In this document: positions 1-46,831 of the stretch, in pieces
Position numbering within the stretch: the first letter of the stretch is position 1
Layout: every line of letters begins with the position of its first letter
Assembly: GCF_900167335.1 (NCBI RefSeq)
Contig: NZ_FUXI01000016.1
Location: 20,361-67,191, forward strand
Length of the DNA stretch: 46,831 nucleotides
Source: Pilibacter termitis
GTDB taxonomy: Bacteria > Bacillota > Bacilli > Lactobacillales > Streptococcaceae
Reading direction: 5' to 3'
Program-made: the position numbers and the translations under genes
Notes under the pieces: generated by a model
Told to the model about the DNA's origin: nothing
The model's input: the letters and a program-made list of their open reading frames with translations, nothing else
Databases searched by the model: none

Positions 1-50
1 TGGCTCACTACGACAAACTCCTGAACGCCCCTCTTTGCTTTTCTTCTTGT
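1..50 (-). repeat. Partial copy A' of the ~125-bp nested-palindrome repeat
   Basis: This is the 5' part (sense = minus strand) of a repeat copy that continues beyond the left edge. It carries the outer CCCCTC/GAGGGG arm, the AAACTCCTG arm and the internal-loop sequence seen in complete copies. It abuts copy A head-to-tail, as in the tandem array at 22 kb. Sense orientation matches the minus-strand genes beside it. Confidence 0.8.
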
Positions 51-170
51 CTAGCTACGAGGGGCTGAAGTCTGGCAACTGCTCTCAATGTCGCTAGAAA
101 CTTACGTTTCTAGTAAATGAACGACAGTGTTCGCTGTTGCAGACTTCAGAACGCCCCGCTCGCTTTTCTT
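51..170 (-). repeat. Repeat copy A, overlapping the 3' end of the ABC exporter gene
   Basis: Complete copy. In sense (minus) orientation the outer arm is followed by CTGAAGTCTG/CAGACTTCAG (P2), TGTCG/CGACA (P3) and the apical hairpin CTAGAAACGTAAGTTTCTAG (P4), with the 8-nt side loop TTCATTTA between the P3 and P4 5' strands. It ends with the conserved GCTAG. The stop codon and last codons of the upstream ABC exporter gene lie inside it, so the repeat supplies that protein's C-terminal tail. Confidence 0.9.
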
Positions 171-1934
171 TTCCACCTGCAATTGATACATTTGTGCGTA
201 CAATCCGCCTACTGCCAACAATTCCTCGTGTGTGCCACGTTCTTTGATTTCTCCTTTATCCATTACCAAAATTTGATTGGCATCTTGAATAGTGGAAAGT
301 CTATGAGCAATCGCAATCGTTGTACGGTTTTTTCTCATGTTTTCTAAACCTTTTTGAATCATACTTTCTGTTTCAGTGTCAATATTAGCTGTCGCCTCAT
401 CTAGCACCAAAATTTTCGGATTGGTAACAATCGTGCGAGCAAAATTGAGCAATTGCCTTTGTCCTGATGAAAAACTATCACCTCGCTCAATGACTTCAGC
501 ATTATATCCTTCCTCTAACCCTTCAATAAAATGATGTGCTTGAGTAAATTGAGCGGCACGGATAATTTCTGCATCCGAAATTGTTTCATTCATCAAACGA
601 ATATTACTTTTTATATCCCCTACAAACAAGAAAGCATCTTGCAAAACAAGTCCAATTTTCTTTCGTAAGTCTTCTATTGGGAAATCACGAATGTCCTTGT
701 CATCAATGAGAATTTTCCCTTCGTAAAACTCATAGAAACGCATGAATACGTTGATGATTGAGGATTTTCCGCTTCCTGTATGCCCCACAAATGCAAACGT
801 TTCTCCAGGTTGAATGGTAAATGAGATATTTTTCAAAATCTTGTTCTCCCCGTCATAGCTGAAACTTACATTTTGAAATTCAATTTTCCCAAATTCTATT
901 TCTTCGCTCGCATTTTCGTTTTGCTGTGGAGCAAGTTCCGTTTCATTCATGATTTGGCGGATTCTGTGACTTGCAACCAAGCCGTCTGAAAAAGTCGCTA
1001 GAAATTCCATTAAATTGCTAATCGGTTGAAAAAGTTGCTGAACGTTGGTAACAAAAGCATAAACCACACCTGCCACCACGAGATGTTCAAACGAGCGAAT
1101 AGAAAAGAGTGCCAAAACAATAATTACACCGAAATTATTCAACAAACCGACAAAAGAATTGAGCAAAAGTGAATTGATTTTAATCACTTTTCTCCTCATT
1201 GCTAAATATTCTTCATTCGTCTCCTCGAAACTTTTTTGCAACCGTTCCTCTTGATTGAACTGCTGAATGATTTTCATACCTGAAATGTATTCATTCAATT
1301 TTGTATTCAAATCACTCAATTTTCCACGCATCTGTTGATAAGCACTAGAAGAAAAATGTTGGTATAAATAAATTGCCAATAGTAAAACGGGCAAGAATAA
1401 CAGCATCACCGCAGCAATTTGTTTGTCTAATGCAAACAAACCGACAAATGCTGAAAACACGGAGAAAATCCCTGTTGCCAACATTAAAAACACAAACCAA
1501 AACTCAAATAAATTGGTGTCATTTGTAATGCGTGTAATCAGCCAGCCTGTTGATTTCTGGTCAAAATAACGCATACCTAACGTGTGAATTTTTTTATAAA
1601 CGGCATTTCTCGTATCCACTTGCGTGCGAACGATTCCCATTTCAAATAAAAACCATTGCCCAAACCAAAAGATTGCTTTGAAAAAACTAGAAATCAAGTA
1701 CAGACCTGCAAAAAAGAAAATAACTTTCATTGTCGTATCTTCTTTTGCCAAATGAACGTCTAAAAATTGCTTTAAAATAAAGGGTTGTGCCACATTTACA
1801 ACCGCCAAAAAGAATCCACTCAATAGTGCTAGTAAAAAGAGACTACGTTGTCGTTTCGTAAATTGAAAAATAAATCGCAAAGCACTCCATTGCTCACGGA
1901 AAGTAAGTGTCCTGCTTTCATCCTTATGCTCCAT
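102..1934 (-). CDS. bmrD: Heterodimeric ABC multidrug exporter, BmrD/LmrD-type half (canonical Walker B)
   Basis: About 610 residues: an N-terminal six-helix exporter domain, then an ATPase domain. Walker A is GHTGSGKS and Walker B is LVLDEA with the catalytic glutamate at E513. The signature motif is degenerate (FSSGQRQ instead of LSGGQ). This is the mirror image of the partner encoded just upstream, so the pair should form one consensus and one degenerate nucleotide site, as in BmrCD and LmrCD. The start at 1934 is chosen because AGGAGG lies just upstream; the gene overlaps the end of its partner by 11 bp, suggesting translational coupling. The last ~22 residues (KKSERG...HLLET) are encoded by the 5' half of repeat copy A, not by family sequence. 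Substrate is unknown; family members export drugs and dyes. Confidence 0.9.
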   Translation of the reverse strand: MEHKDESRTLTFREQWSALRFIFQFTKRQRSLFLLALLSGFFLAVVNVAQPFILKQFLDVHLAKEDTTMKVIFFFAGLYLISSFFKAIFWFGQWFLFEMGIVRTQVDTRNAVYKKIHTLGMRYFDQKSTGWLITRITNDTNLFEFWFVFLMLATGIFSVFSAFVGLFALDKQIAAVMLLFLPVLLLAIYLYQHFSSSAYQQMRGKLSDLNTKLNEYISGMKIIQQFNQEERLQKSFEETNEEYLAMRRKVIKINSLLLNSFVGLLNNFGVIIVLALFSIRSFEHLVVAGVVYAFVTNVQQLFQPISNLMEFLATFSDGLVASHRIRQIMNETELAPQQNENASEEIEFGKIEFQNVSFSYDGENKILKNISFTIQPGETFAFVGHTGSGKSSIINVFMRFYEFYEGKILIDDKDIRDFPIEDLRKKIGLVLQDAFLFVGDIKSNIRLMNETISDAEIIRAAQFTQAHHFIEGLEEGYNAEVIERGDSFSSGQRQLLNFARTIVTNPKILVLDEATANIDTETESMIQKGLENMRKNRTTIAIAHRLSTIQDANQILVMDKGEIKERGTHEELLAVGGLYAQMYQLQVEKKSERGVLKSATANTVVHLLET

Positions 1935-3681
1935 GACGTTCCTCCTCTTGTGAGATTTTTTGTAATTCCCACATTTCTGCGTACCACCCTTTTTTCTCCA
2001 GTAACTCCTCGTGTCGCCCTCGTTCAATGATTTCACCTTTATCCAGCACGATAATCTCATCTGCAAACATAACGCTAGAAAGCCTGTGAGCAGTAATCAT
2101 TGTTGTTTGTTCACTTCGTTCATGTTTAAGATTGGTCAAAATCGCTTCTTCCGTTTTGGCATCAACAGCTGAAAGTGCATCATCTAAAATCAAAAGCTCG
2201 CTTTCTAAAATCAACGCTCGAGCAATCGAAAGACGTTGTTTTTGCCCACCAGAAAGGGAAACGCCACGCTCACCCACCATTGTGTCATAGCCATTTGTAA
2301 GCTGTTGAATATCGTTATCAACCGCCGCCATTTTCGCCGCAAGTGTAATTTCTTCTTCTGTTGCAGACGGTTTGGCAAAACGAATATTGTCAGCAACACT
2401 CATTGAAAAAAGAAAATGATCTTGTGGAACATAGGCAATTTTACTTAAAAGACTATCCTTTTTCAATAAACGAATATCATCATCTGCAAAAGAAATGGTT
2501 CCTTTGTATGTGTCAAATTCACGTAAAAGCAAGCGAATCAGCGTTGACTTACCAGAACCCGTTTTCCCAACGATACCGAGCATTTTCCCTTTTGGCAAAT
2601 GAATGGCAATGTTTTTAAGACTTCCTTGCACGCCACGCTCTTGCTCGTACGAAAATTCTTCGATTTGAAAATCAAAAGCTCCTTGTTTTTTGGCAACTTT
2701 CGCAAATTCATTTTCCTCAATATGAGAAGTGTGACTTAAAAGCTCCTCAATACGTGCCAAACTTGCTCCACCACGCTGGAAAATGTTAAATAACATCCCC
2801 ACCGCAAACATCGGCCACACCAAAATACCAATATAGGTCATAAAACTCACTAATTGCCCGATAGAAATAGATTTTTGCACAACCAAATACCCACCAAGTA
2901 AAATCGCAAGAGAATAACTTATCCCAACAATAATCGCAATCGCAGGGTCAAAGAGAGAGTCGTAAAAATTGACTTTGACAAATGCTTGTTCAATCTCTTT
3001 TGTTTTCGTCTGAAAATCCTCAATATCTTCTTTTTCTTGCCCGAATGTCTTAATTGCTTTCATTCCTGTAATGCTCTCTTGCACTTTATCATTCAAATGA
3101 CTGAATGTTTCTTGTGAATATTTGAATGCATTATGGATTCTTTCTCCTAATATTTTTGAAAAAAGTGACAAAAGTGGCAATGGCAATACAGCTAAAATCG
3201 TTAGTCGCCAATCGACAAATAACACCATTGCAAGAATTGTCGCTCCCCCCGTCATAATCGAATCTGCAAGCGTTAAAACGCCCATTCCTGCCACATTTTG
3301 CACCGACTGCAAATCATTTGTCGCATGAGCCATCAAGTCGCCTGTACGATGTTTTTGATAGAAAAAGGTATCCATTTTCAGAAAATGATCGAACAATTTA
3401 CTACGCATTTTCTTCTCAAGCATGACCGAACCACCGAAAATATATACTCGCCAAACAATCCGAAATAAATATTCCAATATCGCCACAATCAACATCGCCA
3501 CAAGAGAAATAAACAACATCTGAGCCGTCAATTGTTTCTTAGCAATTTCATCAATCACCATACCAATTAAGCGTGGAGGAATAATGTGAAGAATGGATAC
3601 AATAAAAAGTGCTACTATCCCGTAAAAATAAGTTTTCTTCTCTTCCTTGAAAAACCATGATAATTTTTTAAAAATCTGCAT
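1924..3681 (-). CDS. bmrC: Heterodimeric ABC multidrug exporter, BmrC/LmrC-type half (degenerate Walker B)
   Basis: 585 residues, the same length as Bacillus BmrC (YheI). A transmembrane exporter domain (residues ~1-310) is followed by an ATPase domain with Walker A GKTGSGKS and an intact LSGGQ signature. In Walker B (LILDDA) the catalytic glutamate is replaced by aspartate (D501), the hallmark of the degenerate half of these heterodimers. Its ATG overlaps nothing upstream. The SD AGGTAGGAG sits directly after repeat copy B. It is the first gene of a two-gene unit with the BmrD-type half, and no separate promoter is obvious between it and the palindromes upstream. Confidence 0.92.
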   Translation of the reverse strand: MQIFKKLSWFFKEEKKTYFYGIVALFIVSILHIIPPRLIGMVIDEIAKKQLTAQMLFISLVAMLIVAILEYLFRIVWRVYIFGGSVMLEKKMRSKLFDHFLKMDTFFYQKHRTGDLMAHATNDLQSVQNVAGMGVLTLADSIMTGGATILAMVLFVDWRLTILAVLPLPLLSLFSKILGERIHNAFKYSQETFSHLNDKVQESITGMKAIKTFGQEKEDIEDFQTKTKEIEQAFVKVNFYDSLFDPAIAIIVGISYSLAILLGGYLVVQKSISIGQLVSFMTYIGILVWPMFAVGMLFNIFQRGGASLARIEELLSHTSHIEENEFAKVAKKQGAFDFQIEEFSYEQERGVQGSLKNIAIHLPKGKMLGIVGKTGSGKSTLIRLLLREFDTYKGTISFADDDIRLLKKDSLLSKIAYVPQDHFLFSMSVADNIRFAKPSATEEEITLAAKMAAVDNDIQQLTNGYDTMVGERGVSLSGGQKQRLSIARALILESELLILDDALSAVDAKTEEAILTNLKHERSEQTTMITAHRLSSVMFADEIIVLDKGEIIERGRHEELLEKKGWYAEMWELQKISQEEERHGA

Positions 3682-3701
3682 AACTCCTACCTTTCTTTAT
3701 T

Positions 3702-3810
3702 TAGCTGTGAAGAGCAGATGATGAGTCGTTGATCGCAATGACACCTGAAGATTTGCTTCAACATGACTCACTGCGACAAATTCCTAAACACCCCTCATAG
3801 CTTTTCTTTG
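3702..3810 (-). repeat. Degenerate repeat copy B in the leader of the ABC exporter genes
   Basis: Outer arms (TAGCTGTGAAGAG, CACCCCTCATAGC) and the P2/internal-loop segments are recognisable, but the apical hairpin is reduced to TGAAG/CTTCA. In sense orientation the copy ends CAGCTAAATAAAG and then the SD of bmrC, the same junction seen at four other genes. Confidence 0.75.
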
Positions 3811-3814
3811 TTAA

Positions 3815-3880
3815 GGACACCTCTAAAAACTTCGCTTAAAACTAGCAATTTAAGATAAGTGCGAGTTTTTAGAGGTGCCT
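3815..3880 (-). repeat. Small palindrome family, copy S1
   Basis: Outer perfect 13-bp arms CACCTCTAAAAAC (3818-3830) and GTTTTTAGAGGTG (3865-3877) enclose an inner stem CTTAAA/TTTAAG with loop ACTAGCAA. A second copy at 34776-34850 keeps the outer arm core CTCTAAAAACT and the loop, and replaces the inner stem with CCAAA/TTTGG. Confidence 0.8.
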
Positions 3881-3889
3881 TTAAACCAA

Positions 3890-4028
3890 AAAACATCAGT
3901 TTATTCTTGTAAGAGAGCAATCCTTTTAAAGCATAGACATTTTTAATAGCTAGAATAACTTGTTAAAAATATGTCGAGCTTTTCTTTTTAAAAGGATTTA
4001 CTTTTCTTCAAGAATAAACTGATGTTTT
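3890..4028. repeat. 139-bp long inverted repeat (possible MITE or terminator-like hairpin)
   Basis: Perfect 20-bp terminal arms AAAACATCAGTTTATTCTTG (3890-3909) and its complement (4009-4028). Inside them is a further imperfect pairing ending in CCTTTTAAA/TTTAAAAGG, around an AT-rich centre. It lies 11 bp beyond the yneF stop codon, between yneF and the ABC exporter genes. No second copy is visible in this window. It has no coding capacity. Confidence 0.8.
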
Positions 4029-4039
4029 GAGAGACAAAA

Positions 4040-4249
4040 TTATTTTTGTGCCTTTTGCATAGAACGCATCATTTGACGAATTTTTGCCTCATTTGGTTTT
4101 TGTCCCATTTGTGCCATCATTGTTCTAAGCATTTCCTCGTTAATCGGAGGATTTTTCTTGAAGTAATCTTTCATTTGTTGACGAGCTAAGAAGAACCCTC
4201 CTGCAACACCCGCTAAAGCTCCACCTAAAAATACTAATACATATAACAT
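4040..4249 (-). CDS. yneF: YneF family (UPF0154) small membrane protein
   Basis: 69 residues. An N-terminal hydrophobic span (LVFLGGALAGVAGGFFLA, residues ~5-22) is followed by a charged cytoplasmic tail with the family pattern NPPINEEMLRTMMAQMGQKPNEAKIRQMM. UPF0154 proteins are this size and conserved in Bacilli; no function is established. The SD AAGGAGG is 8-9 nt upstream of the ATG and directly follows repeat copy C. The gene stands alone between repeat elements. Confidence 0.92.
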   Translation of the reverse strand: MLYVLVFLGGALAGVAGGFFLARQQMKDYFKKNPPINEEMLRTMMAQMGQKPNEAKIRQMMRSMQKAQK

Positions 4250-4272
4250 TTTATTTTCCTCCTTTCTTTTGG

Positions 4273-4340
4273 CTAGTTATGAGGGATAAGAATTTGATGA
4301 CTTGTTCTCAACATCTGAATACCCCTCGCAGCTTTTCTTT
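4273..4340 (-). repeat. Truncated repeat copy C immediately upstream of yneF
   Basis: Both outer arms (CTAGTTATGAGGG and CCCCTCGCAGC) remain, but the apical P3/P4 region is deleted. In sense orientation it ends ATAACTAGCC, followed by the yneF SD. Confidence 0.8.
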
Positions 4341-4342
4341 GT

Positions 4343-4467
4343 CTAGCTGTGAGGGGCAGGTGTTGGGCGACTGCTCACAACGTCGCTTGAAACTTACGTT
4401 TCAAGTAAATAAACGACGTGATTCGCTGTCCCCCAACTCCTGAACACCCCTCGCAACTTTTCTTTTT
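4343..4467 (-). repeat. Repeat copy D upstream of copy C
   Basis: Complete copy with sense P4 CTTGAAACGTAAGTTTCAAG, P3 ACGTCG/CGACGT, P2 AGTTGGG/CCCAACA and P1 GAGGGG/CCCCTC. It is head-to-tail with copy C. It belongs to the subclass with GCG at the position where other copies have GTG. Confidence 0.9.
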
Positions 4468-4489
4468 ACAAATTACTTTATTAAATTTG

Positions 4490-4511
4490 ATTATAGCGTA
4501 AAATTTTACGC
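4490..4511 (-). promoter_or_regulatory. Possible yneF promoter -10 with adjoining 16-bp palindrome
   Basis: A TATAAT hexamer (complement at 4490-4495) is immediately preceded in sense direction by the perfect palindrome GCGTAAAATTTTACGC (4496-4511), filling the usual spacer between -35 and -10. No good -35 is visible at 16-18 bp, so this is a candidate operator-controlled or activator-dependent promoter. The rest of 4512-4640 is AT-rich and I see no gene or clear terminator in it. Confidence 0.4.
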
Positions 4512-4640
4512 ATTAGAGAGCTGTTGCCATTTTTAACAGACAACCAAGAACCATTTTATCTGAAAACGGTCAAAAAGGGAAGTGTTATTTTTATTTTTCA
4601 TACAAAAAACTTTCAAAGAACTTTTAGAAACTCCCCTATT

Positions 4641-6554
4641 TTACCAAATACTCACTCGTTCCTCTTCTTCTCTCCACATGCCGTCTCCTGATTTCACGCC
4701 GAAAGTATCGTGAAATTCTGCGAAGTTTTGTGCTTGTAGATTCACTCGCAATCTAGCAGGGGCGTGCGGGTCAATGCTTAGGAGCATTGTTTCATATTCC
4801 AAACGTGCTTTTCTGCACCAAATAGTTGCCCAGTTTTTCCAAAATTCTTCTAAACTAGCGTCTTCTTCGGAAAGTGCTGCTGTAAGAGCCGCACGAAGTC
4901 CACCAAGGTCTGCAATATTTTCTGAAACGGTCAACTCACCATTTGCTACTCCAGCTGGAACTTTTGCACCGTCAAACTCTGCAATCATCAGTTTTTGCTT
5001 TTCCTTAAAAGCTGAAAAATCTTCTTCTCTCCACCAATTGTTCATGTTCCCACGTTCGTCAAATTGAGCACCATTATTGTCAAATGCGTGCGAAATTTCA
5101 TGAGCAATAACCGCACCAATTCCACCGTAGTTTTGAGAACTTGTTTGTTTTGTAGAATAAAATGGTGCTTGCAAAATCGCAGCTGGGAACACGATATGAT
5201 TTGCTGTCGGATTGAAATACGCATTGACTTGATGTGCTGGCATATGCCATTTTTCTCGGTCAACAGGTTGCGTATAATCTGTCCATTTTTTCGCACGAAG
5301 AAGAGAGGAGAAATACAAAGTATTTTCAACCAAATTCTTTTCTTCGTCCACGATAAATTTCGTAAAAATTTCCTCTAATTTGTCTGGAAAACCGACAAAT
5401 ACTCCGAGATTATTCAATTTCACAATCGCTTTTTCAATTGTTTCTTTCGTTAACCAATTATTTTGTTGCAAACGAGATTTGTAAACATCAATCATCTTTT
5501 CAACCATACGTTTCACGTCAGCTTTGGCATCTTCACCAAAATACTTATGTCCGTAATACAGACCAACCACCTGACTAAATGTATTCGTTGCAAGGTCAAA
5601 TGCGTGTTTCTCTTGACTGCGTGCCTCTGCTATCCCGCTCAACGCACGAGAGTATTCCCCGCCTATTTGACGAATTTCTTCTGACAAATAATTTGTGCTG
5701 CTCCGCAATTCTTCCACAAACATCCACGCAGAAATTTCTTCAAAATGTTCGGCGTTGACGATTTCCGTAAATTTTTCTGTAAAACGCAGAGTATAATCAA
5801 TCACAATTTCCTCATCTTTGATTTCTTCACCTACAAGATTGCTCAACATTTCTTTTAATGGAATCGTAGACCATTTTTCACCGATTTCCTTTAGAGAAAT
5901 TGGATTGTATAGTTTTTCGACTTGATGACTTTCCTCTGACGTATTGGCTAACGGAGCGATTTTTGCGTCAAACTTCAAGGCTAAAGCAATCATTTTTTCC
6001 GCTTCTTCTTCAGATTTTCCGTACATTACAAGAAGTTTGCTCATCATTGCACGAAATGAATCTAACAAACGCTCACGCTCTTCTTTTTTCTCTTCCAAGT
6101 AATAACTATTATCTGGCAAAATTAAATGTGGTGAAGAAAGCCAAAGACAATTTTTATCTGTATTTTTAAAATCAGGATCCACATCAATGGCAAATGGAGT
6201 TGCAAAACCTTTTAAAATCCACTCCGCAAGATTCTTTTTCCATTTATCAAAATCTGTCGCTTGCTCAATTCTCTCCAAATTCTCTTTCACTGGTTCGAAA
6301 CCTAAGGCATCACGTGTAGCAAAATCCCCAGCTTTCTTGTAAAATTTGATAAACTCACTCAACTCCGCTGGAATTTCAACACTGCCATCAAGCATTGGAG
6401 CAAATTCTTCCATTAATAATTTTTCATTGTCGTCCACTAGCTGTTGAAAACCACCTGTTGCTACTTTATCAGCAGGAATCTCAAGTTTGGCAATCACCTC
6501 ACCATTCACTGCCTCATACAAATCATCTTGAATACGCACTTTTTTTGCTTCCAT
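4641..6554 (-). CDS. pepO: M13-family zinc endopeptidase, PepO type
   Basis: 637 residues, the usual length for lactic acid bacterial PepO. The zinc site is complete: HEISH at H485-H489 and the third ligand E545 in ENIADLGG. The family motif NAYFNPTANHIVFPAAILQAPFY precedes it. There is no signal peptide, so the protein should be a cytoplasmic oligopeptidase, as PepO is in lactococci. Start ATG at 6554 with GAGGAAA upstream. It is transcribed alone, divergent from bioY, from a promoter at 6636-6664. Confidence 0.93.
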   Translation of the reverse strand: MEAKKVRIQDDLYEAVNGEVIAKLEIPADKVATGGFQQLVDDNEKLLMEEFAPMLDGSVEIPAELSEFIKFYKKAGDFATRDALGFEPVKENLERIEQATDFDKWKKNLAEWILKGFATPFAIDVDPDFKNTDKNCLWLSSPHLILPDNSYYLEEKKEERERLLDSFRAMMSKLLVMYGKSEEEAEKMIALALKFDAKIAPLANTSEESHQVEKLYNPISLKEIGEKWSTIPLKEMLSNLVGEEIKDEEIVIDYTLRFTEKFTEIVNAEHFEEISAWMFVEELRSSTNYLSEEIRQIGGEYSRALSGIAEARSQEKHAFDLATNTFSQVVGLYYGHKYFGEDAKADVKRMVEKMIDVYKSRLQQNNWLTKETIEKAIVKLNNLGVFVGFPDKLEEIFTKFIVDEEKNLVENTLYFSSLLRAKKWTDYTQPVDREKWHMPAHQVNAYFNPTANHIVFPAAILQAPFYSTKQTSSQNYGGIGAVIAHEISHAFDNNGAQFDERGNMNNWWREEDFSAFKEKQKLMIAEFDGAKVPAGVANGELTVSENIADLGGLRAALTAALSEEDASLEEFWKNWATIWCRKARLEYETMLLSIDPHAPARLRVNLQAQNFAEFHDTFGVKSGDGMWREEEERVSIW

Positions 6555-6635
6555 ATATATTATTTCCTCATCTTTCTACGAACTCACTTTGCAAGTTCAA
6601 CTATTTGTTGAAAAACATCTCATTTTCTTTATTTT

Positions 6636-6664
6636 ATTGTATCGAAAAAGGCTTTTTTAAACAA
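6636..6664 (-). promoter_or_regulatory. pepO promoter
   Basis: On the minus strand TTGTTT (complement 6659-6664), a 17-bp spacer, then TACAAT (complement 6636-6641). The bioY promoter faces the other way 30 bp further on, so the two genes share a ~215-bp control region. Confidence 0.65.
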
Positions 6665-6693
6665 GTGTAAAACAAAATGTTAACAGAAAATTC

Positions 6694-6722
6694 TTTACTT
6701 CCTCTTTCAAAAAAGCTATACT
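6694..6722 (+). promoter_or_regulatory. bioY promoter
   Basis: TTTACT (6694-6699), a 17-bp spacer, TATACT (6717-6722). A start site near 6730 gives a short leader to the ATG at 6773. No convincing BirA operator overlaps it. Confidence 0.65.
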
Positions 6723-6772
6723 TGTTGGTGTATTATAGTTTCACAAAAAAAATAGAGAAAAGAGGAAGTAAT

Positions 6773-7318
6773 ATGCGAAACAAAAATATTCATGGTTTAC
6801 TTTTAGCAGCAATTTTTGCAAGTGTAATTTCAGTGTTGGCACAAATTTCTGTACCAATTGGACCCGTTCCCGTTACACTTCAAACACTTGGTGTCGGTCT
6901 TACCGCAAGCCTTTTAGGGAAAAAATGGGGAACGATTTCCGCAACTATTTACCTTCTCCTCGGGCTTTTCCTTCCTGTCTATGCAAATGGAGGAGTCGGT
7001 GTAAGCTCGCTATTCGGAGCAACAGGAGGATTTCTTTTCTCATTTATCCTCATGGCATTTATCGTAGGATTTCTTACAGAAAAACATCACCATTCGATTA
7101 TCCGTTTTGTTTTGAGCAACATTCTTGGCTCTCTCATCTTACTTACAATCGGAACCATTTGGTTGAAACTTTTTACAGGAATGAGCTGGACTGTTGCATT
7201 TTGGGCAGGTGCAGGTGTTTTCATTCCAATCGAAATAGGCAAAGCAATTCTTTCTTCTTTTGTCGCTATTTCAGTCAAAAAAGCATTACCTGCTAGATTC
7301 CTCTTGCAGAATAAATAA
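6773..7318 (+). CDS. bioY: BioY, biotin transporter substrate-binding (S) component
   Basis: 181 residues, almost entirely hydrophobic with about six membrane segments. It carries the BioY signature region QISVPIGPVPVTLQTLGVGL and GLFLPVYANGGVGVSSLFGATGGFL. BioY is the S component of ECF transporters and binds biotin in the membrane; the shared EcfAAT module is not in this window. The ATG at 6773 is chosen over an in-frame upstream codon because AGAGGAAG precedes it and the family starts here. It is monocistronic, closed by a strong terminator. Confidence 0.93.
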   Translation: MRNKNIHGLLLAAIFASVISVLAQISVPIGPVPVTLQTLGVGLTASLLGKKWGTISATIYLLLGLFLPVYANGGVGVSSLFGATGGFLFSFILMAFIVGFLTEKHHHSIIRFVLSNILGSLILLTIGTIWLKLFTGMSWTVAFWAGAGVFIPIEIGKAILSSFVAISVKKALPARFLLQNK

Positions 7319-7321
7319 CTA

Positions 7322-7375
7322 AAAAATACAAGTCAAGGCTTTGTCATTTCCCAAAAGACCTTGACTTGTATTTTT
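7322..7375. terminator. Bidirectional terminator between bioY and glgP
   Basis: Perfect 17-bp arms AAAAATACAAGTCAAGG (7322-7338) and complement (7359-7375), with T runs on both strands. It serves convergent bioY and glgP. Confidence 0.9.
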
Positions 7376-7387
7376 GTTCTCCTCTTC

Positions 7388-9787
7388 TTACTTCATCGCC
7401 ACAATTCCCCAAATGTCTTCAGCATACCGTTTCACCGTATGATCACTTGAAAATCGTCCGCCGTTGGCTGTGTTGATTAAGCTCATTTTATTCCATTTTG
7501 CTTTATCTTGGTAGAGAAGATCAATTTTTTCTTGTGCCTCGATATAACTATGGAAGTCAGCTAGAGTGAAATATTCGTCATTGTACTTAATTAATGCATC
7601 AAATAATTCTTGCCCTTCGCGTACAATATTTGGAATGGTGCCGTCTACAAATGTATTCAACACACGCTTGAGCGTTAGGTCAGAATTGTAGACTTCATAG
7701 GCATTATAATTTTGTTCACGATAATATTGATAAACTCTGTCCTTATCCATTCCGAAAATCACTATATTTTCCTCACCTACGGCATCTTTAATTTCAATAT
7801 TTGCTCCGTCAAGTGTAGCAACAGTAATAGCTCCATTCAACATGAGTTTCATGTTGCTTGTACCACTTGCCTCTTTCGATGCAAGCGAAATTTGCTCAGA
7901 AACATCTGCTGCTGGTACGATTATTTCTGCAAGAGAAACATTATAGTTTGGTAAAAAGACAACTTTTAGCTTGTCTTGGATTTTTTTATCGTTGTTGATG
8001 AGGTTTGCGACCTCGTTGATTACTTTGATTACTGCTTTTGCATAGTAATAACTTGGAGCAGCCTTGGCACCAAAGATAAACACGCGAGGGGGGATTTCCA
8101 ACTCTGGATTTTGTTTCAAATCAAGATAGAGTTTCATGATGTGAAGCAATTTCAACTGTTGACGTTTGTAGGCGTGAAGTCGTTTGACTTGCACATCAAA
8201 AATAGCATTCGTTGAAACTTTTACACCTGTCGTCTTGAAAATGTAATCTGCAAGACGTTGTTTATTAAGTTTTTTCGCCTGTGCAAGTTTTTCCTGCACG
8301 TTTTTATCGTCCTTATACGCCATTAATAACTCTATTTTTTCTGCATCACTTCGCCAAGATTCACCAATCGTTTCGTCTAGCACTTGACTTAATGGTTCAT
8401 TGGAAATTTGCGACCAACGACGTAGAGCGATTCCGTTTGTTTTGTTATTAAATCTTTCTGGATAAAGCACGTAGAAATCATGCAAAACCACGTCTTTAAG
8501 CAAATCTGAATGAATTTTTGCCACACCATTCGTTGAATGTGAACCAATAATCGCAAGGTGTGCCATGTGGACTTGACCGTCACGAAGGATGCGTGTTCGC
8601 TCAACCAAATCACCGTCAAATTTCGTTGACATTTCCGTTACAAAACGGTGGTCAATTTCCTCAATAATCTGGTAAACACGTGGAATGAGTTGTTTTACCA
8701 TGTCTACTGGCCATTTTTCGAGTGCCTCGCTCATAATCGTGTGGTTGGTGTAGCTCATTGTGCGAACTGTCGCAAGCCATGCTTGAGACCATTCCATTCC
8801 TTCTTCGTCGACCAAAATACGCATAAACTCTGCAACCGCAAGGGAAGGATGTGTGTCATTGATATGCACGGCAATTTTTTCATGAATTGTTTCAATCGGC
8901 AAATTCAATTTCTTAAATCGTTTAACAATCGTCTGAAGTCCTGCTGAGGTGAAGAAATACTCTTGAATTAAACGTAATCTTCGTCCTTCGTAGGTAGAAT
9001 CATCTGGGTAGAGAACACCTGTAATATCTTGGATTTGACGACGTTCATTGATTGAATAATATTTGCGTTCTTCACTTTCTGGAATTTCAATATCCCACAA
9101 ACGAAGATTGTTTACTTGTTCGTTACGGAAACCAACCATTGCTGTATCATACGGCACCGCACGAAGAATCCGTGGATTTTCATAAACAGGAATAAGTCTA
9201 CCTGTCTGCTTGTCCTCTTTCAACCAAACATGACCTTCAAAACAAACATCTACTTTCTCATGGTCTTTGCGTACTTCCCAAATGTTTCCTGTCGTAAGCC
9301 ACGCATCCGGCAATTCTACTTGATAGCCGTCAATAAATTCTTGTTTGAACAAACCATATTTATAGCGAATCCCGTTGCCAAACCCGGGAAGTCCTGTGGA
9401 AGCCAGCGAGTCCATGAAACAACTTGCCAAACGTCCAAGTCCTCCATTTCCAAGTGCCATATCCTTTTCTGCCTCAGCAATCTGCTCAAAATCAAGCCCC
9501 AATTCTTCTAAACCGTCACGTACAAGGTCTAAAATACCAAGATTTAGCAAATTACTTTTTAACATTTTCCCCGGCAAAAATTCAATAGAGAAGTAAAAAG
9601 CAATTTTTTGCTGATTTCTCTGTTGTTCCAGTCTATCCTCTCGCCAATCACCCGAAATATACGTTTTAATAAGAGAGCCGAGTGATTGGAAAAGCTCTAC
9701 ACTGTTTGCATCGCACGTTTCAATCGAAAATTTATGGTGCAAACGGTCTTTAAAATCTTTCTGAAATTGTTCTTTTGTTAGTTTCAT
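7388..9787 (-). CDS. glgP: Glycogen/maltodextrin phosphorylase
   Basis: 799 residues, GT35 family. It releases glucose-1-phosphate from the non-reducing ends of alpha-1,4-glucan using pyridoxal phosphate. The PLP motif EASGTSNMKLMLNG contains the Schiff-base lysine K647; the N-terminal FYFSIEFLPGKMLKSNLLNLGI and NGGLGRLASCFMDS blocks are intact. It is the last gene of the glg set; ATG at 9787 with AGGAGA upstream. It is probably co-transcribed with glgA 61 bp upstream. Confidence 0.96.
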   Translation of the reverse strand: MKLTKEQFQKDFKDRLHHKFSIETCDANSVELFQSLGSLIKTYISGDWREDRLEQQRNQQKIAFYFSIEFLPGKMLKSNLLNLGILDLVRDGLEELGLDFEQIAEAEKDMALGNGGLGRLASCFMDSLASTGLPGFGNGIRYKYGLFKQEFIDGYQVELPDAWLTTGNIWEVRKDHEKVDVCFEGHVWLKEDKQTGRLIPVYENPRILRAVPYDTAMVGFRNEQVNNLRLWDIEIPESEERKYYSINERRQIQDITGVLYPDDSTYEGRRLRLIQEYFFTSAGLQTIVKRFKKLNLPIETIHEKIAVHINDTHPSLAVAEFMRILVDEEGMEWSQAWLATVRTMSYTNHTIMSEALEKWPVDMVKQLIPRVYQIIEEIDHRFVTEMSTKFDGDLVERTRILRDGQVHMAHLAIIGSHSTNGVAKIHSDLLKDVVLHDFYVLYPERFNNKTNGIALRRWSQISNEPLSQVLDETIGESWRSDAEKIELLMAYKDDKNVQEKLAQAKKLNKQRLADYIFKTTGVKVSTNAIFDVQVKRLHAYKRQQLKLLHIMKLYLDLKQNPELEIPPRVFIFGAKAAPSYYYAKAVIKVINEVANLINNDKKIQDKLKVVFLPNYNVSLAEIIVPAADVSEQISLASKEASGTSNMKLMLNGAITVATLDGANIEIKDAVGEENIVIFGMDKDRVYQYYREQNYNAYEVYNSDLTLKRVLNTFVDGTIPNIVREGQELFDALIKYNDEYFTLADFHSYIEAQEKIDLLYQDKAKWNKMSLINTANGGRFSSDHTVKRYAEDIWGIVAMK

Positions 9788-9847
9788 TGGTTTCTCCTAA
9801 GTTCTCGTTATTCTTTTATTCACACAACCACTATGAGTAATGCGTTT

Positions 9848-11281
9848 TTAGCCCAAAAGTCCTCTATACAACTCAAGGTATTGTTCGCTTTGAGTATCCC
9901 ATGAAAAGTCACTGGTCATGGCATTTTTCTGCAATTTTGCCCAAGCGGTTTTCTGCTTAGCAAATACTTCAATCGCTTGCTCAATTGTCTCACGTAAGAC
10001 GAAACCTTGAAATTCTTGGAAACCAAAACCCGTGCCTTCATTCGTCATTTTGTTGAATGGTATCACGCTATCTTTTAAACCACCAATTTCATGAACAATA
10101 GGGAGTGTACCGTAACGCATTGCCATCATTTGCGAAAGCCCGCATGGTTCAAATGCACTTGGCATAAGGAAAAGATCAGCTCCTGCATAAAACATTTGAG
10201 CCATTTTAACATTGAATGAAATGCTGACCGAAATTTTTTCTGGATACCGTTGGGCAAAGTAACGGAAACCTTCTTCAAATTTCGTATCCCCTGTTCCTAA
10301 GAGCACTAATTGAACGTCTTGCTGTAAGAGTGAGTGCAACTCTTGTAAAACTAAATGAAACCCTTTTTGATAAGTCAAACGTGAAACCATGGCGATAAGT
10401 GGAACATTTTTTTTGACTGGCAAGCCCATCATTTTTTGAACTTCTGCTTTATTTTTTGCTTTTCCACTCAAATCATTCGCTGAAAAATGATGTTCAATCA
10501 TCGGATCAGCTTCTGGATTGTTAGAATCATAATCAATTCCATTTAAAATACCGCTTAGTTTTCCATTTTCCATGCGTAACACTTGATCTAATCCACTACC
10601 AAATTCTGCCGTTTGAATTTCATTCGCATAGCTTGGCGATACTGTATTAACTCTATCAGCATAGAGAATGCCCGCCTTTAGCATATTGAGGTTATTGTCC
10701 CAAACAACCGTTCCATCATCATAACGTTCAGCCCCCATACCATAAAGTTCCCAGAGAATTGATTTGTTATACATTCCTTGAAACTCTATATTGTGAATGG
10801 TAAGAACGGTGCGAATGTTGTTAAACGCTTGAATCCAACGATATTTTTCCTTTAGGAGAAAAGGGATAAAGGCAGTATGATAATCGTTCACATGGATTAA
10901 ATCTGGAATAAAATGCACTTTTTCCATCATTTCAATGATTGCCATTTGGAAAAATGCAAAGCGTTCGCCGTCATCATAATAGCCGTATAATCCGTCACGA
11001 TCAAAATAATACATATTGTCAATAAAATAATAATGCACACCGTTAAGTTTTAACTCTTTGACACCGCAATATTGTCTGCGATAGCCAACATAAACATCAA
11101 AGTGAAACAAATCAACGAGCTGATTTTTGTATTCTTCTTTCATTTTTGACCAAAGTGGCAATACGACACGCACGTCTTCGCCTTTTCGCACCAACTCTTT
11201 TGGTAAAGCACCTGCAACATCACCAAGACCTCCCGTCTTGAAAAATGGTGCAGCCTCACTTGCAGCAAATAAAATTCTCAT
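9848..11281 (-). CDS. glgA: Glycogen synthase (ADP-glucose starch/glycogen synthase)
   Basis: 477 residues, GT5 family. It transfers glucose from ADP-glucose to the growing alpha-1,4-glucan. The N-terminal ADP-glucose-binding KTGGLGDV is at residues 15-22, and the C-terminal [23 protein letters not shown] contains the conserved glutamate of retaining GT-B synthases. Start ATG at 11281 with AAGGAGG. A small hairpin lies between it and glgD upstream. Confidence 0.97.
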
Positions 11282-11356
11282 CTCTGGTTTTCCTCCTTTA
11301 TTTCCTCATATTCATATGCTTATTTTACCATTTTACCTTATACTATCTCAAATAAA

Positions 11357-11374
11357 GGGTGGTAAGCACCACCC
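11357..11374 (-). terminator. Intercistronic hairpin glgD-glgA (weak terminator or processing site)
   Basis: GGGTGGT (11357-11363) and ACCACCC (11368-11374) around a 4-nt loop. On the minus strand it is followed by TTTATTTGAG, a weak U-rich tail. It could attenuate transcription into glgA-glgP or stabilise the upstream message. Confidence 0.5.
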
Positions 11375-11410
11375 TAAATTCTTCGATTTGTTCGGAATTT
11401 TCACCTGATT

Positions 11411-12568
11411 TTATTCTACAATCAGTGAATCTACAAGAGCAGAAACCACTGTACCTTTTGTGATCACGACTGGTTTTTCATTTGTTCCTCTAACAACGGC
11501 ACCTGATTCGATGATGACATTTTTGTCAATAATCGCATTTTCCACTATTGCATTTTCTTCAATTTTCACGCTTGGCATCAAGATACTGTTGGAAACTTTC
11601 GCTCCTTTTTTCACTCGGATATTCCGTGATAAAACAGAATTTTCCACGTCACCTTCAATGATTGAACCAGATCCAGATTGTGAATTTTTCACGTTCGAGC
11701 TACTTGCGTAATACGTTGGTGCTTCATTTTTCACTTTTGTATAGACTTTATTGCTTGAGAAGAATAAAGCGTTAAATGTTGCAGGGTCCAATAAATCCAT
11801 GTTGGCATTGTAATAAGAAGAAACATCAAAAATATTGGAGACATAGCCTGTATATTCATAGGCAAGTGTTTCTTCCGTTTGCAATTTTTCCGCCAGCCAA
11901 CTTTGCAAAGTCGGTGGCAAATTGGTTTTGTAAGCCTCACGAAGTGAAGAAATTAACCATTGTGTATCAATGATATAAATTCCCATGTTCAAGTTCACAC
12001 GCTCAGAGGTATCTATATCACGCTTAAAATTGTGAGCATTTTTGACATGGTTACTTTCATCAAGTTCTAAGACGATATTACTTCCGTTCAAATCCGCTGG
12101 GGCAAATTTTTTGTACGCTACGGTCAAATTTTTTCCGTTATTTTTATGCACTTGCAAAATTTGACGTAAGTCTACGTTTGCCAAAATATTGCTTGACATG
12201 AAAACCGTTTGGTCTGATTTTGATTTGACAAGATAGTCAATCATTGCAGCATAGTAGTTTTCACCTTTGCATTGCATTTCTTCTAGTTCTTCATAAAAGC
12301 CTAAGAAATAACGATTTAAAAGGGTATCTAGTCCCCACTCTTTTCCGCTACCGATATGGTCGAAAACAGAACGCATTTCATTATGCTTGAATACAGCATA
12401 AACACTTCTAATTCCTGCGTTGGCAACAGCAGAAAGTTGAAAGTCAATTAAGCGATATTTCCCACCAAATGGTAGAGTCGCAAGCGGACGATTTTCAACG
12501 AGACCGCCCAGACCATTTTTATAATCTGTAATATTCCCAACGATTGCACATACTTTATTACTCTTCAT
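11411..12568 (-). CDS. glgD: GlgD, non-catalytic partner of ADP-glucose pyrophosphorylase
   Basis: 385 residues, starting [12 protein letters not shown]. It is homologous to GlgC but lacks the nucleotide-binding GGQGTRL loop and the catalytic GDH motif; the equivalent positions read [11 protein letters not shown] and SSNILANVD. GlgD subunits in Bacilli pair with GlgC and raise its activity. The C-terminal left-handed beta-helix hexapeptides ([24 protein letters not shown]) are clear. ATG at 12568 is preferred to an in-frame TTG at 12583, because that TTG overlaps the SD GGAG. It overlaps glgC by 11 bp. Confidence 0.93.
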
Positions 12569-13700
12569 TACGTTCTTCTCCAATCACTTCAGAATATCCG
12601 ACAACTTGAATTTCTTCTGTTCCGTCAATTACCGCGTTGTCACCGATAACCGCATCTTCTCCAATAATCGCACGTTTAATCACGACATTTTTTCCGATTT
12701 TTGCACCTGTCATAACAAATGAATCTTCTACAACACTTCCTTCTTTGACTTGCACGTTGGTCGAAAGAATCGAATGGTTAACCTCACCTGCAACGAAACA
12801 GCCGTCCACCACAAGAGAATCGCACACACTGGCTTCTTCTGTAATAAAGTTGGGTGGTGATATTAAATTACGAGAAAATGTTCGCCAATTTCTATCACGA
12901 ATTTCTAGCTCGTTGTCAAGGTTGATAAATTCCATATTTGCCTCCCAGAGAGAGTCAATCGTTCCAACGTCTTTCCAATAACCATTAAAGCGATAAGAAT
13001 AAACATTTTCACCCGCCTCAAGATAGGCTGGAATGACATTGTTTCCAAAGTCGCTCATATCAACATCTTTTGAGTCTGCATTCACGAGCAATTCACGTAA
13101 TCTTTTCCAGTTGAAAATATAAATTCCCATTGAAGCATTGTTGGATTTCGGCATTTTTGGTTTTTCTTCAAACTCAATAATGCGACCATTTTCGTCTGTA
13201 TTCATGATACCAAAGCGACTTGCCTCCTCCATTGGTACAGGAATAACCGCCACTGAAAGCGAAGCGTGATTTTCAATGTGATTTTGGAGCATTTCATCAT
13301 AATCCATTTGATAAATGTGATCTCCTGAAAGGATTAACACGTGTTCTGGGTTAATGCTGTCAATGTAATCAATATTTTGGTAAATTGCGTGTGCTGTTCC
13401 TTCAAACCATTTGTTTCCTTCTTTTGCCGAATACGGCTGAAGAATCGTAACGCCTGTGTCTATACCGTCAAGACCCCAGCTTGAGCCATTTCCAATATGT
13501 GCATTAAGTGCGAGTGGCTCGTATTGTGTAACGACTCCAACGTTTCGGATTCCTGAGTTTGCACAATTTGAAAGTGCAAAATCAATAATGCGGTAGCGTC
13601 CGCCGAATTGTACCGCAGGTTTTGCAATGGATTTCGTCAGCTTTCCTAGCCTCGTTCCTTGCCCACCTGCTAAAATCATTGCTAACATATCTGTTTTCAT
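12558..13700 (-). CDS. glgC: Glucose-1-phosphate adenylyltransferase (ADP-glucose pyrophosphorylase)
   Basis: 380 residues from the ATG at 13700. It makes ADP-glucose from glucose-1-phosphate and ATP, the committed step of glycogen synthesis. Nucleotide loop [13 protein letters not shown], the catalytic-metal motif [10 protein letters not shown] and the sugar-phosphate loop EFEEKP are present; SGDHIY is followed by Q rather than the more common K. The C-terminal beta-helix matches the family. It is probably in a complex with GlgD, whose gene overlaps its end. The initiation region is unusual (separate entry). Confidence 0.95.
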
Positions 13701-13728
13701 CTGATTGGCGAAAAACGCCAACCCTCCC
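13701..13728 (-). promoter_or_regulatory. glgC initiation region: SD separated from ATG by a hairpin
   Basis: In sense direction AAGGGAGGG is followed by the hairpin TTGGCG-TTTTT-CGCCAA, then TCAG and the ATG. The linear SD-ATG distance is about 21 nt, too long; with the 17-nt hairpin folded it becomes about 4-5 nt, near optimal. The alternative in-frame TTG at 13721 touches the SD and is an unlikely start. Confidence 0.6.
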
Positions 13729-13741
13729 TTCTATATAAGAC

Positions 13742-13770
13742 CTCGATTGAATGAAGTTTTTCCAATCGAG
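13742..13770 (-). other. Hairpin in the glgB-glgC intergenic region
   Basis: Arms CTCGATTG (13742-13749) and CAATCGAG (13763-13770) with a 13-nt loop. No U tract follows on the minus strand, so an RNA-processing or stabilising hairpin is more likely than a terminator. The 149-bp glgB-glgC gap has no other clear feature. Confidence 0.5.
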
Positions 13771-13849
13771 TTTATGGGTTTTCTAAAAACGAACAAACCG
13801 TCTTTAGATCTCACCTTATCTTTATAGCATCTCTGCTAATAAATTCTTT

Positions 13850-15841
13850 CTACTCAAATGTTTGTTCAAGACTACCCTTGAGAGTTTCAACATATTGATT
13901 TGCTTTTTCTCTATCTTGTTTCATTTCTAGAACTTCTTCTGGTGGTTCGAGAAAAATTTTTTTCGGTCGAATGAGAATCGCCCCGAAAGCTGGTAGAGAA
14001 AGATGTAACTGAAACGGTAGCTCTTGAAATTCCCACGGAAGTGTGTGTAAATTTTCATTTCCACTCGTCCACGAGCCACCAAATTCTTTCATTTCTGAAT
14101 TAAGGATTTCCTCATATTCTCCCCAATGTGTCACACCAATATGAAATTCAGGGTGTTCTACTGGGGTCATATTTAAAATAACTAAAATAAAATCATCTGG
14201 CTTTTTGCCTTTTCGGATAAAGCTCAAAATGGATTGGTCACGGTTGTGATTGTCTACCATATCAAATCCGTCTAACGTGCCGTCTAATTCCCAAAGTGCA
14301 GGCGATTGAAGATAAAGTTGATTGAGCTGTTTGGTAAATTCTTGTAGCTCATTTGACTTTTTCTCCGTTAACGCCGACCAGTTCAAGCAATCTTCTTGCG
14401 GAATACTGGCAAATTCGACACCTGCCTCTTGCAAATTTTTGGCTGGATAGGCTTTATGAAAAACGAGGAAATTGCGGATTTGTGAAAATTTTTTCCAATC
14501 TTCCCTGCCCCAAATCGCCGTTGCGAGAGTTTTCCTCTCACCTTTTTCCTCGAAAACATTCATCAAAGGATTGACAAAACTCTCGTCATACATTTCTTCA
14601 AACAGTTCAACAAGTAAATTGAAATGATATTTTCGATAAATCGGGTCAATTTGGTAAAATTTCAAGAGATTTCTCGACCACTTTTGATTGATTTTTCCTG
14701 TAAAACCAAGTCCACCATGACTAAGAAGAGCGGTCGTTTTCATGCGAGCGGTAAGTTCGTCGCCAAACATTTCTACGTGTGGCGTGTGAAGTTTCAGCAT
14801 TTCATTGAGTTTGATTAGAAACTCCACTCCTTCAAAATTCTTTCTGCCTCCTTCATGATTGGGCGACCAAGGTCCTCCGTCCATATCTCGTGTAATCATT
14901 TTCGTCACAAACGGCAATCGCACACCGTCAAGATGAAACGTTTCTATCCAATACATCACACTGGAGAGAAGAAAACTTTGCACTGCACCTTTTCCTAAAT
15001 CAAAATTTTTCCGATTGTCCGAAAAAGCTCTCGCACGGTTTCTATCCAAGTATTCAAATTGAGGAGTGCCGTCATAGTAACTCAACGCACCACTTTCCAT
15101 TGAAAATTGGCTGATATTCATATCAACAAATACGCCAATCCCATTTAGATGACAACTTTCCACAAAATCTTGAAACTCTAAAATCGTTCCACTACTTTCC
15201 TCAAGTGCAAAAAATCCAAGCACACTCTCAGGCGATTCCGCTTGCTCATTGTATTCCATGAGCGACCGAAATAACACGTGTGTATAGTGCATTTCTTTCA
15301 AATAAGGAACAAGTTCTTCCTTTAACGTCTGAAACGTTGCATTCTTTCGCCATTCTTTGATGTTGAGATAGTAAATATTCATCGCTGAATGCCTTTTTTC
15401 CGCATATAAATTGAGGGATAAATAGTCCATATCCGTCCAATCTTTTTCTCGATTACAGCCAACAACACAAGCAAGACCGGGACTTTTCTCAAATCGAAGG
15501 GCGAAAGGGTCAATTTTCATCTCCTCTACACCGTTGACTTGACGAACTTTGAATTTGTAAAGTTCACCTTCTCTTGGCAAATCCGTCCAGACTTCCCAAA
15601 TACCAAATCCCTCTACACGTTGCATTGGAATTTCTTCTTCCCACCACTTTGTGAAATCACCTGCAAGATAGACTTGCTGAGCGTTCGGTGCCCACACTCG
15701 AAAAACGTAACCTTTTTTTCCATTTATTTGCTTTTCGTGATGAGCAAAGTATTTCCAACTATCGACACAATCTCCTTTGAAGAAATCAATCGCTCGTTGT
15801 CGTTCTTCATCTTCCAATGTTTCTATGTTATTTTTCTCCAT
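13850..15841 (-). CDS. glgB: GlgB-family protein lacking the catalytic residues (probable pseudo-branching enzyme)
   Basis: 663 residues. Fold: N-terminal CBM48 (YVFRVWAPNAQQVYLAGDFTKW, residues ~45-130), a GH13 barrel and the C-terminal beta domain of branching enzymes. Alignment with GlgB from memory of the family motifs shows the active site is gone. The nucleophile motif DGLRVDAV reads DGVRLPFV (nucleophile position = P310). AEEST reads GDELT (acid/base = D361). SHDEVVHGK reads MNVFEEKGE (His-Asp lost, N428/V429). The region-I histidine motif reads DMNISQF. The frame is intact over the full length with no stops, so it is not simple decay. ATG at 15841 is chosen for the SD GGAGGAGA. It is first gene of the glg unit. 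It may act as a glucan-binding or regulatory subunit; function unproven. Confidence 0.88.
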   Translation of the reverse strand: MEKNNIETLEDEERQRAIDFFKGDCVDSWKYFAHHEKQINGKKGYVFRVWAPNAQQVYLAGDFTKWWEEEIPMQRVEGFGIWEVWTDLPREGELYKFKVRQVNGVEEMKIDPFALRFEKSPGLACVVGCNREKDWTDMDYLSLNLYAEKRHSAMNIYYLNIKEWRKNATFQTLKEELVPYLKEMHYTHVLFRSLMEYNEQAESPESVLGFFALEESSGTILEFQDFVESCHLNGIGVFVDMNISQFSMESGALSYYDGTPQFEYLDRNRARAFSDNRKNFDLGKGAVQSFLLSSVMYWIETFHLDGVRLPFVTKMITRDMDGGPWSPNHEGGRKNFEGVEFLIKLNEMLKLHTPHVEMFGDELTARMKTTALLSHGGLGFTGKINQKWSRNLLKFYQIDPIYRKYHFNLLVELFEEMYDESFVNPLMNVFEEKGERKTLATAIWGREDWKKFSQIRNFLVFHKAYPAKNLQEAGVEFASIPQEDCLNWSALTEKKSNELQEFTKQLNQLYLQSPALWELDGTLDGFDMVDNHNRDQSILSFIRKGKKPDDFILVILNMTPVEHPEFHIGVTHWGEYEEILNSEMKEFGGSWTSGNENLHTLPWEFQELPFQLHLSLPAFGAILIRPKKIFLEPPEEVLEMKQDREKANQYVETLKGSLEQTFE

Positions 15842-15962
15842 TTCTCTCCTCCATTTCGTTTGATTTTTTAAATAAGGGTCTTTATGTTCTTTTTTAAAAT
15901 GAATACTCATAATAAACTTATGTAAATTCTTTCATAGAAACATTCAATATATTCTTATGTAC

Positions 15963-16001
15963 TGCTCTATATCTGACCCACTTTGATATATTTATGAGCA
16001 A
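15963..16001 (-). promoter_or_regulatory. Hairpin in the ~170-nt glg leader
   Basis: Within the leader the minus strand reads TGCTC...TATATC, an 11-nt loop AAAGTGGGTCA, then GATATA...GAGCA, giving an extended two-part stem. The rest of the leader is AT-rich. No match to a known riboswitch is recognised. Confidence 0.4.
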
Positions 16002-16021
16002 GTTATTAAAAATATACTTTT

Positions 16022-16050
16022 ATGATAACACATTATTAAATAGTTGTTAA
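16022..16050 (-). promoter_or_regulatory. glg operon promoter
   Basis: TTAACA (complement 16045-16050), 17-bp spacer, TATCAT (complement 16022-16027) on the minus strand; one mismatch to consensus in each hexamer. The predicted start near 16014 leaves about 170 nt of leader before glgB. Confidence 0.7.
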
Positions 16051-16163
16051 GACAAAAATACTCTTTTTTTTGAGAAATTTATTTTTTTTAAAGAAGTATG
16101 ATAACCACAAGCTATTACAAATGTTATACTTTATTTTTATCGTTTAGAGAAAAATGAAAAGAA

Positions 16164-16207
16164 AAAACACCTACGAGCTGTAAACGTTTCACAATCGTAG
16201 GTGTTTT
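16164..16207. terminator. Terminator downstream of alaS
   Basis: 13-bp arms AAAACACCTACGA (16164-16176) and TCGTAGGTGTTTT (16195-16207) with T runs on both strands. The loop contains TGTAAACGTTTCACA, which resembles a CcpA (cre) site but is one base too long for the consensus. Confidence 0.88.
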
Positions 16208-16239
16208 GTTATTTTTATAATGTTTTTTTCATCTAGTTT

Positions 16240-18885
16240 CTATTTCGTTTCAATCCATTTTTCAGCTTCAGAAAGTGCCTCTGGAATGCCCGCTGGATTT
16301 TTCCCGCCAGCTTGAGCCATATCCGCACGTCCACCGCCGCCACCGCCAACAAATGAGGCAATGTGCTTGATTAAATCTCCCGCTCGCAAGCCTTTTTCTT
16401 GAGCTTTTGCACTCATCGCAACAAGCAAACTCACTTTTCCGTCATTCGCTGTCGCCAACACTAAAACGTCTGAGAGTTCTTTTTGTTTCCACTGATCTTG
16501 CAGTGTACGAAGTTGATTCATATCTTTTACCGTCACTTGTGAGGCGATAATGCTTGTACCATTCACTTCTTTCACGTTTTGGAAAACACTTCCTGCTTGT
16601 TGATTGGCAAGTTTTGTAGCTAATTGCTCATTTTCTTTTTGCAATAAACGTAGTTGTTCTTGAAGTGCCACCACTTTCCCTTCTACTTCCTCAAGTCTTG
16701 GTGCTTTGACAGATTGTGCAATTTTTCGTAAAGCATTTTCGCTATCACGATATGCCGCATACGCCTCTTTACTTGTTACCGCCAAAATGCGACGTGTTCC
16801 TGAACCAATTCCTTCTTCTTTGACAATCTTGAACAGACCGATTTCAGAAGTGTTTTTCATATGTGTCCCACCACAAAGCTCGACAGAATAATCGCCAATT
16901 TGCACTACACGTACAAGTTTGCCGTATTTTTCACCGAAAAGTGCCATGGCACCCATTTTTTTCGCTGTATCAATATCCGTTTCTGTCGTGACAACTGGAA
17001 TTGCTTGCCAAATTTTTTCGTTGACTTCTTCTTCAATTTTCGCAAGTTCTTCTTGACTTACTTGTTCAAAATGTGTAAAGTCAAAACGCAAAAAGTCCGT
17101 TTCATTGAGAGAGCCTGCTTGAGTTGCGTGTTTTCCTAGCACATTGTGAAGTGCTGCGTGCAATAAATGCGTTGCTGTATGGTTTTTCATCACTTTATTG
17201 CGACGAACTTCATCAACTGCCAAGTGGTAAATTTCACCTTTTTTCAATTCGCCAACAATTTCTACCGTATGCAAAGGCTGTCCATTTGGTGCTTTTTGCA
17301 CATCTATTACATTGGCAATGAGTGTACCTTCAAGCGTTTGGATCACTCCATAATCTGCTACTTGACCACCCATTTCTGCATAAAATGGTGTCTTATCAAA
17401 AATAAGTTGAGCCATACCAGTTGAAAGCATCGCTTTATCTTCTTCACCTACAACAATCGCCTCAAGTTTTCCGTCAAGATTTGTGCGAGTGTAATCAAAC
17501 TCTGAAGAAACTTTGATACTCGTCAAAAGTTCCGATTGAACGCCCATAGAACCACCTTTGACAACAAATGAACGAGAAAGCTCTTGACGTTCTGTCATTG
17601 CCACCTTAAATCCTTCATGGTCGACTTTAAACCCTTCATCTTCTGCTAATTCCTCTGTCAACTCAAACGGGAAACCATACGTATCGTAAAGCGTGAAAAT
17701 ATCACGTCCGTCAACAGTATCTGCACCTGTTGCTTTCAATTTTTCAAGCAATTCATCCAACATTTTGCTCCCCGCATCAATCGTACGGTGGAAACTATCT
17801 TCTTCACGGCGAATTTGTTTGGCAATAAACTCTGCATTTTCCAAGACTTCTGGATAGTAACTCTGCATAATTTCACCAACAATTTGAACTAAATTGTATA
17901 AAAATGCCTCTTGAATCCCTAATTTTTTCCCGTGCATTACTGCTCGGCGTAGCAATCGACGTAAAACGTAGCCACGTCCTTCATTTCCGGGTAATGCTCC
18001 GTCACCAATCGCAAAGGTCAACGCACGCACGTGGTCTGCAATCACTTTGAAACTCATATTATTTAAAGAATTATGCACTTCATAAGTTTTTCCAGAAATT
18101 CTTTCCACCTCACGAATAATCGGCAAGAACAAATCTGTCTCAAAATTGGTCGGTGCATTTTGTATAATGGAAACCATTCGCTCAAGTCCCATGCCGGTAT
18201 CAATGTTTTTGTGTGGCAATTCAGGGTACTCGCTACGTGGAATACTTGGGTCTGCATTAAATTGCGAAAGCACGATATTCCAAACTTCGACATAACGGTC
18301 ATTTTCAATATCTTCCGCAAGCAAACGAAGTCCGATTTTTTCTGGGTCGAAATCTTCTCCTCTATCAAAGAAAATTTCCGTATCGGGTCCGCTTGGTCCT
18401 GCACCGATTTCCCAAAAATTATCCTCAATTGGAATCAAATGTTCTGCTGCAACTCCAAGAGAAATCCATTTGTTGTAAGTATCTTTGTCATCTGGATAAT
18501 ACGTCATATAGAGTTTTTCTACTGGAAAATCGAACCACTCTGGGCTTGTCAAAAGCTCAAATCCCCAAGTGATTGCCTCATCACGAAAATAATCCCCAAT
18601 TGAAAAATTCCCTAGCATTTCAAACATCGTATGGTGACGTGCTGTTTTTCCGACGTTTTCAATATCATTGGTACGCAAAGATTTTTGAGCGTTCGTGATA
18701 CGTGGATTATCTGGCACAACACTTCCGTCAAAGTATTTTTTGAGTGTTGCCACACCAGAATTTATCCATAAAAGTGTTGGATCGTTTACTGGCACTAAGC
18801 TCGCACTTGGTTCAATTGCGTGTCCTTTTGACTCAAAAAAGTCAAGGAACATTTTGCGGACTTCCGCACTTGTCATTTTTTTCAT
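16240..18885 (-). CDS. alaS: Alanine--tRNA ligase
   Basis: 881 residues, full length. Order: class II catalytic domain (residues ~1-240), tRNA-recognition region, editing domain with the zinc-site motifs [11 protein letters not shown] and [13 protein letters not shown], then the C-Ala domain ending in the glycine-rich [18 protein letters not shown]. It charges tRNA-Ala and hydrolyses mischarged Ser/Gly-tRNA-Ala. ATG at 18885 with AAAGGA upstream is preferred over an in-frame TTG at 18903. It has its own consensus promoter and a T-box leader, and ends at a strong terminator. Confidence 0.98.
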
Positions 18886-18904
18886 GTTCTTTTTTCCTTT
18901 CAAT

Positions 18905-19139
18905 TTTAGGGATACCCTTTACAAAAAAGCAAATAAAAAAGCCACTACATGCAAAGGCGTTTTACCACTGTACCACTTTGCTTGCAATGAACATCATTAC
19001 TTCTCTTCATTCTTTAAGGCAGAAATACCTGTTATTTTCATAACAATTCTATAAAGGGAGCCAATCATCACTTGCTTATCACGCTCTCAGCCTAGACGTA
19101 ACTTTCTTTGAAGTAGAGGAGATGATATTATTCTTTAAT
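18905..19139 (-). promoter_or_regulatory. T-box riboswitch (tRNA-Ala sensing) in the alaS leader
   Basis: The ~235-nt leader on the minus strand has a stem I closed by ATCATC/GATGAT. A GCA alanine triplet lies on its 3' side (AAGCAAGTGATGAT) as the likely specifier. A stem AATGAA/TTCATT follows, then the T-box core AAAGTGGTACAGTG. UGGU in the core would pair with the ACCA end of tRNA-Ala. Downstream are pairing segments (GCAAAG/CTTTGC, CGCC/GGC) and a T6 run, the terminator/antiterminator region. Uncharged tRNA-Ala should permit alaS transcription. The specifier assignment is inference. Confidence 0.83.
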
Positions 19140-19145
19140 AGTTTA

Positions 19146-19173
19146 ATTATAGCGGAAAATAGCGAGGTGTCAA
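19146..19173 (-). promoter_or_regulatory. alaS promoter (consensus)
   Basis: TTGACA (complement 19168-19173), 16-bp spacer, TATAAT (complement 19146-19151): both hexamers are perfect. Start near 19139 gives the T-box leader length. Confidence 0.88.
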
Positions 19174-19228
19174 GGAAACTTGTTTTTTCAGTTTAAGACT
19201 ACCTCTAAAAATTCCCCAAGTAAATTCC

Positions 19229-19257
19229 TTGCATTCCCAAAACAACTCCTCTATAAT
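19229..19257 (+). promoter_or_regulatory. Promoter of the siderophore transporter operon
   Basis: TTGCAT (19229-19234), 17-bp spacer, TATAAT (19252-19257). The -35 is weak, the -10 perfect. The Fur operator starts three bases downstream of the -10. Confidence 0.7.
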
Positions 19258-19260
19258 TCT

Positions 19261-19287
19261 AATTGATAATGATTCTCATTATCAATT
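19261..19287 (+). promoter_or_regulatory. Fur box covering the transcription start of the transporter operon
   Basis: A perfect 12-bp inverted repeat around a 3-base centre; its 19-bp core GATAATGATTCTCATTATC (19265-19283) differs from the classical Fur consensus only at the middle. Bound iron-loaded Fur would cover the predicted start (~19264) and block the yclNOPQ-type operon when iron is plentiful. Confidence 0.93.
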
Positions 19288-19320
19288 ACTAAAAGAGAAA
19301 AAACATAGAGAGGGATTTTC

Positions 19321-20265
19321 ATGAAAAAATGTTTGGTCATTTTCACGTTGATACTCCTTGTGCTTTTCTCAATTTTTGTAGGCGTCAAGGATTTAAGTCT
19401 TACTTCTTGGAATGAGGAGAATTGGTTTTTATTTTCAACGGTTCGTTTGCCTAGAACGCTTAGCTTGATTTTGGCAGGTGGGATTTTAGCCGTGAGTGGT
19501 TTGGTCATGCAGCAACTTACACAAAACAAATTTCTTACACCTAGTACAATCGGCACAGCAGATAGTGCGAGAGTTGGAATGCTTGTTGTCATGCTCTTTT
19601 TCCCACAAGCAAATGTACTTCTTCGCTCCACAATTGCGTTTCTATTCGCTCTTTGTGGCACACTTATGTTCTTTTTCTTGTTACGCTTATTTCCTGAACA
19701 AGATATGACAAGTATGGCACTTGTCGGCTTGATGTTTGGAAATGTAATTGGGGCGATTACGACATTTTTTGCCTATCAGCTAAATCTTGTGCAAAATATT
19801 TCTTCATGGCTACAAGGGAATTTTTCTCTCGTGATGAAAAACAGCTATGAACTTTTGTACTTAACGATTCCTCTTGCGTTTTTGCTCTACTTTTTCGCTC
19901 AGCAATTCACTTTGATTGCATTAGGTGATATGCAGGCAAAAAGTTTGGGTGTATCTGTTGAGGTCATTCGTTTTCTCGGTGTGGCGTTGATTGCTCTTGC
20001 CTATGCAACAGTTTTGGTGAGTGTCGGCAATATTCCTTTTCTATCTGTTGTCATTCCGAACCTCATTTTACTTAGGCTCGGGGACAATCTTAGGAAAAAT
20101 TTACTTCCAACTGCGATAACAGGGGCGATTTTTCTGCTGTTTTGCGACATTCTCTCACGAGTGGTGATTGCTCCGTACGAGATGAATGTCAGTATCATCT
20201 CTGGAATTATTGGAGGAGTGATATTTATCACTTTACTCATACGAGAAAGCGTGGTGAAGTCATGA
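19321..20265 (+). CDS. yclN: Siderophore ABC transporter permease (YclN/FatD/CeuB type)
   Basis: 314 residues, FecCD-family permease with eight to ten membrane segments. It has the family motif VRLPRTLSLILAGGILAVSGLVMQQLTQNKFLTPSTIG at the N-terminal side, and the ATPase-coupling region GVSVEVIRFLGVALIALAYA followed by VIPNLILLRLG. It forms the membrane channel with the second permease. First gene behind the Fur box; SD AGAGAGGGA. Its TGA overlaps the next ATG (ATGA), so the permeases are translationally coupled. Confidence 0.92.
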   Translation: MKKCLVIFTLILLVLFSIFVGVKDLSLTSWNEENWFLFSTVRLPRTLSLILAGGILAVSGLVMQQLTQNKFLTPSTIGTADSARVGMLVVMLFFPQANVLLRSTIAFLFALCGTLMFFFLLRLFPEQDMTSMALVGLMFGNVIGAITTFFAYQLNLVQNISSWLQGNFSLVMKNSYELLYLTIPLAFLLYFFAQQFTLIALGDMQAKSLGVSVEVIRFLGVALIALAYATVLVSVGNIPFLSVVIPNLILLRLGDNLRKNLLPTAITGAIFLLFCDILSRVVIAPYEMNVSIISGIIGGVIFITLLIRESVVKS

Positions 20266-21209
20266 TGAAAAAAACATTTGCACTTCTTTTGCTACTTGCC
20301 GCCTCGATTTTTTTGTATCTCACTTGGAATACTTATGGAAATTGGGCGTTTGCTCTTGAATTGCGTGGTAGGAAATTGATTGCTTTTGTACTTGTCTCTT
20401 TGGCAATTCCATTTAGCACGATTTCATTTCAGACACTCACAAAAAATCGCTTTATCACGCCGAATTTGCTTGGTATGGATGCCTTATATGTCTTTTTGCA
20501 ATCCTGTCTCTTTTTCTTTTTTGGAAATGAGATAGCTCTTGCAAAGATAAGTGGCATACAATTTCTGGCGAATATTCTTCTGATGATGACGATTAGCACA
20601 GTTTTGGCTAGTTGGCTGTTTTTCTCGGAAAAATTAGTCCGAAATCTACATTTGATTTTGCTCATTGGCATGATAAGTGGCACGCTTTTTCAAAATGCAA
20701 GTAGTTTTATGCAAGTTTTGCTTGACCCAAATGAATATTTACAACTTCAAGGAAAACTCTATGCAAGTTTTTCCAATGTTGAGCTAACACATTTGTACAT
20801 TGCACTTCCTATGATTTTCATGTTGCTTGTCTTTCTTTGGAACGTGCGAAGAACGCTTGATGTACTGCACTTAGGATTGGATGCTGCTCAAAATCTAGGA
20901 GTGAAAATTCAGCATTTTCAAGTTCTTCTACTACTAGCAATTAGCGGACTTACTGCGATTAGCACTGCTCTCGTGGGACCTGTCGGATTTCTCGGTTTTA
21001 TTGTAGCAAATCTCACGTATCAGCTTGTCAAAACCTATCAACATCAAAAGCTCTTTCTCTTTGGTAGTCTTATCACTCTTACGCTTTTGGTGCTTGGGCA
21101 ATTTCTAGTAGAACAAGTTCTTTCATTCAATGCAACGCTTAGTGTTGTCATTGAGTTTGTTGGTGGATTGTATTTTTTGTCAAAAATACTTGTCAAAAGA
21201 AAAATGTAA
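20262..21209 (+). CDS. yclO: Siderophore ABC transporter permease (YclO/FatC/CeuC type)
   Basis: 315 residues from the ATG overlapping the yclN stop. FecCD-type permease; LRGRKLIAFVLVSLAIPFSTISFQTLTKNRFITPNLLGMDALYVFLQS and VGPVGFLGFIVANLTYQL are the paired family blocks. This subclass of second permease has TKNRFITPNLLG in place of the usual TRNPLADPxxLG. It is paired with YclN and the ATPase downstream. An in-frame upstream extension is rejected because it lies inside yclN and lacks an SD. Confidence 0.91.
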   Translation: MMKKTFALLLLLAASIFLYLTWNTYGNWAFALELRGRKLIAFVLVSLAIPFSTISFQTLTKNRFITPNLLGMDALYVFLQSCLFFFFGNEIALAKISGIQFLANILLMMTISTVLASWLFFSEKLVRNLHLILLIGMISGTLFQNASSFMQVLLDPNEYLQLQGKLYASFSNVELTHLYIALPMIFMLLVFLWNVRRTLDVLHLGLDAAQNLGVKIQHFQVLLLLAISGLTAISTALVGPVGFLGFIVANLTYQLVKTYQHQKLFLFGSLITLTLLVLGQFLVEQVLSFNATLSVVIEFVGGLYFLSKILVKRKM

Positions 21210-21222
21210 CGGAGGAAACTGT

Positions 21223-21978
21223 ATGCTTGTTCTAAAAAACGTCTCAAAAAAATATGGACAATCTGACGGAATCGAAGAGATTCATCTCACTCTTCGCAAA
21301 AATAAAATGATTGCCTTTATCGGTCCAAATGGTGCAGGAAAAAGTACGCTATTGTCCGTCATTAGCCAATTTTTACGCCGAGATACTGGTGAAATTTATT
21401 TAGACGAGCAAGAATTAAAAACGTGGCATTCAAAAGATTTAGCCAAACGACTTGCAAGCATGAGACAAACGAATACAACAACGCTTAATCTGACGGTTCG
21501 TGAATTGGTCTCGTTTGGACGTTTTCCGTATTCAAAAGGACGATTAACAAAAGAGGATAAAAAAATTGTAGTTCGAGCAATCAAGCAAGTGAATTTGGAA
21601 AAATTTGCCGAAAAATCCATTCTAACGCTCTCTGGCGGACAATTACAACGAGCGTATATCGGGTTAATTTTAGCTCAAGACACACCTTATATCCTACTTG
21701 ATGAACCATTGAACAATCTGGATATGTCAAACGCAAAAGAAATCATGACTTTGTTGAAAAAATTAGTCAAAGAACACGATAAAACGATTTGTATCGTTTT
21801 ACACGATATTAATTTCGCCAGTTGCTATGCAGATGAAATTGTCGCAATGAAAAACGGGAAAATCTTTGACACAGGAAAAACAAGCGAAGTCATAGAATCA
21901 AAAAAACTAACCGAACTATTCGGCTGCATCATTCCAATCAAAGAAATCAACGGACAAAAATTTTGTTTGTATTTTTAA
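21223..21978 (+). CDS. yclP: Siderophore ABC transporter ATPase (YclP/FatE/CeuD type)
   Basis: 251 residues. Walker A GPNGAGKS, signature LSGGQLQRAYIGLILAQD, Walker B YILLDEPLNNLD, H-loop VLHD; all intact. FepC-like ATPase that drives siderophore uptake. ATG at 21223 follows GGAGGAAA, 13 bp after the yclO stop. The stop codon is followed within a few bases by the five-copy repeat array that separates it from the binding-protein gene. Confidence 0.95.
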   Translation: MLVLKNVSKKYGQSDGIEEIHLTLRKNKMIAFIGPNGAGKSTLLSVISQFLRRDTGEIYLDEQELKTWHSKDLAKRLASMRQTNTTTLNLTVRELVSFGRFPYSKGRLTKEDKKIVVRAIKQVNLEKFAEKSILTLSGGQLQRAYIGLILAQDTPYILLDEPLNNLDMSNAKEIMTLLKKLVKEHDKTICIVLHDINFASCYADEIVAMKNGKIFDTGKTSEVIESKKLTELFGCIIPIKEINGQKFCLYF

Positions 21979-22100
21979 AAAGAAAAGCGAAGAGGGGCGA
22001 TAAGGAGGTTGCAACAGTGAGCCATGTCGTTCATTTAATCGCAACGCTAGTTGCGATCGACATTGCGAACAGTTGCCAAACTCCTGCCCCTCATAGCTAG
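21979..22100 (+). repeat. Repeat copy E (first of five tandem copies)
   Basis: Sense = plus strand. P4 is ATCGCAACGCTAGTTGCGAT, P3 ATGTCG/CGACAT, P2 AGGAGGTTGCAAC/GTTGCCAAACTCCT, P1 GAGGGG/CCCCTC; ends at TAGCTAG. An AAGGAGG within P2 stands 8 nt before a GTG that opens a 27-codon frame ending at the terminal TAG. Confidence 0.92.
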
Positions 22101-22224
22101 ACAAAGAAAGGCTCCGAGGGGCGATAAGGAGGTTGCAACAGTGAGCCATGTCGTTCATTTAATCGCAACGCTAGTTGCGATCGACATTGCGAACAGTTGC
22201 CAAACTCCTGCCCCTCGGAGCTAG
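22101..22224 (+). repeat. Repeat copy F (second tandem copy)
   Basis: From the GATAAGGAGG segment to the final AGCTAG it is nearly identical to copy E; the outer arm is CTCCGAGGGG/CCCCTCGGAG, a better pair than in E. Same 27-codon GTG frame. Confidence 0.92.
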
Positions 22225-22349
22225 ACAAAGAAAAGCTCCGAGGGGCGATAAGGAGTTTGGCGACAGCGAACCACGTCGTTTATTTACTTGAAACATAAGT
22301 TTCAAGCGACGTTGTGAGCAGTCGCCAAACTCCTGCCCCTCGGAGCTAG
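22225..22349 (+). repeat. Repeat copy G (third tandem copy)
   Basis: Belongs to the other subclass: P4 CTTGAAACATAAGTTTCAAG, P3 ACGTCG/CGACGT, P2 AGGAGTTTGGCGAC/GTCGCCAAACTCCT. It keeps the same outer arm as F. GCG replaces the GTG and a TAA lies in the apical loop. Confidence 0.92.
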
Positions 22350-22470
22350 ACAAAGAAAAGCGAGCGGGGCGATAAGGAGGTTGCAACAGTGAGCCATGTC
22401 GTTCATTTAATCGCAACACTAGTTGCGAGCGACATTGCGAACAGCGACCAAACTCCTGCACTCGTAGCTA
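22350..22470 (+). repeat. Repeat copy H (fourth tandem copy)
   Basis: Like E/F but with an imperfect P4 (ATCGCAAC...GTTGCGAG) and decayed outer arms (GAGCGGGG against GCACTCG). Confidence 0.88.
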
Positions 22471-22477
22471 TATAAAA

Positions 22478-22600
22478 AAATAAAAGCGGAATGGTGCGGT
22501 TTGAAGTCGGCAACAGTGAGCCACAGCATTTACTTGCTGGAAACGCAAGTTTCCAGTGCTGTTGCGAGCAGTTGCCAGACTTCAGCACCATGCAACTAGA
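22478..22600 (+). repeat. Repeat copy I (fifth tandem copy), joined to the yclQ ribosome-binding site
   Basis: Third sequence subclass: P1 ATGGTGC/GCACCAT, P2 TGAAGTC/GACTTCA, P3 ACAGCA/TGCTGT, P4 CTGGAAACGCAAGTTTCCAG. Compared with E/F/G every helix has changed on both strands. Ends AACTAG followed directly by AAAAAGGAGA, the SD of yclQ. Confidence 0.92.
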
Positions 22601-22615
22601 AAAAGGAGAATCTTC

Positions 22616-23545
22616 ATGTTTAAAAAAATATTCAAATACCTATTGCCAGCACTTCTGCTCGTTGTTTTAGTAGCGTGTGGAGAAAAGAAAACAGAGAAAA
22701 AAGCGGAGGCAACAAAGCCTTCAGAAATAACTGTTGGTGATATAAAAATAACGGTTAACCCTAAAAAAGTGGTTGTCTTTGACAACGGAGCACTTGATAC
22801 ACTTGATGCTTTAGGATTAGGTGAAAAAGTCATTGGAGCCCCTGTAAAAAATTTACCTGCTTACCTCAAAAAATACAAAAAAGTTGAGAATGCTGGCGGA
22901 ATTAAAGAACCTGACTTGGAGAAAATCAATCAATTAAAACCAGATTTAATTCTCATCTCAGGTCGTCAACAAGATTTTCAAGAAAAACTTTCAAAAATTG
23001 CTCCTACTCTTTTCCTAAGTTTAGACGAAAAAGACGTTTGGGCATCTACTAAGGAAAATATTTTGACGCTCGGGAAAATTTTTGACAAGGAAAAATTGGC
23101 AAAAGAAAAAATTGATAGCTTAGAAGAAAATATTCTCAAAGTGAAAAAAGAGGCGGAAGCGAGTAAGAAAACAGCTCTTGTGGTCATGGCAAATGAGGGG
23201 CAACTTTCTGCATTTGGGAGTGGTTCTCGCTTTGGCATTATCAATGATGTTTTTGGTTTTGCTCCTGCTGATAAAGAAATCAAATCTTCTACTCACGGTC
23301 AAGGAGTGAATTATGAATATATTTCACAAAAAAATCCAGACCTTCTGTTTATCGTTGACCGCACAAAAGCAATCGGGGGAGATAGTTCAAAAAATAACAT
23401 TGCAGACAATGCACTTGTCAAGGAAACGAACGCTGGAAAAAATGGTGGAGTAATTGAATTGCAAGCTGACGTGTGGTACCTAAGTGGCGGGGGCTTAGAG
23501 TCTACTCAGTTGATGTTGGATGATGTGGAAAAAGGGTTGAAATAA
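22616..23545 (+). CDS. yclQ: Siderophore-binding lipoprotein (YclQ/FatB/CeuE type)
   Basis: 309 residues. Signal peptide with lipobox LVAC, lipidated cysteine C21, then a Lys/Glu-rich linker. The TroA/FecB-type fold shows family blocks NPKKVVVFDNGALDTLDALGL, EPDLEKINQLKPDLILISGRQQDF, SAFGSGSRFGIINDVFGFAPADKEIKSSTHGQGVNYEYI and WYLSGGGLES; these closely match petrobactin-binding YclQ. It captures ferric siderophore outside the cell and delivers it to YclNOP. It lies 638 bp after yclP, behind five repeat copies; ATG at 22616 with AAAGGAGA. No separate promoter is evident, so it is probably read from the Fur-controlled promoter. Confidence 0.94.
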   Translation: MFKKIFKYLLPALLLVVLVACGEKKTEKKAEATKPSEITVGDIKITVNPKKVVVFDNGALDTLDALGLGEKVIGAPVKNLPAYLKKYKKVENAGGIKEPDLEKINQLKPDLILISGRQQDFQEKLSKIAPTLFLSLDEKDVWASTKENILTLGKIFDKEKLAKEKIDSLEENILKVKKEAEASKKTALVVMANEGQLSAFGSGSRFGIINDVFGFAPADKEIKSSTHGQGVNYEYISQKNPDLLFIVDRTKAIGGDSSKNNIADNALVKETNAGKNGGVIELQADVWYLSGGGLESTQLMLDDVEKGLK

Positions 23546-23562
23546 CAAATTTTTCGATACAC

Positions 23563-23594
23563 AAAACGCAGGAAATTTGGACTCCTGCGTTTTT
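23563..23594. terminator. Bidirectional terminator between yclQ and recN
   Basis: Arms AAAACGCAGGA (23563-23573) and TCCTGCGTTTT (23583-23593), T tract on the plus strand and A-rich start serving convergent recN. Confidence 0.88.
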
Positions 23595-23607
23595 GTCTTT
23601 ATAAATC

Positions 23608-25278
23608 TTACTCCAACAACTCTCGAGCATGTTCTAAAGCTAATTCCGTGATTTTTTCACCTGAGAGCATTCGAGCGATTTCTTGCACTCTTTCTTCGCT
23701 GTCTAAAATGCGAACGTTTGTTTCTGTTCTTCCATTTTTGACTTCTTTTTCGATAAAATAATGAGCGTCACTTTTAGCTGCCACTTGCGGAAGATGTGTA
23801 ATACATAGAACTTGTGAACTTTGAGCAATCTGGTAAATTTTATCCGCAATCGCTTGAGCCACACGTCCACTCACGCCTGTATCTACTTCGTCAAAGACAA
23901 TACTTGTTTTCCCTTTTGAACGTGTGAAAATGGTTTTCAATGCCAGCATAATCCTGCTCATTTCCCCGCCACTTGCCACTTTTACAAGAGGTTTCAAAGG
24001 CTCACCCGGATTGCTTGTAATGTAAAATTCCACTTGCTCAATCCCTTCAGGAGAAAGCCGTAATTTTTCATTTTCAGTGAAACGCACTTCAAACTGTGCT
24101 TTTTCCATGTACAGTTCTTTGAGTTCTTTCAAAATTTCTTTTTCGAGCAATTTGGCTTGAGCTATTCTTTCCTCTCTTAATAGCAAACCTTTTGCCCAAG
24201 CGTTTTTTCTTAGTTGCTTTGCCTCAAGCTCTAATTCTTCAAGTGTGCCTGTGCTTGTAGACATTTGAGCTAATTCCTCTGAAATTTCTTCATAATAATC
24301 CAAAATTGTATCTATATCTTCACCATATTTTCGTTTCAACTGGTAAATTGTATCAAGACGTTCTTCGACTTCATTTAAACGTTCTTCGTCAAATTCTTGA
24401 AAATCTAGTTGTTGCGACAATTCGCTTGCGACATCTTGTAAAATATAGTAACTATTCGTCAAAGTCTCAGAAATTTGAGCAAAACTGTCGCTGTATTCTT
24501 CGATTTTTTCCATATTATCCATTGCACTATGGATACGTGAGAGCGTAGAATCTTCCTCGCTTGAGAGTGCCTCATAGCTTGCAGCGAGAGCCGTTAAAAT
24601 GCTCTGGTAGTTGGAAAGTAATTTCACTTCTTCCTCTAGCTGTTCTTCCTCACCACGCACAAGCTCTGCCTCTTCAATTTCAGAAACTTGAAATGTCAAC
24701 ATATCCACTCGTTGTGCAAATTCTTTCTCGCTTTTTCTACGTTTTTTGTATAAATTCAGTTTTTCTGTATATTTTTGATATGCAAGAGCATAATGTTCTT
24801 TTAGCTCTGCCAATTTTTTTCCACCAAATTCATCTAAAAGCCCTAGATGTTTGTCTTCATCCATTAATTCTTGATGTTCATGCTGTCCATGAATATCCAC
24901 TAAATGCTCACCAATGCTCCGAAGTCCTGCCAAATTCACCAAACGACCATTCACACGACAAATATTTTTCCCTGCCGATGTCAAATCACGCTGAATTAAA
25001 ATCACCCCTTCTTCACATTCAATGCCTAATTCTTCAAGCACTTCAAGAAGTGGTTCTTTGTTTTCTGGAAAATCAAATTGCCCTTCTAAAATCGCCTTGT
25101 TCGCACCTGCACGAATGTAGTCTACACCACCACGACTACCTGTTAAAAGGCTCATAGCATCAATAATAATGGATTTCCCTGCCCCAGTTTCCCCTGTCAA
25201 TACTGTCATGCCTGTTTGAAAGGAGAGGGAAAGTTTGGAAATAATCGCAAAATCTTGAATTGATAATTCTTGTAACAT
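23608..25278 (-). CDS. recN: DNA repair ATPase RecN
   Basis: 556 residues, SMC-like. N-terminal Walker A GETGAGKS, long central coiled coil (residues ~160-370), C-terminal signature and Walker B region VASGGEMSRIMLALK and TSIVFDEVDTGVSGRVAQ. It acts early in double-strand break repair. ATG at 25278 (MLQELSIQDFAI, the usual family start) is preferred over in-frame upstream starts; AAAGGA lies about 13 nt upstream. Last gene of the folD-to-recN cluster. Confidence 0.96.
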   Translation of the reverse strand: MLQELSIQDFAIISKLSLSFQTGMTVLTGETGAGKSIIIDAMSLLTGSRGGVDYIRAGANKAILEGQFDFPENKEPLLEVLEELGIECEEGVILIQRDLTSAGKNICRVNGRLVNLAGLRSIGEHLVDIHGQHEHQELMDEDKHLGLLDEFGGKKLAELKEHYALAYQKYTEKLNLYKKRRKSEKEFAQRVDMLTFQVSEIEEAELVRGEEEQLEEEVKLLSNYQSILTALAASYEALSSEEDSTLSRIHSAMDNMEKIEEYSDSFAQISETLTNSYYILQDVASELSQQLDFQEFDEERLNEVEERLDTIYQLKRKYGEDIDTILDYYEEISEELAQMSTSTGTLEELELEAKQLRKNAWAKGLLLREERIAQAKLLEKEILKELKELYMEKAQFEVRFTENEKLRLSPEGIEQVEFYITSNPGEPLKPLVKVASGGEMSRIMLALKTIFTRSKGKTSIVFDEVDTGVSGRVAQAIADKIYQIAQSSQVLCITHLPQVAAKSDAHYFIEKEVKNGRTETNVRILDSEERVQEIARMLSGEKITELALEHARELLE

Positions 25279-25300
25279 TTCTATAATCATTCCTTTCTGC

Positions 25301-25319
25301 GAAATCACTTCGTGATTTC
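25301..25319 (-). other. Short hairpin between argR and recN
   Basis: GAAATCAC-TTC-GTGATTTC, perfect 8-bp stem with a 3-nt loop just upstream of the recN SD. It may act as an RNA stabiliser or attenuator; no U tract follows in the sense direction. Confidence 0.45.
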
Positions 25320-25371
25320 TTGAAACTTGAACTCCGCAACGCTCCTCTTGTCAAAGTCTTTTACGTTGATT

Positions 25372-25812
25372 TTATAATAACTCTTTCAATAAAATTTGCT
25401 CTGCTTTTTTTGCTGAATTTTCCGTGTGGAAAGTGAGGAGTAATGAGTCGTCATCTGAAATCATTGCGAAAATGTCCTCTAATATTTCTCGAAACTCTCG
25501 TTTTTTGGCATAAGCGTTGCCGGGGAGAGTGGTGAGAAAAATTTGGTTATTGAGCCGTTCTATTTGCAAAATAGGCGATTTCCCTATGGTTTGTTGCTCT
25601 GTTTGTGATTGCTGAATGGCTCGTTCGTAGCATAATCCTCCCGTTTTCGAGACTACTTTTACTATGTTTAATTCATGAATATCCCTTGAAATCGTAGCTT
25701 GTGCAACATAAAGTCCTCGTTTTTCAAGTAAAGAAACGATTTCTTCTTGACTAGATATTTTTTTCGTACTAATAAATTCCAATATAAGCTGTTGACGTTC
25801 TGTTTTCTTCAT
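25372..25812 (-). CDS. argR: ArgR/AhrC-family arginine repressor
   Basis: 146 residues. N-terminal winged helix (QQLILEFISTKKISSQEEIVSLLEKRGLYVAQATISRDIHELNIVKV) with the conserved ATISRD recognition segment, and a C-terminal oligomerisation/arginine-binding domain. The usual GTIAGDDT arginine loop reads AMISDDDS: the two aspartates are kept but both glycines are lost, so ligand response may differ. Position next to recN is the standard Bacilli location of AhrC. Confidence 0.93.
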   Translation of the reverse strand: MKKTERQQLILEFISTKKISSQEEIVSLLEKRGLYVAQATISRDIHELNIVKVVSKTGGLCYERAIQQSQTEQQTIGKSPILQIERLNNQIFLTTLPGNAYAKKREFREILEDIFAMISDDDSLLLTFHTENSAKKAEQILLKELL

Positions 25813-25843
25813 TTTCTTCTAAAATCCTTTTGTTTTAAGGGAA

Positions 25844-26662
25844 TTACGACAATGTATCATGTGCAATATTCACAAGACTTGCCACTTCAATCTCAGGAGC
25901 AATCATTGCCTGATGTGATGTTTTTTTCAAATGTGCCAAAAACTCAATATTCCCTTGCCCGCCTGTTGTAATTGGCGAAAAATCAAGGTTTCGCACGTCA
26001 AAACCAAGCTCGCAAGCAAGATTTAGGACACGTTGAATGACCTCAATATGCACTTTCTTATCACGGACAATGCCGTTTTTCCCTACATTCTCTTTTCCTG
26101 CCTCAAATTGTGGTTTTATCAGTGCTACCACATCTCCATTTTCCACCAAAATATCAAAAAGTGTCGGCAAAATGAGCGAAAGTGAGATAAAGGAAACATC
26201 AATCGTAGCAAAATTGGGCAATCCCTCTAAAAAATCAGTCGATTTCGCATAGCGAAAATTCGTTTGCTCCATCACTACCACTCGTGAATCTTGACGAAGT
26301 TTCCACGCAAGCTGATTGGTTCCAACATCCAAAGCATAGACGAGCCTTGCTCCATTTTGCAACGAAACGTCCGTAAATCCGCCCGTTGAGGCACCAATAT
26401 CCAATACTATTTTATCGGTTATTTCTAAATCAAATTTTTCCAAGGCTTTTGCAAGTTTTAGTCCTCCTCGTGAAACATAGGGCAACACTTCGCCTTTTAC
26501 ACGAAATTCCGTATCAGTAGGCACTTTTTCTCCCGGCTTGTCAAAACGTTCTCCATTTTTTGCATTGACTAAAAGTCCTGCCATAATTGCACGTTTTGCC
26601 TTTTCACGTGTTTCAAATAAGCCACTTCTTGTTGCTAAAATGTCTACTCTTTCTTTTGGCAT
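25844..26662 (-). CDS. tlyA: TlyA-family rRNA 2'-O-methyltransferase (YqxC)
   Basis: 272 residues. N-terminal S4 RNA-binding domain (RVDILATRSGLFETREKAKRAIMAGLVLVNG-type segment, residues ~1-60), then an FtsJ-like SAM methyltransferase with motif I VLDIGASTGGFTDV and the catalytic-region KPQFEAG. TlyA methylates 16S/23S rRNA ribose positions. SD GGAAGGAGA before the ATG. Its place between ispA and argR is conserved in Bacilli. Confidence 0.93.
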   Translation of the reverse strand: MPKERVDILATRSGLFETREKAKRAIMAGLLVNAKNGERFDKPGEKVPTDTEFRVKGEVLPYVSRGGLKLAKALEKFDLEITDKIVLDIGASTGGFTDVSLQNGARLVYALDVGTNQLAWKLRQDSRVVVMEQTNFRYAKSTDFLEGLPNFATIDVSFISLSLILPTLFDILVENGDVVALIKPQFEAGKENVGKNGIVRDKKVHIEVIQRVLNLACELGFDVRNLDFSPITTGGQGNIEFLAHLKKTSHQAMIAPEIEVASLVNIAHDTLS

Positions 26663-26698
26663 AACCTTCTCCTTCCTTTAAGACGAGTGTTTATTCGC

Positions 26699-27565
26699 CT
26701 AAAACTCCTTTAAAAGACTATACAAAGTCGTAAAATTTCCTTCTGGAAATTCTTTCTCCGCCTGTGACAAACAGTTTTCCGCCTTTATCAAACTTTCTCC
26801 GAGTGCTTTTTTTGCACCTTCAAGTCCCAACAATTGCGGATAAGTGCTTTTTGCCATTTTTATATCTTTCCCAGCAGTTTTCCCTAACTCCTCGGTTGAT
26901 TGCGTAATGTCTAAAATATCGTCACGAATTTGAAAAGAAATACCTAGAAACTTGGCAAATTCTACTAAACATTCGCTTTTTTTATGAGCTGACAACAATG
27001 CCGCCTCTATGGCATAGCGAATCAAACCACCTGTTTTTTTCGCATGAATATTTTGCAATTCTGCTAAAGGAAGAGTTTTCCCCTCTCCCTCAATATCTAG
27101 CACTTGCCCTGCCACCATACCATTTTCTCCAACGCCACAACATTTTGCAAGCAAAACCACTATTTGTGCATTCTCACTTACCTCAGCAGTTAGCTCAAAT
27201 GCCAAACTCAACAGCCCGTCACCTGCTAAAATCGCCATTGCCTCGCCAAACACTACATGATTGGTTGGAATCCCACGTCTCAAATCGTCATTATCCATTG
27301 CAGGCAAATCATCGTGAATAAGTGAATAAGTATGCACCATTTCAAGTGCAGCAGCCAGTTGATAATGCTTTTTAGAAAGCCTCACGCCAATACTTTCACA
27401 CGTTGCCAAAAACAACATCGGGCGAAATCTTTTCCCGCCAGCTTTAAGAGAATACAGCATAGACTCACAAAGTGTCGCAACTTCTGTCCTATCCTGTACC
27501 TCTTGGCACATTACTTCCTCAAGGATTGCTCTATGTTTTTGTGTAAATGCTTTAAATTCATTCAT
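26699..27565 (-). CDS. ispA: Polyprenyl (farnesyl) diphosphate synthase
   Basis: 288 residues. First aspartate motif DDLPAMDNDD (residues 85-94) and second motif FQIRDDILD, with GGKRFRP for substrate binding. It condenses DMAPP/IPP to farnesyl diphosphate for undecaprenol and menaquinone-type lipids. ATG at 27565 starts one base after the xseB stop, so coupled translation is likely; no strong SD. Confidence 0.94.
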   Translation of the reverse strand: MNEFKAFTQKHRAILEEVMCQEVQDRTEVATLCESMLYSLKAGGKRFRPMLFLATCESIGVRLSKKHYQLAAALEMVHTYSLIHDDLPAMDNDDLRRGIPTNHVVFGEAMAILAGDGLLSLAFELTAEVSENAQIVVLLAKCCGVGENGMVAGQVLDIEGEGKTLPLAELQNIHAKKTGGLIRYAIEAALLSAHKKSECLVEFAKFLGISFQIRDDILDITQSTEELGKTAGKDIKMAKSTYPQLLGLEGAKKALGESLIKAENCLSQAEKEFPEGNFTTLYSLLKEF

Positions 27566-27566
27566 G

Positions 27567-27776
27567 CTATTCAAATTCCACTTCTTTATCATCTTTCATG
27601 ATTTTGGTCAAAGTATTTTCTGCCGTTCGCAAGGATTTATCCAATTCCTTTGATAGTTCCATTCCTTTTTTGAAAACTTCCATTGCCTCCTCTAAAGGAA
27701 CATCTCCTTGTTCTAAACGTTGCGTTATTTCCTCAAGTTCTTGTAATTTCTCTTCAAATGATTTTGCTTTTGGCAT
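27567..27776 (-). CDS. xseB: Exodeoxyribonuclease VII small subunit
   Basis: 69 residues with the family pattern [43 protein letters not shown]. It binds the large subunit XseA. It sits one base after the xseA stop. Confidence 0.95.
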
Positions 27777-27777
27777 T

Positions 27778-29055
27778 TTAATCCTCCGTTTTTTTCTTTA
27801 CCTCAACTACTTTTGAGCGTACTTCACCGTCTGCAAATTGCAAGCACAACTCATCGTTTTCACTCAATTCGTCTACGCTTTTAACGATTTTCTCCTCAAG
27901 GGTTGCCACTGTGAAACCTCGTGTCATAATTTTCAATGGAGAAAGCAAGTCTAATGCTTGAATCAAGGATTTCACTTGAATGTCTTTCGTCTCCAATAGG
28001 CGATTCATCGCTTGAACCATTTTTTCCTCACAAATTTGCAGTTGTACTTGTAACTCTGTCAATCGCTTTTCAGGTGAAAAATGCAACAATCGTTCGTTTT
28101 CTCTATCCAAACGTTGAGCAATTCCTTCGTATAAACGCATTGGGCTTAAAAATACATAGGAAGTCTTCACTCGTTTCATGCGTTCCTGATAGTAAGTGAG
28201 TTTCGCTGAAAATGCTTGTTCTAATCGCAAAGAGAATTGTGTTATTTTTTGCAATTCCTCACTCAAAACCGGGGTGGCAAGTTCAGCTGCTGCGGTAGGC
28301 GTTGCTGCACGCACATCACTTACCAAATCAGCCAAAGTCGTGTCCGTCTCATGCCCAACGCATGAAATAACTGGGGTTTTCGCTTGGAAAATTTCACGTA
28401 CTACTTCTTCTTCGTTGAAACTCCACAAGTCTTCGATTGAACCTCCACCACGAGCAACGAGCATTACATCAAAATCGCCACACGCCTCCACTTTCCGAAT
28501 ACTTGCGACAATCGAGTGTTTCGCCTCTTTTCCTTGCACCACTGTTGGAAATACAACCACTTGTACAATCGGATACCGTCTTTTCACCGTTGTCAAAATA
28601 TCTCGAATGACCGCCCCACTCTCTGAAGTGACAACGGCAATTCTTTTAGGATATTTAGGCAAAGTTTTCTTCCATTGCTCGTCAAAAATCCCCTCACTCG
28701 CCAATTTTTCGTGTAGTTGACGATACGCCTGATACATTGCACCAATACCGTCAGGCTCGATATGTTCAATGATTATTTGGTACTGCCCACTTTTTTCGTA
28801 AAGATCTACACGTCCTATCACCAAAACACGCTGTCCGTCCTCAAGTGCAAATTTCACCTTGCGAAACGCTTGTTGAAACATAGTTGCACTTATCACTGCA
28901 TTTTCATCCTTCAAAGAAAAATACTGATGTGTCGGTCGCACTCGGTAATTTGAGATTTCACCTGTCAAATACACCCGTTGTAAATACGGGTCACGTGTGA
29001 ATTTCGTCTTTAAATATTTCGTTAAAGCACTTACCGTTAAATATTTTTCACTCAT
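27778..29055 (-). CDS. xseA: Exodeoxyribonuclease VII large subunit
   Basis: 425 residues: N-terminal OB fold ([32 protein letters not shown]), catalytic domain with [21 protein letters not shown] and [27 protein letters not shown], and a C-terminal coiled coil that binds XseB. Degrades single-stranded DNA. Its ATG overlaps the folD stop (ATGA). Confidence 0.96.
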
Positions 29056-29888
29056 AATGTTCTCTCAAATGCCTCAAGTGTTTGTTTCATCAACATTGCT
29101 CTTGTCATTGGTCCCACTCCTCGTGGAACAGGTGTAATAAAACTAGCAAGCGGGGCAACCTCATCAAATTTCACATCACCGACTAATTTCCCTTCAGCAT
29201 TTCGATTCATCCCGACATCAATAACAACCGCACCTTTTTTGACAAAACTCTTATCCACCATTTCAGCTACACCAATCGCTACCACTAAAATATCCGCACT
29301 TTTTGCCACTTCGGCTAAATTTTTCGTTTTAGAATGAGCAATCGTCACCGTTGCATTTTTCGCTGTTAAAAGAGTCGCAATCGGCTTGCCGACAATATTA
29401 CTCCGTCCAATCACAACAGCCGTTTTTCCACTCAACTCAATTTTATACTCCTCCAATAACTCCATAATGCCATAAGGCGTGCAAGGAGTCATCAAAGGAT
29501 TACCGCTCACAAGGCGACCAATATTCATCGGGTGAAAACCGTCCACATCTTTTTCTGGTCGAATCGCAAGCAACACTTTTTCCTCATTGATATGTTCTGG
29601 CAAAGGAAGTTGCACCAAAATACCATGATAATCATCATTTTGATTATAACGTTCAATGCAATCAAGCAATTCTTCCTCTGTTGTCGTTACTGGAAGACGC
29701 TCAATTTTTGAAAGGAAACCAATTTCTTCTGCATCCATTTCTTTATGTTTCACATAAACTTTACTCGCAGGATTTTCTCCTAGTAAAAGAACAACCAAAC
29801 CGGGTTTCTTGTTCAATTTTTTCACTTTTTCGTGTAACTCACCTTTTATTTTCTTCGCTAATCCAGCACCATCAAGAATTGTTCCCAT
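29052..29888 (-). CDS. folD: Methylenetetrahydrofolate dehydrogenase/cyclohydrolase
   Basis: 278 residues, bifunctional. Family blocks YVKHKEMDAEEIGF (catalytic Tyr/Lys), GILVQLPLPEHI, PCTPYGIMELL, VIGRSNIVGKP (NADP loop) and VPRGVGPMTRAMLMKQT. Interconverts methylene- and formyl-tetrahydrofolate for purine and formyl-Met synthesis. First gene of the cluster; SD GGAGG and an extended -10 promoter just upstream. Confidence 0.97.
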   Translation of the reverse strand: MGTILDGAGLAKKIKGELHEKVKKLNKKPGLVVLLLGENPASKVYVKHKEMDAEEIGFLSKIERLPVTTTEEELLDCIERYNQNDDYHGILVQLPLPEHINEEKVLLAIRPEKDVDGFHPMNIGRLVSGNPLMTPCTPYGIMELLEEYKIELSGKTAVVIGRSNIVGKPIATLLTAKNATVTIAHSKTKNLAEVAKSADILVVAIGVAEMVDKSFVKKGAVVIDVGMNRNAEGKLVGDVKFDEVAPLASFITPVPRGVGPMTRAMLMKQTLEAFERTL

Positions 29889-29930
29889 TTGTCAGCCTCC
29901 ATTATTCTTACTCAAAATTCATTTACCTCT

Positions 29931-29939
29931 ATCATACCA
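29931..29939 (-). promoter_or_regulatory. folD cluster promoter (extended -10)
   Basis: On the minus strand TGGTATGAT, an extended -10; no good -35 is seen. It faces away from the rhomboid gene promoter about 65 bp away. Confidence 0.5.
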
Positions 29940-30001
29940 TATTCCATAATGAATTTTCTTATATTTTCTATGTTTTCCCATTCATCATTTATTGAATTAC
30001 A

Positions 30002-30010
30002 TGATATAAT
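30002..30010 (+). promoter_or_regulatory. Rhomboid gene promoter (extended -10)
   Basis: TGATATAAT (30002-30010), a perfect -10 with TG extension; -35 weak. Start near 30017, ATG at 30055 behind GATGAGG. Confidence 0.6.
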
Positions 30011-30054
30011 GTATTTATTACGTGAAATACCACAAAAAAAGATGAGGTAAAAAA

Positions 30055-30768
30055 ATGAATCCATATAAAATCAATCGCTGGAAACGAAAGCCGTACATGA
30101 TGTATTTGTTTCTAGCAATTCAGTCAATTATTTTTGCATATATGCAGTTTATTGCACCGTTAACAACAGGTTATCCGTCTGAGAGTTGGGGATTAGTTGT
30201 GATGCTCGGCGGGATGTATCCACAAGCAATTATTGAACAGGGTGAATGGTGGCGATTTATTACCCCGATTTTTATTCACATTGGTTGGACACATTTTGTT
30301 TTGAATAGCGTAACCCTTTATTTTATCGGCGAACAATTGGAAGAACTTTACGGACATTTGCGTTTTGCACTTCTCTATCTTGGTGCAGGTATTCTTGGAA
30401 ATTTTGTCAGTTTTGCTTTTAACGGCGGGGTGGTTGCTGCTGGAGCGTCAACTTCTTTGTTTGGCTTATTTGCAGCTCTTGCCATTCTTCGTTTCTTCTT
30501 CCCTGAAAATTACGGGGTCAGACAACTGGCAAGTCAATTTCTCCTCCTCATCGCTCTAAACCTCGTGATGAATGTATTTGACTCATCTGTTGATATGCAC
30601 GGACATCTCGGCGGTGCAATTGGCGGAGCATTGCTTGCAATACTTTGCGGTATGCCAAGAAATATGCACCGCTACAAACTTTGGATGAGAACTCTGGCAG
30701 CTATTGGCGTTCTCGCCTTGGTTTTGCTTTGTTTATATGTAGGGTTCACTTATTATAAATACTATTAA
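30055..30768 (+). CDS. Rhomboid-family intramembrane serine protease
   Basis: 237 residues, about seven membrane spans. Catalytic serine S132 in GASTSLFG and histidine H184 in HGHLGGAIGG; H80 and N84 in HFVLNSVTL form the oxyanion region. Cleaves membrane-protein substrates; none can be named. It lacks the N-terminal extension and TPR domain of Bacillus GluP (YqgP), so it is the short form common in Lactobacillales. Monocistronic, convergent with aroE. Confidence 0.92.
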   Translation: MNPYKINRWKRKPYMMYLFLAIQSIIFAYMQFIAPLTTGYPSESWGLVVMLGGMYPQAIIEQGEWWRFITPIFIHIGWTHFVLNSVTLYFIGEQLEELYGHLRFALLYLGAGILGNFVSFAFNGGVVAAGASTSLFGLFAALAILRFFFPENYGVRQLASQFLLLIALNLVMNVFDSSVDMHGHLGGAIGGALLAILCGMPRNMHRYKLWMRTLAAIGVLALVLLCLYVGFTYYKYY

Positions 30769-30781
30769 GGCACCTCTAAAA

Positions 30782-30822
30782 AACACACACTCACCAGTAA
30801 GAAAAGGCGAGTGTGTGTGTGT
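30782..30822. terminator. Terminator between the rhomboid gene and aroE, with a GT dinucleotide run
   Basis: AACACACACTC (30782-30792) pairs with GAGTGTGTGTG (30809-30819). On the minus strand the stem is followed by TTTTTTAGAGG, a proper aroE terminator. The plus-strand side is extended by an uninterrupted GT repeat (30811-30825) reaching the aroE stop codon. A half copy of the small palindrome (GGCACCTCTAAAAA) starts at 30769. Confidence 0.75.
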
Positions 30823-30825
30823 GTG

Positions 30826-31686
30826 TTATATTTCCTGTTCAATTTTTTCCTTCACCAATTCAATTGGCAACTCTTGCCCTGTCCATTCATAAAAAGCACG
30901 TTCCGCTTGATAAAGAAGCATTGGCAAACCATTTACAGCATTCAAATTCAACTCCCTTGCTGCCTTGAGGAGAGTCGTTTCAAGGGGTTTGTAAATAATA
31001 TCCATTACTGCAATATTTTTCGGTGAAAAATGATGTAAGTCAATCGGTGAAATGTCCTCATTCATTCCAACACTTGTCGCATTTACAAGCAGAACACTTT
31101 TATCCAAAGCGTTTTTCAAATAATTTTCATCTGAAAAAGTGGAAATTCGCAATTTTGTGGCTGTTCGCTCGCTCAATTTTTCAATTTTACGCTCCATTTC
31201 TGAATAACTCTTACCACTTCTTGCCACGATGAAAAGTTCTTTTACACCAAACAATGCAGCCTGAGTAATAATCGCTTGTGCTGCTCCGCCTGCTCCTAAC
31301 ACGGTCAAGCATTCATCTTTAAGTTTTACCCCCATTTCTTCTGCCGCCCGAAGAAAACCCAAACCGTCTGTATTTTTTCCAATTAATCGCCCGTTTTTAT
31401 TCACAATCGTATTGACCGCTCCCATAAGTTCGGCTTCTTCTGAGAGTTCGTCCAGATAAGGAATAACAGAGGCTTTATACGGCATGGAAACATTCACACC
31501 AAGCATATCCCACGTGCGAATCATCTCAACAGATTTTCCCACCTCTTCTTCTTCAAAATCAAATGCCAGATACACTGCTGAAATTCCCAAATGCTCAAAC
31601 GCTGCATTATGAACAATCGGCGAAAGCGACTGCTTAGCAGGATGAGCGAATAAACCTGATAATCTTGTTTTTCCTGTAATTTTCAT
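30826..31686 (-). CDS. aroE: Shikimate dehydrogenase
   Basis: 286 residues. Substrate site SLSPIVHNAAF and NVSMPYKASVIPYLD (catalytic lysine), AVNTIV and GKNTDGLGF, then the NADP loop VLGAGGAAQAI. Reduces dehydroshikimate in aromatic amino-acid synthesis. No other aro gene is nearby, so the copy is isolated; some relatives use such enzymes for quinate. SD AAAAAGGAG is directly continuous with the 3' end of repeat copy J. Confidence 0.93.
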   Translation of the reverse strand: MKITGKTRLSGLFAHPAKQSLSPIVHNAAFEHLGISAVYLAFDFEEEEVGKSVEMIRTWDMLGVNVSMPYKASVIPYLDELSEEAELMGAVNTIVNKNGRLIGKNTDGLGFLRAAEEMGVKLKDECLTVLGAGGAAQAIITQAALFGVKELFIVARSGKSYSEMERKIEKLSERTATKLRISTFSDENYLKNALDKSVLLVNATSVGMNEDISPIDLHHFSPKNIAVMDIIYKPLETTLLKAARELNLNAVNGLPMLLYQAERAFYEWTGQELPIELVKEKIEQEI

Positions 31687-31701
31687 GATTGGCTCCTTTT
31701 T

Positions 31702-31823
31702 CTAGCTACATAGTGCTGAAGTCTGGCAACTGTTCACAACAGCACTGGAAACTTTAGTTTCCAGTAAGTAAATGCTGTGGTTCACTGTTGCAGACTTCAA
31801 AACGCACCATTACGCTTTTATTT
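31702..31823 (-). repeat. Repeat copy J, joined to the aroE ribosome-binding site
   Basis: Sense = minus strand. P1 ATGGTGC/GCACTAT, P2 TGAAGTCTG/CAGACTTCA, P3 ACAGCA/TGCTGT, P4 CTGGAAACTAAAGTTTCCAG. Ends TAGCTAG followed by AAAAAGGAG of aroE. Confidence 0.92.
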
Positions 31824-31825
31824 GT

Positions 31826-32008
31826 CTAGCTACGAGGGGCAGGAGATTGGCGACTGCTCACAACGTCGCTCGAAACTGGCGTTTCGATGCTAGTCTTTCA
31901 AGAATCTTTGATTCTTAGAAAGACTGTATGCGAAACGAAGTATAGTAGTAAATAAACGACGTGGTTCGCTGTCGCAAACTCCTGAACGCCCCTCTACACT
32001 TTTCTTTT
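31826..32008 (-). repeat. Repeat copy K with an extended apical hairpin
   Basis: Outer helices as in copy G (GAGGGG, AGGAG.TTTGCGAC, ACGTCG/CGACGT). The apical hairpin is enlarged by about 60 bp that itself forms a hairpin, AGTCTTTC and AGAATC paired with GATTCT and GAAAGACT. The copy is 183 bp instead of ~123. Confidence 0.88.
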
Positions 32009-32009
32009 T

Positions 32010-32130
32010 CTAGCGACATGGTGCTGAAGTCTGGCAACTGTTCACAACAGCACTGGAAACTTTAGTTTCCAGCAAGTAAATGCTGTGATTCACTGTTGCA
32101 GACTTCAAAACGCACCATTACGCTTTTATT
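32010..32130 (-). repeat. Repeat copy L
   Basis: Almost identical to copy J (P4 CTGGAAACTAAAGTTTCCAG, P1 ATGGTGC/GCACCAT). Its upstream gene side is the decayed histidinol-phosphatase gene. Confidence 0.92.
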
Positions 32131-32176
32131 TTTTAATTTCTTGTATTCCCTCGCAATTTTTTCCGGATAAATAAAA

Positions 32177-32459
32177 TTAAGGGTACTTTTTCACCACTCC
32201 AGCAGATTCCTCATCGTGTGTAAATATTCTTCTTATGCCACTTAGAAAATGAACAGATAAAATATTTTTTCCAAATATGCTCCATGCTCATCTAAAAAAT
32301 AATGTGTTTCATCTTCAAAATCTGCTAAATATTCTAATTCAACGCCAATAGTGAAAGTTATATCACTTTTGTACTTCTCTTTTAAATTTTGTAAGCAACG
32401 CTCCTAATCATTCCATGCGGGCAATATTCTGTATGAGTGTGTCCATTCCATTTTTTCAT
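32177..32459 (-). pseudogene. Decayed histidinol-phosphatase (HisK/HisJ, PHP family) gene
   Basis: Three frames must be joined. MKKWNGHTHTEYCPHG is the PHP metal-binding start. After a large internal deletion comes CLQNLKEKYKSDITFTIGVE and LEYLADFEDETHYFLDEHGA. A further frameshift leads to NILSVHFLSG and FTHDEESAGVVKKYP before TAA. These blocks match the start, middle and LSVHFL region of HisK. The gene is non-functional: most of the barrel is missing. A near-consensus promoter remains upstream. No other his gene is in the window. Confidence 0.82.
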
Positions 32460-32487
32460 TATTCGTTTTATTCTTATACCTGAATTC

Positions 32488-32516
32488 ATTTTATCATTCA
32501 CGTTATTTAGCGTCAA
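32488..32516 (-). promoter_or_regulatory. Surviving promoter of the decayed histidinol-phosphatase gene
   Basis: TTGACG (complement 32511-32516), 17-bp spacer, TAAAAT (complement 32488-32493), about 30 bp before the pseudogene ATG. It may still drive transcription through repeat copies L, K and J into aroE. Confidence 0.6.
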
Positions 32517-32589
32517 TGTTGTCATTGCTCCATATTAGAAAAAATAAATCGAGCAGAGCGAAAAGCTAAACAACTTTTCACTCCTCTCT

Positions 32590-32632
32590 CACCACCGTAC
32601 GTTCCACATGGCATACGGCGGTTCAACTTATA
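32590..32632 (-). ncRNA. Group II intron domain V/VI remnant
   Basis: On the minus strand CCGCCGTATGCC, a short loop, and GGAACGTACGGTGG form the domain V hairpin, followed by the GTGAGAGAGG segment usual at the 3' end of bacterial group II introns. It lies directly after the maturase fragment, the normal intron layout. The 5' part of the intron is absent. Confidence 0.75.
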
Positions 32633-32940
32633 TTGCAGTATGCACTTTTAGATAATAATCTAGGGCAAAGGGGATTCCTCTTTGTTTTTGTCTTTTATTG
32701 AATAATCCCCTTGGTACTACTTTTGATGCCTCAATATATCTATATCCTTTTCGACAATACGTTAGCACTTTCACCTCTTCTTCTGGAAGTTCTAGCTGAA
32801 TCAAGGAACGATTTTTTTCCCTTTGTTCTCCCACTGTTTCCAGATGATAAGTAACAATTTTAACCAAAGTTTTTTTGGTACTTTGATTTGTGCGAGCATC
32901 TCAGCCGCTTCGTTAGTTGTCATGGCTGGCAAACTCACAA
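32628..32940 (-). pseudogene. C-terminal fragment of a group II intron reverse transcriptase/maturase
   Basis: The last 60 residues (NRSLIQLELPEEEVKVL then CRKGYRYIEASKVV and KQRGIPFALDYYLKVHTAI) match the C-terminal end of group II intron proteins, where RKGYWRI and a final DYY-x-KV are typical. Just upstream, in another frame, LWLKLLLIIWKQWENK matches the conserved IWKQWK segment, so there is a frameshift. RT domains are gone. The remaining sequence up to ~32980 has no recognised gene. Confidence 0.72.
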
Positions 32941-32980
32941 AAAGATTCCCATTTGAACACAAACAGAAATCCTTTTACTT

Positions 32981-34324
32981 TTAATTCTTAAACGAATGAA
33001 TCGGTGCAGGGATATGCCCACCACGAGCAATGAAAAGGTCGGATTTTTTCTCATTGACTTTCATAACAGGTGCTGTTCCAAGCAATCCGCCAAATTCAAT
33101 TTGGTCGCCAACTTTTGAGTTTTTCGCCGGAATAATTCTGACAGCCGTCGTTTTTTGGTTAATCACACCAATTGCCGCCTCATCTGCAATCATTGCTGAA
33201 ATCGTAGCTGCACTCGTGTCTCCCGGAATAGCAATCATATCCAACCCAACTGAACAAATTGCAGTCATCGCCTCTAGTTTTTCAAGATTTAGCGTTCCGT
33301 CATTGACCGCTGCAATCATTCCTTCATCTTCTGAAACGGGAATAAATGCTCCTGAAAGTCCGCCAACATGATTACAAGCCATTACGCCACCTTTTTTGAC
33401 TGCATCATTTAAAAGTGCAAGAGCTGCTGTTGTGCCGTGCGTGCCAACTTGCTCTAATCCCATTTCTTCTAAAATTCGAGCAACAGAGTCACCCACTGCT
33501 GGAGTCGGTGCTAGAGACAAATCGACAATCCCGAAATCAACACCTAAACGCTCACTTGCTTTTGCCCCGACAAATTGACCCATACGTGTAATTTTAAAAG
33601 CGGTACGCTTAACCGTTTCTGCCACCACGTCAAAACTTTCGCCACGAACTTTTTCCAAGGCACGCTTGACTACGCCGGGACCTGAAACCCCAACGTGAAT
33701 GACAACATCACGTTCACCGACACCATGAAAAGCCCCCGCCATAAAAGGATTGTCCTCTACCGCATTGGCAAATACGACCAATTTCGCACAACTCATATCA
33801 TCAAGTGCAGCTGCTTGTTTTATCACAAGCCCCATATCACGCACTGCGTCCATGTTAATCCCTGTTTTTGTTGAACCGACATTGACCGATGAACAGACAA
33901 AATCCGTTTGAGCAAGAGCTTGCGGAATGGAGTTTATCAAGATTTCATCACCTTTTTGGTAGCCTTTTTGGGCAAGTGCTGTAAATCCACCGATAAAATT
34001 CACTCCAATCGCTTTTGCAGCTTTATCCAAAGTCAGAGCGAATTTTACATAGTCTGTTGCACTTGTTGCTGCACCAATAATCGAAATCGGCGTAACAGAA
34101 ACACGTTTGTTGATAATCGGAATCCCGTATTCTTCCTCGATTGCTTCACCAACTTTGACTAAATCTTTTGCTTTCAAAGTAATTTTTTGATAAATTTTCT
34201 CACACGCTTTGTCAATATCTGCATCAATACAATCAAGCAAAGAAATCCCCATTGTAATCGTACGAATATCGAGATTTTCTTCTTCAATCATTTTTATTGT
34301 TTCAATAATATTTGTTGTTTCCAA
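32981..34324 (-). CDS. PFL-family protein (UPF0210/DUF711)
   Basis: 447 residues, full-length UPF0210 protein; the [34 protein letters not shown] start and the glycine-rich [16 protein letters not shown] block are typical. The family resembles the pyruvate formate-lyase barrel, but its activity is unknown. Start is TTG at 34324 (spaced behind AAGGAG); the family N-terminus begins exactly here and no ATG fits. Paired with the ACT-domain gene, a conserved arrangement in Firmicutes. Confidence 0.92.
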
Positions 34325-34339
34325 GGTTTCAACTCCTTC

Positions 34340-34612
34340 TTAAAAGTTCAATTTGTGCATTGCGTTAAAAATTTCTTCATTTTGTATGTGAATCGTTACA
34401 CCAAGATTGTCTCCTAGTTCTTTTAAAACTGCTCGAACTTCTTTAATATTGGTTTCCTTTAGTGCCTCCACCATCATAATCATGGCAAAATAATCCTCCA
34501 TAATTGTCTGGCTAACGTCAATCACATTCAAATCAAGCTCCGACAATTTTGCCGACACTCCCGCAATAATTCCAACTTTATCCTTGCCTACAACTGTAAC
34601 AATTGATTTCAT
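34340..34612 (-). CDS. ACT domain protein (UPF0237)
   Basis: 90 residues, a single ACT domain (MKSIVTVVGKDKVGIIAGVSAKLSELDLNVIDVSQTI) plus a short tail. ACT domains bind small ligands, often amino acids; this one probably regulates or partners the PFL protein whose gene begins 15 bp downstream. The promoter is just upstream. Confidence 0.93.
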   Translation of the reverse strand: MKSIVTVVGKDKVGIIAGVSAKLSELDLNVIDVSQTIMEDYFAMIMMVEALKETNIKEVRAVLKELGDNLGVTIHIQNEEIFNAMHKLNF

Positions 34613-34644
34613 AAAGTCACCACTTTCGTTTTTCTTTTTTCTTA

Positions 34645-34674
34645 TTATACCTCATAACGAACACAAATGCTAAA
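34645..34674 (-). promoter_or_regulatory. Promoter of the ACT-PFL pair
   Basis: TATAAT (complement 34645-34650) with a weak TTAGCA (complement 34669-34674) at 18 bp. It is placed 30 bp before the ACT gene. Confidence 0.5.
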
Positions 34675-34775
34675 AAAATTCTGACAACTTGTTATAAAAA
34701 TTGCTGTAATTTGAGCGAAACCCGAACGATTAAAAGAAATCTAAAAAAAATCACGTTTACTCAAAATATAAATTT

Positions 34776-34850
34776 AAGGGCTCCTCTAAAAACTCCGGTT
34801 AAGCCAAAACTAGCAAGTTTGGATAAGTGTGAGTTTTTAGAGTTCCCCTT
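34776..34850 (-). repeat. Small palindrome family, copy S2
   Basis: Arms AAGGGCTCCTCTAAAAACTC (34776-34795) and GAGTTTTTAGAGTTCCCCTT (34831-34850); inner stem CCAAA/TTTGG with the loop ACTAGCAAG, equivalent to copy S1. It lies 19 bp after the last gene of the accessory Sec region and may end that transcript, although no U tract follows. Confidence 0.8.
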
Positions 34851-34868
34851 AATTAAACGTAAGTAAAC

Positions 34869-35222
34869 TTATTCTTTATTTTCCATAGCAAAAATCTTTA
34901 GAGATAATTCATGAAGTTGTTCCTTTTGCAAATTAATTTCTTCGTAAATAGAGGGAAATTCTTCTTCTTTTGTTTGATTTGCTAGATTTTTAGTACATTG
35001 CATATATCCTGTCAAAAACTGAAGTTTTTGCTCAACTAACAAATAATCACCCTGTAAATCATTTAAACTGGTGAAAAAAGAGATACAAAAAGAAAGTGAA
35101 ATTTTATTTTCTTCTATTTCTTTTATCTTCTTTTGAATTTCTTTGATTTTCCCTTGTCTCTTTGTTAATGTTTTTTCTATTTCTAGAAAAATTTCTTTTT
35201 CTATTCGAGAAGTTCCTGACAT
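34869..35222 (-). CDS. Coiled-coil protein of unknown function at the end of the accessory Sec locus
   Basis: 117 residues from the ATG at 35222 (SD AAAGGAG). Residues ~8-40 are a highly charged helix (RIEKEIFLEIEKTLTKRQGKIKEIQKKIKEIEEN) and the rest is also predicted helical; no membrane span or signal. I do not recognise the family. Same strand as the accessory Sec genes, 73 bp after the 57-residue membrane protein. Its leader is the 3' half of a repeat copy. Confidence 0.75.
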   Translation of the reverse strand: MSGTSRIEKEIFLEIEKTLTKRQGKIKEIQKKIKEIEENKISLSFCISFFTSLNDLQGDYLLVEQKLQFLTGYMQCTKNLANQTKEEEFPSIYEEINLQKEQLHELSLKIFAMENKE

Positions 35223-35242
35223 ATTCTCACACTCCTTTTTTT

Positions 35243-35292
35243 TAGCTACGATGGGCAGAAGTTTGGTCGCCGTTTTCAATGCCACTTAAAAC
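35243..35292 (-). repeat. Half repeat copy M (3' half only)
   Basis: In sense orientation P3', P2' (GACCAAACTTCTG) and P1' (CCCATCGTAGCTA) remain; the 5' half is missing where the preceding gene ends. The copy runs into the SD of the 117-residue gene. Confidence 0.75.
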
Positions 35293-35295
35293 TCC

Positions 35296-35469
35296 TTAAC
35301 CTAAAGATAGAATCAACGCATAGAGGAGAGCTCCTAAGATCATGAGTGAGATGAGCGAGGAGAGGAAAATCATTAACCATTTTCCTCTTTTTTCCACGTT
35401 TTCTACAAAATGCTGTTGTCCATTTTCTTCATATAACTGACGAATTTTTTTAGAAAGTTGTTTATTCAT
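35296..35469 (-). CDS. 57-residue single-span membrane protein (possible SecE/Asp4-like partner of SecY2)
   Basis: Short gene with ATG at 35469 overlapping the previous stop as ATGA, ending TAA at 35296. The product has a charged, probably amphipathic N-terminal half (MNKQLSKKIRQLYEENGQQH... residues 1-30) then one hydrophobic span (WLMIFLSSLISLMILGALLY..., residues 31-55). That is the layout of SecE and of the streptococcal accessory protein Asp4, which is of similar size. Identity is inferred from topology, size and location, not from clear sequence identity. No Asp5/SecG-like two-span protein is seen here. Confidence 0.7.
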   Translation of the reverse strand: MNKQLSKKIRQLYEENGQQHFVENVEKRGKWLMIFLSSLISLMILGALLYALILSLG

Positions 35470-35903
35470 TCCATTTCCTCGAAATATTCTTTTTTTAATG
35501 CAAAAAATCTTCGCTCCTGCTCATCTGATTGTTTCACTAAATGCTCAAATTCTTCTTTAAATTGAGCGTACAGCTCTTGAAAAGTTCCTGTTTCTTTTTT
35601 TTCTTCTTGAGAATACTCAAAAAATGAAGTAATTTCTTCGCAACTGACTTGAAATTCTCCAATCAATTGCCGAATTTGACTTTTGGTTATCCGTTTTTTC
35701 TTGCGTTCTTCTGAAGGAATTTCCCGTTCTAACAAGAAAAGCGACTCCAGTTCAATGAAAAGTTGTGAAACTTTGTTTTTAATTTCATACAATTGCAAAT
35801 ACCTATTATGCTGTTCTTGTTGTTTAGCGTTCTCTAACATTTCCCTGATTTCTTCTTGAAATGCAGAATATTGCGTTTTGATTTGCTGATACATCATTTT
35901 CAT
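35466..35903 (-). CDS. Coiled-coil protein of unknown function in the accessory Sec locus
   Basis: 145 residues from the ATG at 35903, placed about 11 nt after GAGGAG; a GTG at 35912 is too near the SD. Almost wholly helical and charged (YQQIKTQYSAFQEEIREMLENAKQQEQH...), with no membrane span. Not recognised. Overlaps the small membrane protein gene (ATGA) and lies 18 bp after gtfB, so it is in the same transcription unit and occupies the place where the missing half of gtfB would be. Confidence 0.78.
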   Translation of the reverse strand: MKMMYQQIKTQYSAFQEEIREMLENAKQQEQHNRYLQLYEIKNKVSQLFIELESLFLLEREIPSEERKKKRITKSQIRQLIGEFQVSCEEITSFFEYSQEEKKETGTFQELYAQFKEEFEHLVKQSDEQERRFFALKKEYFEEME

Positions 35904-35921
35904 TCGTCTCACGTCTCCTCG

Positions 35922-36773
35922 CTAATCAAGAATTTCTACTTTTTCTGTTAACAACCCTTTTTCCTGCAGTTTCTCTGCATATTTCTTAGAAACTCTTACA
36001 GTTTGGACAAATTGAATTTCGTCTAGTAAAATACTTTTCAAATTCCCTTTGACTTCACCGTTTTCATCTAGTGGTTCCTCCTCCAAATAAAAAATATTGT
36101 GAGAAGTTGAATCTCTTAATGCACTTAATTCTTTGCCCAAATAGGTGAATGACACAGTATCTTCTTTTGTTAATTTTTTCGCTAATTCCTTAGAAATAAA
36201 TTGTGTCAAATCATCGTACTTTTCTTCTATCTCAAAACTCTTAGGGTTACGAACGGTTACGAGTGGCATTGTCCCTTCGTAAAAATAATAGCTTAGAATC
36301 GGTTGCCTCTGATCGTTTACAAAATCAATTTCTTGCACTTTCCCTTTGTAATAAGAAAGTACGCTAAATAACTTCCCGTCATCTGCATATTCCTCAATAA
36401 AATCAACGGTTCCGTCCAAATTGAAATAATGAACTTCTTTCACATGACGTCTTGTATTTGGATAAGTGATAACTTGCCCGATTTCGTCTCCGTCTAAAAG
36501 GAGCGAAATACTCCAGTTTTCATTCATAAAAATTTCTGCATATTCCGCTGTATCTACTTGATTGAAAAATAGGAAAGATTGCTCGTCATGGCTCCGCTGA
36601 GTAAGACTATCCAAAAGATTTACTCCTGTTACTCCTTCTTCTTTAAGTACTTTTTGAAATGTCGGGAAAGGAGAAATCGACAACACTTGAGCATTCGACT
36701 CTTTTAGCCTTTTTTTCTGTTTTTTCCAGTTCTCATTTTCTGGGTGAATAACTGTAACCAACTCATAGTCCAT
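35922..36773 (-). CDS. gtfB: GtfB-like accessory glycosyltransferase subunit, truncated
   Basis: 283 residues versus about 440-450 in streptococcal GtfB (Gtf2). The N-terminal add-on beta domain and first half are recognisable (FNQVDTAEYAEIF..., YADDGKLFSVLSYYKG, YFYEGTMPLVTVRN, FIYY-type region DDLTQFISKELAKKL, NIFYLEEEPLDENGEVKGNLKSILL). The protein stops after VRVSKKYAEKLQEKG..., where family members continue into the second Rossmann subdomain. ATG at 36773 with GGAAGGAG overlaps gtfA by 11 bp. GtfB normally binds the acceptor and activates GtfA; this form would keep that part only. Confidence 0.85.
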   Translation of the reverse strand: MDYELVTVIHPENENWKKQKKRLKESNAQVLSISPFPTFQKVLKEEGVTGVNLLDSLTQRSHDEQSFLFFNQVDTAEYAEIFMNENWSISLLLDGDEIGQVITYPNTRRHVKEVHYFNLDGTVDFIEEYADDGKLFSVLSYYKGKVQEIDFVNDQRQPILSYYFYEGTMPLVTVRNPKSFEIEEKYDDLTQFISKELAKKLTKEDTVSFTYLGKELSALRDSTSHNIFYLEEEPLDENGEVKGNLKSILLDEIQFVQTVRVSKKYAEKLQEKGLLTEKVEILD

Positions 36774-38193
36774 TGACAAGCTCCTTCCATTGCTTTGCGA
36801 TAACCGACTCTTGATATTCTGCAACTGAAAAACGAGTATCTTTCATAAATTCTGCAAAAAATAAATCATAAATTCCCGATTTTAATTGCTCAATATTAAA
36901 CGTGTCATTTTCTCTTGAAAATTCTTTAATAATCCCATTTTCATTGTGTTTCACCAATTCCAATGCACCAAAACGTGCATTAAATGTAAGAATCGGCAAA
37001 TTCATATTTAAAGCCTCAATATACGTTAAGCCGAACCCCTCTGAAAACGAGGCGGAAATAAAGGCATCATACCGTTTAAATTCTTCTTCGATTTTATCAG
37101 AATGACCTTTGAGTCGAATGTAATCTTCTGCTTTCAATTCTTGAATCAACGCACGAAGTTTCACATCTTCGCCACCTTGCCCAAAAATATCCAAGGAAAT
37201 AAAAGGAAATTCTTGATAAATTTGAACGACTGCTTGAATGATAAGATCCAAATGCTTTTCAGCTGCTAATCTTGAGGCTGTCACGAATTTGCGTATTCTT
37301 CTTTCTTCTTTCGCCCGATTGGAAAAATCAATATCATCAATGCCACCGACAGGAATCGCCACAATTTTCTCCCTACCATTTGGGAAATCTAACAACAAAT
37401 CTTCTCTTTGTAATTTGGTCGCAACGACAATGCGATCTACCGCTTGTGAATGTGTTAGTAAATATTCATAATAATTGTTCCACAACGGTGCACTTACTAC
37501 CTCACGATCTGAAAGATGATCCGCATGAATCAATTCGATAATTTTCGTATTTTTTGGACGATGATTAAATAATGCCACTTCCGTTTCTTCTCCACGGTCA
37601 ATAAAGAAATTTTTTCTTCCCTCAAATTTTTCTGCTAAATAGTGCAAGAAAAAACGCTGGAACAAAATCTCATTACGGAAAAAAAGGTGCTGCCCTTGAA
37701 AATTATACAAATGAATATTGCCAATCGTACGATTGCGACGTGCGTGATGAAGAAACTGAAAAACAATTTTCTTCTCATGTGTACGAGCATCAAAAATTTC
37801 CGTTTTATAATTCGACACCAATAACGTTTTTTCATCTTTAGGATTCGGAGATTTTTCAAAATGCTCTCGAATAAAAAGACCTGATGACGTATACGTTTCT
37901 TTTACTCGGTGCGTATTCGTTGAGTCAACAATCAATGTTTCTTTATACGCATACCTCTCTTTTACTCCCTCAAATAAATAAGCATCTCCTAGGACAAAAA
38001 ACTCCCATATGTTGATCACTTCTTGCTCGCCAATTTTCCATTTTTCCATTGCCTCATGTAAATTTTTCACTAATTCCATAAATACATATTTATATGGAAG
38101 TTTTTCTCGCCTAAAACATTTGGCACGGTAAAACTGAGCGTGTTCAACACCAGAATTTCCAAGCCCCATTGCTTTGTTAATAAAAAAATTCAT
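36763..38193 (-). CDS. gtfA: GtfA, O-GlcNAc-transferase of the serine-rich adhesin
   Basis: 476 residues. N-terminal MNFFINKAMGLGNSGVEHAQFYRAKCF is the GtfA start pattern; the beta add-on domain follows, then the GT4 domain with VTASRLAAEKHLDLIIQAV and the EX7E motif EGFGLTYIE. With GtfB it adds GlcNAc to Ser/Thr of the SRR adhesin in the cytoplasm. ATG overlaps the asp3 stop (ATGA). Confidence 0.94.
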   Translation of the reverse strand: MNFFINKAMGLGNSGVEHAQFYRAKCFRREKLPYKYVFMELVKNLHEAMEKWKIGEQEVINIWEFFVLGDAYLFEGVKERYAYKETLIVDSTNTHRVKETYTSSGLFIREHFEKSPNPKDEKTLLVSNYKTEIFDARTHEKKIVFQFLHHARRNRTIGNIHLYNFQGQHLFFRNEILFQRFFLHYLAEKFEGRKNFFIDRGEETEVALFNHRPKNTKIIELIHADHLSDREVVSAPLWNNYYEYLLTHSQAVDRIVVATKLQREDLLLDFPNGREKIVAIPVGGIDDIDFSNRAKEERRIRKFVTASRLAAEKHLDLIIQAVVQIYQEFPFISLDIFGQGGEDVKLRALIQELKAEDYIRLKGHSDKIEEEFKRYDAFISASFSEGFGLTYIEALNMNLPILTFNARFGALELVKHNENGIIKEFSRENDTFNIEQLKSGIYDLFFAEFMKDTRFSVAEYQESVIAKQWKELVNGL

Positions 38194-39083
38194 CCCTTTT
38201 TCCTTCCCTTCATGTTTCCTACAATAGTTGCTAATACATCATAAGCAAGTTTATTCACTCTCACACTACTTCTTATTTCTTCTCTATTTTCTCTTATCAT
38301 TGATTGATTTTCAAGCTCTTGACAATTTGGCAAAAGAATTGGAAACACTTGTGAAATCTCTTGCATTGCTATTTCCATATTGTGAAACATAGCCCCTTTT
38401 TGTATCAAAATTTCTCCATTTCCTCCCATTTTCCTTTGTAAAAATCGAAAAATTTCTATGAGTTGTCTCAATGTTTTCTTCTCGTTTTTTTCACAAAGCA
38501 TTTCTATATATAACACTTCTTCTCTAAGCGAAAAACTATTAACAACTGGTCGTTTTTTATTCAAAACAATTTTTACCTGTTCGTTGAAAGTTTTCGGCTG
38601 TAAAAATAACAAATTCACTTCTTTGTTCACCTTTATTTTATACCTTTCAAAAATTCTCTTTTCACCGATCAACAAATATTTAAAATAAATTTGTTCGTGT
38701 TTCGTATTTAATAAATGAATTTGATAGTAATGCGTGCCATTTGGAAAAAGAAATCCCCCCTTTTTTTCACTAAATAATTTTTCCTCAATTTTCTCATCTC
38801 GAATATCAAAAAATTCAATTTTGATTTTAAGCGTAAAACCATTGTCATTCATTCCTTGAAGAAAAAAAACATACTCCTCGTCATGTGATAATAACGGCAG
38901 AGTTGGAGAAGTGCGTTTGGCGTGGAATGCTATTTTAGAACTCCATGTTTTGATTGTCTCACCCGGAGGCATTAAGGGAGAGGAAAAAGAAACTGCACCC
39001 TTGCTATCAAAAGAAATTTCGGAGCCATAATTATAATTGTTCACATAATCACGTCCCCATTTGATAAAATATAATGTTTCCAT
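38190..39083 (-). CDS. asp3: Accessory Sec system protein Asp3
   Basis: 297 residues. Family motif YGSEISF...SPLMPPGETIKTWSSKIAFHAKRTSPTLPLL near the N-terminus, the carbohydrate-binding-like beta domain of Asp3. Asp1-3 form a complex that guides the glycosylated SRR protein to SecA2/SecY2. C-terminal ~100 residues are extra helix. SD GAGGTGA. Confidence 0.9.
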   Translation of the reverse strand: METLYFIKWGRDYVNNYNYGSEISFDSKGAVSFSSPLMPPGETIKTWSSKIAFHAKRTSPTLPLLSHDEEYVFFLQGMNDNGFTLKIKIEFFDIRDEKIEEKLFSEKKGGFLFPNGTHYYQIHLLNTKHEQIYFKYLLIGEKRIFERYKIKVNKEVNLLFLQPKTFNEQVKIVLNKKRPVVNSFSLREEVLYIEMLCEKNEKKTLRQLIEIFRFLQRKMGGNGEILIQKGAMFHNMEIAMQEISQVFPILLPNCQELENQSMIRENREEIRSSVRVNKLAYDVLATIVGNMKGRKKG

Positions 39084-39121
39084 TCCTTGTTCACCTCGTA
39101 AATTGTTTCTTTAGAATAGCT

Positions 39122-40702
39122 TTATACAATCTTCCCGATTATCCGTTGATAATTCGTCCACATTAAATTGCGGTATTGCTTGACAAACCAATTGTTAATC
39201 GCAGGAGAATTATCATTGTGATGTCCGATAAATCCTCTATACAATAGATGACTGTTTGGAGAATGTTCTTTTAGAAAGTCATATAACATAGGAAAAGCAA
39301 TGGCATCATAATCATCTTGTTTCATATAGGCAATCGCAAAAATCGTCTGGTTATAATCTCCTTGACGAAATCTCTGCCAAAACATTTCATCCATTTCTTT
39401 TATTTTCTCATCTGAAATGCCCTTAACGTTGTAGCACATCATATCATAAGCTGTCGCAAACTCTTGCGTGCGATGAATACGACCATTTTCTGCGATTAGA
39501 CCAAGATTGGTTAAGGGTTTTCCAATGATGACGCATTTAGGAGATAAATAACTCGCAAAATACAATGCACCAAAAGTCCCCATTGAAAGTCCTGAGAGAA
39601 CCAATTCTTGATTGGTAAACCCTAGAAAATCTAATTTTTCTTGGATAATTTCTACCAAACGTTTTTCCAATTTTTCAGTTGAAAGATAGAAATTCCCTCC
39701 CTCAAGTCGTGGGTCTGCAATAAGCATGAAAGGACACCCCATTTTGCTCATCATCCCTAGCCCCTCAAATCCTTCTAACGGACGGTAACCAGAGAAATAA
39801 ATCGCAAGAGGTGGTTTGAAATCCCCCGGATTGAAATAGTAAAAAATGCCATCGCCATTCTCTTCATGGTCTAAAAGATTGGCTCCGCCAGAAATCATCG
39901 ACTGACGACTGGCAATCGCTCGTCTCACATGCACTTGCCCAATCTGCACTTCTCCTGTTCCTTTTAAGTACAAAGAAACGCTAATATTCGCATTTTCTTC
40001 TTTGCTTTCTAAGAGTATCGGTTTCTCTTGTTGAATTTCTTCTAAACTTGCCTCAACGACATCAAGAAGTTCTTGTGTTTGTTCATGTAAAAGAAACACT
40101 TTAAAAACTACTTCCACTGCCCCAGAAAGTCTCATGACTTCTGGAAAAAAAACGTGTTGCTCACCTTTTGGCAATTGATGAGTCATTCGCCAAACAAATG
40201 CTTGCTGAAACGTTTCTTCATGTTCGCTTGAAATTTCGATAAACGCATTCCCTATTTTCCTCACTTCTCCTTTAAAAAACGGAGAAACTTGGAGAAAGTC
40301 ATGACTTAGTTTATACCCTGATTGCTTTACGGCATATTCTTCGTTGATATACGAGAAAACTCGCTCCATTTGTCCAAAATCCAAACCAATGGCAAATTTT
40401 CGGTGCAAGACTTCTAAAAATAGAGGAGAGAGAGTTTGTTTGACATCATAGAGAATTTGATAATTCGGCAACTGCTCAATAAGTTTTCTAAAAAAATCCG
40501 TTTCTTGCAACTGATCGAAAATAAAAATAGACCGTTTTTCTTTCGCCAATACATCCTCGCTAAAAAAATCCTTTCGATTTTCTTTTTGAATTTGCCAACC
40601 TTTATTCAACGGAATAAACAAATACTCAAAACTTGAGGATAGCTGATGTGTTTCGGTGAAATTTCGATTACTGAAATGAAACACCTTAATTTTTTTCGCC
40701 AT
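39122..40702 (-). CDS. asp2: Asp2, adhesin GlcNAc O-acetyltransferase and accessory export factor
   Basis: 526 residues. The C-terminal alpha/beta hydrolase-like domain has the nucleophile S373 in GLSMGTFGA and the histidine in FIGHHND (H494/H495). In Streptococcus gordonii this Ser-Asp-His enzyme acetylates GlcNAc on the adhesin and is also needed for export. The catalytic motifs are intact here. Overlaps asp1 by 17 bp. Confidence 0.94.
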   Translation of the reverse strand: MAKKIKVFHFSNRNFTETHQLSSSFEYLFIPLNKGWQIQKENRKDFFSEDVLAKEKRSIFIFDQLQETDFFRKLIEQLPNYQILYDVKQTLSPLFLEVLHRKFAIGLDFGQMERVFSYINEEYAVKQSGYKLSHDFLQVSPFFKGEVRKIGNAFIEISSEHEETFQQAFVWRMTHQLPKGEQHVFFPEVMRLSGAVEVVFKVFLLHEQTQELLDVVEASLEEIQQEKPILLESKEENANISVSLYLKGTGEVQIGQVHVRRAIASRQSMISGGANLLDHEENGDGIFYYFNPGDFKPPLAIYFSGYRPLEGFEGLGMMSKMGCPFMLIADPRLEGGNFYLSTEKLEKRLVEIIQEKLDFLGFTNQELVLSGLSMGTFGALYFASYLSPKCVIIGKPLTNLGLIAENGRIHRTQEFATAYDMMCYNVKGISDEKIKEMDEMFWQRFRQGDYNQTIFAIAYMKQDDYDAIAFPMLYDFLKEHSPNSHLLYRGFIGHHNDNSPAINNWFVKQYRNLMWTNYQRIIGKIV

Positions 40703-42281
40703 TTAACACCACCTGCCACCTTTCACTAATTTTCTCCAAATCATATTCCTCTAACAGCTCAATATTCCTTATAAGCGACTGATTCCAATTTGCCAAATGC
40801 TTGAGATAATAATCTACTTCTTGCTCCAAGTCACATTCCTCATCATACAAAATCCCGTTTTCCTTGTGAAAAACAAAGTCAAATTGATTCCTCGTCATCT
40901 GAGGAATCCCTACACTGAGTGCAAGCAACTGCATTTGAAAATTTGTCGCCTCATCTAATTCAATATACAATCTCGTTTTCTTAAATAACTCTCGAATCTG
41001 ATACAAATGGAACACTCGCCTATATTCCAAACGTTCATATACATTTATCGCCGCAACCAATTGCTTCCAAAGAGGCGTTTTCCTCAAATGTTCCACTGCC
41101 TCTTCATCTTGTTTCAACAATTTCTGCATTCGCTTGGTTTCAACATATCGCAATGTCTTTTTGAAATCAGACGAAGTGCTGTCTATGTCAAAATAAGTGT
41201 CAATAAGCTGTATTGCTTTTTGTTGAATCATTTCTTCCAGTTCCAAACTATCCGTAGTAATCAAGAGATAGTAGCTTTCATTTTCGATTAGTTTCTTTAG
41301 TAACAAGTCAATAAATCTTTCTTTAAAAGCATTCAAGCTATTTACTTTTACATAAAGCAACATTTCCTGCACGAAATTACTTTCTCCAAGATCAAGTTCC
41401 AAATCGTAAAACGGAATGCTCTCGACTTTTTCTTCGATAGAGAGAAGATTTTCATTTGCCCAATGCAAAAATTTCTCTCGCATACATTTCGTATCACATA
41501 AAATACGCTCACTTTTCTCTAGCACGTTAAAGTGTTCATTCTCCTCAAGTGAAAAGAACGACTGATTTTGCTGAATTAACCACGTAATTTTCTCCTGCTG
41601 GACTAAAGAATGAAGAATTTGAACCAAATACGGTTGATAAACGCTTATAAGTTTCTGTTTTTCTTCTTTTTTTTGTTGTAGTTTTTGCTGTAAGGCTTCT
41701 AATAACACTTCATTGATAGAGGAGTAAACTTCCTTTGAAAATCCTTTTACACCAAACTTTTCTATTACCACCTTGGAAATAGGAAAGAAATATTCCGTTA
41801 AGGTATGCTCACCAAATTCGTTATAATAACTCCGCTTTTTCAATTTTTCCTCTTGGTATTCTTCGACAGAAGAAAGAAAACCACGGTCATCAAAATTTTC
41901 CACCTTAAAAAGAGAAGTTTGATAATAGTATATTTTTTCTATACAACCATATTCATTGTATTGCACATTGGCAAACTTCTTTTTTTCCTGTAAAATCACG
42001 ACTCCTTTGGGGGTGTAAAGAAATTCACTTTCCTCCGGGAATGACAAATCACTCAGCATAAGAGGGACACCTGTTAAAATGTCAATTTTTTGAATCGTAT
42101 CAAATGCCGACCAGTAAGGTAAACTAAAATTTTCGATTTTATACCTAAGAAATGGCATATAGCTCATGAGTAGTAATTGAGCGTCCTCTTTCATATGTTG
42201 GAAAATCTTCACCAGTTTTAAAATTGGGTCGTATTCCATATTGTAATTTTCCTGTTGCCAAGCAGGGAATAAATAAATCAT
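40686..42281 (-). CDS. asp1: Accessory Sec system protein Asp1
   Basis: 531 residues, start pattern MIYLFPAWQQENYNMEYDPILKLVKIFQHM typical of Asp1, a GT-B-fold protein without transferase activity that holds Asp2 and Asp3 together. SD AGGAGG; 17 bp after secY2. Confidence 0.93.
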   Translation of the reverse strand: MIYLFPAWQQENYNMEYDPILKLVKIFQHMKEDAQLLLMSYMPFLRYKIENFSLPYWSAFDTIQKIDILTGVPLMLSDLSFPEESEFLYTPKGVVILQEKKKFANVQYNEYGCIEKIYYYQTSLFKVENFDDRGFLSSVEEYQEEKLKKRSYYNEFGEHTLTEYFFPISKVVIEKFGVKGFSKEVYSSINEVLLEALQQKLQQKKEEKQKLISVYQPYLVQILHSLVQQEKITWLIQQNQSFFSLEENEHFNVLEKSERILCDTKCMREKFLHWANENLLSIEEKVESIPFYDLELDLGESNFVQEMLLYVKVNSLNAFKERFIDLLLKKLIENESYYLLITTDSLELEEMIQQKAIQLIDTYFDIDSTSSDFKKTLRYVETKRMQKLLKQDEEAVEHLRKTPLWKQLVAAINVYERLEYRRVFHLYQIRELFKKTRLYIELDEATNFQMQLLALSVGIPQMTRNQFDFVFHKENGILYDEECDLEQEVDYYLKHLANWNQSLIRNIELLEEYDLEKISERWQVVLNGEKN

Positions 42282-42297
42282 CGTACTCCTCCTAATT

Positions 42298-43530
42298 TTA
42301 ATGGTGCTTTTTTTGGAAAATTGTATAGTTTTCCATTTGGTAAATAAATTTCACTTCCTTGGTTATGTTTTCTAAAATGATAATCAACATGAAAATACTG
42401 CCAAAGTAAAAAGATAAATTGGAGTACAAATCATTTTTCAATCCTATAAAAAGTGGAATCATAGAAACCAAAACTAAATAGAGACTACCAATGCTTGAAA
42501 TCATCCAAACTTTTCGAGTGAAAAAACGTTGCGTTTTATTTCCAGGCGGAAGACCAAGGACATAATCACCTGACTCACGTAAGTTTTTTGCAATGTCATA
42601 AGGACGAACATTGATAAAACTAAAGGACAACGCCAATAAGTAAATGACGACACCATAAGTGAAAATTCCCTCCACCGTATTATAGCTAAACAGACGAGAA
42701 AGCCAATAAGAAAAAATCGTATCTTTCACCTTCTCATTCATTAACAGCAAATTCGGCAAGGAGAAAAACGTGACCGCAAACATAAACGGCATGGCTCCTG
42801 ATGTCAACAGCCGAATAGGTATATAAGAATGTGTAAATTCACTCGTTACACCGATTCTCTCTATGTTTATCCGATATTCTGAGTTGTATAAAAAAATAGT
42901 GACAACAACGAACACTATCGTTACAATGCTTAAAATAAGGAGGAAAGACGGTTGAAAACTCACTTTCCCTGTTTTTCCTGAAACCAACATCGCTGGGATA
43001 TTCGCCATTACACTCGGGACAATAAAAAGACTTTGTCCTCCAATGCCATTTTCACAATTTCGATCCGCTAACCAAGATAAAAACATTCCACCTGTAATAA
43101 GGTAGAGAATCGTCATCGTACTTGCAGAAAGATGAAAAATGGTTGGGTCTTGTCCAAAATCTTGTACCGCTTTTAGTTTTGGTAAAAAAATCATCGCCTG
43201 TATCACCGCAAAAACAAACGTCAATCCTCGTTGAAAATAACCTTTTGCACGCTCGCTCAAATTTTTGATCCAATCAAATTCACTTACGGTTAAGGTCGTC
43301 CAAATAATCAATGCTGTCATATAAGGACCCATTCCCAGTGAAAAAAAAGAAGGATTGAAGAAATCACCACCTGTTGTACGGGTAATAAATTCTAAAAATT
43401 GATTCTCGCTACTATTGCTTAATGGCACTACTTTCATTCCTGGTAAAAGAACATTTCGACCTAGCTGAAGTAGAAACAAAAGCAAACCACTATAAATTAT
43501 TCTCTGAAATAAAATTTTATTCTTTTTCAT
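42298..43530 (-). CDS. secY2: SecY2, accessory Sec channel
   Basis: 410 residues with about ten membrane segments; NVLLPGMKVVPLSNSSE..., FFSLGMGPYMTALIIWTTL and NVRPYDIAKNLRESGDYVLGLPPGNKTQRF match SecY2. Forms the membrane channel dedicated to the SRR adhesin. Located 12 bp after secA2. Confidence 0.95.
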   Translation of the reverse strand: MKKNKILFQRIIYSGLLLFLLQLGRNVLLPGMKVVPLSNSSENQFLEFITRTTGGDFFNPSFFSLGMGPYMTALIIWTTLTVSEFDWIKNLSERAKGYFQRGLTFVFAVIQAMIFLPKLKAVQDFGQDPTIFHLSASTMTILYLITGGMFLSWLADRNCENGIGGQSLFIVPSVMANIPAMLVSGKTGKVSFQPSFLLILSIVTIVFVVVTIFLYNSEYRINIERIGVTSEFTHSYIPIRLLTSGAMPFMFAVTFFSLPNLLLMNEKVKDTIFSYWLSRLFSYNTVEGIFTYGVVIYLLALSFSFINVRPYDIAKNLRESGDYVLGLPPGNKTQRFFTRKVWMISSIGSLYLVLVSMIPLFIGLKNDLYSNLSFYFGSIFMLIIILENITKEVKFIYQMENYTIFQKKHH

Positions 43531-43541
43531 ACTGCCTCATT

Positions 43542-45905
43542 CTATGGGAAATCAATGTCATAACTTCCATCAAAATTCTTCGTTAAATCTGATAAAAGTA
43601 AATTGCGTAAGACATTTAAATAAATTTCCTTTTCCATTTCAAGGAAACTTTTTTGTGCCTCCTCTTGAAATTCAAAAACAGGGTTTTTTTGTCCCCAACT
43701 TCTTGCACTAATGACTGCTTTTAATTGTTGTAAATTATCTGTTTGCTCAATCCACATAGTATCTACTGCTTTTAAAATTATCGTGCGTTTGTAATACATT
43801 CGTTGCACGTCATTGTCAAATTTAGATAAAATCATCTGTTGCTGCTCTTGAATAATTCGATGTAGAAAAGTTTTTAGCCCTTTTGCATTGTATTCATAAT
43901 TTCGCTGAAATTGAACAATGTCAAAATTGTAATCCAAATAATTATGAATAAAATCAATGACTTTTTCTCTGCTCAAATTTTCTTTTTTCGATAAAAATTG
44001 TTGAATTGCTTTCGTTGTAGAAAGTTGTAAAAGAGCATCTAACTCTTTTTCCGATGATACTAAAATATCATTTCGTACTGCATAAATTTTTTCTCGCTGA
44101 TAATGAATGGTCATATCAAATTCAAGTGTTTGTTTTCTCTCTTGAATTTCTTGATTCTTTCGTATCCGCTGAATTTTTTCAATCACCTTTCGGTATTTTT
44201 CCCCTAGTGGTTGACTTGGGTCAATTTTTCCTTTTTCAACTTTTTTCTCTAGTGATTTTTTCGCTCGTTTCACCCATTGTGGTGCATTTTGAATCACAAT
44301 TTTGTCCTCAAATGAAACGAAAAACTCACTCTCTCCAGGTTCTCCCTGTCGACCTGCACGACCACGCAATTGATTGTCAATTCGCTCGCTCGTCATTCGC
44401 TCTGTTCCCAAAACAAACAACCCACCACGACTTTTGGCTACATCATCTAGTTTGATATCTGTTCCTCGTCCTGCAATAGATGTGGCAACTGTTACACTTC
44501 CAGCTTTTCCAGCCTCTAAAACAATCAATTTTTCTTTTGAAACACTTGTCGCATTAAGTACATTGTGAGCGATTTTTTCTTGCAATAAAATCATGGAGTA
44601 CAACATGGAAATCGAAACAGATCCAGTACCAATTAAAATCGGGCGTCCTTTTTCAATGTTCTCTTTTACGACATTTAATGACGCTTGAATTTTCGCTTCG
44701 TTTGTTAAAAAAATTTTGTCCTTATGATCGAGACGATTGTTCGGAAGATTGGTTGGAATTTCAATCACTTCCACATTGTAGGTCATTTTAAATTCTTCTT
44801 CATCTGTCTTAGCCGTTCCACTCATACCAGAAATAATCGGGAATTTTTTGAATAGATTTTGATACGTGATTGTCCCCATTGCTCGAGTTTCTTCGGAAAT
44901 TTTCACATTTTCTTTCGCCTCTATCGCTTGGTGGAAACCTGCTTGTAATTTACTGCCCTCAAGTTTTCGACCATTTGCCTCATCTAGCAAGGTCACACCA
45001 ATATCTTCTACAATATAATCTTTCCCATTTTTCAATAAATGATTCGCTCTTAATGCTAAAGTAAGATGTCGATACAAATCTTTCCATTGCTCTGTAAGCA
45101 AGCCCTCAACACCTAAAACTGTTTCCATTTTTAGAATCCCTTTTTCTAAAAACCAAACATTTTTTTCATCTAAACTCTTTTCATAATCCTCATCTTCGAC
45201 CAATGTATTGACTACAAAATTGGACAACTCAAATAAATTTGATTGCACTTTTGGCGCCCCTGAAATCACAAGTGGCACTTGTGCCATGTCAAGCAAAATG
45301 GAATCAATTTCATCAATCAAGACATACTGAAATTTCGTGACATATTGCTCATAAATTTCCGTTGCTAAATTGTCAAACAAATAATCAAAGCCTAATGCAC
45401 TATGCGTTGTGTAGACGATGTCACTAGCATAAACGATTTCTTTGTCAATTTCTTCCTCACTGTTTTCTTTGGCAACCCCTACCGCAAAGGTTAAACCCAA
45501 AAATTCATAGACTTTCCCCACTTCTTCTGCATCTCGCCATGCAAGGTAAGGATTAGACGTAATCAAAAAATTCCCTTTGCCTAATAACCCTCTCGTATAA
45601 AGAGCCATCGTAGCAGTCAACGTTTTTCCTTCACCTGTTTTCATCTCTGCAATATCGCCAAAAAACAAGGTAACTGCTCCTAAAATTTGAACAAAATAAG
45701 GTTTCATTCCTAATAAGCGAGCATTTGCCTCGACAACTGTCGCAAACGCCTCTGGAACAAGTGAATCAATTTTTTCTCCTAATTTTAGTCGATGACGAAA
45801 TTGACTGGTTTTATCTTTTAATTCTTCATCTGTAAGAGAAGAGTACATTGTACCTAATTCCATTACTTTATTTGCGATTTTTTGATACTTTTTTTGTTTA
45901 TCCAT
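43542..45905 (-). CDS. secA2: SecA2, accessory Sec ATPase
   Basis: 787 residues. Walker A GEGKT (residues 91-95), Walker B LIDEIDSIL, motif GMSGTAKTDEEEF, IAGRGTDI and RGRAGRQGEPG, then the wing domain; no C-terminal zinc-binding tail of SecA1. Motor for adhesin export. It is placed directly after the adhesin gene and before secY2, instead of after asp3 as in streptococci and staphylococci. Confidence 0.96.
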   Translation of the reverse strand: MDKQKKYQKIANKVMELGTMYSSLTDEELKDKTSQFRHRLKLGEKIDSLVPEAFATVVEANARLLGMKPYFVQILGAVTLFFGDIAEMKTGEGKTLTATMALYTRGLLGKGNFLITSNPYLAWRDAEEVGKVYEFLGLTFAVGVAKENSEEEIDKEIVYASDIVYTTHSALGFDYLFDNLATEIYEQYVTKFQYVLIDEIDSILLDMAQVPLVISGAPKVQSNLFELSNFVVNTLVEDEDYEKSLDEKNVWFLEKGILKMETVLGVEGLLTEQWKDLYRHLTLALRANHLLKNGKDYIVEDIGVTLLDEANGRKLEGSKLQAGFHQAIEAKENVKISEETRAMGTITYQNLFKKFPIISGMSGTAKTDEEEFKMTYNVEVIEIPTNLPNNRLDHKDKIFLTNEAKIQASLNVVKENIEKGRPILIGTGSVSISMLYSMILLQEKIAHNVLNATSVSKEKLIVLEAGKAGSVTVATSIAGRGTDIKLDDVAKSRGGLFVLGTERMTSERIDNQLRGRAGRQGEPGESEFFVSFEDKIVIQNAPQWVKRAKKSLEKKVEKGKIDPSQPLGEKYRKVIEKIQRIRKNQEIQERKQTLEFDMTIHYQREKIYAVRNDILVSSEKELDALLQLSTTKAIQQFLSKKENLSREKVIDFIHNYLDYNFDIVQFQRNYEYNAKGLKTFLHRIIQEQQQMILSKFDNDVQRMYYKRTIILKAVDTMWIEQTDNLQQLKAVISARSWGQKNPVFEFQEEAQKSFLEMEKEIYLNVLRNLLLSDLTKNFDGSYDIDFP

Positions 45906-45932
45906 CTTCCTATCCCTTTAAAAGAACAAGGA

Positions 45933-45956
45933 GAAAACAAGGAAATCCTTGTTTTC
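45933..45956 (-). terminator. Hairpin between the adhesin gene and secA2
   Basis: GAAAACAAGGA (45933-45943) and TCCTTGTTTTC (45946-45956), 11-bp arms. In sense direction the stem ends in TTTTC, so it may act as a partial terminator setting the adhesin:export-gene ratio. Confidence 0.55.
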
Positions 45957-45990
45957 TTCCTATTCATTTCCTTACACAAAAGATAGTCTC

Positions 45991-46831
45991 TTAATCTTCC
46001 TCTTGTGTTTTTTCTTGTTTTCTTCTTTTGCCAATAAGCGCTGCTGCACCTAATGTCAATCCTGCTCCTAAGAGAGTCGCAGTGTTTTGTGTTTCTTCAC
46101 CTGTTGAAGGTAAATAGTTTGTACCACTTGATTGAGTGTAAACCGTGGTCGGTTGATTCGTTGTTCCAGACGTTGTAGTCGTACCACTTCCATAAGTAAC
46201 TGGAAGTTCCCCTCTCGTTGAAACACTTCCTGATTGATACTCACTCAAACTAAGCGACATAGAATCACTAATACTTGTACTCAAACTTGTTGAAGAGCTA
46301 TTGCTATCACTTGTACTCATTGACATACTGTCAGAAACACTTGTACTTGTTGAAATACTATCACTTATCGAAGTGCTTGTTGAAGTGGAATCACTTGCAC
46401 TTAGACTTGTTGAGCCTGAGTTGCTATCGCTTGTACTTGTGGACATACTATCAGAAACACTTGTACTTGTGCTACTTGACTCACTCACACTTGTGCTTGT
46501 GCTTGCAATTGAGTCTGAGTTGCTAATACTTGTGCTTGTAGACATACTGTCAGAAACACTTGTACTCTTTACAGTACTATCGCTTGTCGAAGTGCTGGTT
46601 GATAATGAATCATTTGCACTAATACTTGTTGAAGTTGAGTTGCTATCACTTGTACTTGCTGACATACTATCAGAAACACTTGTGCTCTTCACAGTACTAT
46701 CACTTGTTGAAGTACTGGTTGATGCTGAGTCACTTGCACTTAGACTTGATGAGTTGCTGTTGCTAGTGCTTGTTGACAAACTCATTGAGATTGAATCACT
46801 CAAACTTGTGCTTGATGAGTTACTGTTGCTG
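45991..46831 (-). CDS. Serine-rich repeat (SRR) adhesin, C-terminal part (5' end beyond window)
   Basis: The frame is open to the window edge, so only the last ~279 residues are seen. They are Ser-x dipeptide repeats ([19 protein letters not shown] type) with a higher-order period near 40 residues (VSDSM...[12 protein letters not shown]). A linker [16 protein letters not shown] follows, then the sortase site LPSTGE, a hydrophobic span and a KRRKQEK tail. It is the expected substrate of the neighbouring accessory Sec locus: glycosylated by GtfA/B, exported by SecA2/Y2 and anchored to peptidoglycan. Confidence 0.95.

Follow-up and report, generated by a model that had tools for sequence, protein, structure and literature searches.

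The first gene of the glgBCDAP operon of Pilibacter termitis, within the 46,831-nucleotide stretch of DNA analyzed here (the window), encodes a GlgB that looks, from its sequence, dead as a branching enzyme, and this dead GlgB is retained. The protein could be a pseudoenzyme kept as a glucan-binding adaptor or scaffold beside GlgC, GlgD, and GlgA while a second enzyme performs the branching, a reading to which we give a probability of about 0.5. Because similar losses recur in other Firmicutes, the interest of the case goes beyond that of one odd gene.

Active site and fold of the operon-encoded GlgB

Five glg genes lie in the order glgB-glgC-glgD-glgA-glgP, with the dead glgB leading the operon (Table 1). 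The GGAGGAGAG immediately 5' of the ATG at 15841 was judged by eye to be a strong ribosome-binding site, whereas none was seen by eye upstream of the ATG at 15910, which would give 686 aa; the protein thus comprises 663 residues. Promoter and terminator counts from a scan of positions 13500-16300 (9 versus 7.1 and 1 versus 2.0 in shuffled sequence) showed no excess, and the scan therefore carries no weight. The GlgC of the operon was considered as a second inactivated enzyme because of its GTAHAI motif, which is GTADA in Escherichia coli GlgC. This was rejected: His occupies the position in 27 of 28 compared GlgCs, so the motif is normal.

Table 1. Features of the window GlgB, its operon, and the second predicted branching enzyme.
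Feature	Coordinates	Strand	Size or basis
Predicted non-catalytic GlgB (GH13_9 scaffold), first gene of glgBCDAP	13850..15841	(-)	663 aa
glgC, ADP-glucose pyrophosphorylase	12558..13721	(-)	above NCBIfam cut-off
glgD	11411..12583	(-)	above NCBIfam cut-off
glgA, glycogen synthase	9848..11281	(-)	above NCBIfam cut-off
glgP, glycogen phosphorylase	7388..9787	(-)	above NCBIfam cut-off
CBM48-containing part of GlgB, residues 36-125	15467..15736	(-)	21/22 live-invariant residues retained
Residue 205, branching-enzyme Tyr (WGYQ) to Glu	15227..15229	(-)	alignment and codon check
Residue 245, region-I His to Gln (Gln also in both dead relatives)	15107..15109	(-)	alignment and codon check
Residue 310, catalytic nucleophile Asp to Pro	14912..14914	(-)	alignment, AlphaFold model, codon check
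Residue 361, acid/base Glu to Asp (Ser, Gln in relatives)	14759..14761	(-)	alignment, AlphaFold model, codon check
Residues 428-429, His-Asp of SHDE to Asn-Val	14555..14560	(-)	alignment and codon check
C-terminal part with all-beta domain, residues 501-640	13922..14341	(-)	20/23 live-invariant residues retained
Predicted eukaryote-type branching enzyme, 653 aa	contig C51 357-2318	(-)	intact motifs, match to GBE1

The reference alignment was built from frames of at least 550 aa and held 98 live GlgBs from Lactobacillales plus three dead ones; 201 columns were at least 97% identical among the 98 live proteins and are called live-invariant here. The substitutions D310P, E361D, H428N, D429V, and H245Q all fall at such columns, the branching-enzyme motif WGYQ has become S-P-E-S (Y205E), and 9 of the 27 live-invariant residues in the five motifs are left in the window GlgB. 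Region-II residues R308 and D305 are still present. The acid/base change is conservative in this protein (Glu to Asp), with Ser and Gln in the two relatives.

Profile searches and a structure model describe the scaffold that carries these changes. Pfam matched CBM_48 (7.3e-19) and Alpha-amylase_C (2.9e-15), with no match of the Alpha-amylase family at E <= 0.001, and the scores against the NCBIfam GlgB models fell below their cut-offs (NF008967, 554.6 versus 577 bits; TIGR01515, 403.2 versus 463.95). The AlphaFold model (mean pLDDT 89, pTM 0.89) superposes on the Cyanothece branching enzyme 5gr5 over 612 residues at 1.7 Å (Z 45.0), and Pfam and superposition agree on the GlgB domain order of CBM48, barrel, and all-beta C-terminal domain, followed in the model by a single predicted C-terminal helix (635-662). 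P310 comes right after strand 306-309 and D361 right after strand 357-360, while V429 lies within strand 429-432. Since the lost positions sit at the expected strands, the superposition extends over 612 residues, and Pro also occupies the nucleophile position in the orthologue from a second genome of the genus, chance or local misalignment is ruled out. The colinear alignment and the relatives likewise make it unlikely that active-site acids are supplied from elsewhere in the chain.

A preliminary description of the gene had claimed that all GH13 catalytic positions are lost, that CBM48, scaffold, and C-terminal domain persist over 663 residues without a stop, and that superposition on a solved branching enzyme could check this. 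The claims withstood scrutiny: the positions are columns invariant in the 98 live GlgBs and the model strands agree with the alignment, the residue numbering and length proved correct on checking the codons and the start, and the predicted fold is intact with the catalytic positions replaced.

An acidic character of the former groove was also considered and set aside. Lost barrel residues were replaced by Glu in 11 of 69 cases in the window protein, 11 of 71 in L008, and 5 of 65 in L011, no clear excess over the proteins' own Glu content (p = 0.12, 0.08, and 0.57, respectively).

Retention, history, and recurrence of the loss

Frames of the dead GlgB are uninterrupted in three genomes from two genera: 663 aa in the window genome (G000), 665 aa in the sole other genome of the genus examined (G001, 59% complete), and 634 aa in a neighbouring genus (G007, 82% complete). 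Premature stops and frameshifts were sought in all three and were absent. Between G000 and G001, glgB has a pN of 0.334 against a saturated pS of 0.784, so the rates are not equal as they would be in a pseudogene; the pN values of its neighbours over the same pair are 0.083 (GlgC), 0.146 (GlgA), and 0.125 (GlgP). With pN well under the saturated pS yet above that of the neighbours, glgB is constrained, but less so than the genes beside it. The dead GlgB evolves much faster than those neighbours. It shares 47% identity with its counterpart in G010, the nearest relative with a live GlgB and the outgroup to the three dead copies, versus 76-89% for GlgA, GlgP, and GlgC; dN between G000 and G010 is 0.488 for GlgB versus 0.083 for GlgC, about six times higher, and in the GlgB tree only G058 has a longer branch than the dead lineage.

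Constraint on the window GlgB is uneven by domain. Live-invariant residues are kept at 41 of 45 positions in CBM48 and the C domain combined versus 80 of 149 in the barrel (Fisher p = 2.6e-6), and the same comparison gives 38/45 versus 76/149 in G001 (p = 5e-5) and 35/45 versus 84/149 in G007 (p = 0.014). Measured against the live GlgB of G010, identity of the window protein is 0.60 in CBM48 (0.60-0.64 among live GlgBs) and 0.56 in the C domain (0.46-0.57), versus 0.45 in the barrel, where live GlgBs share 0.72-0.78. The pattern is weaker in the two relatives: in G001, CBM48 retains 18 of 22 invariants at an identity of 0.48 to G010, and in G007 the C domain retains 14 of 23 at an identity of 0.40.

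In the G001 orthologue, 51% identical to the window GlgB, the nucleophile is Pro, the acid/base is Ser, and SHDE is missing; the G007 orthologue has Asn and Gln at the first two positions. P243I, H245Q, M443I, and Q451K are common to all three dead GlgBs. Quick trees of GlgC+GlgD+GlgA and of GlgB, in the latter of which the dead rows are long branches, both place live G010 outside (G007,(G000,G001)), with support of 95 and 100 for the three-member group, so a single loss suffices. The simplest history would be a single loss of catalysis in an ancestor shared by this genus and the neighbouring one, after which the dead protein was retained through speciation. An order-wide search of 395 genomes gave matches in 233; among 30 loci read residue by residue, a sample that is no census of Lactobacillales, the window copy was the only dead one. 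None of 27 pattern matches in viral contigs was a relative of the dead protein.

Dead operon-encoded GlgBs also occur in Ruminococcus, where 60 genomes, 59 of them with a GlgB match, were read copy by copy. Fifteen of the 60 carry a GlgB in which the nucleophile is changed from Asp to Gly and the region-I His to Asn. Directly downstream of this copy lie glgC, glgD, and glgA in 13 of the 15, the contig ending at the gene in the other two, and all 15 genomes have a second GlgB with nucleophile, acid/base, and SHDE intact (in two pieces in G672). No glgC follows the intact second copy in the 13 genomes where 2 to 7 kb downstream is visible; the contig ends there in G649 and G671. In one of the 15, G672, the dead copy is split over two frames in the assembly, where an assembly error is possible. 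Another 15 Ruminococcus genomes have two GlgB copies, neither of them dead. Two further genomes also have a dead operon copy, one together with an intact second copy and the other with only a C-terminal fragment of a second.

The Ruminococcus dead copies form one clade (support 100) among live operon copies in a FastTree analysis of rows of at least 470 aa that included every third of the other live rows. Domains were compared over 13 of the 15 dead copies (G649, cut by a contig end, and G672, in pieces, were left out), 67 live GlgBs of at least 600 aa, and 11 live partners. Just seven live-invariant columns, the nucleophile and the region-I His among them, are altered throughout these 13 copies, the longest of the dead ones, and invariants are kept at 85% in the barrel, 94% in CBM48, and 99% in the C domain; unlike in the window GlgB, the acid/base and stabiliser are mostly present. 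For CBM48, barrel, and C domain, respectively, mean identity is 0.56, 0.72, and 0.65 among the dead copies and 0.84, 0.92, and 0.73 among the live partners. The drop from live partners to dead copies is larger in CBM48 than in the barrel, so CBM48 enjoys no special protection in Ruminococcus. The dead clade is under purifying selection: in the 14 least saturated of 91 pairs (14 of the 15 dead copies used), omega is 0.06-0.32, versus 0.017-0.18 for the live partners.

A Clostridia genome (G679) adds another operon copy of this kind, with Asn at the nucleophile, Arg for the region-I His, and SHEE, beside an intact second copy; the 29 further best matches examined in its family are all intact. 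Together, these sequences point to at least two, and probably three, independent losses in which a dead copy stands beside glgC and an intact branching enzyme is encoded elsewhere. Such independent recurrence suggests a further role for the dead GlgB, one that does not depend on catalysis.

A second predicted branching enzyme

Six GH13 matches lie above the Pfam cut-off in the window genome, the genome covered by the family scan (PF00128). One of them, on contig C51, is a putative branching enzyme whose best match among solved structures is human GBE1 (4bzy, E = 3.7e-194) and in which FDGFRFDG, IAEDMS, and ESHDQ are all intact; from its match to eukaryotic enzymes we infer that it belongs to GH13_8. 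Its neighbours on the visible side of the contig read as an ABC transporter, phoU, and pst genes, with no glg genes, and it shares 26% identity with the window GlgB over 376 residues. Branching in this organism is most likely done by this predicted GH13_8 enzyme.

These results bear on the remaining expectations of the preliminary description. Its view that the operon copy is the sole GlgB of the genome held, in that the only GH13_9 GlgB found is the dead one. The genome search that it proposed for another branching enzyme turned up neither a second GH13_9 nor a GH57 enzyme in G000, where a single weak Pfam match to GH57 reads, from its sequence, as a polysaccharide-deacetylase-like protein and was rejected, but it did turn up the GH13_8 enzyme. 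The mostly linear polymer anticipated should no other branching enzyme exist is therefore no longer to be expected, given the intact GH13_8 on C51. Of the overall interpretation, a dead, constrained, and only GH13_9 GlgB stands and the linear polymer falls; the idea that the protein is kept for another job gains support from pN of 0.33 versus pS of 0.78, open frames in three genomes, and domain-specific constraint. The jobs that it had named for the protein (a scaffold, glucan binding, or GlgA regulation) are all candidates.

GH13_8 matches at E <= 1e-60 occur in 25 of 295 genomes of the family, and the D, E, and D motifs are present in 25 of 25. In G002, G006, G008, and G016 (genera g2, g6, and g8), whose operons were read, glgC-glgD-glgA occurs without glgB and GH13_8 is encoded elsewhere; a live glgB without any GH13_8 match occurs in G003 (g3) and G009 (g9). 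These sequences suggest that branching passed to GH13_8; some genera lack glgB, and here it would be a pseudoenzyme. A second branching enzyme is insufficient for loss of catalysis, since G010 has both a live GlgB and GH13_8 and 15 two-copy Ruminococcus genomes lack a dead copy. In G001 and G007, at the completeness given above, no GH13_8 was found at E <= 0.001, only cross-matches to GlgB or other GH13 proteins. The pairing of dead GlgB with GH13_8 in this lineage therefore rests on one genome, and the missing matches are evidence against a strict pairing rule.

Possible roles and published precedents

The events could have run as follows. The GH13_9 branching enzyme would have lost catalysis once, in the ancestor of the two genera, and branching would have been taken over by the GH13_8 enzyme encoded on another contig. 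The dead GlgB may have stayed first in the glg operon for a job that needs CBM48 and the C-terminal domain but not the active site, the likeliest being that of a glucan-binding adaptor or scaffold holding GlgA, or the second branching enzyme, on growing glycogen. We infer the adaptor role from domain conservation, including the intact state of 21 of the 22 live-invariant residues in the putative glucan-binding CBM48 part; its partner, like branching by GH13_8, is proposed with the same reserve. Glucan sites away from the active site are known in branching enzymes, twelve of them in the E. coli enzyme (PMC10254366), and are also described in PMC6243121; since such sites are many, a dead branching enzyme could still hold glycogen. 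Once a second enzyme takes on branching (GH13_8 here, a GH13_9 paralogue in Ruminococcus and G679), the active site could go while the protein stays beside glgC. More tentatively, and with the odds somewhat against it, the glgB product of Firmicute glg operons may be an old non-catalytic assembly or targeting subunit of a GlgC/GlgD/GlgA complex, a function that would be hidden in live GlgBs too.

Alternatively, glgB could be functionless and decaying, awaiting deletion or persisting for operon expression since GH13_8 took over. Genomes of the related genera g2, g6, and g8 without glgB are consistent with this, as are the dead lineage's branches, the longest for GlgB bar G058, its dN of about six times that of GlgC, and the Ruminococcus dead copy found in two frames in G672, if that is no assembly error. 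Decay is nevertheless unlikely, given three full-length frames without an internal stop in two genera, synonymous sites that are saturated while a third of nonsynonymous sites have changed, and a CBM48 and C domain that in the window protein are as near to live GlgB as live GlgBs are to one another; the omega of 0.06-0.32 over the 14 least saturated pairs in the Ruminococcus dead clade also argues against it.

The companionship of an intact second branching enzyme with the dead one, in the window genome, in 15 of 15 Ruminococcus genomes, and in G679, could instead reflect a heteromeric branching enzyme, whose inactive subunit would set the chain length or glycogen attachment of the active one. 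The analogy is to ISA2, a conserved non-catalytic paralogue reported to bind ISA1 (PMC12510319). We consider this quite unlikely: no second enzyme was found in G001 or G007, and pairing of the usual homologous kind is less probable in the window genome, where the two proteins would belong to different subfamilies (26% identity over 376 residues). The same missing GH13_8 matches, in genomes that would otherwise need another branching enzyme, could be taken to mean that the protein is still an enzyme of altered chemistry, for example a glucan hydrolase or transferase working through D361 or other acids, and an acid at the acid/base position together with the retained R308 and D305 would suit that idea. 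However, the nucleophile, the stabiliser Asp, both conserved His residues, and the branching Tyr are gone, 9 of 27 motif residues are left, and the two relatives have Ser and Gln in place of the acid at 361, all of which leaves a surviving catalytic role very improbable.

The plant protein PTST1 is not known to have a barrel, and the window GlgB keeps the barrel fold. PTST1 and FLO6, plant CBM48 proteins, are described as interacting with GBSS or ISA1, and PTST1 as non-catalytic (PMC6243121); like them, the window GlgB is a CBM48 protein beside glucan-synthesis enzymes, but a single C-terminal helix is predicted in place of the coiled coils reported for PTST1 in that source. Compared with GH13_9 GlgBs (Cyanothece 5GQU/5GR5, E. 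coli 1M7X, M. tuberculosis 3K1D), it has the same domain order, the whole fold, and the first-gene position in glgBCDAP, and it differs in lacking the catalytic residues, in having most motif residues replaced, and in scoring below the NCBIfam cut-offs. GlgD is described as a regulatory subunit of GlgC (PMC10395257). The window protein would resemble GlgD and ISA2 as a relative of a pathway enzyme that has, by its sequence, lost catalysis and is kept with active pathway enzymes. It differs from both in that the active branching enzyme would come from another subfamily and is encoded elsewhere.

Among published bacterial cases, the closest that we found involves Waddlia chondrophila. The branching domain of its GlgA-GlgB fusion is reported to be non-functional, with GlgB2 thought to do the work (PMC7935935). 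Both cases have a branching domain, without detected activity there and predicted dead here, and a second branching enzyme. In Waddlia, however, the loss is blamed on the fusion and not on lost catalytic residues, and the authors see a possible disappearance of the pathway genes. One GH13 isoform is marked as inactive in an archaeal table of a review in Chemical Reviews, which also describes the chlamydial fusion (PMC11046441). Searches of open-licence papers, with passages of that review among the text consulted, turned up no GlgB with lost catalytic residues retained in a glg operon.

Non-catalytic or regulatory paralogues are already known for the first enzyme of the pathway (GlgD) and for plant debranching (ISA2). 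For annotation, the present case advises caution: a glgB beside glgC need not be a branching enzyme, and metabolic models counting it as one would miss the real one. The independent losses are natural separation-of-function mutants, with which the idea of branching enzymes as glucan-binding assembly factors becomes directly testable.

Start codon and intergenic repeat of the window operon

Automatic annotation may choose a longer, 686-aa form of the catalytically dead GlgB, read from an upstream in-frame ATG that lacks a ribosome-binding site. Between glgB and glgC, an inverted repeat (CTCGATTG ... CAATCGAG) is not followed by a T-run and is possibly an RNA processing or attenuation element; G001, another genome of the genus, has, by eye, a repeated sequence in this gap instead.

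Coordinates of features in the window and in compared loci (L-numbers)
Feature	Locus	Position	Remark
Upstream in-frame ATG	Window	15842-15910	23 codons before likely glgB start
Inverted repeat	Window	13742-13770	Between glgB and glgC; found by eye, letters checked against sequence
GlgB with lost active-site residues	L145, Clostridia	9920-11926	Adjoins glgC
Ruminococcus GlgB	L222	5158-7143	Gly nucleophile, region-I Asn
Further such Ruminococcus GlgBs	L254, L256, L258, L260, L262, L264, L266, L269, L271, L273, L275, L277, L279, L283		
Very divergent glgC-glgD-glgA-glgB operon	L223, G058 (genus g5)	4244-10100	

Loss of active-site residues in other GlgBs

The Clostridia GlgB has Asn as its nucleophile, Arg for the region-I His and an SHEE motif, and its genome encodes an intact GlgB at another place; this loss is probably a third, separate from the others. 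In a set of Ruminococcus GlgBs, Asp is replaced by Gly at the nucleophile position and His by Asn in region I, and every genome carrying such a copy has a second, intact GlgB. Since a Gly nucleophile is comparable to that of engineered glycosynthases, these copies may, by analogy, retain unusual residual chemistry.

Branching enzymes and glg operons in the window's family

The divergent G058 operon has a branch length of 4.52 in the operon tree, as if it were of other origin, and some other genomes of genus g5 score similarly low. Genomes from several genera of the family (L207-L210, L219-L221) carry glgC-glgD-glgA but lack glgB; their branching enzyme, encoded elsewhere, is intact and belongs to the eukaryote-type GH13_8 subfamily. 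In these glgB-less genomes, the bacterial branching enzyme appears to have been replaced by this other subfamily.
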